DNA of 64,000 bases from Thraustochytrium sp. TN22 (Eukaryota > Sar > Bigyra > Thraustochytrida > Thraustochytriidae): NCBI GenBank assembly GCA_013306675.1, contig JABLUY010000148.1:30979-94978 (forward strand), written 5' to 3'. The translations under genes were made by a program, and so were the position numbers. The notes under the pieces were generated by a model. It was given only the letters and a program-made list of their open reading frames with translations, ran no database searches and was not told where the DNA came from. Positions 1-64,000 of this stretch are shown here, piece by piece. Every line of letters starts with the position of its first letter. The first letter of the stretch is position 1.

Positions 1-2322
1 TGTGCTGCTCTGCAGCTGCAGTCCGAGTCCGCGTCCGAGCTCGCGCGTCCGAGTCCGAGTCCGAGTCCGAGTCCGAGGCCGAGTCCGGGTCAGCCTGCCA
101 CGACAGTGTCGGTGCCTGCCAAGCCTGCAGCGCGCGACGCGGGGCCGCGGCGGGGTACAGTCAACCGAGTCAATTCGGCCCACAGCAGCAGCTTCCCACA
201 ACCCGCGCTCCGGCGGTGCTGCTATAACTACCTTCCGCTAGCGGGCCCGGCCAGCGGTCTCACTCACAAGCAAATGGCGACTCGGGCTGCACGGTGACGG
301 CGGGGCCGCGTGCGGCGCCCAAGCACGGGCCTCGGGCCTTCGACGCGCGAGAAGTCTCAGGCTGCTGTCACTGCTGTGCGTGCTGTGCTGTAGCGTCACG
401 CATTCCTGGCCAAGGCTTGGCTGCATCCAGCCTGCCTCTTGATTAGTTCTTAGGCTAGGGGGGAAAAATTCACCATCAGATGGATGGATAGATCGATCGA
501 CCGGGCCTGGCTGCCAGGCCAGCTTCCTTCCGTATTGCGTCCCGTGCACGCGCTCGATCAACAATGATCACGCTCGAGCGAGTCGAGCCCCGGCAGTCAA
601 CTCCAGGCGGCAGGCAGCCCGCCGGGCAGCCAGGCAGCAAGCAGCCTCAGCAAGCAAGCAAACACGGCATCGGCGCCTCGCCTCGCCTCGCCTTGCCCTT
701 CGCTCGCTCGCCCGCTCGCGCGAGGCCGGCCTCTCACGCCCGCGGGCGTCCACGCGCCCCGCGCTCCGCATCTGCCGACTTGCCGGGCGGCCCCGGCATC
801 CCGCCCTCGCTGCCCGCGGGGCGCGGCCCGTGCTGACGTCCTCGGCGCTGCGCGGCGCCTGCTAAGCTTGCCGCGAGCTCGACGCGGCGCACGCGCGCCC
901 GCTGCCTGCGCCGCGCTGCCGTGCGTGCAGGCGGAAGACTCGGCGCCGCGCGGCTGCGCGGGCCCGCGGGGTCGAGGCGCACCGGCACACTCGGCTCGGC
1001 GCCCGCCCAGCCCCCGTCGCGTGCGCCGCCCCGTGCGAGCGTGCCGTGCAGTGCGTGCGTGCAGCGCGGTGCGTGCGTGCAGGGAGGGAGGGCCGCCGCG
1101 CCACGCCACCGCGCCGCGCCGCGCCGCGGGCCGGCAGACCTCTAGCGCGTCGCGCCCTGCCGCGCCAGCCAGGCAGGCAGGCAAGGCAGGCAAGGCAGGC
1201 AGTGCGGGCGCCGCTCTCCGCTCTCAGCGAGCGAGCGAGCTAGCTAGCTAGACGGCAAGCAGGGCTCGCAGCCGCGCTCCCTCTACCTCCGCGGCAGCGG
1301 CCGGCGCCGCCGAGGCAGCCTCGGAGCCCGCAAGGCGACCGCCGTCACGGCCACGAGCGCAGGCTAGCTCGCTAGCTAGCTGCGCTCGCCAACCGCTCGG
1401 GCCCTCGCTCCCTCCCTCCCTCTCCTTCTCTCAACTCGTCTCGTCTCGTCTCGTCTCTCTCGCGCACAAGTCGGCGGTCCCGGACGCGGGCTCCGGCTCG
1501 GAGCCGCGCCCCGCCTGCGCTGCTGCTGGCTGGCCGCGGCGGCTGCCGGCGCCGCGCAGACAGAGCGCAGCGCCCTCAGCGCCGCGCCTCGGCCTCGGCC
1601 TCGGACCCGGCCTCGGGCCCGGACTCGGAGGCAGCGCGGTGGCAGCTGGCAGCGGAGGCGGCAGCAGTCACAGCAAGCAGTGCGGCGGCGGCGGCGGCGG
1701 GGACCACCTCCTGAAGCCTCCCTCCAAGAGGCAGCGCGCCGGCGACCTCGGACCGCGCTTTCGAGCTCGAGCTCGAGCTCGAGCGCAGCGCGCCAGCCGC
1801 GCCAGCCGCCGCGCCGGCCGCCGCGCCGGCCGCGCCGGCCGCGTCAGCCGCGCCGGCCGCATCAGCCGCGCCGCGCCCCAGCGTGTCTCTCGCCGCGGCA
1901 TCGAGCCTCGGAGGGAGCTGTGCTCGTGCTCTCTTTCTGCCTGCTAGCTGGAGCTAGCGAGCGAGGGCGAGCGAGCGAGCGAGCGAGCGAGCGAGAGGGG
2001 GCGGCCGCGGCAGCCAGCAAACCAGGTCCAGGCGGAGCGCCGCGGGCAGCGCGCGCGCGTGGGTCGCTCGCGCCGGCGCCGCGGTCTCGCCCGCGCGAGG
2101 CGAGGCGACGCGAGGCCGGGCGGTCACGCCCGCGAGCACGGTATCCGCATCCATCCCCCGCCCGGCGCGGACGCGCATCACGCGCCGTGCCGACACCCGG
2201 AGCCCAGAACGCCGCGGGGCTCGTGTCTCCGGTGTCTCCGGTGAGGCGCGTCGCCAGACTCGCGTAGACCGCCAGCCCGCCAGCGCTGTAGCCACGCGCG
2301 GCTGCGCCCCGTGAAGGACGAG
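1..2322. other. Low-complexity GC-rich 5' flank, no supported gene
   Basis: No protein-like reading frame is convincing here; the open frames are Arg/Ala/Pro-rich artefacts of high GC. Visible structure includes a TCCGAG-type repeat at the left edge (about 30-90), GGCA-type repeats near 1170-1202, CTAG-type repeats near 1238-1250 and 1361-1381, CTCGT repeats near 1434-1457, GAGCTC repeats near 1763-1785, a GCCGGCCGC-rich block near 1800-1870 and GAGC repeats near 1953-1995. The last few hundred bases should hold the promoter and 5' UTR of the RING-Tubby gene, but no defined promoter element could be assigned. Confidence 0.6.
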
Positions 2323-2333
2323 ATGCAGCGCGT

Positions 2334-2370
<37 letters not shown>

Positions 2371-3464
2371 CAGCAGCAGGAGCAGGTGGCCCACATGCTG
2401 GGGCAGCACCGCCATGCGCTGCCCCAGCATGGCGACGCCCAGCAGCAACGGCTGCCGCGCAAGCGCAGCCTGGGCAGCGCCGGCTTCGTGGCCAGGCCGC
2501 CCTCGTGCAAGCGACTCAAGGTGCAGCAGCAGCAGCACCAGCCGCACCAGCACCAGCACCAGCAGGTCGCAACGGCGGACGCGTTCTCGGCGGACGGGAC
2601 CGCGTCGCTGGCGAGCTGCTGCGGCGCCTCGGTCACCTCGGATGCATCGGACGAGTGCTGCTTCATCTGCATGAACGGATTCTCGGCGCGCCGCCCGCGC
2701 GCGCGCATCCCGTGCGCCAACAAGTGCAACCAGCAACCCGTGCACGCCAAGTGCATCTACGAGTGGCGCGAGTGCAAGTCGGGCCGCGTGCAGAGCTCCT
2801 GCCCGCTCTGCCGCGGCCCGCTCGGCGAGGTCGCCTACGTGCCGCGCGACAAGATCGGCTCGCACCGCTTCCGCACCGACCTGGCCGCGCGCCGCCGCTT
2901 CCTCACCTCGCCCGTGCCGCAGCGCGCAGGCGTCGTGCGCTGCTACGTGCGCGCCTTCTGCGCGCAGGGCGTCGCCACGCGCTACGAGCTCTTTTTGCAG
3001 GCGCCCACCACGCAGGCCTATCCGCTTGGCCCGCTGCCCTCGCTCGACGCGCCAAAGTACGGTGACCAGCTGCTCGCCGTCTCCCACAAGAGGCCCGGCG
3101 CCGACGTGTACTCGCGTCACGGCCTCTCGGCGCAGCTCGACGTCTCCCTCGACACCAACCTGCCGCACGCAGCGCCCATCGACCGTGCCTCGCCGCTCTA
3201 CCTCGGCCACGTCGCCAGCTCCCTGCGCGGCCTCGACCACACGCTCTACGCCGCCGATGGCGCCGTCGAGATTGGCGCCGTGCGCTACACGCAGAACCGC
3301 GTCGGCACGGCCGTCGGCCCCCGCCGCATCCACGTCTGCTTCCCGGGCCTCGAGCGCGCGCGTCCGCTCTCTGCGCGCACCTCCAAGGACGCCAAGTCGG
3401 CCACCGCCTCGCTCGGCGCCGCGCCCGCCTCCTGGGATGCCGTCGTGCCGCACCCGGCCACGCC

Positions 3465-3515
<51 letters not shown>

Positions 3516-4344
3516 CGCGCCCTCCACGCCGGCCTCCTCCTCTTCCTCCTCTTCTTCTGCTTCTGCTTCCTCTTCCTCCTCCTCCTCCTCCGCCTCCTCG
3601 CCGGTCGCCGTCCGTGCCGCGATGCCGCAGCACGAACGCCGCCCGGCTTACACGCGGATGCCCTCGGCCTCCTCCATGGCCTCGGCGCTCGCGCCGCACC
3701 GCTCCATGTCCAAGGGCTACCTGCCCGTGGATGCCGCGGCGCGCTCCCCGGAGCGCCCTGAGGATGACGACACGCACTCCGCCGAGGGCGCCGAGGACGA
3801 CGACGACCTCCTCAGCCTCGACGAGGCTGCCCCCGCCTGCAACGAAGACTTGCTTGCGGAGGGCGCCTCCGAGGATGATGAGGACGACGACGAGGATGAC
3901 GACGATGAAGACGACATGCTCGCGGCACGCGACGCGGAGGACGCCGACGCGCGCGCTTGGACCACGCGCCCGCACACGCCCTGCAGCGATCGCGACCGCC
4001 TCGGCGACCGCCTTGGCGCCTCGCTGCGCCGCCACGCTGCTTCGCGCTCCGCGCCGCCTGACGACCACTTCATCTTCGGAGCCAACAAGACGCCTTACTG
4101 GCTGCCCACCATCAACGCCTTCTCGCTCGACTTTTGCGGCCGCGTCACGCTCCCCTCCAACAAGAACTTCCAGCTCATGGTCAACGGGAGCACCGATGTC
4201 GCCCTCCAGTTCGGCAAGGTCTCCGAGAAGGCCGACGCCGAGCTCTTCACGCTCGACGTGTCCTGGCCACTCTCCCCGCTTCAGGCCTTTGGGGTCGCGC
4301 TCTCCGCCTGCGACCGCAAGCTCCTCTGTTCTGCAACGCCCTGA
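2323..4344 (+). CDS. RING-type zinc finger + Tubby C-terminal domain protein
   Basis: Encodes 673 aa. The ATG at 2323 is chosen; a GTG four codons upstream is not expected to initiate in a eukaryote. A polyQ tract lies just after the start. Residues about 113-163 form a RING-like finger (CFIC, CANKC, VHAKC, CPLC). A Tubby C-terminal domain follows: an early part ending in the hallmark GPRRIHVCFPG near 332-343, then an insertion of roughly 240 residues (polyQ near 381-398, Ser-rich, acidic), then the C-terminal part from about 583 with FCGRVTLPSNKNFQL, LQFGKV and the terminal LQAFGVALS...KLLC strand/helix. Tubby domains bind phosphatidylinositol 4,5-bisphosphate; a RING suggests E3 ubiquitin ligase activity. 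Inference: a membrane-tethered E3, analogous to plant F-box-Tubby proteins but with a different ligase module. Domain calls are strong; function is inferred. Confidence 0.85.
2335..2367 (+). repeat. CAG repeat (polyQ) at the N-terminus of the RING-Tubby gene
   Basis: A near-pure CAG run encodes about 11 Gln, followed by Gln/Glu-rich sequence. A second CAG run at about 3464-3514 in the same gene encodes another polyQ tract inside the Tubby domain insertion. Confidence 0.9.
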
Positions 4345-4536
4345 TCTTGGACACCCTCTCATTTTCCACACACGCACACCAACATACTTACATACATGAA
4401 TTCTACGCGATCCTGTTTGAAGATATTCTTTCTCTCCGATCATACTTTCGTACATGGGCGAGCACCGTGACCGACGTGTGGTACCAGCCCCCCCCCCCTC
4501 AAAAAAGAAGCCATCCCATCCCAGCCCAGGCTTGAC

Positions 4537-5271
4537 TCACACCGGCGGGCCCGGGCTATAGCTTGGCCACGACAGCGCCGCACTCTGGAAGCATGCCCGG
4601 CAGTGCCGCACCGGTTTCAAGTAGCCCAGCTGCGGAATTGGCTTGGAGTTGTTGCGCGGCGCGCAGCTCGCGCACACCACACGCCCGCACTTGCGGCAGT
4701 GGTGCCGTCGCACCACCAAGGTGAACCCGCGTCCACACAGCATGCACACCGGCGCCACCTCGTCCGGCACCCAGGGCCGCTCCAGGTCCTCCGAGCTTGC
4801 GCCAAACCCGGCGCTCGCGGCGCGCTCCAGCTGCCGCGCCACCACGGCGCGCTGCGTGCGCTGCACGGCCTCTGCCTCTTCCACCGTCAGCATCTCCGGC
4901 TCCGTCGCCGTCGGGTCCACCTCGCGCCGCCGCACCAGCAGCTTGCGCAGCTGCGCCGCCTCCACGCCCAGGTACCGCTCCGCGCCGCTGCTCGCCGCGC
5001 CGCGCCGCTCGAAGAAGTCATTCACGAACGCGTTCGACGACGCGCGCATGCTCGCCAGCTCCTCCTCTTTCCACGTGTCCAGCCGCAACGACCGCACGAA
5101 CGAGATGCCCACGCCGAGCCCGCGGTGCCGCCCGGCGCACTCCAGGCACAGCAGCACGCCGTACGTCACCGACGCCCACGCCGGCCCGGCCGCGCCGCAG
5201 TCCACGCACGACCCGTTGCCCTCGCGCGCGCCCAGCTCCGCCAGCTCCGCGCCGCCCAGCGCGCGCGCCAT
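4537..5271 (-). CDS. ArfGAP + FYVE zinc finger protein
   Basis: 244 aa from the ATG at 5271. The frame stays open to 5667, but the upstream part is repeat-derived (GGCA repeat translated), so this start is preferred; it puts the ArfGAP domain near the N-terminus as usual. ArfGAP finger: C22, C25, C42, C45 with exact CX2CX16CX2CX4R spacing and the catalytic arginine finger R50. FYVE domain about 167-228: WVPD (WxxD), RRHHCRKC (RRHHCR) and the final HCRAC pair, all intact. Expected role: GTP hydrolysis on Arf-family GTPases at PI3P-positive endosomes. It converges on the RING-Tubby gene (192 bp between stops) and diverges from the MCMBP gene. ArfGAPs are usually paired with PH, ankyrin, SH3 or coiled-coil modules, so a short ArfGAP-FYVE protein is an uncommon arrangement. 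Confidence 0.85.
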   Translation of the reverse strand: MARALGGAELAELGAREGNGSCVDCGAAGPAWASVTYGVLLCLECAGRHRGLGVGISFVRSLRLDTWKEEELASMRASSNAFVNDFFERRGAASSGAERYLGVEAAQLRKLLVRRREVDPTATEPEMLTVEEAEAVQRTQRAVVARQLERAASAGFGASSEDLERPWVPDEVAPVCMLCGRGFTLVVRRHHCRKCGRVVCASCAPRNNSKPIPQLGYLKPVRHCRACFQSAALSWPSYSPGPPV

Positions 5272-5307
5272 CGCGCCGCCGCCGTCTGCCCGTGCCCGCG
5301 CCGCCGC

Positions 5308-5355
<48 letters not shown>

Positions 5356-5588
5356 TTCGGGGTCTGCTCGCGCGCGCGGGACGGGACGCGCGGCCTCCTC
5401 TCCTCGCGCGCTCGTCAGCGCACCTCGAGCGCGCGCCGCGAGCGGCTCGAGATCCTCATCTCGGCCCGCCTCGGCCCTCCGCGCCGCCGCGGCCTCTGCG
5501 CCGCCGCCGCCGCTGCCGCCGCCGCCGCCGCGGCCTCCGCCGCCGCCCGCGCGCGCGCGCTCGAGCTCCGCGCCGCGAGGTCCAACGG

Positions 5589-5628
<40 letters not shown>

Positions 5629-5718
5629 CGCCAGCCAAGGCTCGACTCGGCATGCGGCAAAGACCAAACCTAACCACCGCTCTAGCTAGTCTAACTTGAA
5701 CCCCGCGCACGCGACAGG
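5272..5718. promoter_or_regulatory. Divergent promoter region between ArfGAP-FYVE and MCMBP genes, with GGCA repeat
   Basis: 447 bp between two divergent ATGs. It contains GCCCGC and GCCGCC low-complexity blocks and a clean GGCA tetranucleotide array at about 5587-5629, roughly 90 bp upstream of the MCMBP ATG. No TATA-like element is evident. Confidence 0.5.
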
Positions 5719-6364
5719 ATGGACGACGACCTGCGCGCGCGCGCGCGGGAGCGGCCGCTCGAGGCCGTGGACGAGCGCTTCGCGGCGCGCGCTGCGCAGC
5801 TGCAGGACGCGGCCGCCGCGGACCGCAAGGCGACGCTCCTGCGCGAGGCCGCAGAGGGCTCATGGGGCGCCGCAGACCTGCTCAGCGAGGAGGCGCTCTT
5901 CGACGCCAGGGCGCTGGAGACCATCCCTTGGCTCACGCGCGCTGCGCTGCGCTCCGGCAAGCTGCGCTTTGGTGGCCTCGTGCGCTACCAGGCCATGGTG
6001 CAGGACACCTTCGACCCGGAGTACTACGACTGCGTCGTTGACGCGCCCGGCCGTGGGCTCTGCACGCTCAAGTACCGCGAGTTCGACCCGGCCGCCATGC
6101 CCGCTACCGCCAGCACCGACGTGGACACCTCCGGCCTGGCCGAGCGCCTCCCGGTGTTTTGCGTCCCGGTGCCCGGCGAAGCCGCTTGGCACCGCGCCGC
6201 GCGCCTGGCCACCGGGCCCGAGTCCGCCACGCCCGCCGCCACTGCCTCTGCGCCGGCGCGTGTCAACCGCAAGCGCGTCGCGCTCGACGCGCCCCAGGAC
6301 GAGGCCGCCGCGCCCAGTACCGAGGCCGAGGTCGCAGAGGAGCGCAACGCCAAGCGGCCCAACC

Positions 6365-6398
<34 letters not shown>

Positions 6399-7647
6399 TG
6401 CCATGGACGAGGACGGAGGAAGCCAGGTGCAGCACGGTGATGACGACGCCAACATTGTCACGCGCGTGCTGGCGGCGCTCGACACGGGCGACTCCGACGA
6501 CCTGCCTTGCATCCTAAAGGTCTATGACGAGGCCGCGCAGTCCGTCAAGGTTGGTCAGCTCGTCGAGGTCGTCGGCGTTCTGGCGCACGCGCCCGAGGCC
6601 GGCGTCGCCGACGAGGACGTCGCCGATGACTTCATGCGCCTCGAGATCGCCGCTCGCCGCCCCCCCGCCGCCATGGTGCCCAGAATTCACTGCCTGGCGC
6701 TGCGCACGCCGCCGCACGCCGCGACGCCCGCCGCGCTCGACGATGCGAGCATCGCTGCGCGCCGCGAGGCCGTGCTTGCGCGCCTGGCTGCCGCCCTACA
6801 GGGCGACCGCCTGGCCGCCGAGTACGCCCTGCTCTGGGCGCTCTCGTCCTGCGTGGCGCGCCAGGCCGGCGCGCCGGACGCGCGCCCGGTCGGCAAGCTC
6901 GCGCTCGCGCTCGCGCGCGCGCCCGAGGGCTCCAGCGAGCTCCCGGCCGCGCTCGAGGCCGTGCTGGCCAACGTGCTGCCTCGCACGCGCGCCGTGCACC
7001 TGCGTGTCAAGGACCTCTGCGGCGCCTGTCTCTTCCCCAAGAAAGACTACGAGACCAACCGTCTGGCCGCCGCGCCGCTGCAGCTCTGCCCCGGCACCCA
7101 CGTGCTGCTGGACGAGACAACGCTCGACGCTGGCACGCTCGACGACCAGGGCGTGCGCAACATGCAGGCGCTGCACAAGCTGGCGCAGCAGCAAAAGCTC
7201 CAGTATGACTTCCAGTACTTTGCCTGCGACTGGGACGTCGACACGCCCGTGCTCATCCTCACCTCCAACCGTGCGCCGCTCGTCGAGGGCGCGGACTGTG
7301 TCCTGGCCTTGCAGCCGGCCGCCAGTCCCAAGCCCAGCCCGCGCTCCGATGCGAGCATCTCAGACGACGAGGTGCGGGACTATGTGGCTGCCGTGCGCGC
7401 GCGCGTCGCGGGCGCTGACGCCGCAGCCGCAGCCTTTGGCGTCAGCGAGGACCTCGGCAAGCTCATCGAGCAGACCTACGTGGCGGAGCGCCAGCGCGAC
7501 CCCAAGCGTGTGCAAGCCGAGTCACTCGACCTCTGGCTCACGCTCGCGAGACTCTGGGAGAAGAGCCACGGCCGTGACAACCTCACCGAGCAGGGTTGGC
7601 GCACCGTCATGGACATGGAGCGTCAGCGCCTCGCACGGAGCATCTGA
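5719..7647 (+). CDS. MCMBP: MCM-binding protein (MCMBP/ETG1 family)
   Basis: 642 aa, ATG at 5719, essentially the family's usual length. MCMBP binds MCM2-7 helicase subunits and helps assemble or unload the complex around S phase, in the nucleus. Family signatures: an N-terminal segment reading IPWL...LVRYQAMVQDTFDPEYY near residues 75-107, and a C-terminal degenerate AAA-like module with THVLLDETTLDAGTLDDQGVRNMQAL and YDFQYFACDWDVDTPVLILTS. A linker carries a basic RKRVALD-type patch and a run of 13 alanines encoded by GCC repeats near 6370-6402. Single exon. The 3' end converges on a transporter gene across 311 bp that hold tandem repeats. Confidence 0.9.
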
Positions 7648-7655
7648 TTCAAAGA

Positions 7656-7735
7656 GGTGAGCATCGGAGTAGCAGGTGAGCATATCGGAGCAGCAGGTGA
7701 GCATCGGAGCAGCAGGTGAGCATATCGGAGCAGCA
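7656..7735 (+). repeat. Alternating 19/21-bp tandem repeat, four copies
   Basis: Four head-to-tail units start at 7656, 7675, 7696 and 7715. Units 1 and 3 are 19 bp; units 2 and 4 are 21 bp because of an extra AT, so the pattern is also a 40-bp unit present twice. Each unit begins GGTGAGCAT, resembling a 5' splice site. The array starts nine bases after the MCMBP stop codon, in the probable 3' UTR. Confidence 0.9.
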
Positions 7736-7784
7736 GGGGTACGAGAGCGAGCGTGCGTGCGAGCGAGCGTGCGAGCGAGCGAAC

Positions 7785-7811
7785 GAGAGAGAGAGAGAGA
7801 GAGAGAGAGAA
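7785..7811 (+). repeat. GA dinucleotide repeat
   Basis: An uninterrupted GA run between the convergent MCMBP and transporter genes, preceded by GAGC/GTGC repeats from about 7741. No gene overlaps it. Confidence 0.85.
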
Positions 7812-7958
7812 AGATTTCGAGACAAGTTCGGTGTAGCCTACGTACTAAATTCACAATGTCGCCGTCATGTGCGTTCCATGATCGGCTCCGGCAGGAGCAA
7901 GCGTGAACACGATGAGTTTTGGATTTCAGAGTAAGATGAGTTTTGCATTTCGCTCCAA

Positions 7959-9560
7959 TCACCGGGCGCCCGTCGGCTCCGGCAGGAGCCAAGCGGACAG
8001 TGCCCCAAATAGCATGGCGAGCGAGGCGGACACAAGCACCGTGGCAACGCGGCCCAGGTCACCCGAGTCGTCGCCAGCAGACGCCAGCACGACGCCGTTG
8101 AAAACGTTGGCCAGCACGCTGCCGACGCGGCCGCACGCCGTACCCAAGCCGAGCCCCGTCCCACGCAGCGCAGACGGAAAGGACTCGGCCGAGAACACGT
8201 CAAAGGCGTTCCACGTACATGCCGCGAAGCAGTTGAAGAGCGCCGCAAAGACCTGTACGTACAGACGGCTCCTCGTGTTGAGTGCAAAGAGCAGCGCCGA
8301 AATGCACGCCAGCATCATGGCGCCCGCCGTTGTGTACCGCCGGCCCAGGCGGTCCACCAGGACGGCCGCCGCGCCCAGGCCCGGCAGCGTCGCCACCGTG
8401 TAAAAGATGGTCGTCGCATACGGGTCAGAAAAGTGCACCCGGCTAAAGAGGTCCGAGATCCACGACGAAATCCCGTAGTGCGCAAAGCTCAAGAAGAAGT
8501 AGATGCTCGCCACCAGCAGCGTCGTGCGGCGCGTCGCCCGCGAGCCGAACAGACGGCCCAGGTTGTGCAGCGCTGCGGCGGCCGCCGGTTCGGGCGCGGC
8601 GCCACAGGACGCCGCGCGCTCCGCGGCCGCGCGGTCCACGGCGTCGGCAATTTCGCGCTCCAGGCGCGCCGCTGCCTCCGCGTCCACGGTGCGCCGCGAT
8701 CGCGCAAAACGCAGCAGGACGTCGCCGGCCTCGTCGGCGCGTCCCGCCGCCCACAGCAGCACGGGCGACTCCTCGAGCCTCCACAGGCTGAGAAGCGCCG
8801 CAGCCAGCGCCGGCACGGCCACCAGCGCGGCGAAGAGCGGCCAACGCTCGCCGCCGCCCTCACCGCGCAGCAGCACGTAGGCGCACAGGCTCGTGTACAG
8901 AACGCCGACCGACCAAAAGGCAGCCACGGCGTTGATGAAGAGCGAGCGGCTCGCGTTCGGCCCGATCTCGGACGCCAGCGCAAAGGCCGACGGCACCGAC
9001 CCGCCCACGCCCACGCCGCCCACGAAGCGGAACAGCACGAGCCAGGGGGTCTGCAGCGCGGCCGGCAGCGCCGGCGTCAGCGCAGACACCAGCGCCGCGC
9101 CGGCATTCACCGCCAGCGACAGGGTCAGGAGCGGCTTGCGGCCCAGCCGGTCGCCCAGGGCGCCGCTCGCCAGCCCGCCCAGCAGCATGCCTGCGAAGAC
9201 GGCCGAGGTCAGCAGCGAGCTCCACACCGCCAGCTCGTCGATCGGCTTGCCGCTCACCGGGTCCCTGTACACCGTCACAATGTACCCGATCGCCAGCACC
9301 TCCACGGCGTCCGCTGCGTTCGCCAGGCCCAGCACGCCCACGCACTGCCACTGGCGCGCGCCCGTCCCCACCAGCTCCAGCAGCCTGCGCGCCTCGTCCT
9401 TGCTCGCCGCGTCGCCGCCATCCTGCGCCACGCCCTGCAGCTCCGTCTCTGCGCCCAGCAGCCGTCGGTCCTCCTCCTCCATGGCCTCCGCCCCCGCCTG
9501 CGCCTGCGCCTGCGTCTGCGCCCGCTCCTCGTACCTGCGCTGCGTCCCCTGCGCCGCCAT
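7959..9560 (-). CDS. MFS transporter, SV2/SVOP-like (sugar porter superfamily)
   Basis: 533 aa from the ATG at 9560; upstream in-frame sequence is compositionally biased and lacks a better start. About twelve hydrophobic segments. The first half has the MFS A-motif GALGDRLGRKPLL between TM2 and TM3, then RFVGGVGVGGSVPSAFA; the second half repeats it as LVDRLGRRYTTAG. A long hydrophilic loop lies between TM6 and TM7, and the ESFPSALRGTGLG segment near TM10-11 resembles SVOP/SV2-type organic-ion transporters. Such proteins move organic ions or sugars across plasma or vesicle membranes; the substrate cannot be told from sequence. A Gln/Ala-rich cytoplasmic N-terminus precedes TM1. Divergent from the sulfotransferase gene. 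Confidence 0.85.
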   Translation of the reverse strand: MAAQGTQRRYEERAQTQAQAQAGAEAMEEEDRRLLGAETELQGVAQDGGDAASKDEARRLLELVGTGARQWQCVGVLGLANAADAVEVLAIGYIVTVYRDPVSGKPIDELAVWSSLLTSAVFAGMLLGGLASGALGDRLGRKPLLTLSLAVNAGAALVSALTPALPAALQTPWLVLFRFVGGVGVGGSVPSAFALASEIGPNASRSLFINAVAAFWSVGVLYTSLCAYVLLRGEGGGERWPLFAALVAVPALAAALLSLWRLEESPVLLWAAGRADEAGDVLLRFARSRRTVDAEAAARLEREIADAVDRAAAERAASCGAAPEPAAAAALHNLGRLFGSRATRRTTLLVASIYFFLSFAHYGISSWISDLFSRVHFSDPYATTIFYTVATLPGLGAAAVLVDRLGRRYTTAGAMMLACISALLFALNTRSRLYVQVFAALFNCFAACTWNAFDVFSAESFPSALRGTGLGLGTACGRVGSVLANVFNGVVLASAGDDSGDLGRVATVLVSASLAMLFGALSAWLLPEPTGAR

Positions 9561-10189
9561 GCCCGTCTGCTGCCGCCTCCGCTCGGCGCCTCGCCGCGAG
9601 GGCCCGCCGGCCTCACTGAGCTCGCCCGCCTGGAAGCCTGCTCGTCGCCGCGCGCCCGGCGCCGGGCTCGCCTCGCCTCGCCCGCCTCGCGGAGGCCGCC
9701 GGGGCCGCGTCGGCGCGGGCGCAGCGGGGGGTTCTGCCCGCGCCTCGCCGGGCTTGGATGATGGACTCAGCCTCGTAGGCCTGCCGAGCCCCGCCCAGCC
9801 CGTCATGGCGGTCCCTCCACGCCTGGGCGGCGGGGCGGGCGGGCGGGAGCCAAGCTTCTGCAGTCCGCGCTGCCAGGCTCGGCTCGGCTCGGCTCGTGGC
9901 GTGGCGTGGCGTGGCCCAGGTCGAACCGCGCTCGCGGGCTGCACTGCAGAGCCAAGTCGAGCTGGAGGAGGGCAACAGAATCGTGGGCTCGCCCGAGGGC
10001 CACTGAGGCGCGCGAGACCGCCCTGTGGCCGCCGCAAGGCTTGTGCCCGCGCAGGCTGCGGCGGTGCGTCAGGGCGCCGACTTCGCTCCGATCGGTGTCG
10101 GGGCTGCGCGCAGTCCCTAACCAGCTAGAGAGCTGCTCGCTGCTCGCGGAGCAGACGCGCTTCTTGTTGAGATAGAAGCCTGCGCCAGC
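9561..10189. promoter_or_regulatory. Divergent promoter region, SVOP-like transporter / sulfotransferase
   Basis: 629 bp between divergent ATGs. It includes short direct repeats of GGCTC (about 9880-9896) and GGCGT (about 9896-9914). No coding frame was accepted. Confidence 0.5.
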
Positions 10190-11239
10190 ATGGTGCAGGG
10201 CCAGCTCGCCGAGGCCAGGCGCACCACGGAGGGCTACGAAGTGGTGGCGCAAGCCGACGGCGGCGCGACGACGGCCTACCTCTACCCGACGATCGAGCGG
10301 CGCAGGTCGATGTGGAACGAGGCGCGTGCGGAGTTCCTGGCGCGCGAAACGCGCTTCAGGGACACCGACGTCGTGCTGGCCACCTTCCCCAAGTGCGGGA
10401 CCACCGTGGCGGAACAGATGCTGCTGCTGCTGCTCAGCGACTGCGACACGTCCAAGCTCAACCCCAAGGCCAAGAACACGTACGACGCGGCCTCCGGCTT
10501 CGGCAAGGTCTGGGCCGAGGTCGCGCTGTGGCCCGAGGACTACATCGAGGAGCGTCGCCGCAGACACAAGTTGGAGGTGGGCGAGAACGCCGCGGTCTCG
10601 GACGCCGACTTTCTGCTCTCGCCCGCTGACTTTGACGCCATCCCGACGCGACGCGTTATCAAGTCGCACTTCAACGCCGACGACCTTTACAAGGTCTTCC
10701 CGCAGCTCCCGACCACGGCCGCCAAGATCGTTACAGTCTCGCGCGACCCAGTCGACGCCTGCGTCTCTACCTACTGCCATCTGTACGAGGGCCAGCGCCA
10801 CTACGAGCCCAAGCCGCCCATGGATCACTTCGTGCCGCTCTTCTTGGCCGGCGCTAGCTGGGACCTGTACTTGCAGCCGTACGGTCGCCTCAGCGACGCC
10901 ATCGCGTCCTTCGCCGCGCTCGAGCGCCGCGAGCCGGGCCGCGTGCTCTCTCTCACCTATGAGGACATCGTGCGCAGCCCCGTTGACGTCGTGCTCCGTA
11001 TGGCCAAGCATCTTGGCGTGCCCTGCTCCCAAGATCTCGCCCAGCGTATCGCCGACGCCACCAGCTTCACCGCCATGAAGCTCCAATCTGGCAACGCCGT
11101 GCACTTTCGCCAGGGCAAGGCATCCGACACCTCCAGCTCCAAGCCCAAGTTCGACGCCTTTCCCGGCCTTGAGCAAGCCCTGAGAGACGCGCATGCCGCG
11201 CAGCTTCAGGAGCTCCTTGGCGTCAACGAGGCGCAGTGA
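10190..11239 (+). CDS. Sulfotransferase domain protein (cytosolic SULT type)
   Basis: 349 aa, ATG at 10190, no signal peptide or membrane segment. It transfers sulfate from PAPS to an acceptor hydroxyl or amine. The 5'-phosphosulfate loop is TFPKCGTT (residues 65-72; usually YPKSGTTW), with the catalytic-type Lys. RVIKSHF near 155-161 matches the acceptor-site R-x-x-K-(S/T)-H element. The 3'-phosphate-binding segment SRDPVDACVSTYCH starts near 184. The C-terminal GxxGxxK motif of animal SULTs is replaced by a diverged KPKFDAF segment. The acceptor substrate cannot be predicted. Single exon; it converges on the PH-LIM gene. Confidence 0.88.
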   Translation: MVQGQLAEARRTTEGYEVVAQADGGATTAYLYPTIERRRSMWNEARAEFLARETRFRDTDVVLATFPKCGTTVAEQMLLLLLSDCDTSKLNPKAKNTYDAASGFGKVWAEVALWPEDYIEERRRRHKLEVGENAAVSDADFLLSPADFDAIPTRRVIKSHFNADDLYKVFPQLPTTAAKIVTVSRDPVDACVSTYCHLYEGQRHYEPKPPMDHFVPLFLAGASWDLYLQPYGRLSDAIASFAALERREPGRVLSLTYEDIVRSPVDVVLRMAKHLGVPCSQDLAQRIADATSFTAMKLQSGNAVHFRQGKASDTSSSKPKFDAFPGLEQALRDAHAAQLQELLGVNEAQ

Positions 11240-11484
11240 AGGAGGCTGGTCACAAGACGAAGGGCACTGACAGACAAGCCAGCTCGTTACGTCACTGGCG
11301 CGAAGAGCATCATTGCAGCAGCCTCTAGCTAGCTAGCTAGAGTAGAGAGAGCCAGAGCTAGGCCTACTAGACGGCGCCCGGCACACTCCACCAAAGACTA
11401 CCGGCCGGCGCCGCACGCGCGCCAACGTCAAGGACCCCAAAATCTGAACTTGGGAATGTAAGTTGACCACTTCTGCACGTATCG

Positions 11485-14400
11485 TCAGAGAATGCTACAG
11501 CCGCCGCCTTGGTCGCAGTAGGGCGTCTCGTCATCATCGTAAGCCCCCATGGGCTGCGCCTGAGAGCCCGCCGCCGCGTTCACCGCCGGCGGCGCCCCGT
11601 CCAGCGCTAATTCTCGTCGTTCTGCGATGTAGTTGACGCATTCGAAGGAGGAGTGCGACGGCGTACCGAGAAACTCGCCAAAATCGGACGCCGACGCTTG
11701 CCGCTGGCTTGGCCGGACTGCGACCCCCGCCGGTAGAAGCTCCAGGTCGAGCGAGGGACACTCTCGTCCTTGGGCACCGCCGTCTTGCCGGACTTGTTCT
11801 TGCCGGACTTGTGCTGCTTCTTGCTGGCCGTCTTGCTTTCCTTGCTGCCCGCCCGCTTGGGCCGTGGCGGGATCGGCGGCGGCGGCTTCTTGCCCCGCCG
11901 CCTCCCGAACGTCCGCCGCCCGCTCTTGCTGCTCTTTTGCTTGGCGCTCGCCTGCGTCGCGCACCATGTCCTCATCATGAGCCGCCTGCTTAGTCCTCTG
12001 GCGCCGCCGACTAAACGACGAGCTCATCGCGCTCTTGAACGACGACGAGCTCATCGCGCTTTTGAACGATGCACTCACCTTGGCGCCGAGGCCCTTGAGC
12101 CTGCGGCTTCCGCCCGAGCTCTTCCCGCTCGACAGCGGCGAGCCCGACGACGCCAAGCCTTGCGCCGAGTCGTCGTCGCCCTCGTCGGACCTTGCGTCCA
12201 TGCCTTCCTCCAGCACAGCAGCGCGAAGCGCGTTCACGTGGATGGCTGGTGGCAACTCCCCCGCGTCGTCGGCGTCGCCATCCTCGTCCTCCAGCTCTTT
12301 GCCGAGGAGATCGCTCTCCTCTTCCGTGTTGTCAGACTTCGCGTTGACCTCCTGCCCAGAGCTCGCAGTATCGATTTGATCTGCCGACTGCACATCGTCG
12401 GAGCGCGCGTCGCCCTGCTCGAAGGCCGTGTCGCTCGCGCGTTTCATGGAGTGCGCATCGTCGACGTCCTGCTCATCAGAGCCAGCGTCGTCCATTTGCT
12501 CTTCCACGCACACAGCGTCATCATCCACCTCCGAGCGCACTTCGTCGGTGTACTGCTGCTCGTGGGCATGCGAATCCACGTCGTCGTCATCCGACGGCGG
12601 GGCAGATGCCTTTTGTTCGTCCTCCGAGAGCACAATCTCCGTCTGTGCCTCGTTTTGCCGGGGTGTACTCCTGGGCACGGGGGGCGGCACGCGGGGTACA
12701 GGAGGTGGCATGCGCGGCACTGGAGGCGGCATGCGAGGAGCACTGCTCGTTGGAGCAGGAGCAGGAGCAGGAGTAGGAGTAGGAGCGGCGCTTTCTTCGT
12801 CCTCTTCTTCCTCCTGTTGTTGTTGCTGCTGCTGCTGCTGCAAGGGCACTGGAGGCGGAAGCCGTTGCTGTGCCGGCACAGGCGGCGGTGGCTTTGCCGA
12901 CAGCGCCTCGGACTCTTGCACATTCTGAGGCTCAACCTCTGTGGGCTTTTCTTCAACCTCCTTGGGCTTTTCTTCAACCTCCTCGTGCTCTTCCTTGTGA
13001 TTCTCCTCCTCGATGATCTTGGGCTTTTCCTGGACTGCAGCAGGCTTGCTGGCCGCTGCGGCGACCGCCTTGGTGACCGGCGAGACGACCGGCTTGACAA
13101 AGACGATGGGGGCCTCGGATACCGCGTCGAGGAAGGGAAAGGCCATAATGTCGCTGGCACGCACGAGGGGCTTGCTGGTGTCCTTGGGCCCGGAGTAAGC
13201 GACCAAGCCCTCGGCGGCGCTGAGCCGCACGAGGCACTTGGCCCACTTCTTAGCCTTGGCGCCTTTCTTCTTGAGACACACGTAAGCGGTGCTCTCATGC
13301 TCAGTCTTGTGGGTCTCGGCAAAGGTCTCAATGTTCATCTGGGCCTGGATGGCGGCGTACATGTCGACGCGCTGCGCCTCCCGCAGCTCGTCCTTGAGGC
13401 GGCCAAGCTCAAGCGCATTGGCAATGGCCTTGACCCAGTTCTTCTTGTCCGCGGCCTGCATGCAGCAGACGACCAGGACCTGCTTCTTCTTCTGCAACTG
13501 CACAAAAAAGGCGTTGGCGTGCTTGTCGCTAGGCTGCAGCGCGGGCTCCTCGGCCGCGGCGCTGGTATCCACAAAGCGCTGAGAGCCGGCGACGGCGCCA
13601 CTGGTGGCCTGCAGCTGCTCCGCCTGGCCCTCGCCTTGCGCGTCCCGGTTTTGGTTCGCGTCCTCGGAGGCCTGCTGGTCCTGGTCCTGGTCCTGGACCT
13701 GCTGCTGCTGCTGCTGCGCCTGGGCCTGCTGGGCAGCGAGCGCGGGGCGCTTGGTGGTTGGGCGCCGGCGTCGCGCCATGACGCGCGGGCGCGCGAGGAC
13801 AGCGTCGTGCGTGACCTCGCCCGTGGCCGCGGCGCGCGCCGCACTCGGCGCCTTGGCCGGGTCGTGCGCCTGACAAAACAGCACGCGCGCGTTCGCATCA
13901 ATGACGCAGTCGTCCGGCGTGAGCGTGCAGGCGCACTTGGAGCAGTACATACAATCGGAATGGGCACTGGCGCCGTTGGGGAGGTCGACCTGCTCGGCGG
14001 CGTCCATGCGCTTCTCGCACACGAGGCAGGCCCCGTCGCTCATGTCCCGCACCGAGACCTTGCCTTGCAGCTTCTGCTGCAGGCGCTCGCGCGCCTGCGC
14101 CTCGGTCAGCATGCCGCCGCCGAGCGAGGCGCCGCCGGGCAGGCCCTTGAGCAGATTCTGAAGGCCCGTGACCCGGCCAGGTCCAGCTCCGCCGCCCAAG
14201 CCCTGCGCCTTGCGAACATTGTTTTCCTTGTTGCCGCCGGCCTCGGCCGGCACGCTGATGCCGGCGCCTCGGCACACATCCTCGATCCACGCGGTGCGGT
14301 CAGCGTCCGAAGCCGCGGAGAACTGATACTGCTGGCCGCCGCCGAGGTCGAGCTCGAAAACGTTCTTGCGCAGGCCGAACTGCACCTTCTCGACGCCCAC

Positions 14401-14535
14401 CTTGGGGCCCAGCGCGACCTTGACGTGGGGCTCAGGGTCGCCTTCGGCGGCGAACCAGCTTAGCGTCGCGCCATCCACGGCGCCCACGCCCTCCTGCCAG
14501 CGCCCGACGCTGCTCTTGAGCGCGAGCGCGCGCAT
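11485..14535 (-). CDS. PH-LIM-proline-rich protein with C-terminal CaaX box
   Basis: 1016 aa from the ATG at 14535 (MRALALKS), which begins the PH domain; in-frame sequence further upstream is repeat-translated. Domains: PH about 1-90 (ending TAWIEDVC); one LIM domain about 170-225 with C170, C173, H192, C195, C198, C201, C221, D225; a second PH-like C-terminal half around NAFFVQLQKKK...ADKKNWVKAIANAL; a possible third PH-like start after it (STAYVCLKKKG). The middle is Glu/Pro-rich with repeated RMPPPVPR-type motifs (SH3 or profilin ligands), then acidic Ser/Asp sequence. The protein ends CSIL, a CaaX box whose Leu favours geranylgeranylation. Inference: a prenylated, phosphoinositide-binding scaffold for actin or small-GTPase signalling. 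No exact orthologue recognised. Confidence 0.82.
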   Translation of the reverse strand: MRALALKSSVGRWQEGVGAVDGATLSWFAAEGDPEPHVKVALGPKVGVEKVQFGLRKNVFELDLGGGQQYQFSAASDADRTAWIEDVCRGAGISVPAEAGGNKENNVRKAQGLGGGAGPGRVTGLQNLLKGLPGGASLGGGMLTEAQARERLQQKLQGKVSVRDMSDGACLVCEKRMDAAEQVDLPNGASAHSDCMYCSKCACTLTPDDCVIDANARVLFCQAHDPAKAPSAARAAATGEVTHDAVLARPRVMARRRRPTTKRPALAAQQAQAQQQQQQVQDQDQDQQASEDANQNRDAQGEGQAEQLQATSGAVAGSQRFVDTSAAAEEPALQPSDKHANAFFVQLQKKKQVLVVCCMQAADKKNWVKAIANALELGRLKDELREAQRVDMYAAIQAQMNIETFAETHKTEHESTAYVCLKKKGAKAKKWAKCLVRLSAAEGLVAYSGPKDTSKPLVRASDIMAFPFLDAVSEAPIVFVKPVVSPVTKAVAAAASKPAAVQEKPKIIEEENHKEEHEEVEEKPKEVEEKPTEVEPQNVQESEALSAKPPPPVPAQQRLPPPVPLQQQQQQQQQEEEEDEESAAPTPTPAPAPAPTSSAPRMPPPVPRMPPPVPRVPPPVPRSTPRQNEAQTEIVLSEDEQKASAPPSDDDDVDSHAHEQQYTDEVRSEVDDDAVCVEEQMDDAGSDEQDVDDAHSMKRASDTAFEQGDARSDDVQSADQIDTASSGQEVNAKSDNTEEESDLLGKELEDEDGDADDAGELPPAIHVNALRAAVLEEGMDARSDEGDDDSAQGLASSGSPLSSGKSSGGSRRLKGLGAKVSASFKSAMSSSSFKSAMSSSFSRRRQRTKQAAHDEDMVRDAGERQAKEQQERAADVREAAGQEAAAADPATAQAGGQQGKQDGQQEAAQVRQEQVRQDGGAQGRECPSLDLELLPAGVAVRPSQRQASASDFGEFLGTPSHSSFECVNYIAERRELALDGAPPAVNAAAGSQAQPMGAYDDDETPYCDQGGGCSIL

Positions 14536-15319
14536 GCTGCCTGGCGGTTCTGGCTGCCGTGGCCGCCGGCGCCCTGGTCCGGGGCACGCCGGGGTACGAC
14601 GGGCGGGGGCGACGGGGCGAGCCACGCCGGCGTCTGTCTGCAGGCCTCCAGGCGCGCTCGCCGGCCTCCCCGCCTGCCTGCCTGCCTGCCTGCCTGCCTG
14701 CCCGCCCGCGCCGCCGTCGCCTGCCAGGCGGACAGCCGCCGAGGGCTCTCGGGGCGGCTGGGGGTGGACGACGCGTCCCATGCGTCCCACTTGCGCTGCC
14801 TTTGTCACTCACAGTGAGTGATGTAGAGCAAAGAGCAAGAAGCTTTGGCCAGACGTGAGACCGATCACGCGAGCAAGCAGGCGAGGCGCAGGCCGCTGCA
14901 GCGCTGGCTCTGGGGCCGAGCAAGCCGCGCAAAGCCGCGCAAAGCTGCGCAACGTCGCGCAAGAGCGTCGTTCTCTCGTTTGTAACTTATGGTGCAGAGT
15001 TCCAAAGGTCATAAAGGGGTTGGGGCGGGTGGGTTGGTTGGGGGGGTCGGCCATCGCCGGCGCCGTGGGGTGTGCCATGCCAGGATATGCCATGCCTTGC
15101 CATGCCTTGCCAAGCCACGAGTGAGCCGGGTCGCGACCTTGGTTAGCCGGCCTGGCCTGGCCTGGCCTGGCCTGGCCGGCCTGGCTCGTAGCGAGCCGAC
15201 GCAGATCGTGGCTCACACGCCTACTTGGCCTAACGCTCGTCAACTGGATCACACGCTTGCCTACTTGATGACACGCTTGGTCGCCAACTTGATGACACGC
15301 TCCCACTCATGCCTGGCTC
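14536..15319. other. Intergenic region between PH-LIM start and RhoGEF stop
   Basis: 784 bp on the 5' side of the PH-LIM gene. It contains a CCTG/TGCC tetranucleotide array at about 14672-14703, GCCATGCC-like repeats near 15070-15115 and a CCTGG pentanucleotide array near 15149-15185. No gene seen. Confidence 0.5.
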
Positions 15320-18300
15320 TCACATGTCAGGCCTTGACTGCTTCTTGAGCTTGAGCTTGTTCTGCAGCTCGTTGATGAGCGGGTCCTCCTTCTGTAGTTG
15401 CAGCAGAAAGGATGGATCCGCATTGCGGATCATGTTGTGGCGGTCCTTCATCGAGTTGTACTTGGGGTCGTCCTCCGCGTTCGCCGAGGCAGACGTCGCG
15501 GTCTTGGAGGCGCTCGGGCCACGGAAAGAGCCGACGTTGCGGCCAGCCGCGCGCTGCGCCGCCATGAACGCAGCCGTGGCGGACCCATCCATGCCGTTCG
15601 GCGAAGCCGAGGCGCCCGGCGAGTTGACACCGCGCGAGATGAGGATGGCCTGCTCTGCGTTGCGCATCCAGGCGTCTCGCTCGCCAATGTTGTCCACCGC
15701 AAAGACCCACTTGTCTGGTTTGGACATGACCTCACCGACAAAAGGATTGGGATCGTTGGGGGAACGCATGGAGATCGCAAAGAGGATGTCTCGCTGCGCC
15801 TCGATGGTGCCGACGATGCCCACGGCCTTGATGTTGATGAAACAGCGCAGCTTGTAGCGGTTTTTGCTGAGGATGTTCTGGTACCGCTCGGTGATGAGCA
15901 TGATGGAGTTTGTCAAGAAGGCGTCGTAGTAGGCGTCGTGCTTGAGCTGCTTGTACATGGTGCCGGAACCATGTGTCTTGATGCGCAAGGCGCCGTCCTT
16001 CATGAGCTGCGTCGTCGGCTTGCGCAGCTCGGCGTCTACGTTCTCCCGCTCCTCCTCGGAGTGGTAGCGGAGCGCCTGGCGCAGGTCGTTGAGCATGAGC
16101 GAGGCGCTCTCAGCGCCGTCCCCGGCGCCGCCGTCGTCCTGGAGTTGGTTCACCTCGCTCGTCACCTCGAGCAGGCGCAGCTGGCACGCGAGCACGGCTT
16201 CCTTGCTGTTGTCGTCCGCAGCGTACTTGTGCACCTCGCGCACCAGGAGCGGGTACCGGCACACATGCTGGATGGGCTTGATCAAGTAGGAGGAGAGGTT
16301 CTGACCGTTGGCGGCGGGCGAGTGCTCCAGCGCGTCCACCGCCTGGGCGAAGCCGCGCACGTCCTTACGCCAGACGTCCAGCAGCCGCAGCGCGTCGTTG
16401 TAGTTGCGAATATACACGGAGGAAATCTTGAGCTTCCCGGCCATGGTCTCGAGCGCCGCGCAAAGCTTCACGGACCAGTCGGCCAGCAGCTCCAGAAAGT
16501 GCCGCAGGTCCTCTTCCGACAGCGAGGCCTCGCAATCGAGGATGTTGTTGTCGTGCCATGCCTGCACGGTGTCCAGCTCCTCGGCCAGCGCGCGCATCTC
16601 CATGGTCGACTTGCGCAGGCCGCCCAGCGGCGCGCCCACGGACTGCCGCCGGCCGTGGTTCTGCGAGTCGGTCTTGCTGCGGTCCGACCGCGGCGAAGGG
16701 TTGTCCGGGAAACGGCGCAGCTTCTTCCAAGTCTCCTTGGACGCGTCCGCGAGCCCGTTTAGAATGGACTCGTGGCACTGCCAAATGCGCTGCCACCCGG
16801 GAAAGAGCGAGCCGACGTACTCCTCGCCGTACTTTGCCAAGATGCCCTCCACGTACACCTCGAAGCAGATTTGCAGCGACAGCACGTACTTGTACTCGTT
16901 CGTGACGAGCTCGAGTAGCGCCAAGAAGAGCCGGTTGGCGTTGCGCCAGCGCTTGTGCATCACCTTGGCGGCGTCTGCCTCGGCCTGCGTCGTGTCCTCG
17001 GCCGGCGGTCCACCCGCGCCGGACTCGATCGCGGCCTCCAGCTCATCGTCACCCTCCACCCAGTACGGGTCCGGGATGACCGCGACGAACTGCGCCGGGA
17101 ACTTGGCGACCTCGCCCACGGCGCGCCCGCGGCTCTGATCGAAGATGGCGCCGTCCCACCAGTCGTCGTCGGTGCGCTCCGCGATCTCGATCACGTCGTC
17201 GAACTCCACCGTCAGGAACTCGTCGCTGTCCTCGTCCGCGTAGCCCAGCTCGACCGGGTCGAAGGGCTCCAGCACGCGCGCGTACCGATACGCCTTGCGC
17301 AGCTCGCGCAGCTGCTCCTCGTGGTCCTCCTCGGCGCTGCGCTCCGGGTTGGCCTGGTCCTGGTCCTGGTCCTGATCCTGGTCCTGTCCTTGCTGCTCCT
17401 GGCCGCCGCCCGACACCATGGTGCGCTGGAAGATGGACTTGCCCTGCTCCGCCAGGACGTGGCGCTCCTCCTCGGAGATGGACGTGGCGCCGCTGTGCGC
17501 GGACCCGCGCCGCATCGACGCGGCCATGCGCGCGCGCTCCGGCGAGGGCTGCCGCGCGCGGCGCTCCGGCGACAACTGCCGCGTGCTGCTCAGCTGGCTC
17601 GCCGTGCGCGTCGGCGCCGGCGGCCGGTGCGAGCCGTTCGAGCTGTGCAGGCTGGAAGTTGACGAGGAGATGGACGAGGTCGCCCGGATCGAGACGACGT
17701 CCTCGTCCTCGTCGTCCGCGCTCGTCTCTCGCTTTGGCACGGGCGGCGGCGCGCGGGGCGGCAGCTGCAGGCGCGCCGAGTTGGGCCGCGGCTTGCGGTA
17801 GTCCGCCGGCCCGCGGTGCCGCTCCGACGCCGAGGCCTCGTCGCGCGAGGACACCGACGAGAGCTCAGAGAGCGACGCGGACGGCTGCCCGCGTTGCGGC
17901 AGCGGCGGCGGCGTGCGCGGGGCCCTGGCCGCCGTCTCCGCCGCCTTGGTGCGCGCGTGGGCGGCGGCCACCTCCTCGTCCGAGACCAGCGGCGACGCGG
18001 ACCGCATCGACAGCGAGCGATCCGAGTCGGAGAGCACGGCGCCGGCCCTGAAGTGCGGGTCCTTGTAGCGGCGCCGCGGCGGCGGCGGCCGGTCCGGCCG
18101 CTTCACGCTCGCCGAGGACTCGCCGCGCTGCGGCCGCGGCCGCGGCCGCGGCGTCGTGGCCGGCGCGGGCCGCCGCCCTGGTGGTCGCAGCACGCGCGCG
18201 CCGCCCAGGTGCCTCGTGCTGCTGCGCCCGCTGGCGGCGCCCGTGCCGAGCTGCTGCGGCACGAGCGGCACGGGCGGCGCCGTCGGGTGCGGCTTGGCGC

Positions 18301-18634
18301 CTTCCTCGCCGGCCCCGCTGCCGTGCAGCCGCCGCGCCGAGGCCGCCGACACGGGCGGGGCGCGCCCGGGCGCCGGCGGCCTCGATCCCAGGCTCGTCGT
18401 CGATTCCGACGACCGCTGCGACGTCATGCCCGGCCGCGCCAGCTGCGGCCGGGGCGGCGGCGGGTGCTGGGCCGCGCGCCGCCGTCGCGCGCCGCCGCCG
18501 CGCCGCGCCCGCCGCGCCGCCACGGCCGGCTTGGGCCCGCGCGCGCGCTGGTCTCCGGCCTCGCCTTGCATCCCGCCGCCGGACCCGTCCTGCAGCCGCC
18601 GCTGCGCCAGCTTCGCCTGCAGCTCCGCGTTCAT
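15320..18634 (-). CDS. SH3-DH-PH Rho guanine nucleotide exchange factor
   Basis: 1104 aa, ATG at 18634. The first 440 residues are Pro/Arg/Ser-rich and probably disordered. An SH3 domain spans about 448-515 (ALYDF-like start modified to VLEPFDP, then DEFLTVEFDDVIEI, DDDWWDGAIF and FPAQFVAVI). A Dbl homology domain runs about 555-831 (LLELVTNEYKYVLSLQ; later LSSYLIKPIQHVCRYPLLVREV, the conserved CR3 helix). It contains an inserted Ser/Arg-rich loop around 640-675. A PH domain follows, about 876-998 (DAFLTNSIMLIT ... ERDAWMRNAEQAI). Expected role: GDP/GTP exchange on Rho/Rac/Cdc42 GTPases at membranes. A short DQ repeat (QDQDQDQ) precedes the SH3. Head-to-tail with the PH-LIM gene. Confidence 0.88.
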   Translation of the reverse strand: MNAELQAKLAQRRLQDGSGGGMQGEAGDQRARGPKPAVAARRARRGGGARRRRAAQHPPPPRPQLARPGMTSQRSSESTTSLGSRPPAPGRAPPVSAASARRLHGSGAGEEGAKPHPTAPPVPLVPQQLGTGAASGRSSTRHLGGARVLRPPGRRPAPATTPRPRPRPQRGESSASVKRPDRPPPPRRRYKDPHFRAGAVLSDSDRSLSMRSASPLVSDEEVAAAHARTKAAETAARAPRTPPPLPQRGQPSASLSELSSVSSRDEASASERHRGPADYRKPRPNSARLQLPPRAPPPVPKRETSADDEDEDVVSIRATSSISSSTSSLHSSNGSHRPPAPTRTASQLSSTRQLSPERRARQPSPERARMAASMRRGSAHSGATSISEEERHVLAEQGKSIFQRTMVSGGGQEQQGQDQDQDQDQDQANPERSAEEDHEEQLRELRKAYRYARVLEPFDPVELGYADEDSDEFLTVEFDDVIEIAERTDDDWWDGAIFDQSRGRAVGEVAKFPAQFVAVIPDPYWVEGDDELEAAIESGAGGPPAEDTTQAEADAAKVMHKRWRNANRLFLALLELVTNEYKYVLSLQICFEVYVEGILAKYGEEYVGSLFPGWQRIWQCHESILNGLADASKETWKKLRRFPDNPSPRSDRSKTDSQNHGRRQSVGAPLGGLRKSTMEMRALAEELDTVQAWHDNNILDCEASLSEEDLRHFLELLADWSVKLCAALETMAGKLKISSVYIRNYNDALRLLDVWRKDVRGFAQAVDALEHSPAANGQNLSSYLIKPIQHVCRYPLLVREVHKYAADDNSKEAVLACQLRLLEVTSEVNQLQDDGGAGDGAESASLMLNDLRQALRYHSEEERENVDAELRKPTTQLMKDGALRIKTHGSGTMYKQLKHDAYYDAFLTNSIMLITERYQNILSKNRYKLRCFINIKAVGIVGTIEAQRDILFAISMRSPNDPNPFVGEVMSKPDKWVFAVDNIGERDAWMRNAEQAILISRGVNSPGASASPNGMDGSATAAFMAAQRAAGRNVGSFRGPSASKTATSASANAEDDPKYNSMKDRHNMIRNADPSFLLQLQKEDPLINELQNKLKLKKQSRPDM

Positions 18635-19446
18635 GGCGCGCGCCTCGCGCCGCGCCGCGCGGCCGCCCTGCCGCGCGCCGCCGCGCCGCCGCGCCGCGCC
18701 GCGCCGCGCCGCGCCGCGCCGCGCGCGGGGAGCTAGCTAGCTAGATACCTCGCTGCTGCTCGCGGCCCGCCGCCTGAGCCTGAGCCTGCGCCGAGCCCGC
18801 GCCGGCCCGCGCGCCCAGCCAGCGCCCCCGCGGCGAGCCGGCCGCCGCGGCGCCGCGGGCCGCGCCGCGCGCGCCTCGCGCTCTGCGTCTGCGCGCGCGG
18901 CGCGGCGCGGGCGGCGGCGCGCCGCGGCGGCGCGGGGCGGGCGGGGCGGGGCGAGGCGGCCCCGGCTGCCTGCCTGCCTGCCTGCCTGCCTGTCTGCCTG
19001 CCGCCTGCCTGCCGCCGCGAGGCGAGGGAGGCCGAGGCGCAGCGCGGCGCCGCGAGGCGCGCCGAGCCGAGGCGCGCCGAGCCCAGCCGCGCCGAGCCGT
19101 CGCCGACCCGGGCGGCAGCCCAGCGCGCTTGGCAGCGAGACGAGCCGAGACGAGACGAGCCCGGCGCGCGCGGCCGGAACGCTGGAACCGAGGGAGCGGG
19201 GGCACCGCTGGAACGCTGGAGCGCTGGAGCGCTGGAAGCAGGACTCGGATGGGACTGACAAGGAAGGAAGCGGAGACTACAAATCCGAGTCAGGCGGGCC
19301 GGGCCAGGGCGGAGTCCGCCCGCGCGCGGCGGCGGCTGCGCGCTGCAGCGCGGCGCGGCAGGCGGGCAGGCAGGCAGGCAGGCAGGCAGGCACAGCGGCG
19401 CGGCCTCGTCGGGCAGCGGGCGCCAAGCTGCGAGCCAGGCGACGAG
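18635..19446. promoter_or_regulatory. Divergent promoter region, RhoGEF / E1 dehydrogenase, with CCTG and GGCA arrays
   Basis: 812 bp. It contains a GCGCCGC array (about 18700-18722), a GCTA repeat at about 18731-18745, a CCTG array at about 18965-18993, a GCTGGAACGCTGGAGC repeat near 19205-19235 and a GGCA array at about 19361-19392. The E1 open frame continues upstream through part of this, but that translation is repeat-derived. Confidence 0.5.
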
Positions 19447-21813
19447 ATGCTCGCAAGACTCGGCCACGCGCGGCGCGCGGCGCTCGCGACGGCGCGCAGG
19501 CCGCTGGCGACGTACGCGGAGAAGAGGCGCGAGGCCGAAAAGAGGCTCGGCGATATCGCGGAGGTGCAGCAGCGAGAGCGCTTCGAGGAGTGGCTGCAGC
19601 GGCTCGCGCGCGGCGAGAGACCCACGACCGCAACCAGCCGACCGACCCCGGGAGAGGTGCCCGCCGCGCTGACGCCGGAGAATGCGCGCGAGCTCCTCCG
19701 CGCTGGCTTCGCGACGTTTTTGCTGCATGCTGAAGCCCGCGTGGCGTCGTTCCTGGGAGAGGGCTTCTACACGATTGGCCCGTGCGGCGAGGAGCTCCTG
19801 GGCGTGCTGGGCTTGGTGGGCCGCAGCAACGACGCCATGGCGCTGCACTACAGACACGTCGCCGTGCAGCTGACGCGGCAGCTGGCGGCGCGGCCCGAGG
19901 AGGACGTGCTGCTGGACCGCGCGCGCGCCTACGTGTGCTCGAGCCTGGACCCCGTGACGGCGGGCCACCACTGCGCGCTGGGCGGCGGCGCGACCGACTT
20001 CTACGTCACGTCCACGCTGGCATCGCAGTGCCCTGCCGCGGTAGGCCGCGCCATGGGCATCCGGCTAGCACCGCGCTTGCTCGAGGCAGACGCGCTGCGT
20101 ATGCCCCGCGACGCCGTGAGCGTGGTCAGCCTGGGCGACGGCTCCGTAAACAACGCCATGTTCCTCTCGGCGCTCAACCTGTGCAAGTACGCGCAGTTCC
20201 GCGGCTTCAAGATGCCGGCGCTCATTGTCATCTCCAACAACGACCTCTGCATCTCGCTCAAGGGCCATGGGTACCTGCGGCACTTTTTACGCGACGCCGG
20301 CGTGCGCGTCTTCGAGACGAGCGGCGCCGGCGCGCGGCACGTCGACCTCCCACACCTGTGGCAGACCACCGAGGATGCCTTCGCCTACGTGCGCAGGCAG
20401 TCCAAGCCTGCCATCCTGCTCATGGACGGCCTCACGCGTCGCTTCGGCCACGCCGCCACGGACCGCCAGACCATGTACCTGGAGCAGGCCGAGATCGACG
20501 CCACCCTGGCCGCCAACCCACTCGAGGATGCCTGCCTGCAGGCGCTCGACCTCGGCCTGGTCCAGGATCCGGCGGACATGCTCGCCTGGTGGCGCGAGCT
20601 GCGCGCCTCGGTGGACACCGCCTTCGAGCGCGCAGCAGCGGAGCCCAAGATCGAGACCCGTGACCAGGTCATGGAAATGACCCAGGCCCCGCTCGCCGCT
20701 CTCCCAGCGCCGCCAGCGCCACCCGCCACCACGCCGCGTCGCGCCCTCAAGCCGCAGCCCATGCGTGTACAAATGACGGCTGTCCTGCAGGAGGCGCTTG
20801 AGACGGACCCAGCCTGCGTCTACGTCGGGGAGGATGTGCGCCACGGCGGCTATTACCGCGTGACCGAGGACCTGGCGAACCGCTTCCCGGAGCGTGTGCA
20901 GGACGTGCCACCCGACGAAACCTCGGTCTTCGGCATCGGTCTGGGCTACGCACAGTGCGGCTTGGCGCCCATTGTCGAGATGCCCTACGCCAAGTACTTG
21001 GACTGCGGTGCAGACATCTTCTTCGAGATCGTCATGACCTACTGGTGCACGGGTGGCAAGCAGCGCGATGGCATGGTCATCCGCCTGCAGGGCTTTGACA
21101 AGGGCGTCTTCGGCGGCAACTTCCACACGCACAATATGCTGCACCTTCCGCCTGGCCTCGATGTCGTTTGCTTCTCGAACGGCTGGGACTACGCGCGCGG
21201 CATGCGCCATGCGCTCTTCCAGGCCAAGCACGCCGGCCGCGTCGTCATGTCGGTCGACTCCACCGACCTGCTCTACCGCCGCAACCTTTACAGCGACGAC
21301 GACTCTTACTGGCTGCGCCCCTTCGCGCAGCCTTCTGATGGCATGCTGCCCTTTGAGACCGTCATGGCCTACACCAGCGAGCCAGGCGCCGAGCCCATCG
21401 TGGTCGACGTTGACGACCGGGGTGATGCGAGCCGTCGTCTTGGCGGCCCCAAGCCGGACGTGCTCATCTTCACCTACGGCAACGGCGTGCCCACTTCGCT
21501 CCGGGCCGCGCGCGACCTGTCCGCGGAGCGTAGCCTCCGTGCTCTCGTGATTGACTGCCCCACACTGGGCAGGCCGACCGCTGGTATGCGCGACCTACTC
21601 ACCCACTACGCCGGCGTTCCTGCGGTCTTTGCCGACATCTGCAAGCAAGGTCAGCATCCGTTCGCTGGCACCGTGACGGCTTTGCAGACGGAAGGTCTTC
21701 TGCGCGATCGCCAGTGGCAGTGCGTGGCCGCGCCACCTACGTACAACCCGTTGGGCCGCACCGTGACCTTTCTCAATGAGAAGGACGTTTGCGACGCTGT
21801 TTCGCGCTTGTGA
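19447..21813 (+). CDS. Fused alpha-beta E1 component, branched-chain 2-oxoacid dehydrogenase-like
   Basis: 788 aa from the ATG at 19447. The N-terminus (MLARLGHARRAALATARR...) is an Arg/Ala-rich, acid-free stretch typical of a mitochondrial presequence. Residues about 90-400 are an E1-alpha domain with the thiamine diphosphate motif GDG at 230-232 and NN at 264-265. Residues about 439-788 are an E1-beta domain (VLQEALETDPACVYVGEDV, ETSVFGIGLGYA, PIVEMPYAKYLDCGADI, GFDKGVFGGNFHTHN). In most eukaryotes the two chains are separate genes. The reaction is ThDP-dependent oxidative decarboxylation of 2-oxo acids, passing acyl groups to E2 lipoamide. The branched-chain substrate is the best guess; pyruvate-type E1 is less likely. 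Single exon. Confidence 0.85.
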   Translation: MLARLGHARRAALATARRPLATYAEKRREAEKRLGDIAEVQQRERFEEWLQRLARGERPTTATSRPTPGEVPAALTPENARELLRAGFATFLLHAEARVASFLGEGFYTIGPCGEELLGVLGLVGRSNDAMALHYRHVAVQLTRQLAARPEEDVLLDRARAYVCSSLDPVTAGHHCALGGGATDFYVTSTLASQCPAAVGRAMGIRLAPRLLEADALRMPRDAVSVVSLGDGSVNNAMFLSALNLCKYAQFRGFKMPALIVISNNDLCISLKGHGYLRHFLRDAGVRVFETSGAGARHVDLPHLWQTTEDAFAYVRRQSKPAILLMDGLTRRFGHAATDRQTMYLEQAEIDATLAANPLEDACLQALDLGLVQDPADMLAWWRELRASVDTAFERAAAEPKIETRDQVMEMTQAPLAALPAPPAPPATTPRRALKPQPMRVQMTAVLQEALETDPACVYVGEDVRHGGYYRVTEDLANRFPERVQDVPPDETSVFGIGLGYAQCGLAPIVEMPYAKYLDCGADIFFEIVMTYWCTGGKQRDGMVIRLQGFDKGVFGGNFHTHNMLHLPPGLDVVCFSNGWDYARGMRHALFQAKHAGRVVMSVDSTDLLYRRNLYSDDDSYWLRPFAQPSDGMLPFETVMAYTSEPGAEPIVVDVDDRGDASRRLGGPKPDVLIFTYGNGVPTSLRAARDLSAERSLRALVIDCPTLGRPTAGMRDLLTHYAGVPAVFADICKQGQHPFAGTVTALQTEGLLRDRQWQCVAAPPTYNPLGRTVTFLNEKDVCDAVSRL

Positions 21814-22027
21814 TCCAAGCCCGAGGTGCCCGCTCTTCATGTAGCGGACCCTTGAAGGAGATGCCGCGGCGCAGCAGCTGAGCCTACCTACCGCAGTGAT
21901 GAACGAGAAACAGAGGAGCAAACAACTTGCAGAGAGAAGAGAACGAAAGGAAAAAAAAATGTCAGCAGTGGGTTTCATGACAAAACATGTTCAGGAAAGG
22001 TGCAGCAGCGAACGGCAGCAAACGGCC

Positions 22028-23911
22028 TCAGGAGAAGACAGCCTCCGTGCAAATGAAGTTTTGCAGGTCGTTGATGAGGCGATCAAGCTTGTCAGCCTTG
22101 GTGGCCTGCTCGAAGGCGTTGTCGACCAGGCCGCCGTAAAAGGACGAGCACTCGTGGTCCACGGAGCCGGTCATCCAGCACTCGCCCGAGGCGTCGTTGC
22201 CCTTGCACGGGTTATTGCCATTCTTGTGACAGTTCATCTGACAGTCGAAAGCCGCGTTGGGCGGGTCAACGCCCTTGCACGAAGTGACCTCATTCTCGTT
22301 GCCGAGGAAGTAGTCAATCTTGGTGGCCGTGCCGGTCTTGTCGCGAATACCGACAAGCAGCGTCACGACGTTAGGCAAGTCGTTCAGAAGCTTCGCCTCC
22401 TCGAAGACAGCGCTGCCTCGGTACTCGCCGAGGGTCATTGCGCGATCATACCCGGTACTGCCGGTATCGTCCTCTGGCCGACGGTACTGCACCTCGCCGC
22501 CTGCGTCATCCGGGTCATTCTCATAGTCGCCCTTGTTGATCATCGGCGTGCCGTCAGTGATGAAGAAGACAATGGCAGGGTTGTCCGTGTACGTCGTGCG
22601 CTCCTCAAGCATGCGCCGAGCGGCGCGGAACGCCTCGGCGGTCGGCGTGCAGCATCCAACAATGTCGCTGGCCATGTTGCGCACCTGGTCGACCTTGTTC
22701 TTCCACACCGCCGCAGTGTAGGCGCCGAGCGGGATGCGCTCCTTGATGACCTTGGAAAAGGTGATGAGACCGGTGCGCTGCTTGGGCTGGCCCTCCTCCT
22801 GGATGCGCTGCAGGTCCTCAGCCACCTGGAGGACGAACTCGCGAAAGCGCTCGTAGTTGTTGTCTGAGTCAGAGATTGAGTTGCTGCTGTCGACGACGAA
22901 GATGAGGTCCTTATCGCCGAGGCACTCCGTCACGGAGCGCGTCGGCGGATCCGTAGTTTTGGGTCCATCACATGGCTGCGCCGACGGCACGAGCTCGCCT
23001 GGACACAGCAGCTCCAGGTTGGCGTTGGCCAGCTGCGCCGGCGTGATGCTTTCCAAAGAGCTCAAGTCCGTGATATGGCTCCCAGAGGGCTCGGAGACGA
23101 TGGGAAAGTGCTTCGTGTTCGGGTAGTGCGTCCACTCGGCATCCCTGTAGCCATCACGGCCCTTGAGCCGCTTGCTCGACGTGATGGGCTGGAGGTTGAG
23201 CCCTTGGAGATACTCAAAGGCATCCTGGCTGTCTTCGCCCTTGCGGTTGCCCACCAGAATGGCATTCACTGTGGCCGAGTAAGGCGACTGCTTAATGTCA
23301 AAGGCCGTGCGCGGCACGATCTCCAGCAGGTACTTGCCCCAGGCCGTCCTCTCCTGCGTCCAGCGAAGGTAGTCGTAGTTGATCAGGTCCTCCCAGCGGT
23401 TCTGCACCGGAAAGCCGTCGGTGATGACGTGCACATAGACGTTGCTGTTGGCGAGATCAATGCTGCCGTCTGACGAGGCGCGGTCCAGGTCGCGCTTGGC
23501 CAAATCCATGGCGCTCGCCAGGGGCGTGCAACACTGGTTCCAGCTATCGGTGGAAGGGTCACCTTCCACGTAGTTGGACAGCGCCGCATACCAGTCGGCC
23601 TGTGAGTAGCTGCCCACTGGAACCTGGATCTTCTCGTCCTTGCCGAAGGTCACCAGGCCGATCGCGTCGAAGCCCGTATCGTTTGTCACATCTGGCAGGT
23701 TCAGCCCGCACGATAGCATGCGCACGGCGTCCACGTGAGCATCGAGAAGCGACGTTCGGTTCAGGCTGCGCGAAACATCGAGCAGGATAATAAGAACCTT
23801 GGGCAAGCCCAAGCACGAGCACTGCTCAGTGATCTCGGAGCAGTCCTGCGCCTGTGCCGACCCAGCCACCGTAAAGCATGCCGCAGCGAGGAGAAGGATG
23901 CGCGACCACAT
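22028..23911 (-). CDS. Secreted protein with two von Willebrand factor A domains
   Basis: 627 aa, ATG at 23911. A clear signal peptide (hydrophobic about 5-21, cleavage after AQA) is followed by Cys-rich sequence. The first vWA domain begins near residue 38 with the metal-ion (MIDAS) motif D45-V-S47-R-S49. The second begins near 335 with DSSNS near 340; both keep DxSxS and a later ITDG segment. The C-terminal region carries more cysteines (CQMNCHKNGNNPCKG, GECWMTGSVDHEC) that probably form disulphides. No transmembrane helix or GPI signal is obvious. Such proteins bind ligands extracellularly in a metal-dependent way; the ligand is unknown. It converges on the E1 gene (214 bp between stops). 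Confidence 0.85.
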   Translation of the reverse strand: MWSRILLLAAACFTVAGSAQAQDCSEITEQCSCLGLPKVLIILLDVSRSLNRTSLLDAHVDAVRMLSCGLNLPDVTNDTGFDAIGLVTFGKDEKIQVPVGSYSQADWYAALSNYVEGDPSTDSWNQCCTPLASAMDLAKRDLDRASSDGSIDLANSNVYVHVITDGFPVQNRWEDLINYDYLRWTQERTAWGKYLLEIVPRTAFDIKQSPYSATVNAILVGNRKGEDSQDAFEYLQGLNLQPITSSKRLKGRDGYRDAEWTHYPNTKHFPIVSEPSGSHITDLSSLESITPAQLANANLELLCPGELVPSAQPCDGPKTTDPPTRSVTECLGDKDLIFVVDSSNSISDSDNNYERFREFVLQVAEDLQRIQEEGQPKQRTGLITFSKVIKERIPLGAYTAAVWKNKVDQVRNMASDIVGCCTPTAEAFRAARRMLEERTTYTDNPAIVFFITDGTPMINKGDYENDPDDAGGEVQYRRPEDDTGSTGYDRAMTLGEYRGSAVFEEAKLLNDLPNVVTLLVGIRDKTGTATKIDYFLGNENEVTSCKGVDPPNAAFDCQMNCHKNGNNPCKGNDASGECWMTGSVDHECSSFYGGLVDNAFEQATKADKLDRLINDLQNFICTEAVFS

Positions 23912-25400
23912 CGTTGCGACGCGCTTTCTCGCGCTGCACAGAAAGTACTTGGGGCTAAGTTACTGCTGGTTTGCTGCAGCGCGCTTTGCGACGCGTCGCG
24001 ATACTGGTTTGCCGCTCGGCGGCAGTTGCGGCGGTTGGGTCGTGGAGACCATTCTGCAGGCCGAGCGTCCTTCTTTTCCCCCTCCCCCATCGGCCCAGCA
24101 TTGCAGCTTCCAGCTGTCTACGAGGCCAGCTGCAGCCAGTGAGGGAGCTCTCTGACGTTGAGGGTGGCACAAGAAGCGTTGCTCCTGCGTCCCTGTGGCA
24201 TCCCCTAGTCTCTGCGTTGCACTAGTCACGTCGCTGACGGTCGCTCGGCTCTTTCCCCGGCTCAAGGCAACGAAGATCGTCTATTTGTCCACCTCCGGGT
24301 CCGTGCGCTGGCTACCTCGCACGCTCGTCAACGTTGCTAGCTAGTAGTAGGTCTCGGAAGGAGGTAAGACCAGCCAGGGCCGCGATGAACAATGACGGAA
24401 GTGGATGGTTTGAGATGCCAAGGATGGGATGACCCTCCCTGCGCTGGCGGGCGGCCGCCATGCATGCCTTGCCTTGCCTGGCTTGCCGCCCGCAAACAGC
24501 CCCCAGCACGCCCGGCACGTCCGCTCCCTCCGCACTCTGAGAGGCGCGCTGTTGCTTCAGTCCATCAAATTTGCGCTGATCTGCTGCAGTTTGTCCCGCT
24601 GGACGTCCTGGGGTCATGGCCTCGCCGGTGTCGGCGTGCCTACTCGCTTCGCTCGCTCCGAGTCTTCGGCACCCGACGCGGCGTCCGTCACGGCAAGCGC
24701 ATGCCCGTCGCGAGCTGCGGTGCATGCACGCGAGCTCCAACGGCGGAGGCGCAGTCGGCGCGCCCCAGCGCCCCATCGGGAGCGGCCGGTGCGGCCTGGC
24801 TTCCAAGGCCCGTGTCCGAAGTCAACAGGTGCGGGACGCTGGGGATGGCGCACGAGCGTCTCTCGCGCAGCGGCCAGCCTGCCGGTGCCGGTGCCGGTGC
24901 CGCCTGGCCCTAACACGGCTCACGGCATGCACAGCTTGGCCGCGGGCGCCGCAGCGCAGAGACTCTGCGCTGCTGTGGAGCTCCCTCGAAAGCCAGACAA
25001 CGTCAAGTTAATTAAAGGGCGCCACGGTCGCTGCGCGCCGCGAAGCGCGGCGGAACGCGACGAAGCGAGGAGGGAGGCGGCTCGGGACGTGCTGTTGTGC
25101 TGGCTCCTCGAGTTGCGGGGAGGTTCGATACTGACCGTGAGGTAAGTTAGGCCTAGATGCTGCACTGCAGCCAGACAGTGCAGAGAAGAGAGGGCTAGCT
25201 CGAGCTCGGGTCTGTCTTTTCCCGTAGGTTAGTACCCGGTCAACAGTCTCCGGCTCACAACGGTGCATGGACGGCACTCGATCTCGATCATTGCACTCGC
25301 TCTCGATCATCGCATGCTTTCTGTTTGTTACTGGGGCACTGGGACCTCTGAGAACGATAAAGGTTGCCACGACGGCTGCGGTAGCTGGTTGGCTGGCTAG
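23912..25400. other. Intergenic region, no gene seen
   Basis: About 1.5 kb between the vWA gene start and the next gene's stop. Less GC-extreme than surrounding intergenic DNA. It has TGCC-like repeats near 24468-24490, GGTGCC repeats near 24880-24903 and a GCTA repeat at about 25391-25405 adjoining the next stop codon. No tRNA, rRNA or protein gene was supported; the part nearest 23912 should be the vWA gene promoter. Confidence 0.5.
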
Positions 25401-27299
25401 CTAGCAAGAGGCCCCGACACCCAGGAAGACGAGCCCGAGCGTCCGCCCGCGCTTGGATGGACGTCGTGACGCTTCACTGTCGTCCGCGGATTCGGAACCG
25501 GGAAAGCGCACCACCACGAGCCTGGGGCGAGGGACACCGCGCGCCGCGAAGGAGACCGGGGCTCGAAATCGAGCCGCAAACGACGCCCAGCCGTCATCTT
25601 GGAAGCGAGGCGTTGCGCAGTTCACCTGCAGTGCCGCCGCCGAAGACAGCCAGGGCGAGGTCACATTGCAGAGCAAGCCGTAGCGTAGTGCCGCGCTCTC
25701 TGGGCGGCATAGGCACACGCAGGCGCAGGCCGCCTCGCGCTCGAGGCCGATGTCGCTCGATAACAGGCTCCCCAGGACGGGCTCCCAGGACACGAGCTGC
25801 GCACGCAGTCCCAGGGCCGCCACAAGCGTCAGCTCTGCGGCGCGCACGTACCAGGGCTGGTTCGGCTTGAGCTCAATTTGAAAATCCACCTTGGCCAGGG
25901 CGCCCTTGAGCACGAGGACGGCCAGGAGGCCGAGTGCTTCCACGGAGGCGAGCCCTTGCTGCACCTCTTGCGCGACGGCGGTCTCCCACGTGCGCGAGAG
26001 CAGGACGTCGCCCGGGAAATTCATTTCCAGGGCGCTTGCCAGCAGGTGGTGCCCGCCTTCGAGTGCGGCGCGCGCTAGCGTTGCGGCTTGATCGCGGTTC
26101 CCTGCGAACCACGTCTCGTGCCCAGCCACCCGCAGCGCGTAGTCTTGCACGTGTTCGGACGACCACGCCGAGAGCGCCCGCCCCGCGTTCACCCAGTGCT
26201 GCACGTGCATGGGCAAGAGCCGCGACACGGGCAAGGAGGCGGCTAGCTTCGTCGCGCCCTCGGCGGTCGCCTCCACGAAGACGAGCGCGCGAAGTAGACT
26301 CAGCAGCGGCCAAAGCCAGCGCTCGAGCCAAGGGACTTGCCCTCCTGCACCGCCGGAGAGCACCGACACGTGCTGCAGGTGCTCAAGCACGCGGCATGCA
26401 TCGACCGGCTTCTCGGCGAGGCTCGCGTGCATGGCGAGAACGCCAAAGGCGACGCCCGCCGTGCCAGCCTCCATGGGGAGCCGAAGCGCGTTCAAAATGC
26501 CTGCCTCGGAGAGATCCTGGAGCAAGCGGTGGGCGAGCGCCGGCAGCAGGGCGGCCTCCGCTTGGGCGCTTTCGCTTTCGCTCTTGCGCTCGCTCTTGCG
26601 CTCGCTCCCACTCGCGCCCTCGAGCGGCGTCTCCGGCGTCCACTCGAACCCGAACGCACGTAGCATGGCGCAGAGGACCTCTGCCTCGAGCGCGCCGCCC
26701 GCGGCGAGCATCGGGAGCAGGCCGGCATGGTAGAGGCGCGCAGCGAGCGCGGCGGCGGCATCCTTGTCGGTGGCGTAGCGGCTGACCAGCAGCAGCTTCG
26801 CGACGCGCACGGCGTGGCGCGGGCTTGTCCCCGCGCTCTGCACGAAGAGCGCGCGCTCCGCGGCGAGCCCCGGCGGCAGGCCCGCCACGAGCGTGCGCAA
26901 CAGGCGCAGGTCCTCGCCGGCGGGCTCATCACCGCGGCCGAGGCAGGCCACGAGCAGTTCGAAATTGGCCTCCGCCAGGGTCCCGCTCAGCTCCAACACG
27001 CGCAGCGCCCTCGCGCGCAGCGCGGCCATGTGCGGGGCGCGCACGAGCGCCGTGCAGGCGTCCTGCGCGAGGGCGCGCAGCGAGGCGTCCCGCGCGAGGG
27101 CCTCGCTCTGCTGCAGCACGGCGTCCAGGGCGCGGCCTGCGCGGTCCAGGTGCGCGGGCGCCGCGCGGCCCACGGCCGCCTCGCAGAGCGCGTCCACGGC
27201 GGCGTGCAGCTGCATCGCGCGCGCGCTCCGGAGTCGCGGATTTGAATTCATGTTTTGCACGCTCTCCGCGGCGCCGCGGCGCTGGCCGCAGAACAACAT
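25401..27299 (-). CDS. Unrecognised helical-repeat-like protein
   Basis: 632 aa from the ATG at 27299 (MLFCGQ); the next in-frame ATG, at 27251 (MNSNP), is an alternative. The frame runs four bases into the dolichol kinase stop only through a GTG, which is not a credible start. Sequence is rich in Ala/Leu amphipathic helices throughout, like a HEAT/ARM-type solenoid, with one charged low-complexity stretch (SERKSERKSESES). No catalytic motif, signal peptide or membrane helix is visible. A proteasome-assembly S5b/Hsm3-like solenoid is one untested possibility; I do not assign it. Its ATG lies only 32 bp after the upstream same-strand stop, unusually tight for this window. Confidence 0.6.
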   Translation of the reverse strand: MLFCGQRRGAAESVQNMNSNPRLRSARAMQLHAAVDALCEAAVGRAAPAHLDRAGRALDAVLQQSEALARDASLRALAQDACTALVRAPHMAALRARALRVLELSGTLAEANFELLVACLGRGDEPAGEDLRLLRTLVAGLPPGLAAERALFVQSAGTSPRHAVRVAKLLLVSRYATDKDAAAALAARLYHAGLLPMLAAGGALEAEVLCAMLRAFGFEWTPETPLEGASGSERKSERKSESESAQAEAALLPALAHRLLQDLSEAGILNALRLPMEAGTAGVAFGVLAMHASLAEKPVDACRVLEHLQHVSVLSGGAGGQVPWLERWLWPLLSLLRALVFVEATAEGATKLAASLPVSRLLPMHVQHWVNAGRALSAWSSEHVQDYALRVAGHETWFAGNRDQAATLARAALEGGHHLLASALEMNFPGDVLLSRTWETAVAQEVQQGLASVEALGLLAVLVLKGALAKVDFQIELKPNQPWYVRAAELTLVAALGLRAQLVSWEPVLGSLLSSDIGLEREAACACVCLCRPESAALRYGLLCNVTSPWLSSAAALQVNCATPRFQDDGWASFAARFRAPVSFAARGVPRPRLVVVRFPGSESADDSEASRRPSKRGRTLGLVFLGVGASC

Positions 27300-27331
27300 G
27301 GGGCTTGCTGGCGCCGGCGCGAGCCGCGCGG

Positions 27332-29128
27332 TCACGCGAGGCCCGGCAAGGCGAGAAGCGCGGCGAAGAAGACCGGGAGCGTGAGGTTGTCGATCTGCTT
27401 GGTGAAGGCCTCCACCATGCAGGTGAGCAGCGTGGCAAAGACCAGGACGGCCGGCCGGTCGACGCGGCCGTGCTGCAGCAGCGCGCAGGCGAAGACGACG
27501 AGCAGCGAAGACAGCACGGCCGCCGTGGTGCCTTCGAGCGTCTTACGGCCGCCCGGCCAAAAGACGCGGCCGTAGCGCGAGCCGATCATCGCGCCGGCCG
27601 CGTCGCCGGCGCCCAGGATGGCCAGGCCGGCGACGCGCGCGAGGTCGGCCGGCTCGGAGCGCAGGCCGGTGAAGAGCCAGAGCGGCAGCGCGCAGCCGAC
27701 CAGCAGGTAGATGTGCGTCAAGATGGTCGTGCCTTCGTCGCGCGAGTCCGTGTAGCTGCGCAGGAAGAAATGAATCCATTCACCCAGGGGCGGGATGCGG
27801 CAGATACGCACGAGCTCCACGAAGAGCAAGAGTGCGACGGCGATGCCGAAAGAGAGTCCGAGAAAGGCCGGCGCGAGCAGCATGGCCGGGCTGAACATGA
27901 TCAGCGCCAGCAGGTGGTACAGCTTGCGCGTGATGATGAGCGGCCAGCGTGTTTGCGACGCAACGACGTGGATGAGTGGCAGTCCGAGGCCGAGCGCCGC
28001 GACCCAGAACGCGAGCATCTGCAAATGTGTCGCGGACGAAAAGGTGTAATCGCGCACGAAGAGGACCGGATGCTGCCCGCCCAGCAGCAGCGCGACCCAG
28101 GCGGAAACCAGGCCGCCGAGCCAGATGGCGACAACCGCGGCAAAGTTGACCAGGTCGCGCGGCTCCAGCGTGCCGGACGGCCAGCACAGAAGCGCCGGCG
28201 CCGAGGACGCCGAGAGACGGCGCTTGAACTTGAGCGAAGCTGTCGGGTCGACGCGCGGGTCCACTTCGCGCGTCTCGTTCTCGAGCTTAGCATGTCGCGC
28301 CACAAAGCCGCGCAGCGCGAGCGGCAGCGTCAGCACGCCGAGCAGACCGCCCTGCAGCGCGACCCACACATCTTCGCGCGCTTCGAGCGCGCCAAAGGGT
28401 AGGCGCACGTGCACGGTGCCTGTGAGCGCGCGCTCCAGCGAAAGCAGCACAAAGTCCACGGCCGCGAGTCCGATGAGCAGCATCACGCAAAAGGCCTCGC
28501 CGACCGTGAAGGACTTGGCAAAAGCGCCCGTCCAGATGCTGATGAGCAGCGCTTGGGCGCGGAGCGTCGCCAGCGTGACGCCGGCGCAGACCACGGTCCC
28601 GGCGTCAGCGAGCGAGGCCGCGCTGAGTCCCCACAGCAGCGCGGCGGCCAGGGCCAGACCGGCGTCGGCCGCCAGCCCGAGCGCCGGCGTGGCGCGCTCG
28701 CGGTCCTGGAGGCCCGCCAGGCGCGCCTGGAACCGCAGCGTGCACGCCGCGACGGCCCACCAGAGAGCGCGCGCGTACTGCGCCTCGTCCAAGGCGGAGA
28801 AATCTGCGTCGGCGCTGCTGCCTCGGCCGTCGTCCGCGGCCTGCGCCTGCTGCACGTAGGCGAGCAGGAGGGACGCGCTGGCCAGCGGGCCGACCAGGAC
28901 GTAAACAAGCCCATTGTCCGGGCACGTGCGTGAGACCTCGAGCCAGTCGCGCGGCACGGACACCAGCGCCCTAGCGGCGCTCGCGATCACCAGCGCCGCC
29001 AGCCCCACCAGCGCCGCGGCCTCTCGCCAGAGCTCTTCGGGTGCCGCCACCTGCATGCTCCATGCCACCGTGGCGCAGGCCAGCCCGACCAGCGCGGCCT
29101 CGAGCGCCTCTCGCCTTGGAGGCGTCAT
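27332..29128 (-). CDS. DOLK: Dolichol kinase (DOLK/SEC59 family)
   Basis: 598 aa from the ATG at 29128. Multi-pass membrane protein with more than ten hydrophobic segments, expected in the ER membrane. It phosphorylates dolichol with CTP to give dolichyl phosphate, the lipid carrier for N-glycosylation, O-mannosylation and GPI anchors. Family signatures in the C-terminal third: RKLYHLLALIMF, GEWIHFFLRSYTDSRDEG, and the CTP-binding segment GAGDAAGAMIGSRYGR...GGRKTLEGT, which matches the GD..GS..G...W.G..KT.EG pattern of DOLK/SEC59. The human protein is 538 aa. The N-terminal half is a poorly conserved membrane region. Single exon; the following helical-protein gene starts 32 bp downstream. Confidence 0.9.
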   Translation of the reverse strand: MTPPRREALEAALVGLACATVAWSMQVAAPEELWREAAALVGLAALVIASAARALVSVPRDWLEVSRTCPDNGLVYVLVGPLASASLLLAYVQQAQAADDGRGSSADADFSALDEAQYARALWWAVAACTLRFQARLAGLQDRERATPALGLAADAGLALAAALLWGLSAASLADAGTVVCAGVTLATLRAQALLISIWTGAFAKSFTVGEAFCVMLLIGLAAVDFVLLSLERALTGTVHVRLPFGALEAREDVWVALQGGLLGVLTLPLALRGFVARHAKLENETREVDPRVDPTASLKFKRRLSASSAPALLCWPSGTLEPRDLVNFAAVVAIWLGGLVSAWVALLLGGQHPVLFVRDYTFSSATHLQMLAFWVAALGLGLPLIHVVASQTRWPLIITRKLYHLLALIMFSPAMLLAPAFLGLSFGIAVALLLFVELVRICRIPPLGEWIHFFLRSYTDSRDEGTTILTHIYLLVGCALPLWLFTGLRSEPADLARVAGLAILGAGDAAGAMIGSRYGRVFWPGGRKTLEGTTAAVLSSLLVVFACALLQHGRVDRPAVLVFATLLTCMVEAFTKQIDNLTLPVFFAALLALPGLA

Positions 29129-29702
29129 ACGTGGAGCCCTGCCGCCGCCTCGCGCCCGTAGCCGCAGCACGAGCGCGCCTGTCTGCTGCGTCGGGCGTCG
29201 TGCGACCCTTGCGCGACGCGAGGCCTTGGGGAGACGTCGCAGGCGGAGTACCCAGTATCGGTGCCGGCAGCAACAAGTACCAGTGTCCTCCTCGTCGGCC
29301 AAGGTGCGAGCTGAGGCGAGTGACATGCAAAGGAAAAGCGAACTGTCGTCGTGCGTCAGCGAGCGAGTGCAAGCTAATAAAATTGCCACGGGTTTGGCGG
29401 GGCTTGAACGGGCGACCAGTAAGCGGCAAGGTAGTACGGGTAGATACGAGGCACGGGAACCACGGAGGCGGCGAGTAAACCTTGGACTTGACCAAACAAA
29501 CCTGAGACTTGACCAAACAAACAATGGGACTCCGTAGCTGCAAAGACTTTGTTTTCCGTATGCGTCGTCGTTGCGACGCTCTCTATCGTTTGTATTTCAG
29601 GCCAGTGCAGAGACCAATGCTGGTGGTGTGTGACACTGTGTTTGTGAGTGCTGTGCAAAGGATGAAGCAGTAGGGTCTTCCGAGCTCAGTCCTTGGTTGT
29701 GG
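29129..29702. other. Intergenic region, dolichol kinase promoter side and KDM4 3' side
   Basis: 574 bp. A less GC-rich stretch (about 29360-29700) includes a GCTAATAAAATTGCC segment near 29370-29384 and a 17-bp direct repeat listed separately. No gene supported; a tRNA-like stretch near 29395-29470 was rejected. Confidence 0.5.
29485..29522 (+). repeat. 17-bp direct repeat, two copies
   Basis: GACTTGACCAAACAAAC occurs at 29485-29501 and again at 29506-29522 with a 4-bp spacer, about 360 bp upstream of the dolichol kinase ATG. Low GC relative to its surroundings. Confidence 0.85.
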
Positions 29703-32700
29703 CTAAAATCCGACTGCGGTGGTTGTGAGGCGAGTCTGACGTGCGCGGTCCCGGCGCATCTGCAGTCGACGGCTGCGAGACGCCTTGAGAGCATCGAGCA
29801 AGCGTACGCGCTCAGGCGGGACGATAAGGTAGGAGATGGTGCGGCGCGGAGCGGCAGGTGTGAAAGAGGACGAGGACGAGGACGAGGACAAGGACGGGGC
29901 AGCGCCGGGCAACGTCATCGTTGGCTGCGAGGGTGGCAGGCGGCTCTGCGAGGCCGACTGGATGGTCTGCAAGGCGTGTGCCACGGCCAGAGCCGCGGAG
30001 GACTGCTGGTCCTGCTGCACGAGCGCGAGCATGTATGCGAAGACGAGTGGGTTGGTCTGGTGCAGCACCTTTGCCTTGCGCACAATGATGCGGTTCCGGC
30101 GCGTCCAGCGCAGATTCTCCCAGCGGTCCGTGCGGACGCGGCGCTCCTCAGGCGAGAGGAGTTCGCCGGTGGCCCCGCGTCCGGCGGTGGCGTCTGCATC
30201 GCTGTCCGCCGTGGAGGCTTCCTCGCCGTCCTCGCCGTCGGTGCGCGTGGCGTGCGACGGGCTGGTGGGGCCGACGAGCTCGCCGGCCTCGTCGTCGGTG
30301 GCGTCAACCTCGCCGGGCTGAGGCCAGGACCAGTCATCCTCCTTGGGGAAGAAGGGCGCCCGCGCAAAGGGCACGTCGTTCCAGTTGACCGGGACGAGCG
30401 TGAAGGGCGCGCCGTTCTTGCCCTTGGCGACGCGCATGAGCGCCACGCGCACATCCGGCGTCGCGGGCGCCTCCAGCTCGTCCGCGTCCGCATTGTCGTC
30501 GTGAGCGTCGACGTCGACGTTGGCGTCGGCGCCGCTGTCGTCATCATGATCGTTTGGCGCGCCGGTGGGCAGAGCGGAGCCGTCGTCGAGCTTGCGCCGA
30601 CGCGTTCGCGAGCTTACCGCCGGCTCCAGCTCGGTCTTGGGCTTGACGACGGCACGCTTATCAACGTCCTCGTCATCTTCGTCGTTGCCATCAGCAGGGG
30701 TGGGGCGGGGCGCGACGCGTCGAAAGACGTAAGCCTTGGGCGCAGGGTTGTGGGAGGACTTGCGGCGGCCGGTGCGCGTGTTGGGCGCGAGGTTGAGGTT
30801 GGCATCGTAACGGAAGAGGACGCGGTCGCCCTCGAGCGGCTCGGCGGGCAGACGTTGCGGCGCGGTGGCGCGCACGCGCTCGACAAAGTCGTCAATGTCG
30901 AGGCGAAAGGTCCACTGCTCGCACTTGCACCAGCGTGCGCGGCGGCCAAACTCGAGCCAGCGCGGCGTGGCGAAGTTGACGGCCTCGGCGACATTGAAGC
31001 CGAGGTTGAAGCCGCCGTGGTAAGCGCGCGGGAAGGTAAACATGAACTCGCCCTCGCGCTGCACGGCACGCACAAAAGGGATCTTTTCGCGAAGCAGGAC
31101 GGCGGGCGCGAGCATGACGTTCTTATGGCGCAGAAACTCGGAGCAGAGATTGGCCTCACCGCCGAATTCGGCGCGCGAGACGATCTCCAGGCGCGCGGCG
31201 TGCTCGGGCGGGACCGCGTACCAGAACTTGGGCGCGCCGTAGTGCACGTAGTTGACGCTGTTGAGCTCCATGTCCTCGGTGTGCCAAGCAAACATGGCGC
31301 GCCACATGCCAAAGTAGAGCATCGAGGTGGTGATGCCCTTGGCCTCGCGGCCCGGCGCGAAGCCGACGCGCAGGATGGTATCGAGCTTGTCGAGATTCCA
31401 TGCGCCAGCGCTCATGTGCGTCGCGTCGCCAAAGACCGTCCCCTCCTGGTCGGCGCCGTACTGGCTCGGCTTGGAGTGCGTGCCAAGGTCCTTCCAAAAG
31501 AGCCCTTCGATGGCGTCTGTATCGCGCGCCTCCATCTCGGCCCAGACCTTGGCCGGGTCGAACGCGAAGGCCTTGGCGGCGGCGGCGCAACGCTCCTCCG
31601 GTGAGGCTGCGCTCGCGACGGTGCCCTTGACGCCCTTGGTTTTCTGTCCCCCCTCCGCCGCCTCCTCCTCCTCTTCCTCCTCCTCCTCCTCATCATCATC
31701 ATCATCATCATCTTCCGCGCCTGGCCCGGTCTTGGAGGAGGCAACCTTGCTTTTGGCGTTGGCGGTTGGCTTCTTCGAGCGCCGGCGCCGACGCGGCGTG
31801 ACGGGGCGCGCGCCATCGTCCTCACCGCCCTCCTCCATTTCCTTCTTTTTCTTCATGGCGGCTGCCTCTTCGTCCTCGTATGTACAGGAGAGCCAGACGG
31901 CCAGGCCCTCCTCGCCGTCGCAGCCCAGCGCGCTGGAGAGCTCGCCCCTGAGCCGGTAGACGCCGCGAGCGTTGGCGCCGTAGCCCTCGAGGTGCCTCTC
32001 GGGCAGCTTGCGCGCGGCCACGGTCTCACGCTGGTCATCGTGCGCCTTGCTGACGATGTGGTCCACCCAGTAGAGCACGCAGACGTCGTCGCCGCCCTCG
32101 TCGCGGCCAAAGTTGCCGGTGCCGCGGAAGCCGCGCATGCCGCGCGGCAGCAGCGGCGCGCCATCTTCCGTCTCGGGCATGGCGCGCAGCGTGAGCGAAA
32201 AGGGCCGGCAGCGCGCCTCGTCTTTTCCTCTTTCTTGTTGTTCTTGTTCCTCTGCTCCGTCATCGTCGTCATTTTCGTCGTCGTCGTCGTCGTCATCGTT
32301 GCCATCGTCGTTCTTATCGTCGGACTGGGCGTCGGCGGCAGCGTCAAACGCGGCCGGCGAGGCGGCCCACGTGCCGGAGATGGTAATGATGCCGTCGCCG
32401 GGCACCCAGCGGCCGCGCCAGAGCGCGGCGGCCGGCTCCGGTTCGCGCGCGAGCGAGGCGCGCCGCATGTCCTCGCGACGCGCCTCCGCCCAGAAGTCGC
32501 CGACCTTGCGCTTGCGCGTCTCAACGAGGTCCACGCGGTACGCCCCCTTCTTGCCGCTGCAGAACTGGCGGATGGGCTTGATGACGCGCTGCATCTCCTG
32601 CGCGCGCGCCAGGAAGGCGTTCTGCGGCTCTGTTTTCCAGTCCCAGTCCCGGGGCGGGATCACCTTGACCAGTCCCGCCTTGGCGCCGGCCGCCTCGATG

Positions 32701-32831
32701 CGAGCCACCATGCTCTCAAAGTCCGCGAACTCCTCCATCGTCGGCCGGAACACCGGCACGTCCAGCTGCAGCCCTGCGCGGCTGCCCGTCTTGGCCGCGC
32801 CCGTGCGCGCGCGGGTGCGGACGCGCCCCAT
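29703..32831 (-). CDS. KDM4/JHDM3-type JmjN-JmjC histone lysine demethylase
   Basis: 1042 aa from the ATG at 32831. JmjN domain about 25-65 (VPVFRPTMEEFADFESMVARIE). JmjC domain about 470-640: Fe(II) ligands H517, E519 and H605, 2-oxoglutarate lysine K535, and zinc ligands C563, H569, C635 and C637. The spacing among these eight residues equals that of human KDM4A (H188, E190, K206, C234, H240, H276, C306, C308, from family knowledge). Between JmjN and JmjC sits a long insertion with Asp/Glu runs and basic patches (RRRRRSKKP), probably a nuclear localisation signal. The C-terminal 400 residues are low-complexity, without recognisable PHD or Tudor domains. Expected role: oxidative demethylation of tri/dimethyl-lysine on histone H3 (K9/K36). 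Single exon. Confidence 0.9.
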   Translation of the reverse strand: MGRVRTRARTGAAKTGSRAGLQLDVPVFRPTMEEFADFESMVARIEAAGAKAGLVKVIPPRDWDWKTEPQNAFLARAQEMQRVIKPIRQFCSGKKGAYRVDLVETRKRKVGDFWAEARREDMRRASLAREPEPAAALWRGRWVPGDGIITISGTWAASPAAFDAAADAQSDDKNDDGNDDDDDDDENDDDDGAEEQEQQERGKDEARCRPFSLTLRAMPETEDGAPLLPRGMRGFRGTGNFGRDEGGDDVCVLYWVDHIVSKAHDDQRETVAARKLPERHLEGYGANARGVYRLRGELSSALGCDGEEGLAVWLSCTYEDEEAAAMKKKKEMEEGGEDDGARPVTPRRRRRSKKPTANAKSKVASSKTGPGAEDDDDDDDEEEEEEEEEEAAEGGQKTKGVKGTVASAASPEERCAAAAKAFAFDPAKVWAEMEARDTDAIEGLFWKDLGTHSKPSQYGADQEGTVFGDATHMSAGAWNLDKLDTILRVGFAPGREAKGITTSMLYFGMWRAMFAWHTEDMELNSVNYVHYGAPKFWYAVPPEHAARLEIVSRAEFGGEANLCSEFLRHKNVMLAPAVLLREKIPFVRAVQREGEFMFTFPRAYHGGFNLGFNVAEAVNFATPRWLEFGRRARWCKCEQWTFRLDIDDFVERVRATAPQRLPAEPLEGDRVLFRYDANLNLAPNTRTGRRKSSHNPAPKAYVFRRVAPRPTPADGNDEDDEDVDKRAVVKPKTELEPAVSSRTRRRKLDDGSALPTGAPNDHDDDSGADANVDVDAHDDNADADELEAPATPDVRVALMRVAKGKNGAPFTLVPVNWNDVPFARAPFFPKEDDWSWPQPGEVDATDDEAGELVGPTSPSHATRTDGEDGEEASTADSDADATAGRGATGELLSPEERRVRTDRWENLRWTRRNRIIVRKAKVLHQTNPLVFAYMLALVQQDQQSSAALAVAHALQTIQSASQSRLPPSQPTMTLPGAAPSLSSSSSSSSFTPAAPRRTISYLIVPPERVRLLDALKASRSRRLQMRRDRARQTRLTTTAVGF

Positions 32832-33514
32832 GTTTGGATGATTTCGAAAATTGACGCCTAGCCCGCGGCCTGCCGCCGCCGCCGCCGCCGCCAGCTGCCT
32901 CGCCGCCGCCGCTGCTGCCGCCGCGCGCCGCGCGCCGCCGCCGCCGCCGCCGCCGCCGTGCGCGCGCCGGGCGCCGCCGCCGCCGCGCTCTATCGACTCT
33001 GGCGGCGTCGTCGCGCGCGCCTCTTTTCGGGCTTGGAGGCCATTCCCTCCCGCCTGGCGGACCGCCGCGCTCTCTCTCGCTCGCGCGCGCGCTCGCGCTC
33101 GCGCCGCGCGCGCGCGCGGCGCGGCCGGCGCTCGCCGCCGCGCCCTGCCCGCCCCGCGCGCGCGCGCTGCAGGGGCGGCGGCGCGGGCGGCGGGCGGGGA
33201 GCGGCGGCGGACGGCGGGGCGGCCAGGCCGGCCGCCTGCCAAGAAAGCTGCGCAGGCGACTCGAAGGCCGCGCAGAGCAGCCTGGAGCTGGCCGCGAAGA
33301 ACTTTGGCGAGGACAGGCAGGACCTCGAGCAGGAGCGTCCGAGCAGGAGCGTGACAAAGAAAGAATGCCTGCTCTTGCCTTGGTTTGATGCTACGAGAGA
33401 GCTAGAGCTAGGCGTGCTCTGGAGCGAGCTGGAGCGAGCACGCCTCGCGGGAGAGCATGCAGGCAGGCAGACAGGCAGCGGGCCTCCGAAATAGCGTTGG
33501 CGAGTTATGTCTAC
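32832..33514. other. KDM4 5' flank / RPS11 3' flank
   Basis: 683 bp, dominated by GCC and GCGC low-complexity sequence next to the KDM4 ATG. An open frame continues upstream of that ATG to 33242 but is Arg/Ala-rich and lacks conserved features. A GGCA-like repeat lies near 33462-33478. No gene seen. Confidence 0.5.
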
Positions 33515-34449
33515 TTAGAAGACGCGGAACTGCTTCTTGACGTTCACGGGCTTCTGGGTGGAGCAGGGCTCGACCTGAAGCACGTTGAAGCGCACCGTCT
33601 TGGACAGCGGGCGGCACTGGCCGACGGTCACGATGTCACCCTCCTTGACCGAGAAGGCAGGCGAGAGGTGCGCGGGGATGTTCTTGTGGCGCTTCTCAAA
33701 ACGGTTGTACTTGGAGATGTAGTGAAGGTAGTCACGGCGCATGATGATGGTGCGGTGCATCTTGGTGGAGACCACGAGGCCCTTGATGATGCGGCCGCGG
33801 ATGGCCACGTCGCCGGTGAACGGGCACTTCTTGTCCACGTAGGAGCCGTCGATGGCCGACTGCGGGGTCTTGAAGCCAAGGCCGATGTCACGGTAATAGC
33901 GCACCTCGCCCTTCTTGTTCTTCCGGGCCAGGAGCTTGCGGCTCTTGGTCAGCTGGAAGACACCATCCTGCTTCTGATAGGCTGTCGTGTCGCAACGATG
34001 CTCGCTCCGTCAGTCTCCCTGTCTCTCTCTCTCTCTTTCTCTCTCTCCAGCTGCATGCCAGTCGCCGCCACCGCGCGCGGTGAAGATGATCAAGGCTGGC
34101 GCTGGCCAACCAAGGCCAGGCGGAGGTAGAAGAGCGAGTCGTCGTCGTCGCGCGAGTTGGCGACGGCGATTCCTCGAGCGAGGTTGCGAGGTCGCGACCG
34201 GCAGGCAGGGCGGGCGATTGAGCACGTCCACACATGCCGCCCGCGTCGCCTCGCAGCCCGCCCGCCCGCCCGGCCACCCGGCCGGCCGCGGCTGTCGTCG
34301 CCCGCGGTCCTCCCGCCCGCATGGCCTCCATCCCTCCATTCATCTCCGCCGCGCGTGCGTGCCGCTGCGCGCGCGCAGGCGGCAGCCTCGGCGGCCGGCG
34401 GCGGCCTCCTCGCCCACGTACCCTTGTCGTGCACGTCGATGACGTCCAT
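33515..34449 (-). CDS. RPS11: 40S ribosomal protein S11 (uS17), two exons
   Basis: Two coding exons on the minus strand: exon 1 at 34449-34422 (28 nt, MDVIDVHDK plus one base) and exon 2 at 33981-33515. Joined product 164 aa, near the family length of about 158. Exon 2 begins [20 protein letters not shown] and continues through [40 protein letters not shown] and HLSPAF, all uS17 signatures. The junction codon G|CC gives Ala, so the start reads ...DKAYQKQ, matching the eukaryotic pattern ERAYQKQ. uS17 sits on the 40S body, contacts 18S rRNA and is essential for translation. The exon 1 ATG has a strong context (GCACCATGG). The intron, a telomere-like promoter box and the flanks are listed separately. 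Confidence 0.92.
33982..34421 (-). other. RPS11: Intron of RPS11, 440 bp
   Basis: Starts GTACGTGGG at 34421 (strong donor) and ends ACACGACAG at 33982. It splits an Ala codon after its first base. The minus strand contains an AGAG-rich purine tract (33... to 34050), so the usual pyrimidine tract before the acceptor is weak. First-codon-proximal introns are common in ribosomal protein genes. Confidence 0.85.
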
Positions 34450-35270
34450 GGTGCCGGCGTGCGAGTCGTCGCTTTGCGGCTTGGCGCGCCGCCCTCCCTC
34501 CCGCCGCTCGCCCGCCAGCCGCCTGGTTGCAACGCGCCAAAGCCACCCGCGCCCGCCCGCCGCCCCAGCGCGCCGCACCGCCGCAGCCCTAACCCTAGTG
34601 CGCGCGCCACCCGCGCGGGGGACGCCGCCGCGGGGTCCCGGAACGCTGGAACCGCCCGGGCTTGACTTGCGAGTCTTGCGACTTGCGGGCCGGCACGAAG
34701 GCTGGGACGGGCCGGGACGAGCCGCGGCTCGGACTCGGAGGATGCCTGATGGAGAGCACGAGGGGGATGATGGGTGGCAGGGCCTCGGCCTGCGTGGGGG
34801 CAGGGCTTTGTTGCGTTTCTTTAGCTAAGGTCCCTCCGTCTTGTCACACCAGCCAGTTCACTCTTCGAAGGTTGACTTGTGCTTCATCACATGTCAGGGA
34901 GGTGCTCTCAAGTGGGCGCAGCGCTTGCGGCGCTTGTGATACGTGCTTCTTCGCGAAGCCCCGCGAAGGCCTGATGAGCAAGAGGTGGACTTGGAGACAT
35001 GAGCACAGACGTTGCTCAGGGATTGAATTCGGGCAGTTCGGCTCTGCGACGAGCGCTCCGCTACTTCTTAGCTAGCTCTACAGCTAGCTAGCTAGCTAGC
35101 GCCATTGCGGCTCAAGGGCGTGGCCTTGGTGATCGATTGTCTCTCCTTCTCGCACCGCTCAAGTCAGGGTCAAGGCCGATGTGAGCTCACAGCACCCGGG
35201 TATCAGTCAGAACATTGGAAATCATCTCTGAGTCAAGTCTGTGGATCGTAGTTTATGGCACAGTCAGTCG
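34450..35270. other. RPS11 promoter side and CNNM 3' flank
   Basis: 821 bp. The right part (about 34790-35270) is less GC-rich and carries a long GCTA repeat near 35068-35100. No coding or RNA gene supported. The telomere-like box at 34587-34598 lies in the promoter part. Confidence 0.5.
34587..34598 (-). promoter_or_regulatory. Telomere-like box in the RPS11 promoter
   Basis: Minus strand reads CTAGGGTTAGGG, about 140-150 bp upstream of the RPS11 ATG. Telo boxes (AAACCCTAA/TTAGGGTTT-like) are known in plant ribosomal-protein promoters, and Rap1 sites play that role in yeast. Its use here is inferred from position only. Confidence 0.4.
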
Positions 35271-37409
35271 TCAGCTGCTGCTGTGGTTCGTGTCGGCGTC
35301 GTGGTCGTGGTGGTCGCCGGGCTCTCCGGGCTGCACGGTGGCGGAGGCGTTGCCGCCGTGGGAGGGCGGCGGCGGGGTGATGAGGACATCGGAAGGGACG
35401 TCCTCGGGGTCAACCTTGAGCTGCTGGGGCTCGGAAGAGGCGACGGCGGCGCCGTCGGTCTTGTCGTTCAATGCATCTGCGTCCTCCATGGCGAGGCCGG
35501 AGGAGCTGTGGCGCGCGGTGCCGGTCTTCGCGAGGGACTGGAAGTGGCGGCGATTGATGCGGATGCAGCGCGCGCCGTCCTCGGAGGTGACGGTGGCGCT
35601 AAAGTCGGAGGGGTGGCCCTCGGGCAGGTCCGGGTCGAGCGCGCTCTGGCCAATGACGGACCACGGGCCGGCGTCGGACACGAAGCCCTCGGCGCCGGAG
35701 ATGATGCCCATCTTGCCGGAGAGGAGCAGCGTGCAGTGCGTGAGCGGCTTGCCCTTGATGTAGAGGCGCTCGCCGGCCTTTAGCTCGAGCACGGCGAGGC
35801 CGCCGACAAGGTGCTGCACATCTTCGGGAGTGAAAAGGCCGAGGCTGACAGCGGCCTTGAAGCGAGAGGCGTTCGCGCACAGATGCGCGGTGATGGCGCG
35901 CACCTCGTCCGGAGAGAGCGCGTTGCGACGGTGGCTGTCGAGCAGGCGCAGGCGCGCGAAGTCAAAGTTGGCGCGGTCCACGCGCTTGTCGGCGCCGTTG
36001 ACGATGGCCTTGGCGACCTCAGTGACCGAGTCGGTCTCGTCGAGAATCTCCTCCTGCAGAATCTCCTCGATGATGTCCTCGAGCGTGATGAGGCCCGAGA
36101 CCTCGTAGATGGGGTCGCGCGTCTCGTCCTCGTCATTGACCGTGTTGACGATGGCCAGATGCGCGCGGCCGGAGCGGAAGAGCGCGAGAGCCTCGCTGAT
36201 CTTGCTCTCCGGCCAGAGGTAAAAGACCGGGCGGCCGAAGAACTGGATGATCGAGGAGACGGCCGTGCAGTCCTCCGGGTCGATGAGGATGAGGTCCTTG
36301 GTGAAGAGCAGGCCGACGATCTTGTTGCGGTCGCCGTCCGCGTAGACCGGGATGCGGCTGTAGCCGCGCTGGAAGATATTTGACATGGTCTCAAAGTCCA
36401 GCACCTGCGAGGCTGGCAGCATGAACATGTCCTCCTTCTTGGTCATGACGTCCTTGACGAGCTTGGCCTTGAAGTTGATGGCACCGCCCATCATGCGCGC
36501 CTGGTCCTCGTCCAGCTGCTGGTGCTTGGCATGAATCTCCACCAGCTTGCCCAGCTGCCGCGACGAGTAAATGGCGCCGATCTCGTCGCGGAAGATGAGG
36601 TCAAGCCCCAGACTCAAGGGCTTGGCGACCGGGTAGAGAAGCACCATGAAGAAGCGCACAACCCAGCGCGTGCGCGCGCCCACCGCCAGCGCATGCCGGC
36701 TGCAGGCGGCCTGCGGCAGAATCTCGCCAAAGACCACAATCACGCCGGTCGACACGATGAAGCCCACCGTGCCGCCCGTGTAGTCGGCCATGAGAATCGA
36801 GAGCATCGAGTTCACTGCCACATTGCCCAGGAGCAGCGTGCACAACAGCAGGTTGCCGCGCTTGCGGATGGGCATGATCTTCTTGGCATTCTCCGCGTCC
36901 TTGGAGCCCGGGTCGCCGCCGATCACGATCTCCAGGCCGATCTTGTCCAGGCTCATGAGACCGAGCGTCAGGCCGCTGAAGAGCGCACTCAGAGCCACCA
37001 GGATCACAATCAGGATCCACTCGTACGCCATCTGGCCCACGCTCTTGGGCGCCTCCACCGTGGCGCACTGGCACAGGCTGGCGCTTGAGCACGACACCGC
37101 AGCGCACGACTCGCTCGTGTCCTGCAGCGCGCGCGCGGCCCAGCCGCCCCCCCACTCATCGTACCTGCGCGCGAGGCCCTCGCGCGCGAGCGCCACCTTA
37201 TGCTCCGCCGGCCCGCGCAGGCCCGCCACCGCGCCGGACACGCCCGTGGCCGACGCGAGTCCGGCCAGAGCCAGCGTCGCCGCGCCCACCAGCACCAGCG
37301 CCGCCGTCAGCCTGCTCACTCCGCCCCACCTCGCGCCGCCGCTGCCGCTGCCGCTGCCGCTGCTGCCGCTGCTACGACTCTTACAGCGCGCCCATTCTCG
37401 CTCCACCAT
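35271..37409 (-). CDS. CNNM/cyclin-M family Mg2+ transport protein (DUF21 + CBS pair)
   Basis: 712 aa, ATG at 37409. The first TM-like segment (LTAALVLVGAATLALAGLA) may be a signal anchor, followed by a Cys-containing extracellular stretch. DUF21/CNNM transmembrane domain about 120-300 (LFSGLTLGLMSLD, LLLCTLLLGNVAVNSMLSILMAD, VVFGEILPQAACSRHAL). CBS pair about 310-460 (DVMTKKEDMFMLPASQVLDF, YSRIPVYADGDRNKIVGLLFTKDLILIDPED, GLITLEDIIEEILQEEILDETD). A cyclic-nucleotide-binding-like domain follows (LKAGERLYIKGKPLTHCTLLLSGKM). The C-terminus is Pro-rich then His/Asp-rich. Family role: Mg2+ extrusion or regulation, with Mg-ATP sensing by the CBS pair, at plasma or endomembranes. Domain order matches animal CNNMs. 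Single exon. Confidence 0.92.
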   Translation of the reverse strand: MVEREWARCKSRSSGSSGSGSGSGGARWGGVSRLTAALVLVGAATLALAGLASATGVSGAVAGLRGPAEHKVALAREGLARRYDEWGGGWAARALQDTSESCAAVSCSSASLCQCATVEAPKSVGQMAYEWILIVILVALSALFSGLTLGLMSLDKIGLEIVIGGDPGSKDAENAKKIMPIRKRGNLLLCTLLLGNVAVNSMLSILMADYTGGTVGFIVSTGVIVVFGEILPQAACSRHALAVGARTRWVVRFFMVLLYPVAKPLSLGLDLIFRDEIGAIYSSRQLGKLVEIHAKHQQLDEDQARMMGGAINFKAKLVKDVMTKKEDMFMLPASQVLDFETMSNIFQRGYSRIPVYADGDRNKIVGLLFTKDLILIDPEDCTAVSSIIQFFGRPVFYLWPESKISEALALFRSGRAHLAIVNTVNDEDETRDPIYEVSGLITLEDIIEEILQEEILDETDSVTEVAKAIVNGADKRVDRANFDFARLRLLDSHRRNALSPDEVRAITAHLCANASRFKAAVSLGLFTPEDVQHLVGGLAVLELKAGERLYIKGKPLTHCTLLLSGKMGIISGAEGFVSDAGPWSVIGQSALDPDLPEGHPSDFSATVTSEDGARCIRINRRHFQSLAKTGTARHSSSGLAMEDADALNDKTDGAAVASSEPQQLKVDPEDVPSDVLITPPPPSHGGNASATVQPGEPGDHHDHDADTNHSSS

Positions 37410-37595
37410 TCACCGCTCGCGCAAGAAAGCCCTCGCTCCGCGGGTCCTCCTCGCTGTTCTGCTTGACGCCGCCGCCGCCGGTTGACCGGGCTCGCTCGCC
37501 GCCGAGCGCGGGGTCGCCGCTGTCCGCTGCCCGCCGCCGCTGCCGCCGCCGCGAGCTCGCGCTCCTCGCGCGGCCCGGGCCTCCTCGCTCCTCCC

Positions 37596-37630
<35 letters not shown>

Positions 37631-38136
37631 GCGCGCCGAAGCCTAGTTTTCGAATTGCCTCCCCGCCGGCGGCGGTCTCGGCGAGCGCGAGCAAGCAAGG
37701 AGCGGGCGCGCCGGCGGCGGCGGTCTATCCTCGATAGGCCGCTTTCTCCGCGCGCAATTCTCGCTCCGAGCCGCTCGCTCTGACGCACTCACTGTCGAGC
37801 CTAGCTCGCTCAGGCCGCGCTCGCGGCGAGCCCGAGCGCAACCCCGCCGAGGGCCGCGCGAGCCGCAACGCGCCGCGACGAGCGCGCCGCAACGCGCCGC
37901 AACGCGCCGCGCCGCAACGCGCCGCCGCCGCGCCCGCGGCGGCGCAGCCTGGCGGTTCCGCGGCGGTTCCGCCGAGCCAGTCCAGCGCCGTTCAGCGGCG
38001 CGGCGGTTGGGCCAGCGGCGCGGCGGCGGTTGGCGCAACGGCGGGACCCGCGGCCGCGGTCCCCGGCGCGGAGCGGCCAGTGGCCGAGGGCAGTCCGGAG
38101 GCGAGGGAGGGAGGAAGGCGCGCGGGCGGCGGCGCG
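37410..38136. promoter_or_regulatory. Divergent promoter region, CNNM / THG1
   Basis: 727 bp between divergent ATGs. It contains a GCC array near 37598-37630 and direct repeats of GCAACGCGCCGC near 37865-37925. No gene seen. Confidence 0.5.
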
Positions 38137-39039
38137 ATGGCGAACTCCTCGTACGAGTACGTGCGGGCGTTCGAGGACGCCGGCGACCGGTGCCTGCCGA
38201 GCACGTACATGATGGTGCGGCTGGACGGCCGCGGGTTCACCAAGTTCACCAAGGCGCACGGGTTCGACAAGCCCAACGACGCGCGCGCGCTGGACCTCAT
38301 GAACAGGTGCGCCGTCGCGGTCATGGAGGAGTTTGGAGAGATCGCGCTGGGGTACGGGCAGAGCGACGAGTACAGCTTCGTCTTCCGCCGCGACGCCACG
38401 GTCTTCAAGCGGCGCAAGGCCAAGATCCTCTCCCTCCTCGTCTCGCTCTTCTCGTCCGCCTACGTCTTCCACTGGGCCGCTTACTTTCCCACCACGCCGC
38501 TGCAGTCGCCGCCGCAGTTCGACGCGCGCGTCGTGCTCTACCCGACGGACAAGAGCATGCGCGACTACTTCCGCTGGCGCCAGGTCGACTGCCACATCAA
38601 CAACCTCTTCAACACGACTTTCTGGGCGCTCGTGAATCAGGGTGGTCACTCGCAGACCGAGGCTGAGCGCTTGCTCTCCGGCACCTTTGCCAAGGACAAG
38701 AATGAGATCCTATTTACGCGCTTCAGCATCAACTATAACAACGAGCCCGCGCAGTTCCGCAAGGGCTCCGTCGTGCGCCGCGTTATGGAGCCTGTCCCCA
38801 TCCCTTCTGCCGCCCAGGCGCAAGCGCAGGCGCAGGCGCAGGCGCAGGCACAGGCACAGGCGCAGGCACAGGCGCAGGCACAGGCACAGGTAGGCGCCAA
38901 GGCGGGCGCCAAGGCGGGCCGTGAGGGGTCGCCGCCCGCCAAAACGCGCTTGAAGCGGGTTGTGCGGGTCTTCCATGAGGACATTATGCAGGACGAGTTC
39001 TGGGACGAGTTGGAGCGACCTGCCGCGGACGGGTCCTGA
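38137..39039 (+). CDS. THG1: tRNA-His guanylyltransferase (Thg1)
   Basis: 300 aa from the ATG at 38137 (MANSSYEYVRAFE), close to the human length of 298. It adds the extra G(-1) to the 5' end of tRNA-His by 3'-5' polymerisation, which histidyl-tRNA synthetase needs. Metal-binding residues: D30 in VRLDGRGFTKF and D77/E78 in GYGQSDEYSFVF. Also conserved are HINNLFNTTFWALVNQGG, TEAERLLSGT and NYNNEPAQFRKGS. An Ala-Gln dipeptide run (about residues 227-252) is inserted just before the conserved C-terminal element VFHEDIMQDEFWDEL, which aligns with the FWKE-type tail of other Thg1 proteins. It converges on METTL5 with 147 bp between stops. Confidence 0.93.
   Translation: MANSSYEYVRAFEDAGDRCLPSTYMMVRLDGRGFTKFTKAHGFDKPNDARALDLMNRCAVAVMEEFGEIALGYGQSDEYSFVFRRDATVFKRRKAKILSLLVSLFSSAYVFHWAAYFPTTPLQSPPQFDARVVLYPTDKSMRDYFRWRQVDCHINNLFNTTFWALVNQGGHSQTEAERLLSGTFAKDKNEILFTRFSINYNNEPAQFRKGSVVRRVMEPVPIPSAAQAQAQAQAQAQAQAQAQAQAQAQAQVGAKAGAKAGREGSPPAKTRLKRVVRVFHEDIMQDEFWDELERPAADGS
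38816..38889 (+). repeat. GCGCAGGCACAG-type repeat encoding Ala-Gln dipeptides in THG1
   Basis: Six-base GCGCAG/GCACAG units run in frame and encode about a dozen Ala-Gln pairs. The run is imperfect (G/A variation at the Ala third base) and precedes the conserved C-terminal element. Confidence 0.9.
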
Positions 39040-39186
39040 TGAATGGCATCAGAAACGTGCGAGAGCCAATCGCACTCTGCCGCCGTCGGCGCCTTACCAT
39101 CGTCTCTTTCTTATTCTCGCGCGCACACACACACCCTCTCTCTCTCTCTCTCCACATGCCGCATTCCGTACGAGAACTTCGCGCCT

Positions 39187-40023
39187 CTATGACGGCGCCG
39201 TGGGTGGTTTCTGCTCGTCCTCCACCTGCTGGGAGAGGCTCATGTTGGCGACGCCTTCTGTCGCCGCCGAAACCACCGCCTTCGCAGCTGCCAATGCCTC
39301 AGCCGCCGGCGCAGAGACAGGCGTGGAGCCAGAGTCTTTGGCGTCGGCTTGCGTGGTCGCCGTCTGGGTGCCGGCTTCCATGGTGGCCGCAGGGGCGTCG
39401 GCCGGCTTGCAGAGGCGAATGAGGTCGACCATGACGTCGGCAGACTGCTTTTTGTGGAATTTGTACATTTTGGGAATGTCGAAGCGCAGCTGCGCGAGCA
39501 CCTCGAAGGACACGCCCCAGTCTTGCGTTGCCTTGCGCTGCAGAAAATCGCGCGTGGACGACTTGTGCAGCGAGTAGACCGCGCCGCGCGTCATGCGGAG
39601 CGCCGACTCGAGGAATTGCACGTCTACGCCCTTGGTGCGCGTGCCAAAGGGCGGGTTCATGATGACCGTGTCGAAGCTTGCCTCCGGCAGCGGCAGCGCG
39701 CCGCCCACGACGTTGGCATAGATGAGGTCCACGTCGACCTCCATGTTCTCGATGTTGTCGCGCGCCACCTCGAGCGCGTTCGGGTCTAGATCCACGCCCA
39801 CTGTGTAGGCGCTGCCTAGGATCTGCGCCGCCGTCGCCAGCATGGCCGTGCCGCAGCCCAGGTCGAGCACGCTTTTGTCCTCGATGTCGTCAAAGGTCGC
39901 GTCCGCCGTGAACAAGATGCGCGCCGCGATGTGCGCCGACGTCGGGTACTGCTCCAGGTCCCAGCGCGGCTCACGAAAGGCCTCCACGCCGCTCAGCGCG
40001 CTCTCCAGTTGCTTGAGCTTCAT
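39187..40023 (-). CDS. METTL5: METTL5-type 18S rRNA N6-adenosine methyltransferase
   Basis: 278 aa from the ATG at 40023 (MKLKQLESALSGVEAF), the usual METTL5 start region with LEQYPTSAHIAARILF. SAM-binding motif I is DLGCGTA (54-60); the catalytic motif is NPPF (123-126), followed by GTRTKGVDVQFL. KMYKFHKKQSADVMVDLIR near the end of the core is also characteristic. The family methylates one adenosine of the 18S rRNA decoding region (A1832 in human), helped by TRMT112. The last about 65 residues are an Ala/Thr-rich tail absent from animal METTL5 (about 209 aa). Single exon. Confidence 0.92.
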   Translation of the reverse strand: MKLKQLESALSGVEAFREPRWDLEQYPTSAHIAARILFTADATFDDIEDKSVLDLGCGTAMLATAAQILGSAYTVGVDLDPNALEVARDNIENMEVDVDLIYANVVGGALPLPEASFDTVIMNPPFGTRTKGVDVQFLESALRMTRGAVYSLHKSSTRDFLQRKATQDWGVSFEVLAQLRFDIPKMYKFHKKQSADVMVDLIRLCKPADAPAATMEAGTQTATTQADAKDSGSTPVSAPAAEALAAAKAVVSAATEGVANMSLSQQVEDEQKPPTAPS

Positions 40024-40388
40024 GCTTGCGCCGCGCCGCGCCGCGCCGCACCGCCGCGGGCCGGCAGACGGAGCGCAGCCCTTCGTGGTTTGCGTTGCAC
40101 CTCGTCCACACGCGCGCGCCTCCACCGTCCTCTTCCTTCAGCACACAGCAGACTTGGGGGCAGTGGTGGTAATCGACGACAAGGACTGCTGGAGCGCTTG
40201 GCAAGCTTATCTAGAGGAGCAGCACAATTGCTTCTTGGCAATAACTAAACACAAGAGCGCGGGCGGCAGCTAAGCTACTTACAAGAAGAATCGCGTTTTG
40301 ATCTCGTTGGCCTGCGCCTGCATCACTGCCGCGATCGCATTTGCGGAATAAGAAAAAAAATGATCGCATGTGTATCACCACTGTCAGG
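40024..40388. other. METTL5 promoter side / PFK-2 3' flank
   Basis: 365 bp. An A-rich stretch (TAAGAAAAAAAATG near 40347-40361) lies on the PFKFB 3' side. No gene seen. Confidence 0.5.
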
Positions 40389-42530
40389 TCAGGCAGAAGA
40401 ATCCGCAGGCGGCGCAGCGACGCCCTCAGCGGGCGTGGGCGCAGCTGTGCTCGCGGCGGAGGAGCTGGAGCTGGAGCTGGAGCTGGATGCAGCCGGACCA
40501 CCTGTGCGCTGACGCGTCGCGTCCTGGCGCGCCTGCTGCTCAAGGCGGCGTTTCTTAGCCTGGGCCTTGCGGATCTTGGCCGCGGCGGCGTGAACGTCGT
40601 GGTCCTTGTTCTTGAGCTCGTGCGCACCGAGATCGCCGACGCTGGGCTCAATGGGCGAGCGCGTCTCGGTCCAGCCGTGCGAGGTGGGCGTGAGGACGAG
40701 CGCGGTATGCAGGGGCACGGGCAAAAAGGGCGCCTTGGTAATAGGGATGCCGCAAAAGTAGCTGTACAGGCAACGAATGACGGCGCGGTGAGCGCAGACG
40801 AGCACGGGCTTGCGCTGGCGCTCGAGCTCGAAAATGACGGGCTCAAGGCGCTTCTTGACGTCCAGGTACGACTCGCCGCCCGGGTACCGCCAGGTAGCCT
40901 TGTTGCGCTGCCGCTTCATAAATTGAGTGGCGAGCTGCTCACGGAACTCCTTGTACGTCATGCACTCGCACACGCCCGCGTCGATCTCCGAGAGCGAGAC
41001 CCAAGACACGGTGGCGCGGCACTTGATGTGCTGCACCGTCTGCATGGTGCGCTGCAGGATGGACGTCCACACGAAGAGGTCCTTGGACGGGTCGAAAGCA
41101 AACTTGTTCACCGGCTTGGCATCCTTGGCATCCTTGGCATCCTTGGCCGCCTGCTGCTTACGCTGCTTGCTGCTTGTCGCCTTGTCCTTGTCGCTCTCGT
41201 CGTCCTTGGCCTCACTTGTGGCGCCGTTGGCAGCAGCGTCAGCTGACGCGCCGTTGGCGCCGTTGGCGCCGTTGGCATCCGGCATGTCGGCATCGAGGTC
41301 GCCCTCGTCGCCCTCGTCCTCCTCGTCGTGCGGCTGCAGGCCAAAGGGCGCCTCCTCGTCGATGAACTTGGCCAGGTTGCGCGCAAAAAGCTTGCCATCC
41401 TCGGTCAGGTCTGGGTCGCCGCCGATGCGGTCCTCGACGTTGAACTCGGACTGGCCGTGGCGCATGAGCACGATGACGCGAGGCTCCATATGGATATTCA
41501 TACAAAAGGAGACCAGCTTGGACTCGATGAAGCCGTGGATCTTGTTCACCAGCACAGAGCGGCCAAAGTCGAGCAGGCGGATGAAGGGAATGTCCTCCAC
41601 GGCGGCATCCAGCGTCTCGTACTTGGCGTCGTGCACCTTGAGCTTCTCGAGGAACTTGGCGGTGGCCGCCTGGTCGTCCAGCCCGGGGTACTCGCAAAAG
41701 TCGGGGTTCTTCTTGCGCAGCTCCAAAAAGTTCTGCACGATGAAGTCCTCCTTGTCGCACACACTCTCCACCCAGAGAATGCGGTGCGACATGACGGTCT
41801 CGTTCTCGGTCTTGTCCACGAGGTTCTTCTCGATGTAGTCCGCGATCCACTTGCGCCGCTCGCGCGTGCTGTTGGTCGCGTCGAAGATGACGGCCTGCCC
41901 GCCCGTCTGCAGCCACGCCACCGACTCCTTTAGCGCCTCCTCGTAGGCAGCGCTGCGCTGCGCCTTGGTCTCGGGCGACTCGGCGTCGAAGAAGGCCGCC
42001 GGACCGACCTTCTTGAACATGCGCTGCCGCACCGCCACCGTGTCCACGTGCTTGACGCGGTAGTCCAGCCACTCCAGGTACCGCTGCAGCTTGGCCGCCA
42101 GGAACGTCTTGCCGCGCGCCGGCTTGCCCACCATGCACACGAAGAGCTTGGCGCCGTCGTTCAGGTGCAGCAGCTGGTGGTCCACGGGGATCTCGTCCGC
42201 GTCCAGCTTGGCGTCCGCGTCGCCGTCCGCGTCGCCGGCCCCGGCCTCGGCCGCACCCGCCGCGCCGGCCTCGCCGGGCGCCGCCGCCGCCGCCACGCCC
42301 TGGGCGCTGGCCCCCGCGGCGGCATGTCCGTTCATGGCGCCGTTCACGATCTCATTCGCCGTGATGGCCAGCTTCGCGTCGGCGCCGCCGTGCGCCTCCG
42401 CGCGGGCCTTTGCGTCCTCCTCCGCGCGCGACTTATCCGCCTTGTCCTCCTCCAGGTACAGCAGGTACGACCACGCGGCCTCCATGGACCTGTGCGGCTT
42501 GGGCCGCTTCGCCGCGCCCTTGTCGCTCAT
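40389..42530 (-). CDS. 6-phosphofructo-2-kinase / fructose-2,6-bisphosphatase
   Basis: 713 aa, ATG at 42530. It makes and breaks fructose 2,6-bisphosphate, a regulator of glycolysis versus gluconeogenesis, in the cytosol. The kinase half has Walker A GKPARGKT (135-142), FDATNSTRERR and CDKEDFIVQNFLELRKKNPDF. The phosphatase half has LMRHGQSEFN (phospho-His near 357), GGDPDLTEDG, the acid Glu in SEIDAGVCE and the second His in CAHRAVIR. All key residues for both activities are kept, so both are likely active. Odd features: a 120-residue Ala/Gly/Asp-rich N-terminal extension, and an insertion of about 80 residues (Asp/Glu, Asn-Gly-Ala and Lys-Asp-Ala repeats) inside the phosphatase domain between GLQPHDEE and VWTSILQRT. 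Confidence 0.93.
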   Translation of the reverse strand: MSDKGAAKRPKPHRSMEAAWSYLLYLEEDKADKSRAEEDAKARAEAHGGADAKLAITANEIVNGAMNGHAAAGASAQGVAAAAAPGEAGAAGAAEAGAGDADGDADAKLDADEIPVDHQLLHLNDGAKLFVCMVGKPARGKTFLAAKLQRYLEWLDYRVKHVDTVAVRQRMFKKVGPAAFFDAESPETKAQRSAAYEEALKESVAWLQTGGQAVIFDATNSTRERRKWIADYIEKNLVDKTENETVMSHRILWVESVCDKEDFIVQNFLELRKKNPDFCEYPGLDDQAATAKFLEKLKVHDAKYETLDAAVEDIPFIRLLDFGRSVLVNKIHGFIESKLVSFCMNIHMEPRVIVLMRHGQSEFNVEDRIGGDPDLTEDGKLFARNLAKFIDEEAPFGLQPHDEEDEGDEGDLDADMPDANGANGANGASADAAANGATSEAKDDESDKDKATSSKQRKQQAAKDAKDAKDAKPVNKFAFDPSKDLFVWTSILQRTMQTVQHIKCRATVSWVSLSEIDAGVCECMTYKEFREQLATQFMKRQRNKATWRYPGGESYLDVKKRLEPVIFELERQRKPVLVCAHRAVIRCLYSYFCGIPITKAPFLPVPLHTALVLTPTSHGWTETRSPIEPSVGDLGAHELKNKDHDVHAAAAKIRKAQAKKRRLEQQARQDATRQRTGGPAASSSSSSSSSSAASTAAPTPAEGVAAPPADSSA

Positions 42531-44127
42531 CCCGCCTCGCCGCGCGCGCGCGCCGCCTCCAGCCCGCGCGCCCGCGCTCGCGGCCTCGCCTCCGCGCCGC
42601 CTCCGCCTCCGCCGCGCGTCTGCGCCCGCGCCCGCGCCCGCCTCCCGCGCGCGCTCCGCCCTGCCGCCCTCGGCGCCTGCCTCGCCCGCCTCGCCGCCGG
42701 GATGCGCGCCGGGCGCACAAATCCCGCCCGACTACCCGCCGCCGCCCGGCCGCGCCAGGCGCGCCCGCGCGCGCTGCCGCCGCGCCGCCGCCGCCGCCGC
42801 CGCGCGCCGCGCGCCGCCGCGCCGCCGCTCCGCTCTGCCGCGCGCGGCGCGGCGCGGCGCGGCGAGGCGCGGCGCGCGCCGCCGCCCGCCGCCCGCCGCC
42901 TTCAATTGAAGGCGCTGGCCGCGCGGCCTCTGACGCGTCCCAGCCCGCCGCGGCCTGCGCGCCCGCGCTGCCCGTGGCCGCCGCGCGGGGCGCGAGCCCG
43001 GCCCGGGCCCGCCCCAGGCCGTCAGCTGGCGCCCAGGCCGCCGACGCCGGGGCGGACGCGGCGGCCCGCTGGGTGTTCGCGGCGCGACGAGGCGAGAAGG
43101 TGGGCCTGGACGCCGTGGACGGCGTCGTCCTGCACGGCGTGCACTGCAGGACGCCACTCGTCGAGAAGCTGCGCCGGCAAGGGCCCGACGGACGCTACGC
43201 GGGGAGGAAGCTGGACGCGGGGGCTTGGAGGAGGCCGCTCGGGCTGTGAAGGGGTCGCCGCGCGAGCGAGCTTGAGCACCACCTGGCTGCCAAAAAGCAA
43301 GACCTGGGACCGCGGCCAGCCGCCACTGAAGCGAGCAGGACGGCTGCGAGCTGCAGCTGCGAGCTAGCTTCCCTTCCGTGATCAAGCTGGACCGATTTGC
43401 AAGAACGCCTCAGCTGGCAGGCAGTCTCTGACACGAAGAGGGACGACGTCGACCGCGAGCGCTGCACTTTTTGCAGTGCTGCGCACCTCCGCACTGCAAG
43501 CCGTCACCGTTGGCTACTAGCTAGCTAGCTAGTCACCGCAGAGTACTACGACAAGCCCGTCGCCACCGACAGTGACCATGAGCGCCACCCGCCGCACCTG
43601 TCACTGCAGCTGACCGGCGCTTCATCAGGCCCTCTCCACCTCCTCGCCAGCTACGCCACTCGAGAGCGCGCCAGCTCAGCTCGCCAGCAGCATCGGCACC
43701 ACGAGCACGAGCGAATTCATGAGCGAGTTCCCCCCTTGCACCAGTCGCGGTCGCCGCCGCTGCCCGACCGCGCCGGCCTCGGCCTCCGCGCCGCCGCCGT
43801 CCTCGGCGTCGCCCTCCTCGTCCCTGCCGCGGCGGCCCAGCCAGCCTCTCCTTGCTACTAGCGAAGAAGAAGGCGCCGCGTGGCGCAGGCAGGCAGGCAG
43901 GCGCGCAACTCCGAGGCCAACTCCGCTCCGGGCGCGCGCGCGGCGGCGCAGGCGGCGGCGCGGCGCGGCGCGGCGCGAGCGCAGCGCGGCCTCGGCGCAG
44001 CGGCGCAGCAGCGGCGCAGCAGCGGCGGCGCGGCGGCGCAGCACGGGCGGGCGGGGGCGGCGCGGCGGCTCGCGAGGCGCGGCGGTTGCCAGGCCACGCG
44101 CGCCAGCGCGGCGGCAGGCAGAGCAGC
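42531..44127. other. Divergent intergenic region, PFK-2 / SMAP-type ArfGAP, with an uncertain ORF fragment
   Basis: 1.6 kb of very GC-rich sequence with GCC/GCGC runs, a GCTA repeat at about 43514-43533 and a GGCA repeat near 43886-43902. A plus-strand frame ending at 43249 reads ARWVFAARRGEKVGLD, then a hydrophilic tail with RKLDAGAWRRPLGL; this looks more protein-like than its surroundings. It has no ATG nearby and no recognised domain, so it is not called as a gene. It could be a 3' exon or a decayed fragment. Confidence 0.4.
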
Positions 44128-45627
44128 ATGTCGTCGGAGAAGGTCAAGAAGGCCGTCAAGGCGCTGCTCAAGCAGGCGGACAACAAGTACTGCGCGGACT
44201 GCCCCATCAAGAGCCCGACGTGGGCGTCCATCAACCTGGGCGTCTTCCTCTGCCTCGAGTGCGCAGGCATCCACCGCAACCTCGGCGTGCACATCTCCAA
44301 GGTGCGCTCCACGGAGCTCGACACCTGGCAGCAGGAATGGCTCGAGGTCATGAACTCCATCGGCAACAAGAAGGCCAATCAGTACTGGGAGGCGCGCCTG
44401 CCCAAGGACTTCGCCGGCCGCCCGTCCCAGGCCGAGGCCGAGGCGCTCTCCTATAAGCTCAAAAAGTTCATCACCGACAAGTACGAGAAGAAGCTCTGGG
44501 TCCCGGCCGCCAAGGGCGCTTCTTCCGCCGCTTCCAAGAAGGGCAAGGCCGCTGCGGACTCCTCTGACTCCTCCGACTCCTCCGACTCCTCCGACTCCTC
44601 CGATGATGAGGAGGCCGAGCGCCGCCGTCGCGCTGCCGAGGCCGAGAAGAAGAAGAAGAAGAAGGAGAAGAAGCAGGCCAAGGAGGCCGCCAAGAAAACA
44701 AAAAAGGCCGCCGCGCCGCAACACACCGCCGACGAGCCTGATCTCTTCGGCGACTTCGAGAGCGCCACGCCATCGCAGGGCCATGCCCCGCACGCATCCG
44801 TGCAATCTGTCTCCGCAGGCTTTGGCTCCATGTCACTCTCCGCGCCGCCCGCCGCGCCGCCGTCCACCGACTTTTTCAGCAACCCCGCAAAGCCGCCCGC
44901 AAAGCCGCCTTCTGCATCCTCTGCGGCCCCGCCTGCCACGACTGGCATCGACCTAGCCTCACTCTACTCCCTCGGCAGTTCTGCTGGGAGCACCTATGGT
45001 CCTGGCCATGGTGTCGCGTACGGCATGTCCTCCTCGCACCAGCACCAGCCGCAACCGCAACCGCAGCAGCCCATGGCATTCTCTTCATCGTCCAATGGAT
45101 CGTCCTCAACTCAGGGCTATTCCCAACAGCAGCCGCCGCCGCCGCAGCAGCACCAGCACCAGCACCAGCAGTATCAGCAGCACCAGCAGTCACAGCCGTA
45201 TCAACAATACCAGCAGCCGCAGCAGCCGCAGCAGTACCAGCAGCAGCCGCAGCAGCACCAGCAGCCGCAGCACCAGCAGTTCCAGCAGTACCAGCAGCCG
45301 CCACAGCAGTACCAGCAACCGCAGCAGCAGTACCAACAACCGCAGCAGCAGTACCAACAACCGCAGCAGCAGTATCAACAACCGCAGCAGCAATACCAGC
45401 AGCCGCAACAGCAGCCGCCGCAGTACCAGCAACAGCCGCAGTACCAGCAGCAGCCGCAGTATCAGCAGCAGCAACAGCAGCAGTACCAGCAACAGCAGCA
45501 GCCCAGGCAGCAAGATGACTTCTTCGGTGACTTTCAGGGTTTCTCTCAGCCCAAGCAGCAGCAGCAGCAGCAGCAGCAGCAGTCGTCGTCATCGTCAGCG
45601 GACTGGGACCCGTTCGCTGGCATGTAA
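44128..45627 (+). CDS. SMAP-type ArfGAP with Gln-rich tail
   Basis: 499 aa from the ATG at 44128 (MSSEKVKKAVKALLKQ). ArfGAP domain about 8-125, with C22, C25, C42, C45 and the arginine finger R50 at exact CX2CX16CX2CX4R spacing. This is followed by the SMAP/Gts1-like YKLKKFITDKYEKKLWVP. A Ser-Asp repeat (SSDSSDSSD) and a Lys-rich helix come next. The C-terminal half is Gln/Pro/Tyr-rich. Short clathrin-adaptor-like motifs frame the tail: DLFGDF, DDFFGDFQGF and a final DWDPFAGM. Expected role: Arf GTP hydrolysis during clathrin vesicle formation at Golgi or endosomes. Single exon; the stop is 75 bp from the convergent jouberin stop. Confidence 0.9.
   Translation: MSSEKVKKAVKALLKQADNKYCADCPIKSPTWASINLGVFLCLECAGIHRNLGVHISKVRSTELDTWQQEWLEVMNSIGNKKANQYWEARLPKDFAGRPSQAEAEALSYKLKKFITDKYEKKLWVPAAKGASSAASKKGKAAADSSDSSDSSDSSDSSDDEEAERRRRAAEAEKKKKKKEKKQAKEAAKKTKKAAAPQHTADEPDLFGDFESATPSQGHAPHASVQSVSAGFGSMSLSAPPAAPPSTDFFSNPAKPPAKPPSASSAAPPATTGIDLASLYSLGSSAGSTYGPGHGVAYGMSSSHQHQPQPQPQQPMAFSSSSNGSSSTQGYSQQQPPPPQQHQHQHQQYQQHQQSQPYQQYQQPQQPQQYQQQPQQHQQPQHQQFQQYQQPPQQYQQPQQQYQQPQQQYQQPQQQYQQPQQQYQQPQQQPPQYQQQPQYQQQPQYQQQQQQQYQQQQQPRQQDDFFGDFQGFSQPKQQQQQQQQQSSSSSADWDPFAGM
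45300..45415 (+). repeat. 18-bp tandem repeat encoding Gln-Tyr-Gln-Gln-Pro-Gln units
   Basis: About five in-frame copies of a CAGCAGTACCAACAACCG-like unit within the tail of the SMAP-type gene. The copies differ mainly at synonymous CAA/CAG positions. Confidence 0.85.
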
Positions 45628-45702
45628 GAATGCTGGCATCACGCGCAGACAAGAAAACCCAAGGATTTTGACTCGCTTGAAACAGAATTGATGGCCACCT
45701 GA

Positions 45703-48700
45703 TCAAACATCGGAGTCGGAGCTGCTATCATCGGCGGAGGACTTGGCCTCGTCGCTAGACGAGGCGGCTTGGTTCGCGCTCCGACGCGGCGGCGAGGCCT
45801 CCCCACGGCGCTGCTCGAGACGGCGCTGCACAAAGCGCTCGCGCAACGCGTCGATGCCCTTCAGGTGAGAGGGCGGCTCGCCGGACGCTGTGGCGTTGCC
45901 AGCGCGCGCGTTCTCGTCGTCGGACAGGTCGAGCGCGTCCAGCTTTGCGGACAGGCGGCGCGAACGTTCCTCACGGTATCCAAGGACCGCGGAATCGGCG
46001 GCGGAGCCGGCCCGGCTCGGGGCCCGCGTGGTGGGGTCCTCTGCAGCGCCGTCGAGGTCCAAGAGGTCCGGGTCGTCGTCCACCGCGTCCAGAGCTACCC
46101 GCACGGGCTCCGCATTGACGTCGCGCGACTCGCGCAGCGCTTCGTAAACGAGGACCGGGAACCGGCCGTTGTAAGCGCAAAAGGCAACCAAATGCTCGTG
46201 CGGATGCCACGCGATGGCGCAGAGCGGGCGCGGGAAGCCGTAGCGCCACGCCTTGCTGGCGAGCGCGACAGCGGTGCGCGTCTTCCAAATGTGCGGCTTG
46301 CCGTCCTCGGCGCCCGAGACGACAAACTGACCGTCCGGCGAGAAGCAGGCGCGCACGAGGCTCTGCGAGAGCGGGGCGCCGATGAAGCCGTCGTGCACAC
46401 GCGTGTAGCGCCGCAGCTCGAAGAGACGAATCACATTGTGCTGCGCCGAGACCAGCAGCAGGCGCTCGTGCGGGTGCACCTGCACAGCCGTGATGGCCTT
46501 GCCGCGCAGGTCCGGGTCGTCGATGCGCCGCGCCAGGTGCCATGCGTCCGGGTCGCTCGCCTGCCGCCCGGTCTCCAGGCGCCACACATTGACCACGCCG
46601 TCGCCGTCGCCCGAGACAAGCCGGTGGCCGTCCTTGGTGAAGCAGACCGTGTTCACGTGCGACTTGTGGTGCGTGCGCCCGCGATCCAGCTTGCCCAGCA
46701 GCGCGCCCGAGCTGCAGTCCCACAGGCGCAGCACGCCGTCGAAGCCGCCCGACACCAGGAGCGCCGGCCGCCGCGCGGACGGGTGGAAGCGGGCCGAGTA
46801 CACGTACTTGGGCGGCGCGTGCTGCAGCACGTGCTCGCAAACCGCCGTGCGCGGCTTGCCGACGTCCGCACCCTCGCTCCGCCGCCGCCGCACCCTGCTG
46901 CTGCTGCCGCCGCCGCCGCCCAGGTGCTCGTTCCCCAGCAGCTCGTCCTCCTCCGAGTCGTCCTCATCGTCCCCCGGGGCCGGGGGCGTCGCACCAGCCA
47001 CCGCGCCGGCCCCGAAGCCGGCCCGCGCGCCACCGGCCTCGCGCGCCACCGGAATGCTCCACAAGCGCACCGTGCCGTCGCCCGAGGCGGAGGCCAGCAT
47101 GAGGGCGGCCGGCGCCGCGTCGATGGGCGCGCCGCCGTCCGCATCCTCCTCCGCAGGCTCCTGCCACGCCAGCTCGTACACCAGCGCCTGATGACCCTGC
47201 AGCACATAGGCCAGCGTCATGGTCGCCACGCGGAAGATGCGGATCGGGTAGCTCGTCGCGCCATCCTGGCAGGCGGCCGCCAGGTAGGCGCCGTCCGGCG
47301 AGAACTGCACGTGCATGCAGCCCTGCGAGCCGGTCTCCAGGCGCGCCACGAGCGAGGACGGGATGAGGCACGGCTCGGTCTTCATGCGGTGCCGGCGCGC
47401 GCCCAGCAGCGCCGCAGCCGCAGCGCCGCCCAAACCGCCAGCGCCGTGCACGGCGTCCATGACGCCGCCCACCGTGACGCCGCCGCCGCCCGAGACCAGC
47501 TCCGCGACGGGCATGCCCAGCTCGGCCTGCTCCGACTCGAGCGCGTGCCGCGGCCGCGACGCCACCATCGCGCGCGCCGGCCTCGCGCAGGTCTCCACGC
47601 GAATGTCCAGATGGCCCGGCAGCCGGTGGCGCTCGGTGAAGCGGAATGCGTGGAAGACACGCGGGCCGGCGCCCTGGTCCAGCTCACGCTCGAAGCGTGA
47701 CTCAACGGCGCGCCTCGCCCAGGACTCCGGGGGAAAGGCGAACATCTGCAGGCGAGTGGGCAGCGCGTGTTGCTTGCGCGGGCCCTCCTGCGCATCGCCA
47801 TCCGCGGCCAGGCTCACATCCACGTTGGGGACGCCCGTGGCGCTCACCAGCTTCAGAAATGCCCACGCCACGCGACGAAAGCCGCCGCCGCGCCGCAGCA
47901 CGTGACGGTCCAGCTTCGGGCCGAACTCGAGCACCTCGAAGAACATAATGGCGTGCGGGCTCAGCACATGCCGCGCCGACACGTTGAAGAGGAGCGGCGC
48001 CTGCGTGTCCCAGCGCAGGCTCTGGCTGTCCGCGCCGCTGTCCACGGAGATGCACTCCGGCTCAGTCATTTGCGGGCTCACGCTCGCGCACGCCGTGCAC
48101 TGCCGCGAGACATGCACAGCGCCGCCGGCGTCACGTGTTGCTCTGGCGCGCGACCCATGCTCGTTCTCATTCACCGCGTCCTCGCTACGCTTCCGCTTGC
48201 CGAAATACTCGCCCGTGCGGGCGTCCACCAGGCTCACGCGCACCACGGCGCGCACCGTTTTGTTCTCCCAGGCCGGCAGATTTTCGGCACCTAGCACACG
48301 CACACGGATCACGGCGTCCTCGGGCAGGTGCTCCAGCGCCTTGGCGCGCCGCTGCGCCATTGCCTCCTCTTCCGCACCCAGCGCGCCCTGCGCTAGAGGC
48401 TTGAATCCGGCACCCGTCATGGCCTCCACGAGGCTTCCCGTCACGCGCGACGTCAGACACCGCCACAGCGCTGCCTGCGCTACGCTCTCCAGGGTGCTCG
48501 AGAGGCTGAAGCCTGTCAGCACGCCGCCGAGGCTGTCGCTGCCGCTACCGCCACGGCTCACGCCACGGAGGCCCTTGGAGGCCTTTGCATTCTTCTCCTT
48601 CTCCTCTTTGTCGTCGTCGTCGTCGTCGTCGTCGTCTTCACCAAAGTCGACGGCGGCCTCGCTGGAACCCTCGCTGCCGCGGTCGCCGCCGCGTCGTCGC

Positions 48701-49116
48701 GCGCGCTTCTTGCTGCTCGACCGCGGCCGCGATTCATGCTTCTCGTCATTACGTGCCTTGCGCCGGCTGCTGCTGTTATTGCTGCCATCCTTGGCCTTTC
48801 TCGGCGACGAGCGCGCCGCCTCGGAGCGCCGCTCGCGCGCGTCATCCTCGCCGCCGGTCGACCTCAGCGAGCTGGTGCTGGCCTTGCGCTCCGCGCGCTT
48901 CTTGGCCTTTGCGCTCGCGCTGCGCCGTGTCTTGCGCTCGACCGCGTCCTCCTCGCCGGCCGCGGGCTCCAGCTCGCGCCTGCTGCGCCTGCCTGTGCGC
49001 GAGAGCGCCTCGTCGCCGCCCTCGCCGCCGCCATGCCGGGCCGACCCGGACCGCGACCGCGACCGCGACCGCGACCGGGGCGACGCGCCGCGCCGCCGCG
49101 GGCTGCCCTCGCCCAT
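45703..49116 (-). CDS. AHI1: Jouberin-like protein (AHI1 family), WD40
   Basis: 1137 aa from the ATG at 49116. The N-terminal about 260 residues are Arg/Ser/Lys-rich. Residues about 269-580 match the jouberin-specific region preceding the WD40 repeats (VRVLGAENLP, IMFFEVLEFGPK, GGFRRVAWAFLKLVSATGVPN). A seven-bladed WD40 propeller spans about 582-1000 (CMHVQFSPDGAYLAAAC, GDGTVRLWSI, YVYSARFHPS, VNTVCFTKDGHRLVSGDGDGVVNVW, VSGAEDGKPHIW, LVAFCAYN). AHI1 acts at the ciliary transition zone and basal body. Its presence argues for a flagellated stage. The C-terminal SH3 domain of vertebrate AHI1 is absent; a Ser/Asp-rich tail is present instead. Single exon. Confidence 0.88.
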   Translation of the reverse strand: MGEGSPRRRGASPRSRSRSRSRSGSARHGGGEGGDEALSRTGRRSRRELEPAAGEEDAVERKTRRSASAKAKKRAERKASTSSLRSTGGEDDARERRSEAARSSPRKAKDGSNNSSSRRKARNDEKHESRPRSSSKKRARRRGGDRGSEGSSEAAVDFGEDDDDDDDDDKEEKEKNAKASKGLRGVSRGGSGSDSLGGVLTGFSLSSTLESVAQAALWRCLTSRVTGSLVEAMTGAGFKPLAQGALGAEEEAMAQRRAKALEHLPEDAVIRVRVLGAENLPAWENKTVRAVVRVSLVDARTGEYFGKRKRSEDAVNENEHGSRARATRDAGGAVHVSRQCTACASVSPQMTEPECISVDSGADSQSLRWDTQAPLLFNVSARHVLSPHAIMFFEVLEFGPKLDRHVLRRGGGFRRVAWAFLKLVSATGVPNVDVSLAADGDAQEGPRKQHALPTRLQMFAFPPESWARRAVESRFERELDQGAGPRVFHAFRFTERHRLPGHLDIRVETCARPARAMVASRPRHALESEQAELGMPVAELVSGGGGVTVGGVMDAVHGAGGLGGAAAAALLGARRHRMKTEPCLIPSSLVARLETGSQGCMHVQFSPDGAYLAAACQDGATSYPIRIFRVATMTLAYVLQGHQALVYELAWQEPAEEDADGGAPIDAAPAALMLASASGDGTVRLWSIPVAREAGGARAGFGAGAVAGATPPAPGDDEDDSEEDELLGNEHLGGGGGSSSRVRRRRSEGADVGKPRTAVCEHVLQHAPPKYVYSARFHPSARRPALLVSGGFDGVLRLWDCSSGALLGKLDRGRTHHKSHVNTVCFTKDGHRLVSGDGDGVVNVWRLETGRQASDPDAWHLARRIDDPDLRGKAITAVQVHPHERLLLVSAQHNVIRLFELRRYTRVHDGFIGAPLSQSLVRACFSPDGQFVVSGAEDGKPHIWKTRTAVALASKAWRYGFPRPLCAIAWHPHEHLVAFCAYNGRFPVLVYEALRESRDVNAEPVRVALDAVDDDPDLLDLDGAAEDPTTRAPSRAGSAADSAVLGYREERSRRLSAKLDALDLSDDENARAGNATASGEPPSHLKGIDALRERFVQRRLEQRRGEASPPRRSANQAASSSDEAKSSADDSSSDSDV

Positions 49117-49539
49117 GCTCGCCGCGCCCGCGCGCTGCCCGCTCCCTGATCGATCCGTCGATCGATCGATCGATCGATCGATCGGAGTCGCGCCTCGATT
49201 GGGGTCTGACGCACGAGCGCGGCATGGCCCAGCAGACCGTTTCGGCAGGGTGGCGCTGCACCAGACCCGGCGCGGCACCGCTTCGAGCGGGGTGGAAAGC
49301 ACCCGGGTCCGGTGCGGCCCGGGTCGCGGGGGCTCGCCGTCGCGGCGAGGACCAGCTGCGGCACACGGACGCAGAGGCCAGCCGCGTGCGGCGCGGGCCA
49401 GGTCGAGCAGGACGTGGCCTACCTACCACTGGCAGGGTGCCGAGAGAAAGCGGACGGAGCTCCTCTGCGGCGTGCGTGAGGCTGCGACCGGCGCGCCTTC
49501 ACCGTCAGGGTCGCGCTCGCGGCGAGCAGCACATGTGTA
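49117..49539. other. Jouberin promoter side and PDCD2 3' flank, with GATC repeat
   Basis: 423 bp. Just upstream of the jouberin ATG is a palindromic GATC tetranucleotide array (about 49148-49184). No gene seen in the remainder. Confidence 0.55.
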
Positions 49540-50713
49540 TCAGTCGCGCGCGGCGCGGTCCGGGTCGAGCAGGCAGTGGTCGTCCGGGTGCTGCACAAAG
49601 GCGAACTCCTGCGCGAGGTCGTCCGGCGCGCCAAGGCGGCAGCTCGCCGCGCATGTGTAGACGGCAATGGTGCCAAAGTCCATGTCGAGGTCGCGAAGGA
49701 AGTGCAGCGACTGCGGCAGGATCTGGAACTCGAAAAGACGGGGACCGCCGCACAGAGAGCACGGCGGCGGACCGGTGCAGCGGTCGCGCGCTGAGAGCCA
49801 CAGCGGCGCGCCGCGGGCGCCGGCCGGCGGCCACCGGCAATAACGCACGCACTGCGTCGGGTCGCGCGAGATGCGCTCCTGGAAGGCCTCGAAGGTCGCG
49901 TCGTAGGTCTCCATCTTCTTGCGCAGCTGCGCGTCGTCGCCTGCGGCGATCTTGGCCAGCGTGCGCTGCGTCAGCTTGGCGTCGTCCTCGCCCGCACGCC
50001 CGTACACATCAGACTCCTCAGCGCCCTCGCTCTGCGCGACCGGCTGGGCCTTGGCCTCGTCGTCGCTCGCCTTGAGATGCGCCGGCATGTTGCGCAGAAT
50101 CGTGCACGTTGGTTTGTGCGCCTTCCAGTGCTTCTTCTGGTGCTCGCGCGAGCAGTAGTAGACGCTCTTGCACGCCACGCACTTGGCGGTCGCCGGCGTA
50201 TTGCAGACCGCGCAGCGCGTCGCACCCTTTGCCGGCTCCGGCTCGGTCGCCACGCGCTGCCGCCGCGCGAACGCTGGGCCCAGCTCCAGACCCCCGGACG
50301 GCTCGTCGTCGCGCGCAAGCTTGACCGGCACCTCCGCCTCTTCGTCGCCGCACTCCGCCGCAAAGTACGCGTTCTCCTGCGGCAGCTGCGCGCGGAACAC
50401 CTTGGTCTGCGCCTTGCAGTCCGGCTTGCGGCACACGAAGACGTACAGCGCGCGGTGGAAAGCATGCTCCATGTCGTCCAGTGGTGCATTGATCTGGAGG
50501 AAGAACGACATGGGCGCGCTGCACTGCTCGCACGCCACGTCTGCCGGCTGGAGCTTGCCCTTGGCGGCCTCCACGAGCCACACCGGGCCTTGGCCGCCGG
50601 CCAGGCCGTCGTCCCAGCGCATCCAGTTGCCGTCCTCGTGCAGCACGACGCCCTCGCCGTCCTCGTCCTCATCGTCCGACTCGAAGAACCCCAGCTCCAC
50701 CTCAACCGCGTTC

Positions 50714-50762
<49 letters not shown>

Positions 50763-50976
50763 TGCCGTCCTCCTCCTCCGCCTCCGCCTCCTCCTCAGCC
50801 TCCGCCTGGTCGCCCACCTCCACCTGCTGCTGCTGCTGCTCCTCCACCTGCTCCTCGTTGACACGATGGAGGCCGTCGCCCTGCTCCATGGCCTCCGAGG
50901 GCTGCGCAGGCGGGGTGGCCGGCTCGGCGGCAGGGGGGGCGGCGTCGCCCTCGCGGGCCTCGTCAGGCGTCGCCAT
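49540..50976 (-). CDS. PDCD2: PDCD2-family protein with MYND zinc finger
   Basis: 478 aa from the ATG at 50976 (MATPDEAREGD). A long Glu/Asp/Gln-rich N-terminus, then the PDCD2 N-terminal domain (VELGFFESDDED, WDDGLAGGQGPVWL, ACEQCSAPMSFFLQINAPLDDMEHAFHRALYVFVCRKPDC). A MYND finger follows (CAVCNTPATAKCVACKSVYYCSREHQKKHWKAHKPTC). The C-terminal PDCD2_C domain reads CVRYCRWPP...LWLS...CSLCGGPRLFEFQILPQSLHFL, and DFGTIAVYTCAASC. PDCD2 is a chaperone for ribosomal protein uS5 (RPS2) during 40S assembly. The domain order is the family's usual one; the acidic head is an extension. Single exon, head-to-tail with exportin-4. Confidence 0.92.
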
Positions 50977-51408
50977 GGCGCTGCTGTGTGCGGGCTGGCG
51001 CCGCCGGGATCGACCTCTGCGGTGGTGCTTGGTGCTCTGCCCTGCTGCCACTCGCTTGCGCAACGCATTTGGACGGGTTCCCCTCTTGGCAGAGTGGGTT
51101 ATCGTAATCTGAGAATGAGGGAGGAGGAGGACGAGGAGGACGAGGAGGACACTGCAGCCTGTGAATGTGAGTTCTGAGCCTGAGTTGCTCTGACCAGGCT
51201 GTGACTTGGTGAGCTGCAGTTCTTGTCAATTGGCTAGCTATTGTTGCAAGGGCGTCATCAGCATGTGTGATGCGCGTCATTTCTCCCTTTTTAGTGAGCT
51301 AAACAAAGGCGCCAAGCCTGGGCACGGTCGAGGCCTTGCTCCAGCGTTACGCCCGCGTGGCGTCGCGCAATGCTCATCGCTCCCTTGCTACCTGGTCCAC
51401 TCGCTCGG
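50977..51408. other. PDCD2 promoter side / exportin-4 3' flank
   Basis: 432 bp, with a GAGGAGGACGAGGAGGAC purine repeat near 51121-51150. Nothing else recognised. Confidence 0.5.
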
Positions 51409-54400
51409 TCACTTGGTGCGCATGAAGCCGCGGACTTGGTTGACAAAGTCGACAACGTTCTGCTGGAAGCGACGGCGGTTGACGCGGTCGAGCTGCAGCT
51501 GGACGCCGTTGTTCTGCACGAGGCCGGTGAAGGCGCGCGAGAGCCGCTCGCGCATGGCCGGGTCCTGCTGGCTCGCGATGATGCCCTCGACCATGGGCGC
51601 GAAGCTATCGCGCTCCGAGGCGATGAGCGCGAGCATGGCGTTGGCGGCAGGGTTGAGCAGGCTGGCGTCAAAGGTCTGAAAGACGATGAAGTTGAAGACC
51701 TGTTGCAGCAGCTGCAGCAATATGGTCGGTCCGCCCGGACCGCTCAGACGCAGGTTCGCGCCAAGCCCGGGCCTGCCGGCGGCGGTCTGGTCGACATGGA
51801 ATTCAGCGAGGCAGGTGAGCGCCTCGAAGGAGTTGCGCGAGACAGAGACGCGGTGGTCCGTCATGCCGAACTCAAGCGCACGCAGAACGGGCGTGAACAT
51901 GTCCTGGCTGAGCCCGGCAAACTGCTGTGGGTAGACGTCGACGAGGTTCTTGAGCAGCGTGAAGAACTCCTCGGCCATGCCGGGAAACTGCAGGAGCTCC
52001 TGCGTGATGAGTGGGAAGACCAGCTGCACGCCGCGCATGACGACCTGCACGGCCGGCGTACCTTGGCCCGAAGCGCCCCCGGGTGACGCGCCCTCGCTAA
52101 AGTCGAGCTGATCGCGCGTTGTGACGTGACGCAGCACGCGCAGCAAGCGCACCACGTCCTGACACCAGGCGTCCTCCTCGCCTCGCCTGCCCGCGCCGGC
52201 CGCATGGTGCTGGTAGTCCGCGTACAGCTGGAGCATACGGTCGGCGGCCGTAAAGGCCATCACAAGCTGCTCTGGGGGGGTCGCCTCGAGCTGCACCTCC
52301 ATAAAGGCCTCCACGAGACGCAGAATTTCCGAGAGCGCGCCGCGCGCCGCGCCGCTCGTGGCCGCCGCGAAGCCGTCACGCTTTAGCACGGCGAGCGCAG
52401 CGGCCCCCACCTCGGTCCAGCGCGAGGCGAGCGCGCCCAGCACGGCCTCGCGGCACCAGGCGGCCAGCGGGCCAAACGAGGCCGCCTGCACGATGCCCAG
52501 ATACATTTGCATCACACGCTGGAGATCTTGCGCAAAGTGCGGGTCCGAGAAGGCGCTGGGCGTGGGCCCGGCGGTCCCCGAGGAGGACGTCGACGAGGGT
52601 GCGGATGTCGCGCCTTGCGCGCTGGAAACGGCCCGAGAGGCGAGCGCGTCGAGGCGCTGCTGCACGGGCTCCACGAGACGCGCAAAGACGGCCTGCAGTT
52701 GGTTGCGGCGATCCGCGGGAACCTCGCGCGCAACCTCGAGGCTCATGAGCAGAATCTGCAAGAGCGAGCCCTGGCCGTCCGCCGTAAGGCCGTCCAGAGG
52801 CCGCCAATGCGCGTCGCGGGCAGCCTGATTGTGCGCCTCGCAGAGCGAACCCCAGCTCGCCATTTGCTGCAGCAGTCCGCGGCACGCCTGGTTCTCCACG
52901 ACAGCGCGCAGGAGCCCAAGCGCCTCCGGGTTGACCGAGGTCTCCGTGCCCCAGTTGGACACGTAGGCCGTGGAGCAGCGCACTAGGAACTCAATCAGAT
53001 CCGCGGCCTGCTCGCGGCTCGCGAAGCTGACGTCGATGGACATCGGCAGGCTGTCCTGGATCCGCGAGTGTGACGAGGTGTACAGGCCACGTTCCGGCAG
53101 CAGATAGGTCATGGACCAGCGGCGGGCCGCCGCCAACAACTTGCCGGAGAGCAGCGGGCTGATGCGCTCCTCCTGGCCGCCGCTCTCGCGCACGCGGCCG
53201 GCCTCGAGCTCCAGCAGCCGAAGGAGCGCCTGCGAGAGCTGCACGCAAGGGTCCTCGGCGGCGGCCTGCGGCGTCATGGGCGCCCCCGCGCCCCCCTGCG
53301 GCTGTTGTTGTTGCTGCTGCTGCTGCCAGTGCGCCACAAACGCGCGAGAGGAGCGGACGACGCAGCGCGGGATCATGGGGCGCTCGCCCTCGGGCGGATC
53401 CGCCAGCAGGTAGGATGCCAGCAGCGCGAGCCAGAAGAGCTGCTCCGACAGTAGACTGCACTGCATGGAGTTGGCCTCGGACCAGGGCTGCGCAGCCGCG
53501 GCGGCGAGCTCCTGCGTGAGCTGCTGCAGCGCGGTCGCGCTCATTCGCATGGACCGCGCCGCATCGGCGCGCCCCAGCGTCGACACGGCCAGCAAGTGGT
53601 CGTCGAGCGAAGCCTCGTCCTCGGCAAATTCCTCGTCAAACGTCTCGAAAGCCTCGCGCTCCATGGACGCGCGAGCCATCAGCATGCGCTTGTCCATGTA
53701 GAACTGGTACAGGTCGGCGGCAGCACCGCAAATGGCGGCGCAGGCGCCGCGCTCCTCGTCGGTCGGGCCGGCGTCACTCGAAGTGGACTGCACGCCCTCG
53801 GCCCACGCCGTGAGCGCGCCCCACGTGTCGAGCAGACTGCCAAAGGCCTCCATGATCCACGAGTTGTCGATGTCGTCGTCCTCGTCGTGCACGCGCGGCG
53901 TCGAAGCGGCGGGGCCGCCCTGCGCGGCCCCCGCGCCGCCCGCGGCGTTCTGTGCAGCACCCTCGAGGATGCTGCGCGAGAGCTGCAGCAGGTCCGTGAG
54001 GATGGCTTGCAAGCGCGGCACGGAGCCGCGCGTGAGGTCGCGCACGCGAAACGTGGACGTGAGCCGCGACAGCAGCGCGCACATATCCAGGTACTCGGCA
54101 CCACCGGCTGCGCAGAGCGCCTCCTTGGAGTCGGCCGCCGCAGAGGTGGAAAACGTCTGCGAGAGGCCGGCCGCGACGTGCACCGGGACCAGGGGCGCCT
54201 GCACGGCGCAGGAGAGAGCCATGCGCGCCATGCCGTCCACGTAGGCGGCACGTTGGTCGTCGCCCGCAAAGACCTCGCCCTGCAGCGAGGCCAGCATGAT
54301 GAGCAGCTGGCGAAGGAGGTGCGCGACGTCCTCACCGGCGCCCGTGTGGCCCACCGAGGCGTTGCGCAGCGCCTCGTACAGACGGAAGAGTGTCTCGACG

Positions 54401-55302
54401 AGGCCGCCTTCCACCAGGAGGCCGCGCCAGGCCTCGCCCGGCTTGATGGAGCCTGAACCGCGCAGCTCGACGTGCTCGCGGCCGCGCGCCAGCGCCGACT
54501 CGACCTGGAAGGTGCGATCAGCGCGCGAGGCGGTCGAGGCGCCGCCCTGGAAGTCCCACGCCAAGCAGGACTCCATGAGCGCGAGCGCGCTGCGCAGCAC
54601 GAGGTCTGCCTGGGCGCCGCCGCGGAGCAGCGTGTCGGCGCCGCGCGCGGCCAGCGCGCGTAGTAGCGCGGCAGCCAGCGCGAAAGACTCGCGCAGACCG
54701 GCGCGCTCGAAGCTCTCGTGGCACTCGCGGTGGAAGGCCAGCGAGAGTCCGAGCTCGGACGCCTTGCTGGAGGAGAACTCCTCCACGAGACCGGCAAGCA
54801 GCTGCAGGCCGACGGCCTGGCGCATCGAAGGCGCCACCTGCGCCTGCGGGTCCGCTGGGCCGGCCTCGCTCACGCCGAGCAGCTCGCGCACGTGGTCGAA
54901 GAGCTCCGCCTTGGCCTGCGCCAGCGCGGCGTCCTCGCGGTCGTCCAGCCAGCCACGCTTCCACATGACGGCGAGCGCCTGCAGCAGCTGCATGCGGACC
55001 GTGCGGTCCATTCGCTCGCATCGCTCCACCACGGTCTGCAGGACGTTGCGCCGCAGCGCCACGCGCTCCTGCGCGCTCAGCGCGCTCCACTGCTCCACGG
55101 CGGCGTGCCGCAGCACGAGCGCCGCCTGGAACTGCACGTACACATGCGGGCTGCCGCCCACGATGCGCTGCGCCGCCTCGATCGCGCCCGCCTGCCTGCG
55201 GAAGTCCAGCAGCACCGCCTCGGCCTCCTGCTTGTGCGCCCTGTCGCCGCGCGCGAGCCACCCGCACGCCGCCTCGAAGCGCTCCAGCGCCGCGCCGTCC
55301 AT
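51409..55302 (-). CDS. XPO4: Exportin-4 (karyopherin-beta family)
   Basis: 1297 aa from the ATG at 55302 (MDGAALERFEAACGWLARGD); the human protein is about 1150 aa. An all-helical HEAT-repeat solenoid. The N-terminal region FLDFRR...VYVQFQAALVLRHAAVEQW resembles exportin-4, as do EEFSSSKASELGLSLAFHRECHE, YLLADPPEGERPMIP, VFPLITQELLQFPGMAEEFFTLL and IIASQQDPAMRERLSRAF followed by a C-terminal FVNQVRGFMRTK. Exportin-4 carries eIF5A, Smad3 and other cargo out of the nucleus with RanGTP. Disordered Ser/Gly/Gln insertions (a QQQQQQQQPQGG stretch) account for the extra length. Single exon. Divergent from TEN1 with only 204 bp between ATGs. Confidence 0.9.
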   Translation of the reverse strand: MDGAALERFEAACGWLARGDRAHKQEAEAVLLDFRRQAGAIEAAQRIVGGSPHVYVQFQAALVLRHAAVEQWSALSAQERVALRRNVLQTVVERCERMDRTVRMQLLQALAVMWKRGWLDDREDAALAQAKAELFDHVRELLGVSEAGPADPQAQVAPSMRQAVGLQLLAGLVEEFSSSKASELGLSLAFHRECHESFERAGLRESFALAAALLRALAARGADTLLRGGAQADLVLRSALALMESCLAWDFQGGASTASRADRTFQVESALARGREHVELRGSGSIKPGEAWRGLLVEGGLVETLFRLYEALRNASVGHTGAGEDVAHLLRQLLIMLASLQGEVFAGDDQRAAYVDGMARMALSCAVQAPLVPVHVAAGLSQTFSTSAAADSKEALCAAGGAEYLDMCALLSRLTSTFRVRDLTRGSVPRLQAILTDLLQLSRSILEGAAQNAAGGAGAAQGGPAASTPRVHDEDDDIDNSWIMEAFGSLLDTWGALTAWAEGVQSTSSDAGPTDEERGACAAICGAAADLYQFYMDKRMLMARASMEREAFETFDEEFAEDEASLDDHLLAVSTLGRADAARSMRMSATALQQLTQELAAAAAQPWSEANSMQCSLLSEQLFWLALLASYLLADPPEGERPMIPRCVVRSSRAFVAHWQQQQQQQQPQGGAGAPMTPQAAAEDPCVQLSQALLRLLELEAGRVRESGGQEERISPLLSGKLLAAARRWSMTYLLPERGLYTSSHSRIQDSLPMSIDVSFASREQAADLIEFLVRCSTAYVSNWGTETSVNPEALGLLRAVVENQACRGLLQQMASWGSLCEAHNQAARDAHWRPLDGLTADGQGSLLQILLMSLEVAREVPADRRNQLQAVFARLVEPVQQRLDALASRAVSSAQGATSAPSSTSSSGTAGPTPSAFSDPHFAQDLQRVMQMYLGIVQAASFGPLAAWCREAVLGALASRWTEVGAAALAVLKRDGFAAATSGAARGALSEILRLVEAFMEVQLEATPPEQLVMAFTAADRMLQLYADYQHHAAGAGRRGEEDAWCQDVVRLLRVLRHVTTRDQLDFSEGASPGGASGQGTPAVQVVMRGVQLVFPLITQELLQFPGMAEEFFTLLKNLVDVYPQQFAGLSQDMFTPVLRALEFGMTDHRVSVSRNSFEALTCLAEFHVDQTAAGRPGLGANLRLSGPGGPTILLQLLQQVFNFIVFQTFDASLLNPAANAMLALIASERDSFAPMVEGIIASQQDPAMRERLSRAFTGLVQNNGVQLQLDRVNRRRFQQNVVDFVNQVRGFMRTK

Positions 55303-55506
55303 CCTCCTGCCGGCCTGCCGGCCTGCCTGCCGCGCGAGCAGCGCCAGGCGGCGGGCCCCGTGCGCGCCGCCGCCGCCGCCGCCGCCGCCGCGCGCCGTCG
55401 ACAGGGATCTGCGCTGCGCGGCGCGGCGAGGCGAGCCGAGGTGAGGCAACATGGCGGCTCGAGAGGGCCAGAACCTGAACCCCGTTCATGGGCGCATCAT
55501 CCCGCC
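55303..55506. promoter_or_regulatory. Short bidirectional promoter, exportin-4 / TEN1
   Basis: 204 bp between divergent ATGs. It contains a CCTGCCGGCCTG repeat near 55305-55332 and a GCC array near 55363-55392. No TATA-like element. Both genes must share this region for initiation. Confidence 0.6.
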
Positions 55507-56216
55507 ATGGCCGCGCTGCCCTCGCCCGCCGTGCCGGTGCTCCCGGCCGAGCTGGGCGCCGCGCACGCCGCCGCGCGCGCCTCCGTCCGCGTGCTGGGTC
55601 GGTGAGTCCGGGCGCCGGGCCAGGCCAGGCCAGGCCAGGCCAGGCGGCGCAGGAGCGCCGAGCCTAACGACGACGGCGACGGCGACGGCGACCACGGCCA
55701 CCGCCGCAACCACGAGGAGGACCACGCTTGGCTCACGGGCTCGCGCCGCACAGTCTACGGAGCTTTGACGCGCTCGAGGACATGGCCGTCTTTGAGGATC
55801 CGTGCCCGGGTCCCGCGCCGCGCAGTGTCATCAAGGTGGACATGGCGCTCGTCACCCCGTATGAGGGCCTGGAGCAGAACGCGCTCTTCTCCATCATTGG
55901 CGAGGTCTATGCGCTCATGGAGGTACGTCAGTGGGGCTCGTACATGCGTGCATCCGGACTCACGAAGGTGTTGGACGACGTGCAGCCGGCAGGCGCGGTG
56001 GCCATCAAGGCGAGGGTGCTGACGCCCATGGAGGGTGTCGATGTCGCGCTGTACGCCTCTGCTCTGGAGCTCCGGCGCGGCTTCTTGCGCGACCAAGGCT
56101 TGCTGATGTCGCCGGGCGGCGTTGATGATGGGACGTGGCCAAAGCAAGCTGGCGCTGGCGCTGGCGCTGGCGCTGGTGACTACGACAAGGATGATGATGT
56201 GGTGGTCCTAGAATGA
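55507..56216 (+). CDS. TEN1: CST complex subunit TEN1, spliced
   Basis: OB-fold telomere/replication protein. Exon 1 is 55507-55601 (MAALPSPAV...RASVRVLG), exon 2 starts at 55754, and the stop is at 56214-56216. The first intron has a perfect GTGAGT donor; splicing yields ...RVLGRLRSFDALEDMAVFEDP, matching the TEN1 pattern of LR.FGRL...... followed by a strand. Later GEVYALME and VAIKARVLTPMEGVD match the family's GELQ and VKARVLTCVEG. Without further splicing the protein is 185 aa. A candidate second intron (55923-55985, 63 nt) would give 164 aa and fits TEN1 spacing better. TEN1 pairs with STN1 in CST to bind ssDNA and promote C-strand fill-in. The C-terminus has a Gly-Ala repeat and acidic tail. 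Confidence 0.82.
55602..55753 (+). other. TEN1: Intron 1 of TEN1, 152 bp
   Basis: Donor GTGAGTCC at 55602 and acceptor GCCGCACAG ending at 55753. It splits an Arg codon (CG|T). It contains a CAGGC pentanucleotide repeat (about 55619-55642) and GGCGAC repeats. Without splicing the first frame hits a TGA two bases into the intron. Confidence 0.85.
55923..55985 (+). other. TEN1: Candidate intron 2 of TEN1, 63 nt, in frame
   Basis: Donor GTACGTCAG, acceptor GACGTGCAG. Length is divisible by three and has no in-frame stop, so retention would add 21 residues. The spliced form restores spacing between the GEVYALME strand and the VAIKARV strand to that of other TEN1 proteins. Confidence 0.6.
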
Positions 56217-56433
56217 GGCGCGAGTCGTCATGCGTACAAGGCCGCGATGTGTGAAAGACAAGAGCGTAAGAGCTGCTTGTTGATGTCTTCTTACAAACGA
56301 ATGGTAAAAAGCAATTCTCCCTCCTCTTCGGAGGAGTGCATGACGAGTGCGAGCCGAGCGCGTGTGCACCATGGCAAGCGCAACGACGAGTGCATGCCGC
56401 GCGTCCACAAGGCGAGGCAGGTCCTCGCCTCAC

Positions 56434-56955
56434 TCACTTTCGTGGCGGCACATGGAGCGAGCCCTCGGCCATGTACTGGTCGATCTTCGCCTGACGGTAG
56501 ACTTCCCACTTCTCCGGAGTGGTGTACTGGCCGACGCACGCGTTCATGGCCTTGTTGTGCTCGCGACACTTCCAGATCACCATCAGGCTGTGCTCCTTGG
56601 CGCACTCCACGAAGGCCTCGGTCTCGGCCTTGCACTTGTCGCGCGCCTCCTTGAGAAACATGGTGCGCAGACGCTGTTGCGTGTGAGCTCCGTCAGTCAA
56701 CAGTCTCGCGTGCCCGCCGCGTGCGTCCTGCAAGCAAGCAAGCACGCAAGCATGCAAGCACGCAAGCGTCCGAGCGTCCGTCCGAGCGCAGCGCGGTCTT
56801 CATGGCGCCGCCGCCCTGGCCATCCAATCCTGGCCGTCGCCGCAGCTGCTCGGCGGCCGGCGCAGCGCCGCTCCGCTCTGCCCGCTTACCTCGTCCGCGA
56901 AGTGCGTCCAGCGCCGCTTGCCGCCCTCGCGCGGCGTCTCTTCGGCGTCGGCCAT
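56434..56955 (-). CDS. CMC1: CMC1-type twin CX9C mitochondrial protein, spliced
   Basis: Two exons: exon 1 at 56955-56890 (22 codons, MADAEETPREGGKRRWTHFA then DE), exon 2 at 56673-56434. Product 101 aa. Exon 2 carries the paired CX9C motifs: C-KAETEAFVE-C and C-REHNKAMNA-C, followed by YTTPEKWEVYRQ. Twin CX9C proteins are oxidised by Mia40 in the mitochondrial intermembrane space; CMC1 stabilises COX1 with COA3/COX14 during cytochrome c oxidase assembly. An internal Met in exon 2 (RTMFLKEAR) could be mistaken for the start, but the exon 1 head is the expected extension in this family. It converges on TEN1 with 217 bp between stops. Confidence 0.88.
56674..56889 (-). other. CMC1: Intron of CMC1, 216 bp
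   Basis: Donor GTAAGCGGG at 56889, acceptor CACGCAACAG ending at 56674, phase 0. It contains a run of GCTTGCATGCTTGCGTGC-type repeats near the acceptor (+ strand about 56733-56765). Confidence 0.88.
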
Positions 56956-57259
56956 GGTTTTAGTCTCGCGCTCGACGGAGTTTTGCGCTTTTGCTGCGCT
57001 GCTGCAGTGCTTGGCTACAACTTGTCAGAGTCAGAAGGTGGCAGGGTGAGAAGCAGAACAAGGAGCGCGCTAGCCTAAAGCTGCGGCGACGATTGTCCTA
57101 GCCACTGGCAGGCAGGCAGACTCGGAGAGCTCAGACTCCCTTCGCCCATTTTCCCACGTCGGTGTGGTACATTGGGATACGTTTACATCGCTACTAAAAA
57201 AGGTCACAAGGCGCGCGGGCACTCACCACTCGCTCGCCTCAAGGTCGAGGTCGAGTCGG
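56956..57259. other. CMC1 promoter side / MRS2 3' flank
   Basis: 304 bp between the CMC1 ATG and the MRS2/CorA stop. A GGCA fragment lies near 57106-57118. Nothing else seen. Confidence 0.5.
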
Positions 57260-59170
57260 TCAGGTGATAAGAAGGCCATTGCGGCGGACGTACATGATTC
57301 CGAGGAAGCCGAGAAAAGGAAAGAAGAGCGCGACGATGCCGAAAACGGTCCAGAACCAGTAGGGATCCTCGGTGTGGCCATTGTCAAGGTTCATGCCAAA
57401 GACGGCCGCGACGAGGGCTCCGACGGTGCCAACGGCAGTGACGGTGCTGACCATGAGGTCGACCGCGAGCAAGCGGTTCTGCGCCGTGGAGAGGCGCAGC
57501 GTGGTGGTGTAGCGCGCAGACTCGAGGTCCTCGTCGAGGTCACGAATGCCGAGCTGCACGCCGTCGATGATCTGCAGGTAGTTCTCGAGCATGAGCTCGA
57601 CCTCTTCGTGGTCAAAGGCCCAGTCGTCCTCCATGCCGGTCAGGTAGCGCTCCGGGTGGGCATGCGCCTTGGAAAGCTGCATGAGCGCCATGTCGGACTC
57701 CTCGCGCAGCAGTTCCGAAAGTGCCTTGTGCAGGGCGGTGACGCGGGCGTCCAGGTCGTCGAGCGAGTCCTTGACCTGGCGCAGCTTCTCCAGTACCGGG
57801 CCGGCCGTGGACCGCAGCACCTGCGTGATGCTGGCCTTGATGGCCGCCCGGAGCTTGTTGTAGACCTCCTCCATCTTGCTACACACCGTCATGAGCACGG
57901 CCTCATAGGCGCGAAACTCAAAGGCCATGTCCGTGCCACCCTCCTCGGCGTAGTCGCGCATGCGCATGAGCAGGGCGCCCATGAGCGCGTCGGTGCCGCC
58001 GTCCGTGTCGGGGATGAAGATGAAGCACTTATCGAAGAGTACAAGCGCCTTGACCGGAGTCAGGTTGATGAGCACAGCGTGGCGGCGCACGACGATCTCT
58101 GGGTCGTGCGTATTGGAGAAGCCCGGGTCGAAGAGGCGGATGTCGCGCGGCTGCAGCGTACCACGGAAGGTGAGGCGCTGCGCCTCCTGGCTACCGCCCA
58201 GGCGCATGAACTGCGGCAGCGACTCTACGGCCACCGTGGACCCCGCCGTGGACGTGGTGCGCGCCTCGTACTCATCGTCCTCGTCGCCCTCAGCCGCCCC
58301 GGAGGCGCCTGCGCCGGTTCCGCCCCAGCGCAGACGGCGCGCGTCGATGTCGCTGGCGCTCGCCGTGGCGCCGGGCGCATCCAGGTCGCCGGCGTCCGTG
58401 GCAGCCTCCTCGGCCTCCCCCGCCGGCTCGCTGTGCAGCGAGCCGGACGGGAAGGTGTCCAGCGACGAGAGCAGCTCCTCTTTGGTCTTGCGAAGACGCT
58501 CCTGCATCGTTGGCTGCTGCTGCTGCTGCTGCCGGCTGCCGGGCAGGTCGGCGCGTAGCCTCGGCACCACCCTGCGCGCCTCGGCCAGGAGTTGCTCGCG
58601 CTCCATCTCCACGACGTTGTGCTGGCCGCTGGCGTCGATGCGCAAGACCACCATGGGCGGCAACTTGAACATGTATGCGGGCGCGTTGGTGCCGTCCTCT
58701 AGCGAGGCCTCCATGGCGCTGGCGGCGCGATCCGAGAACTCCTTCCGCTTGCGGATCGTCTCCAGCTCGTCCGCGCCCAGCACGTGCTCCGCTCCAGGCG
58801 GCGCCGCCTCTGCGTTCGGGTCCACGACGGGCTGCGCGCCCTCCCGCTCCATCTCCTCCCTCATTTGCGTCCTCGCGCGGCTCACGCGCTCCTCCATGGC
58901 CCTCAGCGCCTCGCCGCGGGGCTCCCTGCGCTCTCGCTCCTGCTCGCGCTGCTCCTCCTCCTCGCGCTCCAGCTGCCGCTGCAGCCGCTCCTCGAGCCCT
59001 AGCTCCCGTTCCAGCCCCTGCTCCTGGCCCTGCTCCAGCTCCAGCTGCAGCTCCAGCTCCTCGCCGCCGTCCAGCGGCCCGCGCGCGCGCGCCTCGCGCT
59101 CGTCCTCGCGCGCCTCATGCTCGCCGCCGCGGCCGTCCAGCGCGCCGTGCCGCCCGAGCCCGCTGCGCAT
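57260..59170 (-). CDS. CorA/MRS2-type Mg2+ channel
   Basis: 636 aa from the ATG at 59170 (MRSGLGRHGALDG). The N-terminal third is a Glu/Arg/Gln-rich coiled-coil-like segment. From about residue 340 the MRS2 fold appears: LTFRGTLQPRDIRLFDP, RRHAVLINLTPVKALVLFD, PFEFRAYEAVL-like, then a long helical stalk. Two C-terminal transmembrane helices flank the ion-selectivity motif GMN (592-594): LMVSTVTAVGTVGALVAAVF before and YWFWTVFGIVALFFPFLGFLGIMY after. These are pentameric Mg2+ channels. MRS2 is mitochondrial and plant homologues also reach chloroplast or plasma membrane; this N-terminus is acidic rather than a presequence, so the location is uncertain. Single exon, divergent from the amino-acid transporter. 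Confidence 0.9.
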   Translation of the reverse strand: MRSGLGRHGALDGRGGEHEAREDEREARARGPLDGGEELELQLELEQGQEQGLERELGLEERLQRQLEREEEEQREQERERREPRGEALRAMEERVSRARTQMREEMEREGAQPVVDPNAEAAPPGAEHVLGADELETIRKRKEFSDRAASAMEASLEDGTNAPAYMFKLPPMVVLRIDASGQHNVVEMEREQLLAEARRVVPRLRADLPGSRQQQQQQPTMQERLRKTKEELLSSLDTFPSGSLHSEPAGEAEEAATDAGDLDAPGATASASDIDARRLRWGGTGAGASGAAEGDEDDEYEARTTSTAGSTVAVESLPQFMRLGGSQEAQRLTFRGTLQPRDIRLFDPGFSNTHDPEIVVRRHAVLINLTPVKALVLFDKCFIFIPDTDGGTDALMGALLMRMRDYAEEGGTDMAFEFRAYEAVLMTVCSKMEEVYNKLRAAIKASITQVLRSTAGPVLEKLRQVKDSLDDLDARVTALHKALSELLREESDMALMQLSKAHAHPERYLTGMEDDWAFDHEEVELMLENYLQIIDGVQLGIRDLDEDLESARYTTTLRLSTAQNRLLAVDLMVSTVTAVGTVGALVAAVFGMNLDNGHTEDPYWFWTVFGIVALFFPFLGFLGIMYVRRNGLLIT

Positions 59171-59468
59171 CGCCGCTGCGCGCGCCGCGCCACGCGGGGA
59201 CGGGGGAGCGGGGGCGGGCGGCGCGCGCGCGCTCGACCGCGCGCCTCCGGACCGCGCCCTCGAGCCCGGCCTGGGGTTCGAGGTTTGAAGGCCGCCATGG
59301 CAGGAGGGAGGGATGGCTGGCTCGGTTCGGGCCAACCAGAGTCGCCGCGACCACGACTGGGAGCGCGCAGACCGCGACCAGACGGCGCCGCGGCGAGGCG
59401 CTTCCGGCCGGCGAGCCTCCCCCCCCGCTGGCGCGCGGCCCGGCCCGGCGCGGCCCGCCCTGCTGAGC
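59171..59468. promoter_or_regulatory. Divergent promoter / 5' leader, MRS2 and amino-acid transporter
   Basis: A strong-context ATG (GCCGCCATGG) at 59297 is out of frame with the transporter and opens a long Arg/Pro-rich frame. If transcribed it would act as an upstream overlapping ORF; more likely transcription starts downstream of it. Confidence 0.45.
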
Positions 59469-60920
59469 ATGGAGGAGGCGCTGCTGGAGGATGGCGCGGC
59501 GCGCACGCCGACGCTGCAGCGCACGGACTCCGCGCTCGTCTATCGCAGGAACCGCGGCCGGGGCTACGTGCCGCCGCCGCGCACGCAGGCGTGGTATCAC
59601 GCGGCGGCCATTCTCGTCGCGGAGCTCGTCGGCACAGGCGTGCTGGCGCTGCCGCACACATTTGCGGTGATCGGCCCCACGGCTGGCGTGCTCGTGCTGC
59701 TCTTCTTCGCGGCGCTCAGCCTGTACTCCGGAATCTTGCTCCACCGCCTGCAGTCCTGGTTCCCGCATGGCATCACCTACGGCGACATGGCGCTCGAGGT
59801 CTTCGGCCCGTGGGGCCAGACCATCGTCTTCGGCTTCATCTACATCGCCTTCTTCGGCAACCTCGCCATCTACGTGCTCACCTGCGCCGAGACGCTGCAG
59901 GCCGCCTTTCACGGCCTTGCCTGGTGCAAGTGGTGGTACACCTGCATCACGGTCGTCTTTCTGCTGCCCTTTTGCCAGCTGCGCACGCTGCACCACGTGT
60001 CCTACTCGGCGGCGGCCTCGGCCGTTGCCATCTTCCTCGCGCTGGTCATCATCCTCGTCGTCACTTTCACGGAGCATCCGCAGCCCTCCGCCCTGCCACT
60101 GCTTCTGCTGCAGCAGCAGCAGCATCAGCAGCAGTGGCAGCAGTGGCAGCAGCAGCAGCCTCTTCTTCCTGAGCTCAACTCGCTGAACGCCGCACTCGGC
60201 GCCGAGGGCGCCACGTTCTTGCGTTTCATGTCGGCCACAACCACGGCCATCTTCGCCTTTGGTGGCCAGGGGCTATACTTTGAGACCATGGCGGAGATGC
60301 GCAAGCCGCAGGACTTTTCGTACGCTGTCACGCTCACCACCGGCTGCATCTTGGCCGTCTACCTACTCGTGGCGCTCGCCTGCAACTACGTTTTCGGCTC
60401 GCGCATCAAGGGCAACGTGCTCTACGCGCTGCCGAACGGCCCGGCCAAGTCCGTGGCGGCCATTTTGCTCTTCTTCCACGTCTGCATCTCTTACGTGCTC
60501 GCGCAGCAGGTCATCGGCCGCGCCATCCACGTGCGCTGGCGCCCCGGCCACGTCGATGAGAACACGCGCTCGGAGCGCAGGCAGTGGCTCTGCATTTCGC
60601 TATGTCTGCTCACGCTCTCCTTCTTCATCGCCAATGGCATTCCCTTCTTTTCGCACCTCATGGGCATTATTGCCGCTCTCTCTACGGCGCCGCTTACCTT
60701 TGGCGTGCCGGCCATTATGGTCATCATCGCTGCACGCCGCCCTGACAAGCCCAGCACGGGCCCTCCCCGGACCTTTTCGCGTTGGGAGTTCCCCGTGCTG
60801 GGCTTCATGATTCTCCTCACCGTCTATCTTGTCTTTGTCGGCTGCATCAGCAACATCCACGGCCTTATCGAGAGCTGGGCCAGCATTGGCAAGCCTTTTG
60901 ACTGCCACAACGACAACTGA
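59469..60920 (+). CDS. Amino acid/auxin permease family transporter (AAAP, SLC36/AVT-like)
   Basis: 483 aa from the ATG at 59469 (MEEALLEDGAARTPTLQRTD). An in-frame ATG at 59313 would add 52 Arg/Pro-rich residues (535 aa) and cannot be excluded. About eleven hydrophobic segments. TM1 has the AAAP signature AAILVAELVGTGVLALPHTFA; later ones include SLYSGILLHRL, YGDMALEVFGPWGQ, TTAIFAFGGQGLYFETMAEM and GNVLYALPNGPAKSVAAILLFFHVCISYVLAQQV. Role: proton-coupled amino-acid transport at a vacuole/lysosome or the plasma membrane; substrate unknown. A CAG/CAGTGGCAG-rich stretch near 60110-60157 encodes a polyQ loop between TM segments. Single exon. Confidence 0.87.
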   Translation: MEEALLEDGAARTPTLQRTDSALVYRRNRGRGYVPPPRTQAWYHAAAILVAELVGTGVLALPHTFAVIGPTAGVLVLLFFAALSLYSGILLHRLQSWFPHGITYGDMALEVFGPWGQTIVFGFIYIAFFGNLAIYVLTCAETLQAAFHGLAWCKWWYTCITVVFLLPFCQLRTLHHVSYSAAASAVAIFLALVIILVVTFTEHPQPSALPLLLLQQQQHQQQWQQWQQQQPLLPELNSLNAALGAEGATFLRFMSATTTAIFAFGGQGLYFETMAEMRKPQDFSYAVTLTTGCILAVYLLVALACNYVFGSRIKGNVLYALPNGPAKSVAAILLFFHVCISYVLAQQVIGRAIHVRWRPGHVDENTRSERRQWLCISLCLLTLSFFIANGIPFFSHLMGIIAALSTAPLTFGVPAIMVIIAARRPDKPSTGPPRTFSRWEFPVLGFMILLTVYLVFVGCISNIHGLIESWASIGKPFDCHNDN

Positions 60921-61056
60921 TTCTCCACCCCTTTTTTCCCTCTCTCCTCTCCTCTCCTCTCCACTCCCCTCCTCTCCTCTCCTTCTTCTCTCCCTGACAG
61001 CGTGATGACCTTCAAGAACTGCATTTTTGCCTTCCTTCCCCGCGCCGGGCACCCGA

Positions 61057-61623
61057 TCAGACTACCAACGTAAGTTTATGCAACCTGTGGCTGCCGCTCA
61101 CCGAAAAAGGTTGTTCACCTGCTCTACTGGTCATCGGCAGCTTCGTCGCCGTCGTCGTGGTCGTCATTGTTATCCAAGACCTCCTCGAAGTCTGCCCGGC
61201 GCTGTCCAGGTAGTACACGAGCTTGTCGTAGATGAGCGACTGGCCGCCCGCTGTGAAGGAGACGCGTAGCACGAGCACGACGATAGCCGCGACGGCCACC
61301 GCGGCGAGCGCCACGAGCGGCGTGCCCCAGGAAGTCTTCGCGTAGGCTACCTCGGCCACGAAGCCTACGTTAAAGGGGAAGTCGCCGCGCTCCATGCGCA
61401 TGTAGGTGCCGAGAAGCGCGAGGAAGGCGAAGATGGAGCTGCCGATGTTGCCCAGCACGGACTGTACGAGGCCGAGCGCGGACTCGTTCTTGCTGAAGAA
61501 ACGCGACTGGACGGGGCGGTAGTCGTACAGCTTGACGCCAAGGTCCTCCTCTTCCTCTGTCTTGGCGCCGGTCTCCTGGAGCCACTCGGGCGCATCCGTC
61601 TCCTCCTGCCTGCCCGGCGCCAT
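61057..61623 (-). CDS. Small two-TM membrane protein, probable frame error near the C-terminus
   Basis: 188 aa from the ATG at 61623 (MAPGRQEETDAPEWLQ) as the frame stands. Not recognised. A hydrophilic N-terminus (LYDYRPVQSRFFSKNESALGL) precedes two hydrophobic segments: VLGNIGSSIFAFLALLG and TPLVALAAVAVAAIVVLVL. After YYLDSAG the frame becomes Thr/Ser-rich and unnatural (TMTTTTTATKL). The same DNA one frame over reads DFEEVLDNNDD, then an acidic stretch ending at a TAG at 61124-61126. One extra G in the GGG run (+ strand CCC at 61195-61197) would join the two. Interpretation: a sequencing indel or a recent frameshift; the true stop is then 61124. An upstream in-frame ATG near 61779 overlaps the next gene and is less likely. 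Confidence 0.65.
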   Translation of the reverse strand: MAPGRQEETDAPEWLQETGAKTEEEEDLGVKLYDYRPVQSRFFSKNESALGLVQSVLGNIGSSIFAFLALLGTYMRMERGDFPFNVGFVAEVAYAKTSWGTPLVALAAVAVAAIVVLVLRVSFTAGGQSLIYDKLVYYLDSAGQTSRRSWITMTTTTTATKLPMTSRAGEQPFSVSGSHRLHKLTLVV

Positions 61624-61738
61624 CGCGCGCCCTCGGAGCCGCGCCGTCGTGGCGACAAGGGCGAGATCTTTTGCGAGAATAACAACAAAAATGATACATG
61701 CTTCGAGCAAACGAGCGAGCGAGCGAGCTGTCCTCCCT

Positions 61739-64000
61739 CTAGGCGGGGATGCGAGCCCGGAGGTCGCGCTGTGCTTCATCAAGGCCCTTCAAGTCGAGGT
61801 AAAAGTCCTGGCCCGGCTCGGCGGGCGCGGCGTGGCCGAGGTCGATCAGCCGCACGACGAGCTTGGGACCGTCAGTGCGCACCACGAAGTTGCGCAGGGC
61901 CACGTCGCGGTGGCGCCAGCCGTGCACGTGGACCGCCATGAGCAGCTCCTCCATCGCGTTGCATACGATCTCGACGCCGCCCCGCTGGGCGGCCACCAGG
62001 TCCAGGCCGGCGCGCGTGTGCAGGCCCTCGCCCTCGTCCGTTATCGCGAAGACGCGCAGGCCGCGGCTCGTGTCTTCGCCGTCAAAGACCACGCGTGGCA
62101 GCACCGTGCCCTGCAGCTCGAGCAGCGCGTCGTAGGCCTCGCCCTCCCGGAGCAGCTCGCGCTGCGCCCGCGGCGCGTGGCGCGGAGCGAGCTTCAGGAA
62201 GCAGAGCCGCCCGGCGATCTCCATCTTCGGGTAGCCGAAGCCCTCCTGGCCCATGAGCAGCATGTACTGCCTCGCTGCGAACGCAGCGCCGAGGTCGAGC
62301 GAGAGGCGCTCCAGCGGCAGAACGGGCAGGCCGCCGCTCTCGCCGGTGGAGACGACACTGCTGTCCGTCGGGGCCGAGTCGCCGCCGTTGCAGTGCCCCC
62401 GCCCGCCGCGGGTGTCGCGACCACCGCGCACCGCGGGCGCGGGTGCGGGCGCAGACGAGCCGCCGCCGCCGCGCCTGGTGGTGCGCTTCGGGCGCTGCCG
62501 GGTGGCGTTGACCTTGGACCTTGGACGAGGTGTACCTGTCCACGTCCTCCTTCGCATCGTCGGTCTTGAGCCAATCAAAGTCGGGCTCCGCGGCGGTCGC
62601 ACTCGCGCCGAAATCATTGAGCGCGAGCAGAACGAAGGCCAGGAGCGCGTGCAGAAGCCTCATGTTGTCGGGGTTCCGCCCGCTCCGGTTGACGTTGGTG
62701 TGCTTGCTCGGGTCCGCGTAGAACGCGCGCGTGACAGAGATGGTGCGGGCCTGCGTCTCGCGCCTGATGAAGAAGAAGCGCGCGCCGTCCGTGAGGATCC
62801 CGTACTTGCGCCCCAGCGAGGACATGTACATGCACACCTGCGCCAGCGCACATTCCACGAAGAAGAGCGACGAGGCAGGGGCCTCTTCGCCCTCGCCCAG
62901 TTCGACCTCGACTTCTTGCACTTGGGCGCCCTCAGAAAGCGCATCGGCGCCCTCCGAGAGCTGGCTCGACTGGCTGCTCGACAGCCGGCTCTGCTGGCTG
63001 GACGCGGGGACAGAGGACCCCTGGGTCCTCGGAGTGCCAAGCGCACCCCCGCGCGTGGGGCTGACTTTGCCGCGCCACGAAGAGACGCGCTCCTGGACCG
63101 CCCGCAGCACATGGACGACGGCCATGCGACCTCCATCGTCGCTCTGCGTTGGCGCAGGGGTTTCGGTGCGGAAGTCGGGGGGCTTGAGGACCGTGTAGGC
63201 CGGGGAGTGCCAGGAGTCGGTCTCCTGCCGGCCCAGGGTGACCGGCTTCTTCACCTCACCGACCAGGATGGTCAGGTCGCGCGTGTAAGTCGCAGCAACT
63301 TCTTCGCGGAAGCTGCGGGCCCCTTCCGTGGTGAGTGACGCCCGTAAGTCGCCCACGATCCCCTGCGCCGCGTTGTCGCAATTCGCAAAATTGTAGCTCA
63401 GCACCACGGCCGCGTCTGCGATCCGCAGCGGTTCGCACGGCGCCACGGGCACCCTGAGCTCCGACTTGTAGACGAGCTCTTCGATTTCGACGCCGCCCTG
63501 GTTGTCTCTGTTCGGCTTCGTCATATCCTCGGGAAGCCCAAGCGCCTTGAAGACATCGGCGATGTGATGATTGATCCCCTTGTCGAGGACGTCGCAGATG
63601 ATCGAGGTCACCCGCTTCACACTGTCCGCCTCGTGAAAGGCGAAGTTGCTGCTCCTCTTGCTGCCCGAGGAGGGATTGATTGCAACGACGTTCAAGCTCG
63701 GACGGGCGTCGCCCGAGTTGCACAGTTTCTGGGAAAAGATGGGAAGGCCAAGGAGGTCGCCGGCCGCTTCCTTGAGGTTCCACTCCTTGACCTCGACGGG
63801 CTGGTAGAACCAGGGCACGTACGTGGTCCCGTGCTTGACATCCTTCTTGGAGTCCTTGGTGCTCGGCTTGCCGAAGCGCCTGTCCGCGGACCGCCTGCGA
63901 TCCTTGCCACTGACCTTGATGGTCTTGGCCGGCGAGGCATCGGACGCGCCCGCCTCGGACGCGCCCTCCCGCAACAGCGAGCTCCGCGAGATGAAGTGGT
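61739..64000 (-). CDS. Nuclease-like + protein-kinase-like gene, frameshifted and cut by the window edge
   Basis: Runs right to left; the 5' end lies beyond 64000, because the frame stays open to the edge without an ATG. The first part (to about 62527) has a PD-(D/E)XK-like core: RDLTILVGEVKKP (D...ExK), then QVCMYMSSLGRKYGILTDG and FFFIRRE. The second part (about 62512-61739), in another frame, is a protein-kinase catalytic half: FLKLAPR, a HRDVALRN catalytic loop and IDLGH in place of DFG. The frames meet at a 7-bp tandem duplication (62513-62526); with a single copy the reading frame would be continuous. Kinase-plus-REase architectures are known in fungal FunK1-like and Crinkler-type proteins of fungi and oomycetes, some acting as secreted or nuclear effectors. 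The family assignment is inference. It may be a pseudogene or an assembly error. Confidence 0.65.
62513..62526 (-). repeat. 7-bp tandem duplication at the frame break
   Basis: CTTGGAC (plus strand) occurs twice back to back, 62513-62519 and 62520-62526. On the coding strand each copy is GTCCAAG. Seven bases shift the frame by one, exactly where the nuclease-like frame ends and the kinase-like frame begins. Confidence 0.8.

What the first reader, a model, noticed from the sequence alone, without database searches (positions are those of the whole stretch)
61739..64000. Nuclease-kinase gene broken by a 7-bp duplication
A PD-(D/E)XK-like domain (GEVKK after a preceding Asp, plus a Q...Y stretch) and a HRD-type kinase lobe sit in consecutive frames that meet exactly at a 7-bp tandem duplication. 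Nuclease-kinase fusions are known from effector-like protein families in fungi and oomycetes. A fresh break suggests either a decaying member of a fast-turnover family or an assembly error. The kinase has DLG rather than DFG, so its activity is also questionable.
Basis: partly seen in the sequence, partly recalled or inferred. Interest (0 to 1): 0.75.

Follow-up and report, generated by a model that had tools for sequence, protein, structure and literature searches.

The report
Frame-split Crinkler-like nuclease-kinase gene pair
A probable marine protist carries a family of genes that join a DNA-cutting-type enzyme to a kinase, and in two sister copies the two halves fall into different reading frames at a 7-letter repeat although both halves still look protected by selection.

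Summary
In detail: a PD-(D/E)XK-like piece and a kinase piece lie in consecutive minus-strand frames near a perfect 7-bp tandem (62510-62526). It is not an isolated accident. The one close copy found in the genome (contig C427) has the same frames and tandem, with one base changed identically in both units, which argues against assembly error. An intron is not supported: six introns placed in this genome share donor and branch motifs that this segment lacks in both copies. The genome looks thraustochytrid (full-length PUFA synthase). Of 20 nuclease-piece matches, 16 have the kinase in the same open frame; four do not. DLG is normal here (16 of 22 kinases, DLE in six). Since the copies separated, kinase and nuclease end evolved under purifying selection, while residues 81-240 show 47 nonsynonymous to 1 synonymous change. 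Best reading: Crinkler-type (REase plus kinase) conflict genes in rapid turnover, with a break that is recent, re-created or spread between copies. A working split gene and a plain pseudogene pair remain rivals. The nuclease assignment rests on motifs; profile hits are weak.

The parts
62541..63998 (-). nuclease-like piece, 486 aa, open to the contig end (true start missing)
63279..63758 (-). residues 81-240 of the piece: 47 nonsynonymous to 1 synonymous difference against the C427 copy
63414..63416 (-). D195, invariant in 18 of 18 aligned rows; candidate first acidic residue of the PD-(D/E)XK motif
63246..63260 (-). GEVKK (E248, K250), candidate (D/E)XK motif; E-x-K also in 13 of the 16 other rows of A1 (the aligner did not place the pair's motif in the same columns, because of an insertion)
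62541..63038 (-). residues 321-486, conserved nuclease end with weak HSDR_N_2 similarity, under purifying selection
62510..62526 (-). 7-bp tandem GTCCAAG GTCCAAG GTC near which the two frames meet
62530..62535 (-). GTACAC, donor-like only; the six introns placed in this genome have GTA[CG]GT
62555..62557 (-). ATG in the kinase frame upstream of the tandem, present in both copies (it lies in nuclease-coding DNA, so its conservation proves nothing)
62345..62509 (-). low-complexity basic linker, as read in the kinase frame
61739..62344 (-). kinase piece: FLK lysine (62192-62194), HRD (61904-61912), DLG (from 61843); stop at 61739-61741

Best explanation
This is one of a family of at least 20 Crinkler-type genes in a probable thraustochytrid. 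The family protein has a variable N-terminal header, a PD-(D/E)XK-like nuclease domain, a flexible linker and a small kinase. The likely work of the intact protein, inferred from the literature on such genes and not shown here, is to cleave nucleic acid in a conflict (against invading DNA, or against other cells), with the kinase regulating the nuclease. The fused product was the selected form. In this copy and its sister on C427 the frame is disrupted at a 7-bp tandem. The break is young relative to the separation of the copies: it was re-created at the same place or passed between copies by gene conversion, in a family that turns over and recombines. Shown: pieces, frames, shared tandem, family, selection pattern, absence of the genome's intron signals. 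Inferred: nuclease activity, regulation by the kinase, age and route of the break.
For: Intact relatives: of 20 nuclease-piece matches, 16 carry the kinase in the same open frame and four do not: C53, C427, C421, C70. Kinase catalytic residues invariant in 22 rows. Kinase domain of the broken pair: 12 synonymous, 5 nonsynonymous, P=1.7e-4; residues 321-486: 17.5 and 11.5, P=7e-5. So both halves were constrained after the copies split, which a long-dead pair would not show. The base that differs between the copies' tandems differs in both units, easiest if it changed while one unit was present. Synonymous divergence varies strongly along some other pairs (for example 0.179 header versus 0.007 middle for C199/C70), as gene conversion would give. 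Two other members are broken elsewhere. Literature: REase coupled to kinase is about one sixth of CR C-termini (PMC5289972, passages); RiCRN3 of Rhizophagus is reported with its kinase not in frame (PMC6131194, passages).
Against: One shared ancestral duplication is fewer events than two, and then the constraint seen since would mean that the broken form works. A parallel change in both units by chance is not impossible (my rough estimate 2%). Nuclease evidence is weak: no PDB sequence match, HSDR_N_2 below its cut-off (8 of 17 members at E<=1, best 0.023), and the window piece scores better, also below cut-off, with DUF7187, a family of unknown function (E 0.002 over residues 192-227). No expression data. 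The match to the Crinkler type is by architecture only.
Confidence: 0.5

Rival explanations
1. The break is ancestral to both copies and the gene now works in two parts: the nuclease piece, and a kinase translated separately from an internal start (an ATG in the kinase frame at 62557 precedes a basic leader).
For: Shared tandem and frames in both copies; both halves under purifying selection since the split; the kinase frame has an ATG there in both copies.
Against: The ATG lies in nuclease-coding DNA, so its conservation is not informative; the nuclease frame runs on about 140 residues after the tandem without sign of constraint (offset +2 row: 6 synonymous, 17 nonsynonymous, P=0.77, counted over the whole kinase piece); 16 of 20 relatives stay fused; no transcript or protein data.
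Confidence: 0.2
2. Two dead sister pseudogenes that inherited one broken ancestor.
For: One event explains the shared tandem; broken members exist in the family (C421, C70; C417 fragment with a stop); RiCRN3 precedent.
Against: 12 synonymous to 5 nonsynonymous changes in the kinase and 17.5 to 11.5 in the nuclease end, where about 74-76% nonsynonymous would be expected without constraint; no stop in either frame of either copy in the parts seen; 46 consecutive nonsynonymous events in the part before the nuclease end.
Confidence: 0.12
3. A spliceosomal intron covers the linker, so the gene is not broken.
For: CAG|GTACAC at 62535 with AG acceptors at lengths that fit the frames (61, 175, 178, 199 nt); weak coding signal in the linker; introns exist in this genome.
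Against: Six of six introns that I placed (by eye, at GT-AG ends that join homologous exons) have donor GTA[CG]GT and a CTRAC 27-48 nt before the acceptor; segment 62300-62720 has neither motif in C53 or C427. Intact relatives show similarly weak signal in linkers read through in one frame (L041, L047, L015, L018). Six is a small sample.
Confidence: 0.05
4. Assembly or sequencing error.
For: C53 ends 1.5 kb away, inside near-identical duplicated DNA (147 of 150 bases in the last block). No reads were available.
Against: Two loci have two units, each with its own base in both units; identity around the tandem is 143 of 150, enough to tell the loci apart; a 7-bp tandem duplication is not a usual error type (recalled).
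Confidence: 0.05
5. Programmed decoding: a fraction of ribosomes (or polymerases) passes from the first unit to the second, whose codons match, so that both the short nuclease and the fusion are made.
For: Matched units in both copies despite a base change; constraint on both halves.
Against: No bypass or frameshift signal was looked for; 16 of 20 relatives need none; bypass elements are rare (recalled).
Confidence: 0.03

Closest known systems
CR (Crinkler-type) proteins with REase coupled to protein kinase, as described by Zhang et al. 2016 (seen only through passages of PMC5289972; the paper itself is not held)
   Same: nuclease-like domain with acidic/lysine motif followed by a C-terminal kinase, diverse multi-copy family, variable N-terminal header
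   Different: no Crinkler Ubl header found; host probably a thraustochytrid; nuclease profile similarity below cut-off; no delivery evidence
RiCRN3 of Rhizophagus irregularis (PMC6131194, passages)
   Same: CRN-like gene reported with a premature stop and its kinase not in frame
   Different: here the break is shared by two genomic copies, at a matched tandem, and both halves still show constraint
FunK1 / Pkinase_fungal (PF17667; that FunK1 and this model are the same family is recalled)
   Same: small divergent eukaryotic kinase in an expanded family; 9 of 22 members hit weakly
   Different: window kinase has no hit at E<=0.01; more members match APH, Pkinase and Kdo
HSDR_N_2 (PF13588), type I restriction enzyme R N terminus
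   Same: weak similarity over the conserved nuclease end in 8 of 17 members at E<=1
   Different: best E 0.023; the window member 12.6 bits against a cut-off of 25

Membership tests
Crinkler-type REase-kinase protein | nuclease-like domain and kinase in one protein | tested here: met
   for the family: 16 of 20 nuclease-piece matches have the kinase in the same open frame; the window copy itself has both in two frames
Crinkler-type REase-kinase protein | PD-(D/E)XK fold | tested here: inconclusive
   D195 in 18 of 18 rows, E-x-K in 15 of 18; HSDR_N_2 weak in 8 of 17; no PDB sequence match; structure prediction not available
Crinkler-type REase-kinase protein | Crinkler Ubl header (PF20147) | tested here: inconclusive
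   not among the Pfam families hit by 18 members at E<=0.1 (the window copy lacks its start); no match in the genome, but the control rang nowhere; headers are said to vary
Crinkler-type REase-kinase protein | delivery into another cell | not testable with these tools
   -
Protein kinase-like fold | catalytic K, E, HxD, N, D | tested here: met
   invariant columns of A2, 22 rows; APH 23.7 bits (cut-off 23.2) for the 201-aa kinase piece, but 22.0 bits, below cut-off, for the 306-aa frame
FunK1 / Pkinase_fungal | match over PF17667 cut-off | tested here: not met
   window kinase not listed at E<=0.01; 9 of 22 members, best 3.5e-4
Spliceosomal intron of this genome | GTA[CG]GT donor and CTRAC branch motif | tested here: not met
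   neither motif in 62300-62720 of C53 or the C427 equivalent; 6 of 6 introns placed have both

The most novel reading that the evidence does not exclude
The 7-bp unit number acts as a recurrent on/off switch: slippage between one and two matched units toggles each gene between a fused nuclease-kinase and an unfused nuclease, in a gene whose front part is under strong diversifying selection. This would be phase variation by tandem repeat in a free-living protist's conflict gene. The identical base change in both units fits a pass through the one-unit state.
Probability: 0.1. Interest if true: 0.8.

Novelty: new member of a known kind. Interest (0 to 1): 0.42.

Why it matters
It gives a probably free-living, probably thraustochytrid, example of Crinkler-type genes with measurable selection: the kinase and the nuclease end are conserved while the part in front changes its amino acids almost only (47 to 1), the pattern of an arms race, outside the plant-pathogen setting in which these genes are usually studied. 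The paired break gives a direct test of whether such genes are switched, split or dying.

Tried and rejected
Intron: not supported by six genome introns. Assembly error: made unlikely by the second copy. Inactive kinase because of DLG: rejected. FunK1 membership: not met. Viral or prokaryotic relatives: none by pattern scans of IMG/VR (13 pattern matches, none confirmed; 3, none confirmed) and GTDB genomes (32, none confirmed); such scans can miss distant relatives. A1 could not be scanned. Solved structures by sequence: none at E<=1 for the nuclease piece or its profile; the kinase profile matches 1026 distinct sequences, the 60 shown being ordinary kinases. PADLOC: 29 models at E<=0.01, 25 shown, mostly PD-T4-6 and MkoA, which I recall as kinase models; none for the window piece. 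NCBIfam on the nuclease cores: only weak unrelated hits. 18S identification: search did not complete. A third copy of the linker, which could give the ancestral state, was not found. Rows for the kinase frame and linker were misaligned by me (1 nt and 1 codon) and are replaced; the nuclease rows stand. The DLG/DLE count of the script (18 and 4) is wrong for two rows (L044, L047), where it caught an earlier VDLG; 16 and 6 are from the alignment. Header selection signal: the 81-240 window was chosen after looking; the run test (46 consecutive nonsynonymous events, none of 20,000 shuffles) does not depend on that choice, but only this pair shows an excess (10 other pairs do not). In residues 81-203 two other readings of the same DNA show a deficit of nonsynonymous changes (sense +1: 14 synonymous to 16 nonsynonymous, P=0.024; antisense 0: 16 to 19, P=0.0097), so an overlapping reading is not excluded; the frame used is the one that aligns with the relatives.

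Full report
What is there. On the minus strand of the window's last 2.3 kb, one open frame runs from the contig end (63998) to 62082 and a second from 62659 to 61739. At 62526-62510 stands a perfect 7-bp tandem. The upstream piece (486 aa up to 62541) holds D195 and GEVKK; the downstream piece holds FLK, HRD and DLG. The window is G000:C53:30979-94978 and the contig ends at 94978, so the start of the gene is missing. In the C427 copy the frame continues further upstream.

The sister copy. Searching the pieces apart against the whole genome (37.9 Mb, 453 contigs) gave 20 matches for the nuclease piece and 39 for the kinase piece, both lower bounds and both counting the window itself. One locus, C427:56861-59081, is far closer than the rest (84% and 98% amino-acid identity). 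Its DNA aligns over 2640 columns at 91%; the similarity continues about 360 bp past the stop and then ends. In the 9 kb of window compared with 10 kb of C427 this is the only match, so it looks like a duplicated segment rather than an allele. It has the same two frames and the same tandem. Where C53 has A in both units, C427 has G in both. No third copy of the linker was found.

The family. Of the 20 nuclease-piece matches, 16 have the kinase in the same open frame; C53, C427, C421 and C70 do not. C421 and C70 are broken at other places near the start of the kinase. The kinase alignment (22 rows) has invariant K, E, HxD, N and D; DLG in 16 rows and DLE in 6 (counted on the alignment); HRD only in the C53/C427 pair and HGD in the other 20. 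In Pfam, of the 22 members, 18 hit APH, 18 Pkinase, 17 Kdo, 13 PK_Tyr_Ser-Thr and 9 Pkinase_fungal at E<=0.01. In the nuclease alignment (18 rows) D195 is invariant and an E-x-K is present in 15 of 18 rows. HSDR_N_2 is hit weakly by 8 of 17 members at E<=1 (best 0.023; only 1 of 18 at E<=0.1, where longer frames were scanned). The window member alone hits DUF7187 (E 0.002, below cut-off). The PDB has no sequence match. The nuclease call therefore rests on motifs, order of domains and a repeated weak hit.

The host. A PfaA-type polyunsaturated fatty acid synthase covers model positions 6-2562 of 2582 in one 3044-aa frame, beside a 2083-aa frame (over the cut-off in 0 of 14 control genomes). With an intron-poor eukaryotic genome (window G+C 69%), this points to a thraustochytrid; that link is my knowledge, and no rRNA search was answered. 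The species, and whether it is free-living, are not known.

Intron test. Searches with TCP1, proteasome and actin families gave 16 matches each, most of the genes in one frame. Six introns could be placed by eye, with GT-AG ends that join homologous exons. All six have donor GTA[CG]GT, one CTRAC 27-48 nt before the acceptor, and CAG at the end; lengths 92-368 nt. Segment 62300-62720 contains no GTANGT and no CTRAC in either copy. The weak coding signal in the linker is also seen in linkers of four intact relatives (L041, L047, L015, L018; the fifth looked at, L042, keeps its signal better). I take the frame change to be real in the DNA.

Selection. Counting changes between C53 and C427: kinase domain 12 synonymous and 5 nonsynonymous (P=1.7e-4 for so few nonsynonymous); residues 321-486 17.5 and 11.5 (P=7e-5); residues 81-240 1 and 47 (P=2.9e-5 in the other direction; window chosen after looking); linker 2 and 4 (no signal). 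The longest run of nonsynonymous events in the piece is 46, reached in none of 20,000 label shuffles. The other two sense frames of the kinase DNA show no constraint; one antisense frame mirrors it (14 to 8), as third-position changes would. In residues 81-203 sense +1 and antisense 0 show a mild deficit of nonsynonymous changes (P=0.024 and 0.0097), a result against a simple reading that I cannot explain away. Ten other pairs show no excess of nonsynonymous change; some show strong variation of synonymous divergence along the gene, a sign of exchange between copies. So after the copies separated, both halves kept their amino acids while the part in front diversified.

How it most likely works. 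From the CR literature (PMC5289972, passages): REase coupled to kinase makes about one sixth of CR C-termini, and the REase is thought to be the toxic part with the kinase as regulator. I infer the same here. The matched base change in the two units is easiest if it arose while one unit was present, and the constraint on both halves fits a fused product until recently. A break that arose again at the same place, or was carried from one copy to the other by gene conversion, would explain both; a working split gene explains the constraint but not the matched change; a dead pair explains neither well. I give these 0.5, 0.2 and 0.12.

What is known. RiCRN3 of Rhizophagus irregularis is reported as a likely pseudogene with its kinase not in frame (PMC6131194, passages), so an out-of-frame kinase in this kind of gene is not new. 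My paper searches (listings, with passages of five papers) showed no account of such genes in thraustochytrids, but the main source (Zhang et al. 2016) is not held and may contain one.

Noticed in passing
window 63279-63758 versus L040: 47 nonsynonymous to 1 synonymous difference, with a run of 46 nonsynonymous events: strong diversifying selection in front of the nuclease core.
   Followed up: yes
L046 (C421), L019 (C70): Two more family members whose kinase lies in another frame than the nuclease, broken at other places.
   Followed up: partly
G000:C417:113817-114074: Kinase fragment with an in-frame TGA.
   Followed up: no
L062 (G000:C7:43100-43480): Broken, truncated-looking actin copy, apparently a pseudogene.
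   Followed up: partly
L054, L057, L055, L060, L061: Sparse introns with a CTRAC branch motif and GTA[CG]GT donor: six of six placed.
   Followed up: yes
window 63851-64000: Contig C53 ends inside DNA 147/150 identical to C427, probably an assembly break at the duplicated segment.
   Followed up: partly
L040, frame from 4400: The C427 frame has a possible start MGARSS, which resembles an N-myristoylation signal (motif recalled, not tested).
   Followed up: no
window 61380-61740: The duplicated segment includes the first part of a small frame downstream (61057-61788, no Pfam hit, with hydrophobic stretches), then similarity stops.
   Followed up: no
G000:C124: PfaA-type PUFA synthase in one 3044-aa frame next to a divergent 2083-aa frame.
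   Followed up: no
window 63390-63758: In residues 81-203 one antisense frame also shows fewer nonsynonymous changes than expected (16 synonymous to 19 nonsynonymous, P=0.0097); unexplained.
   Followed up: no
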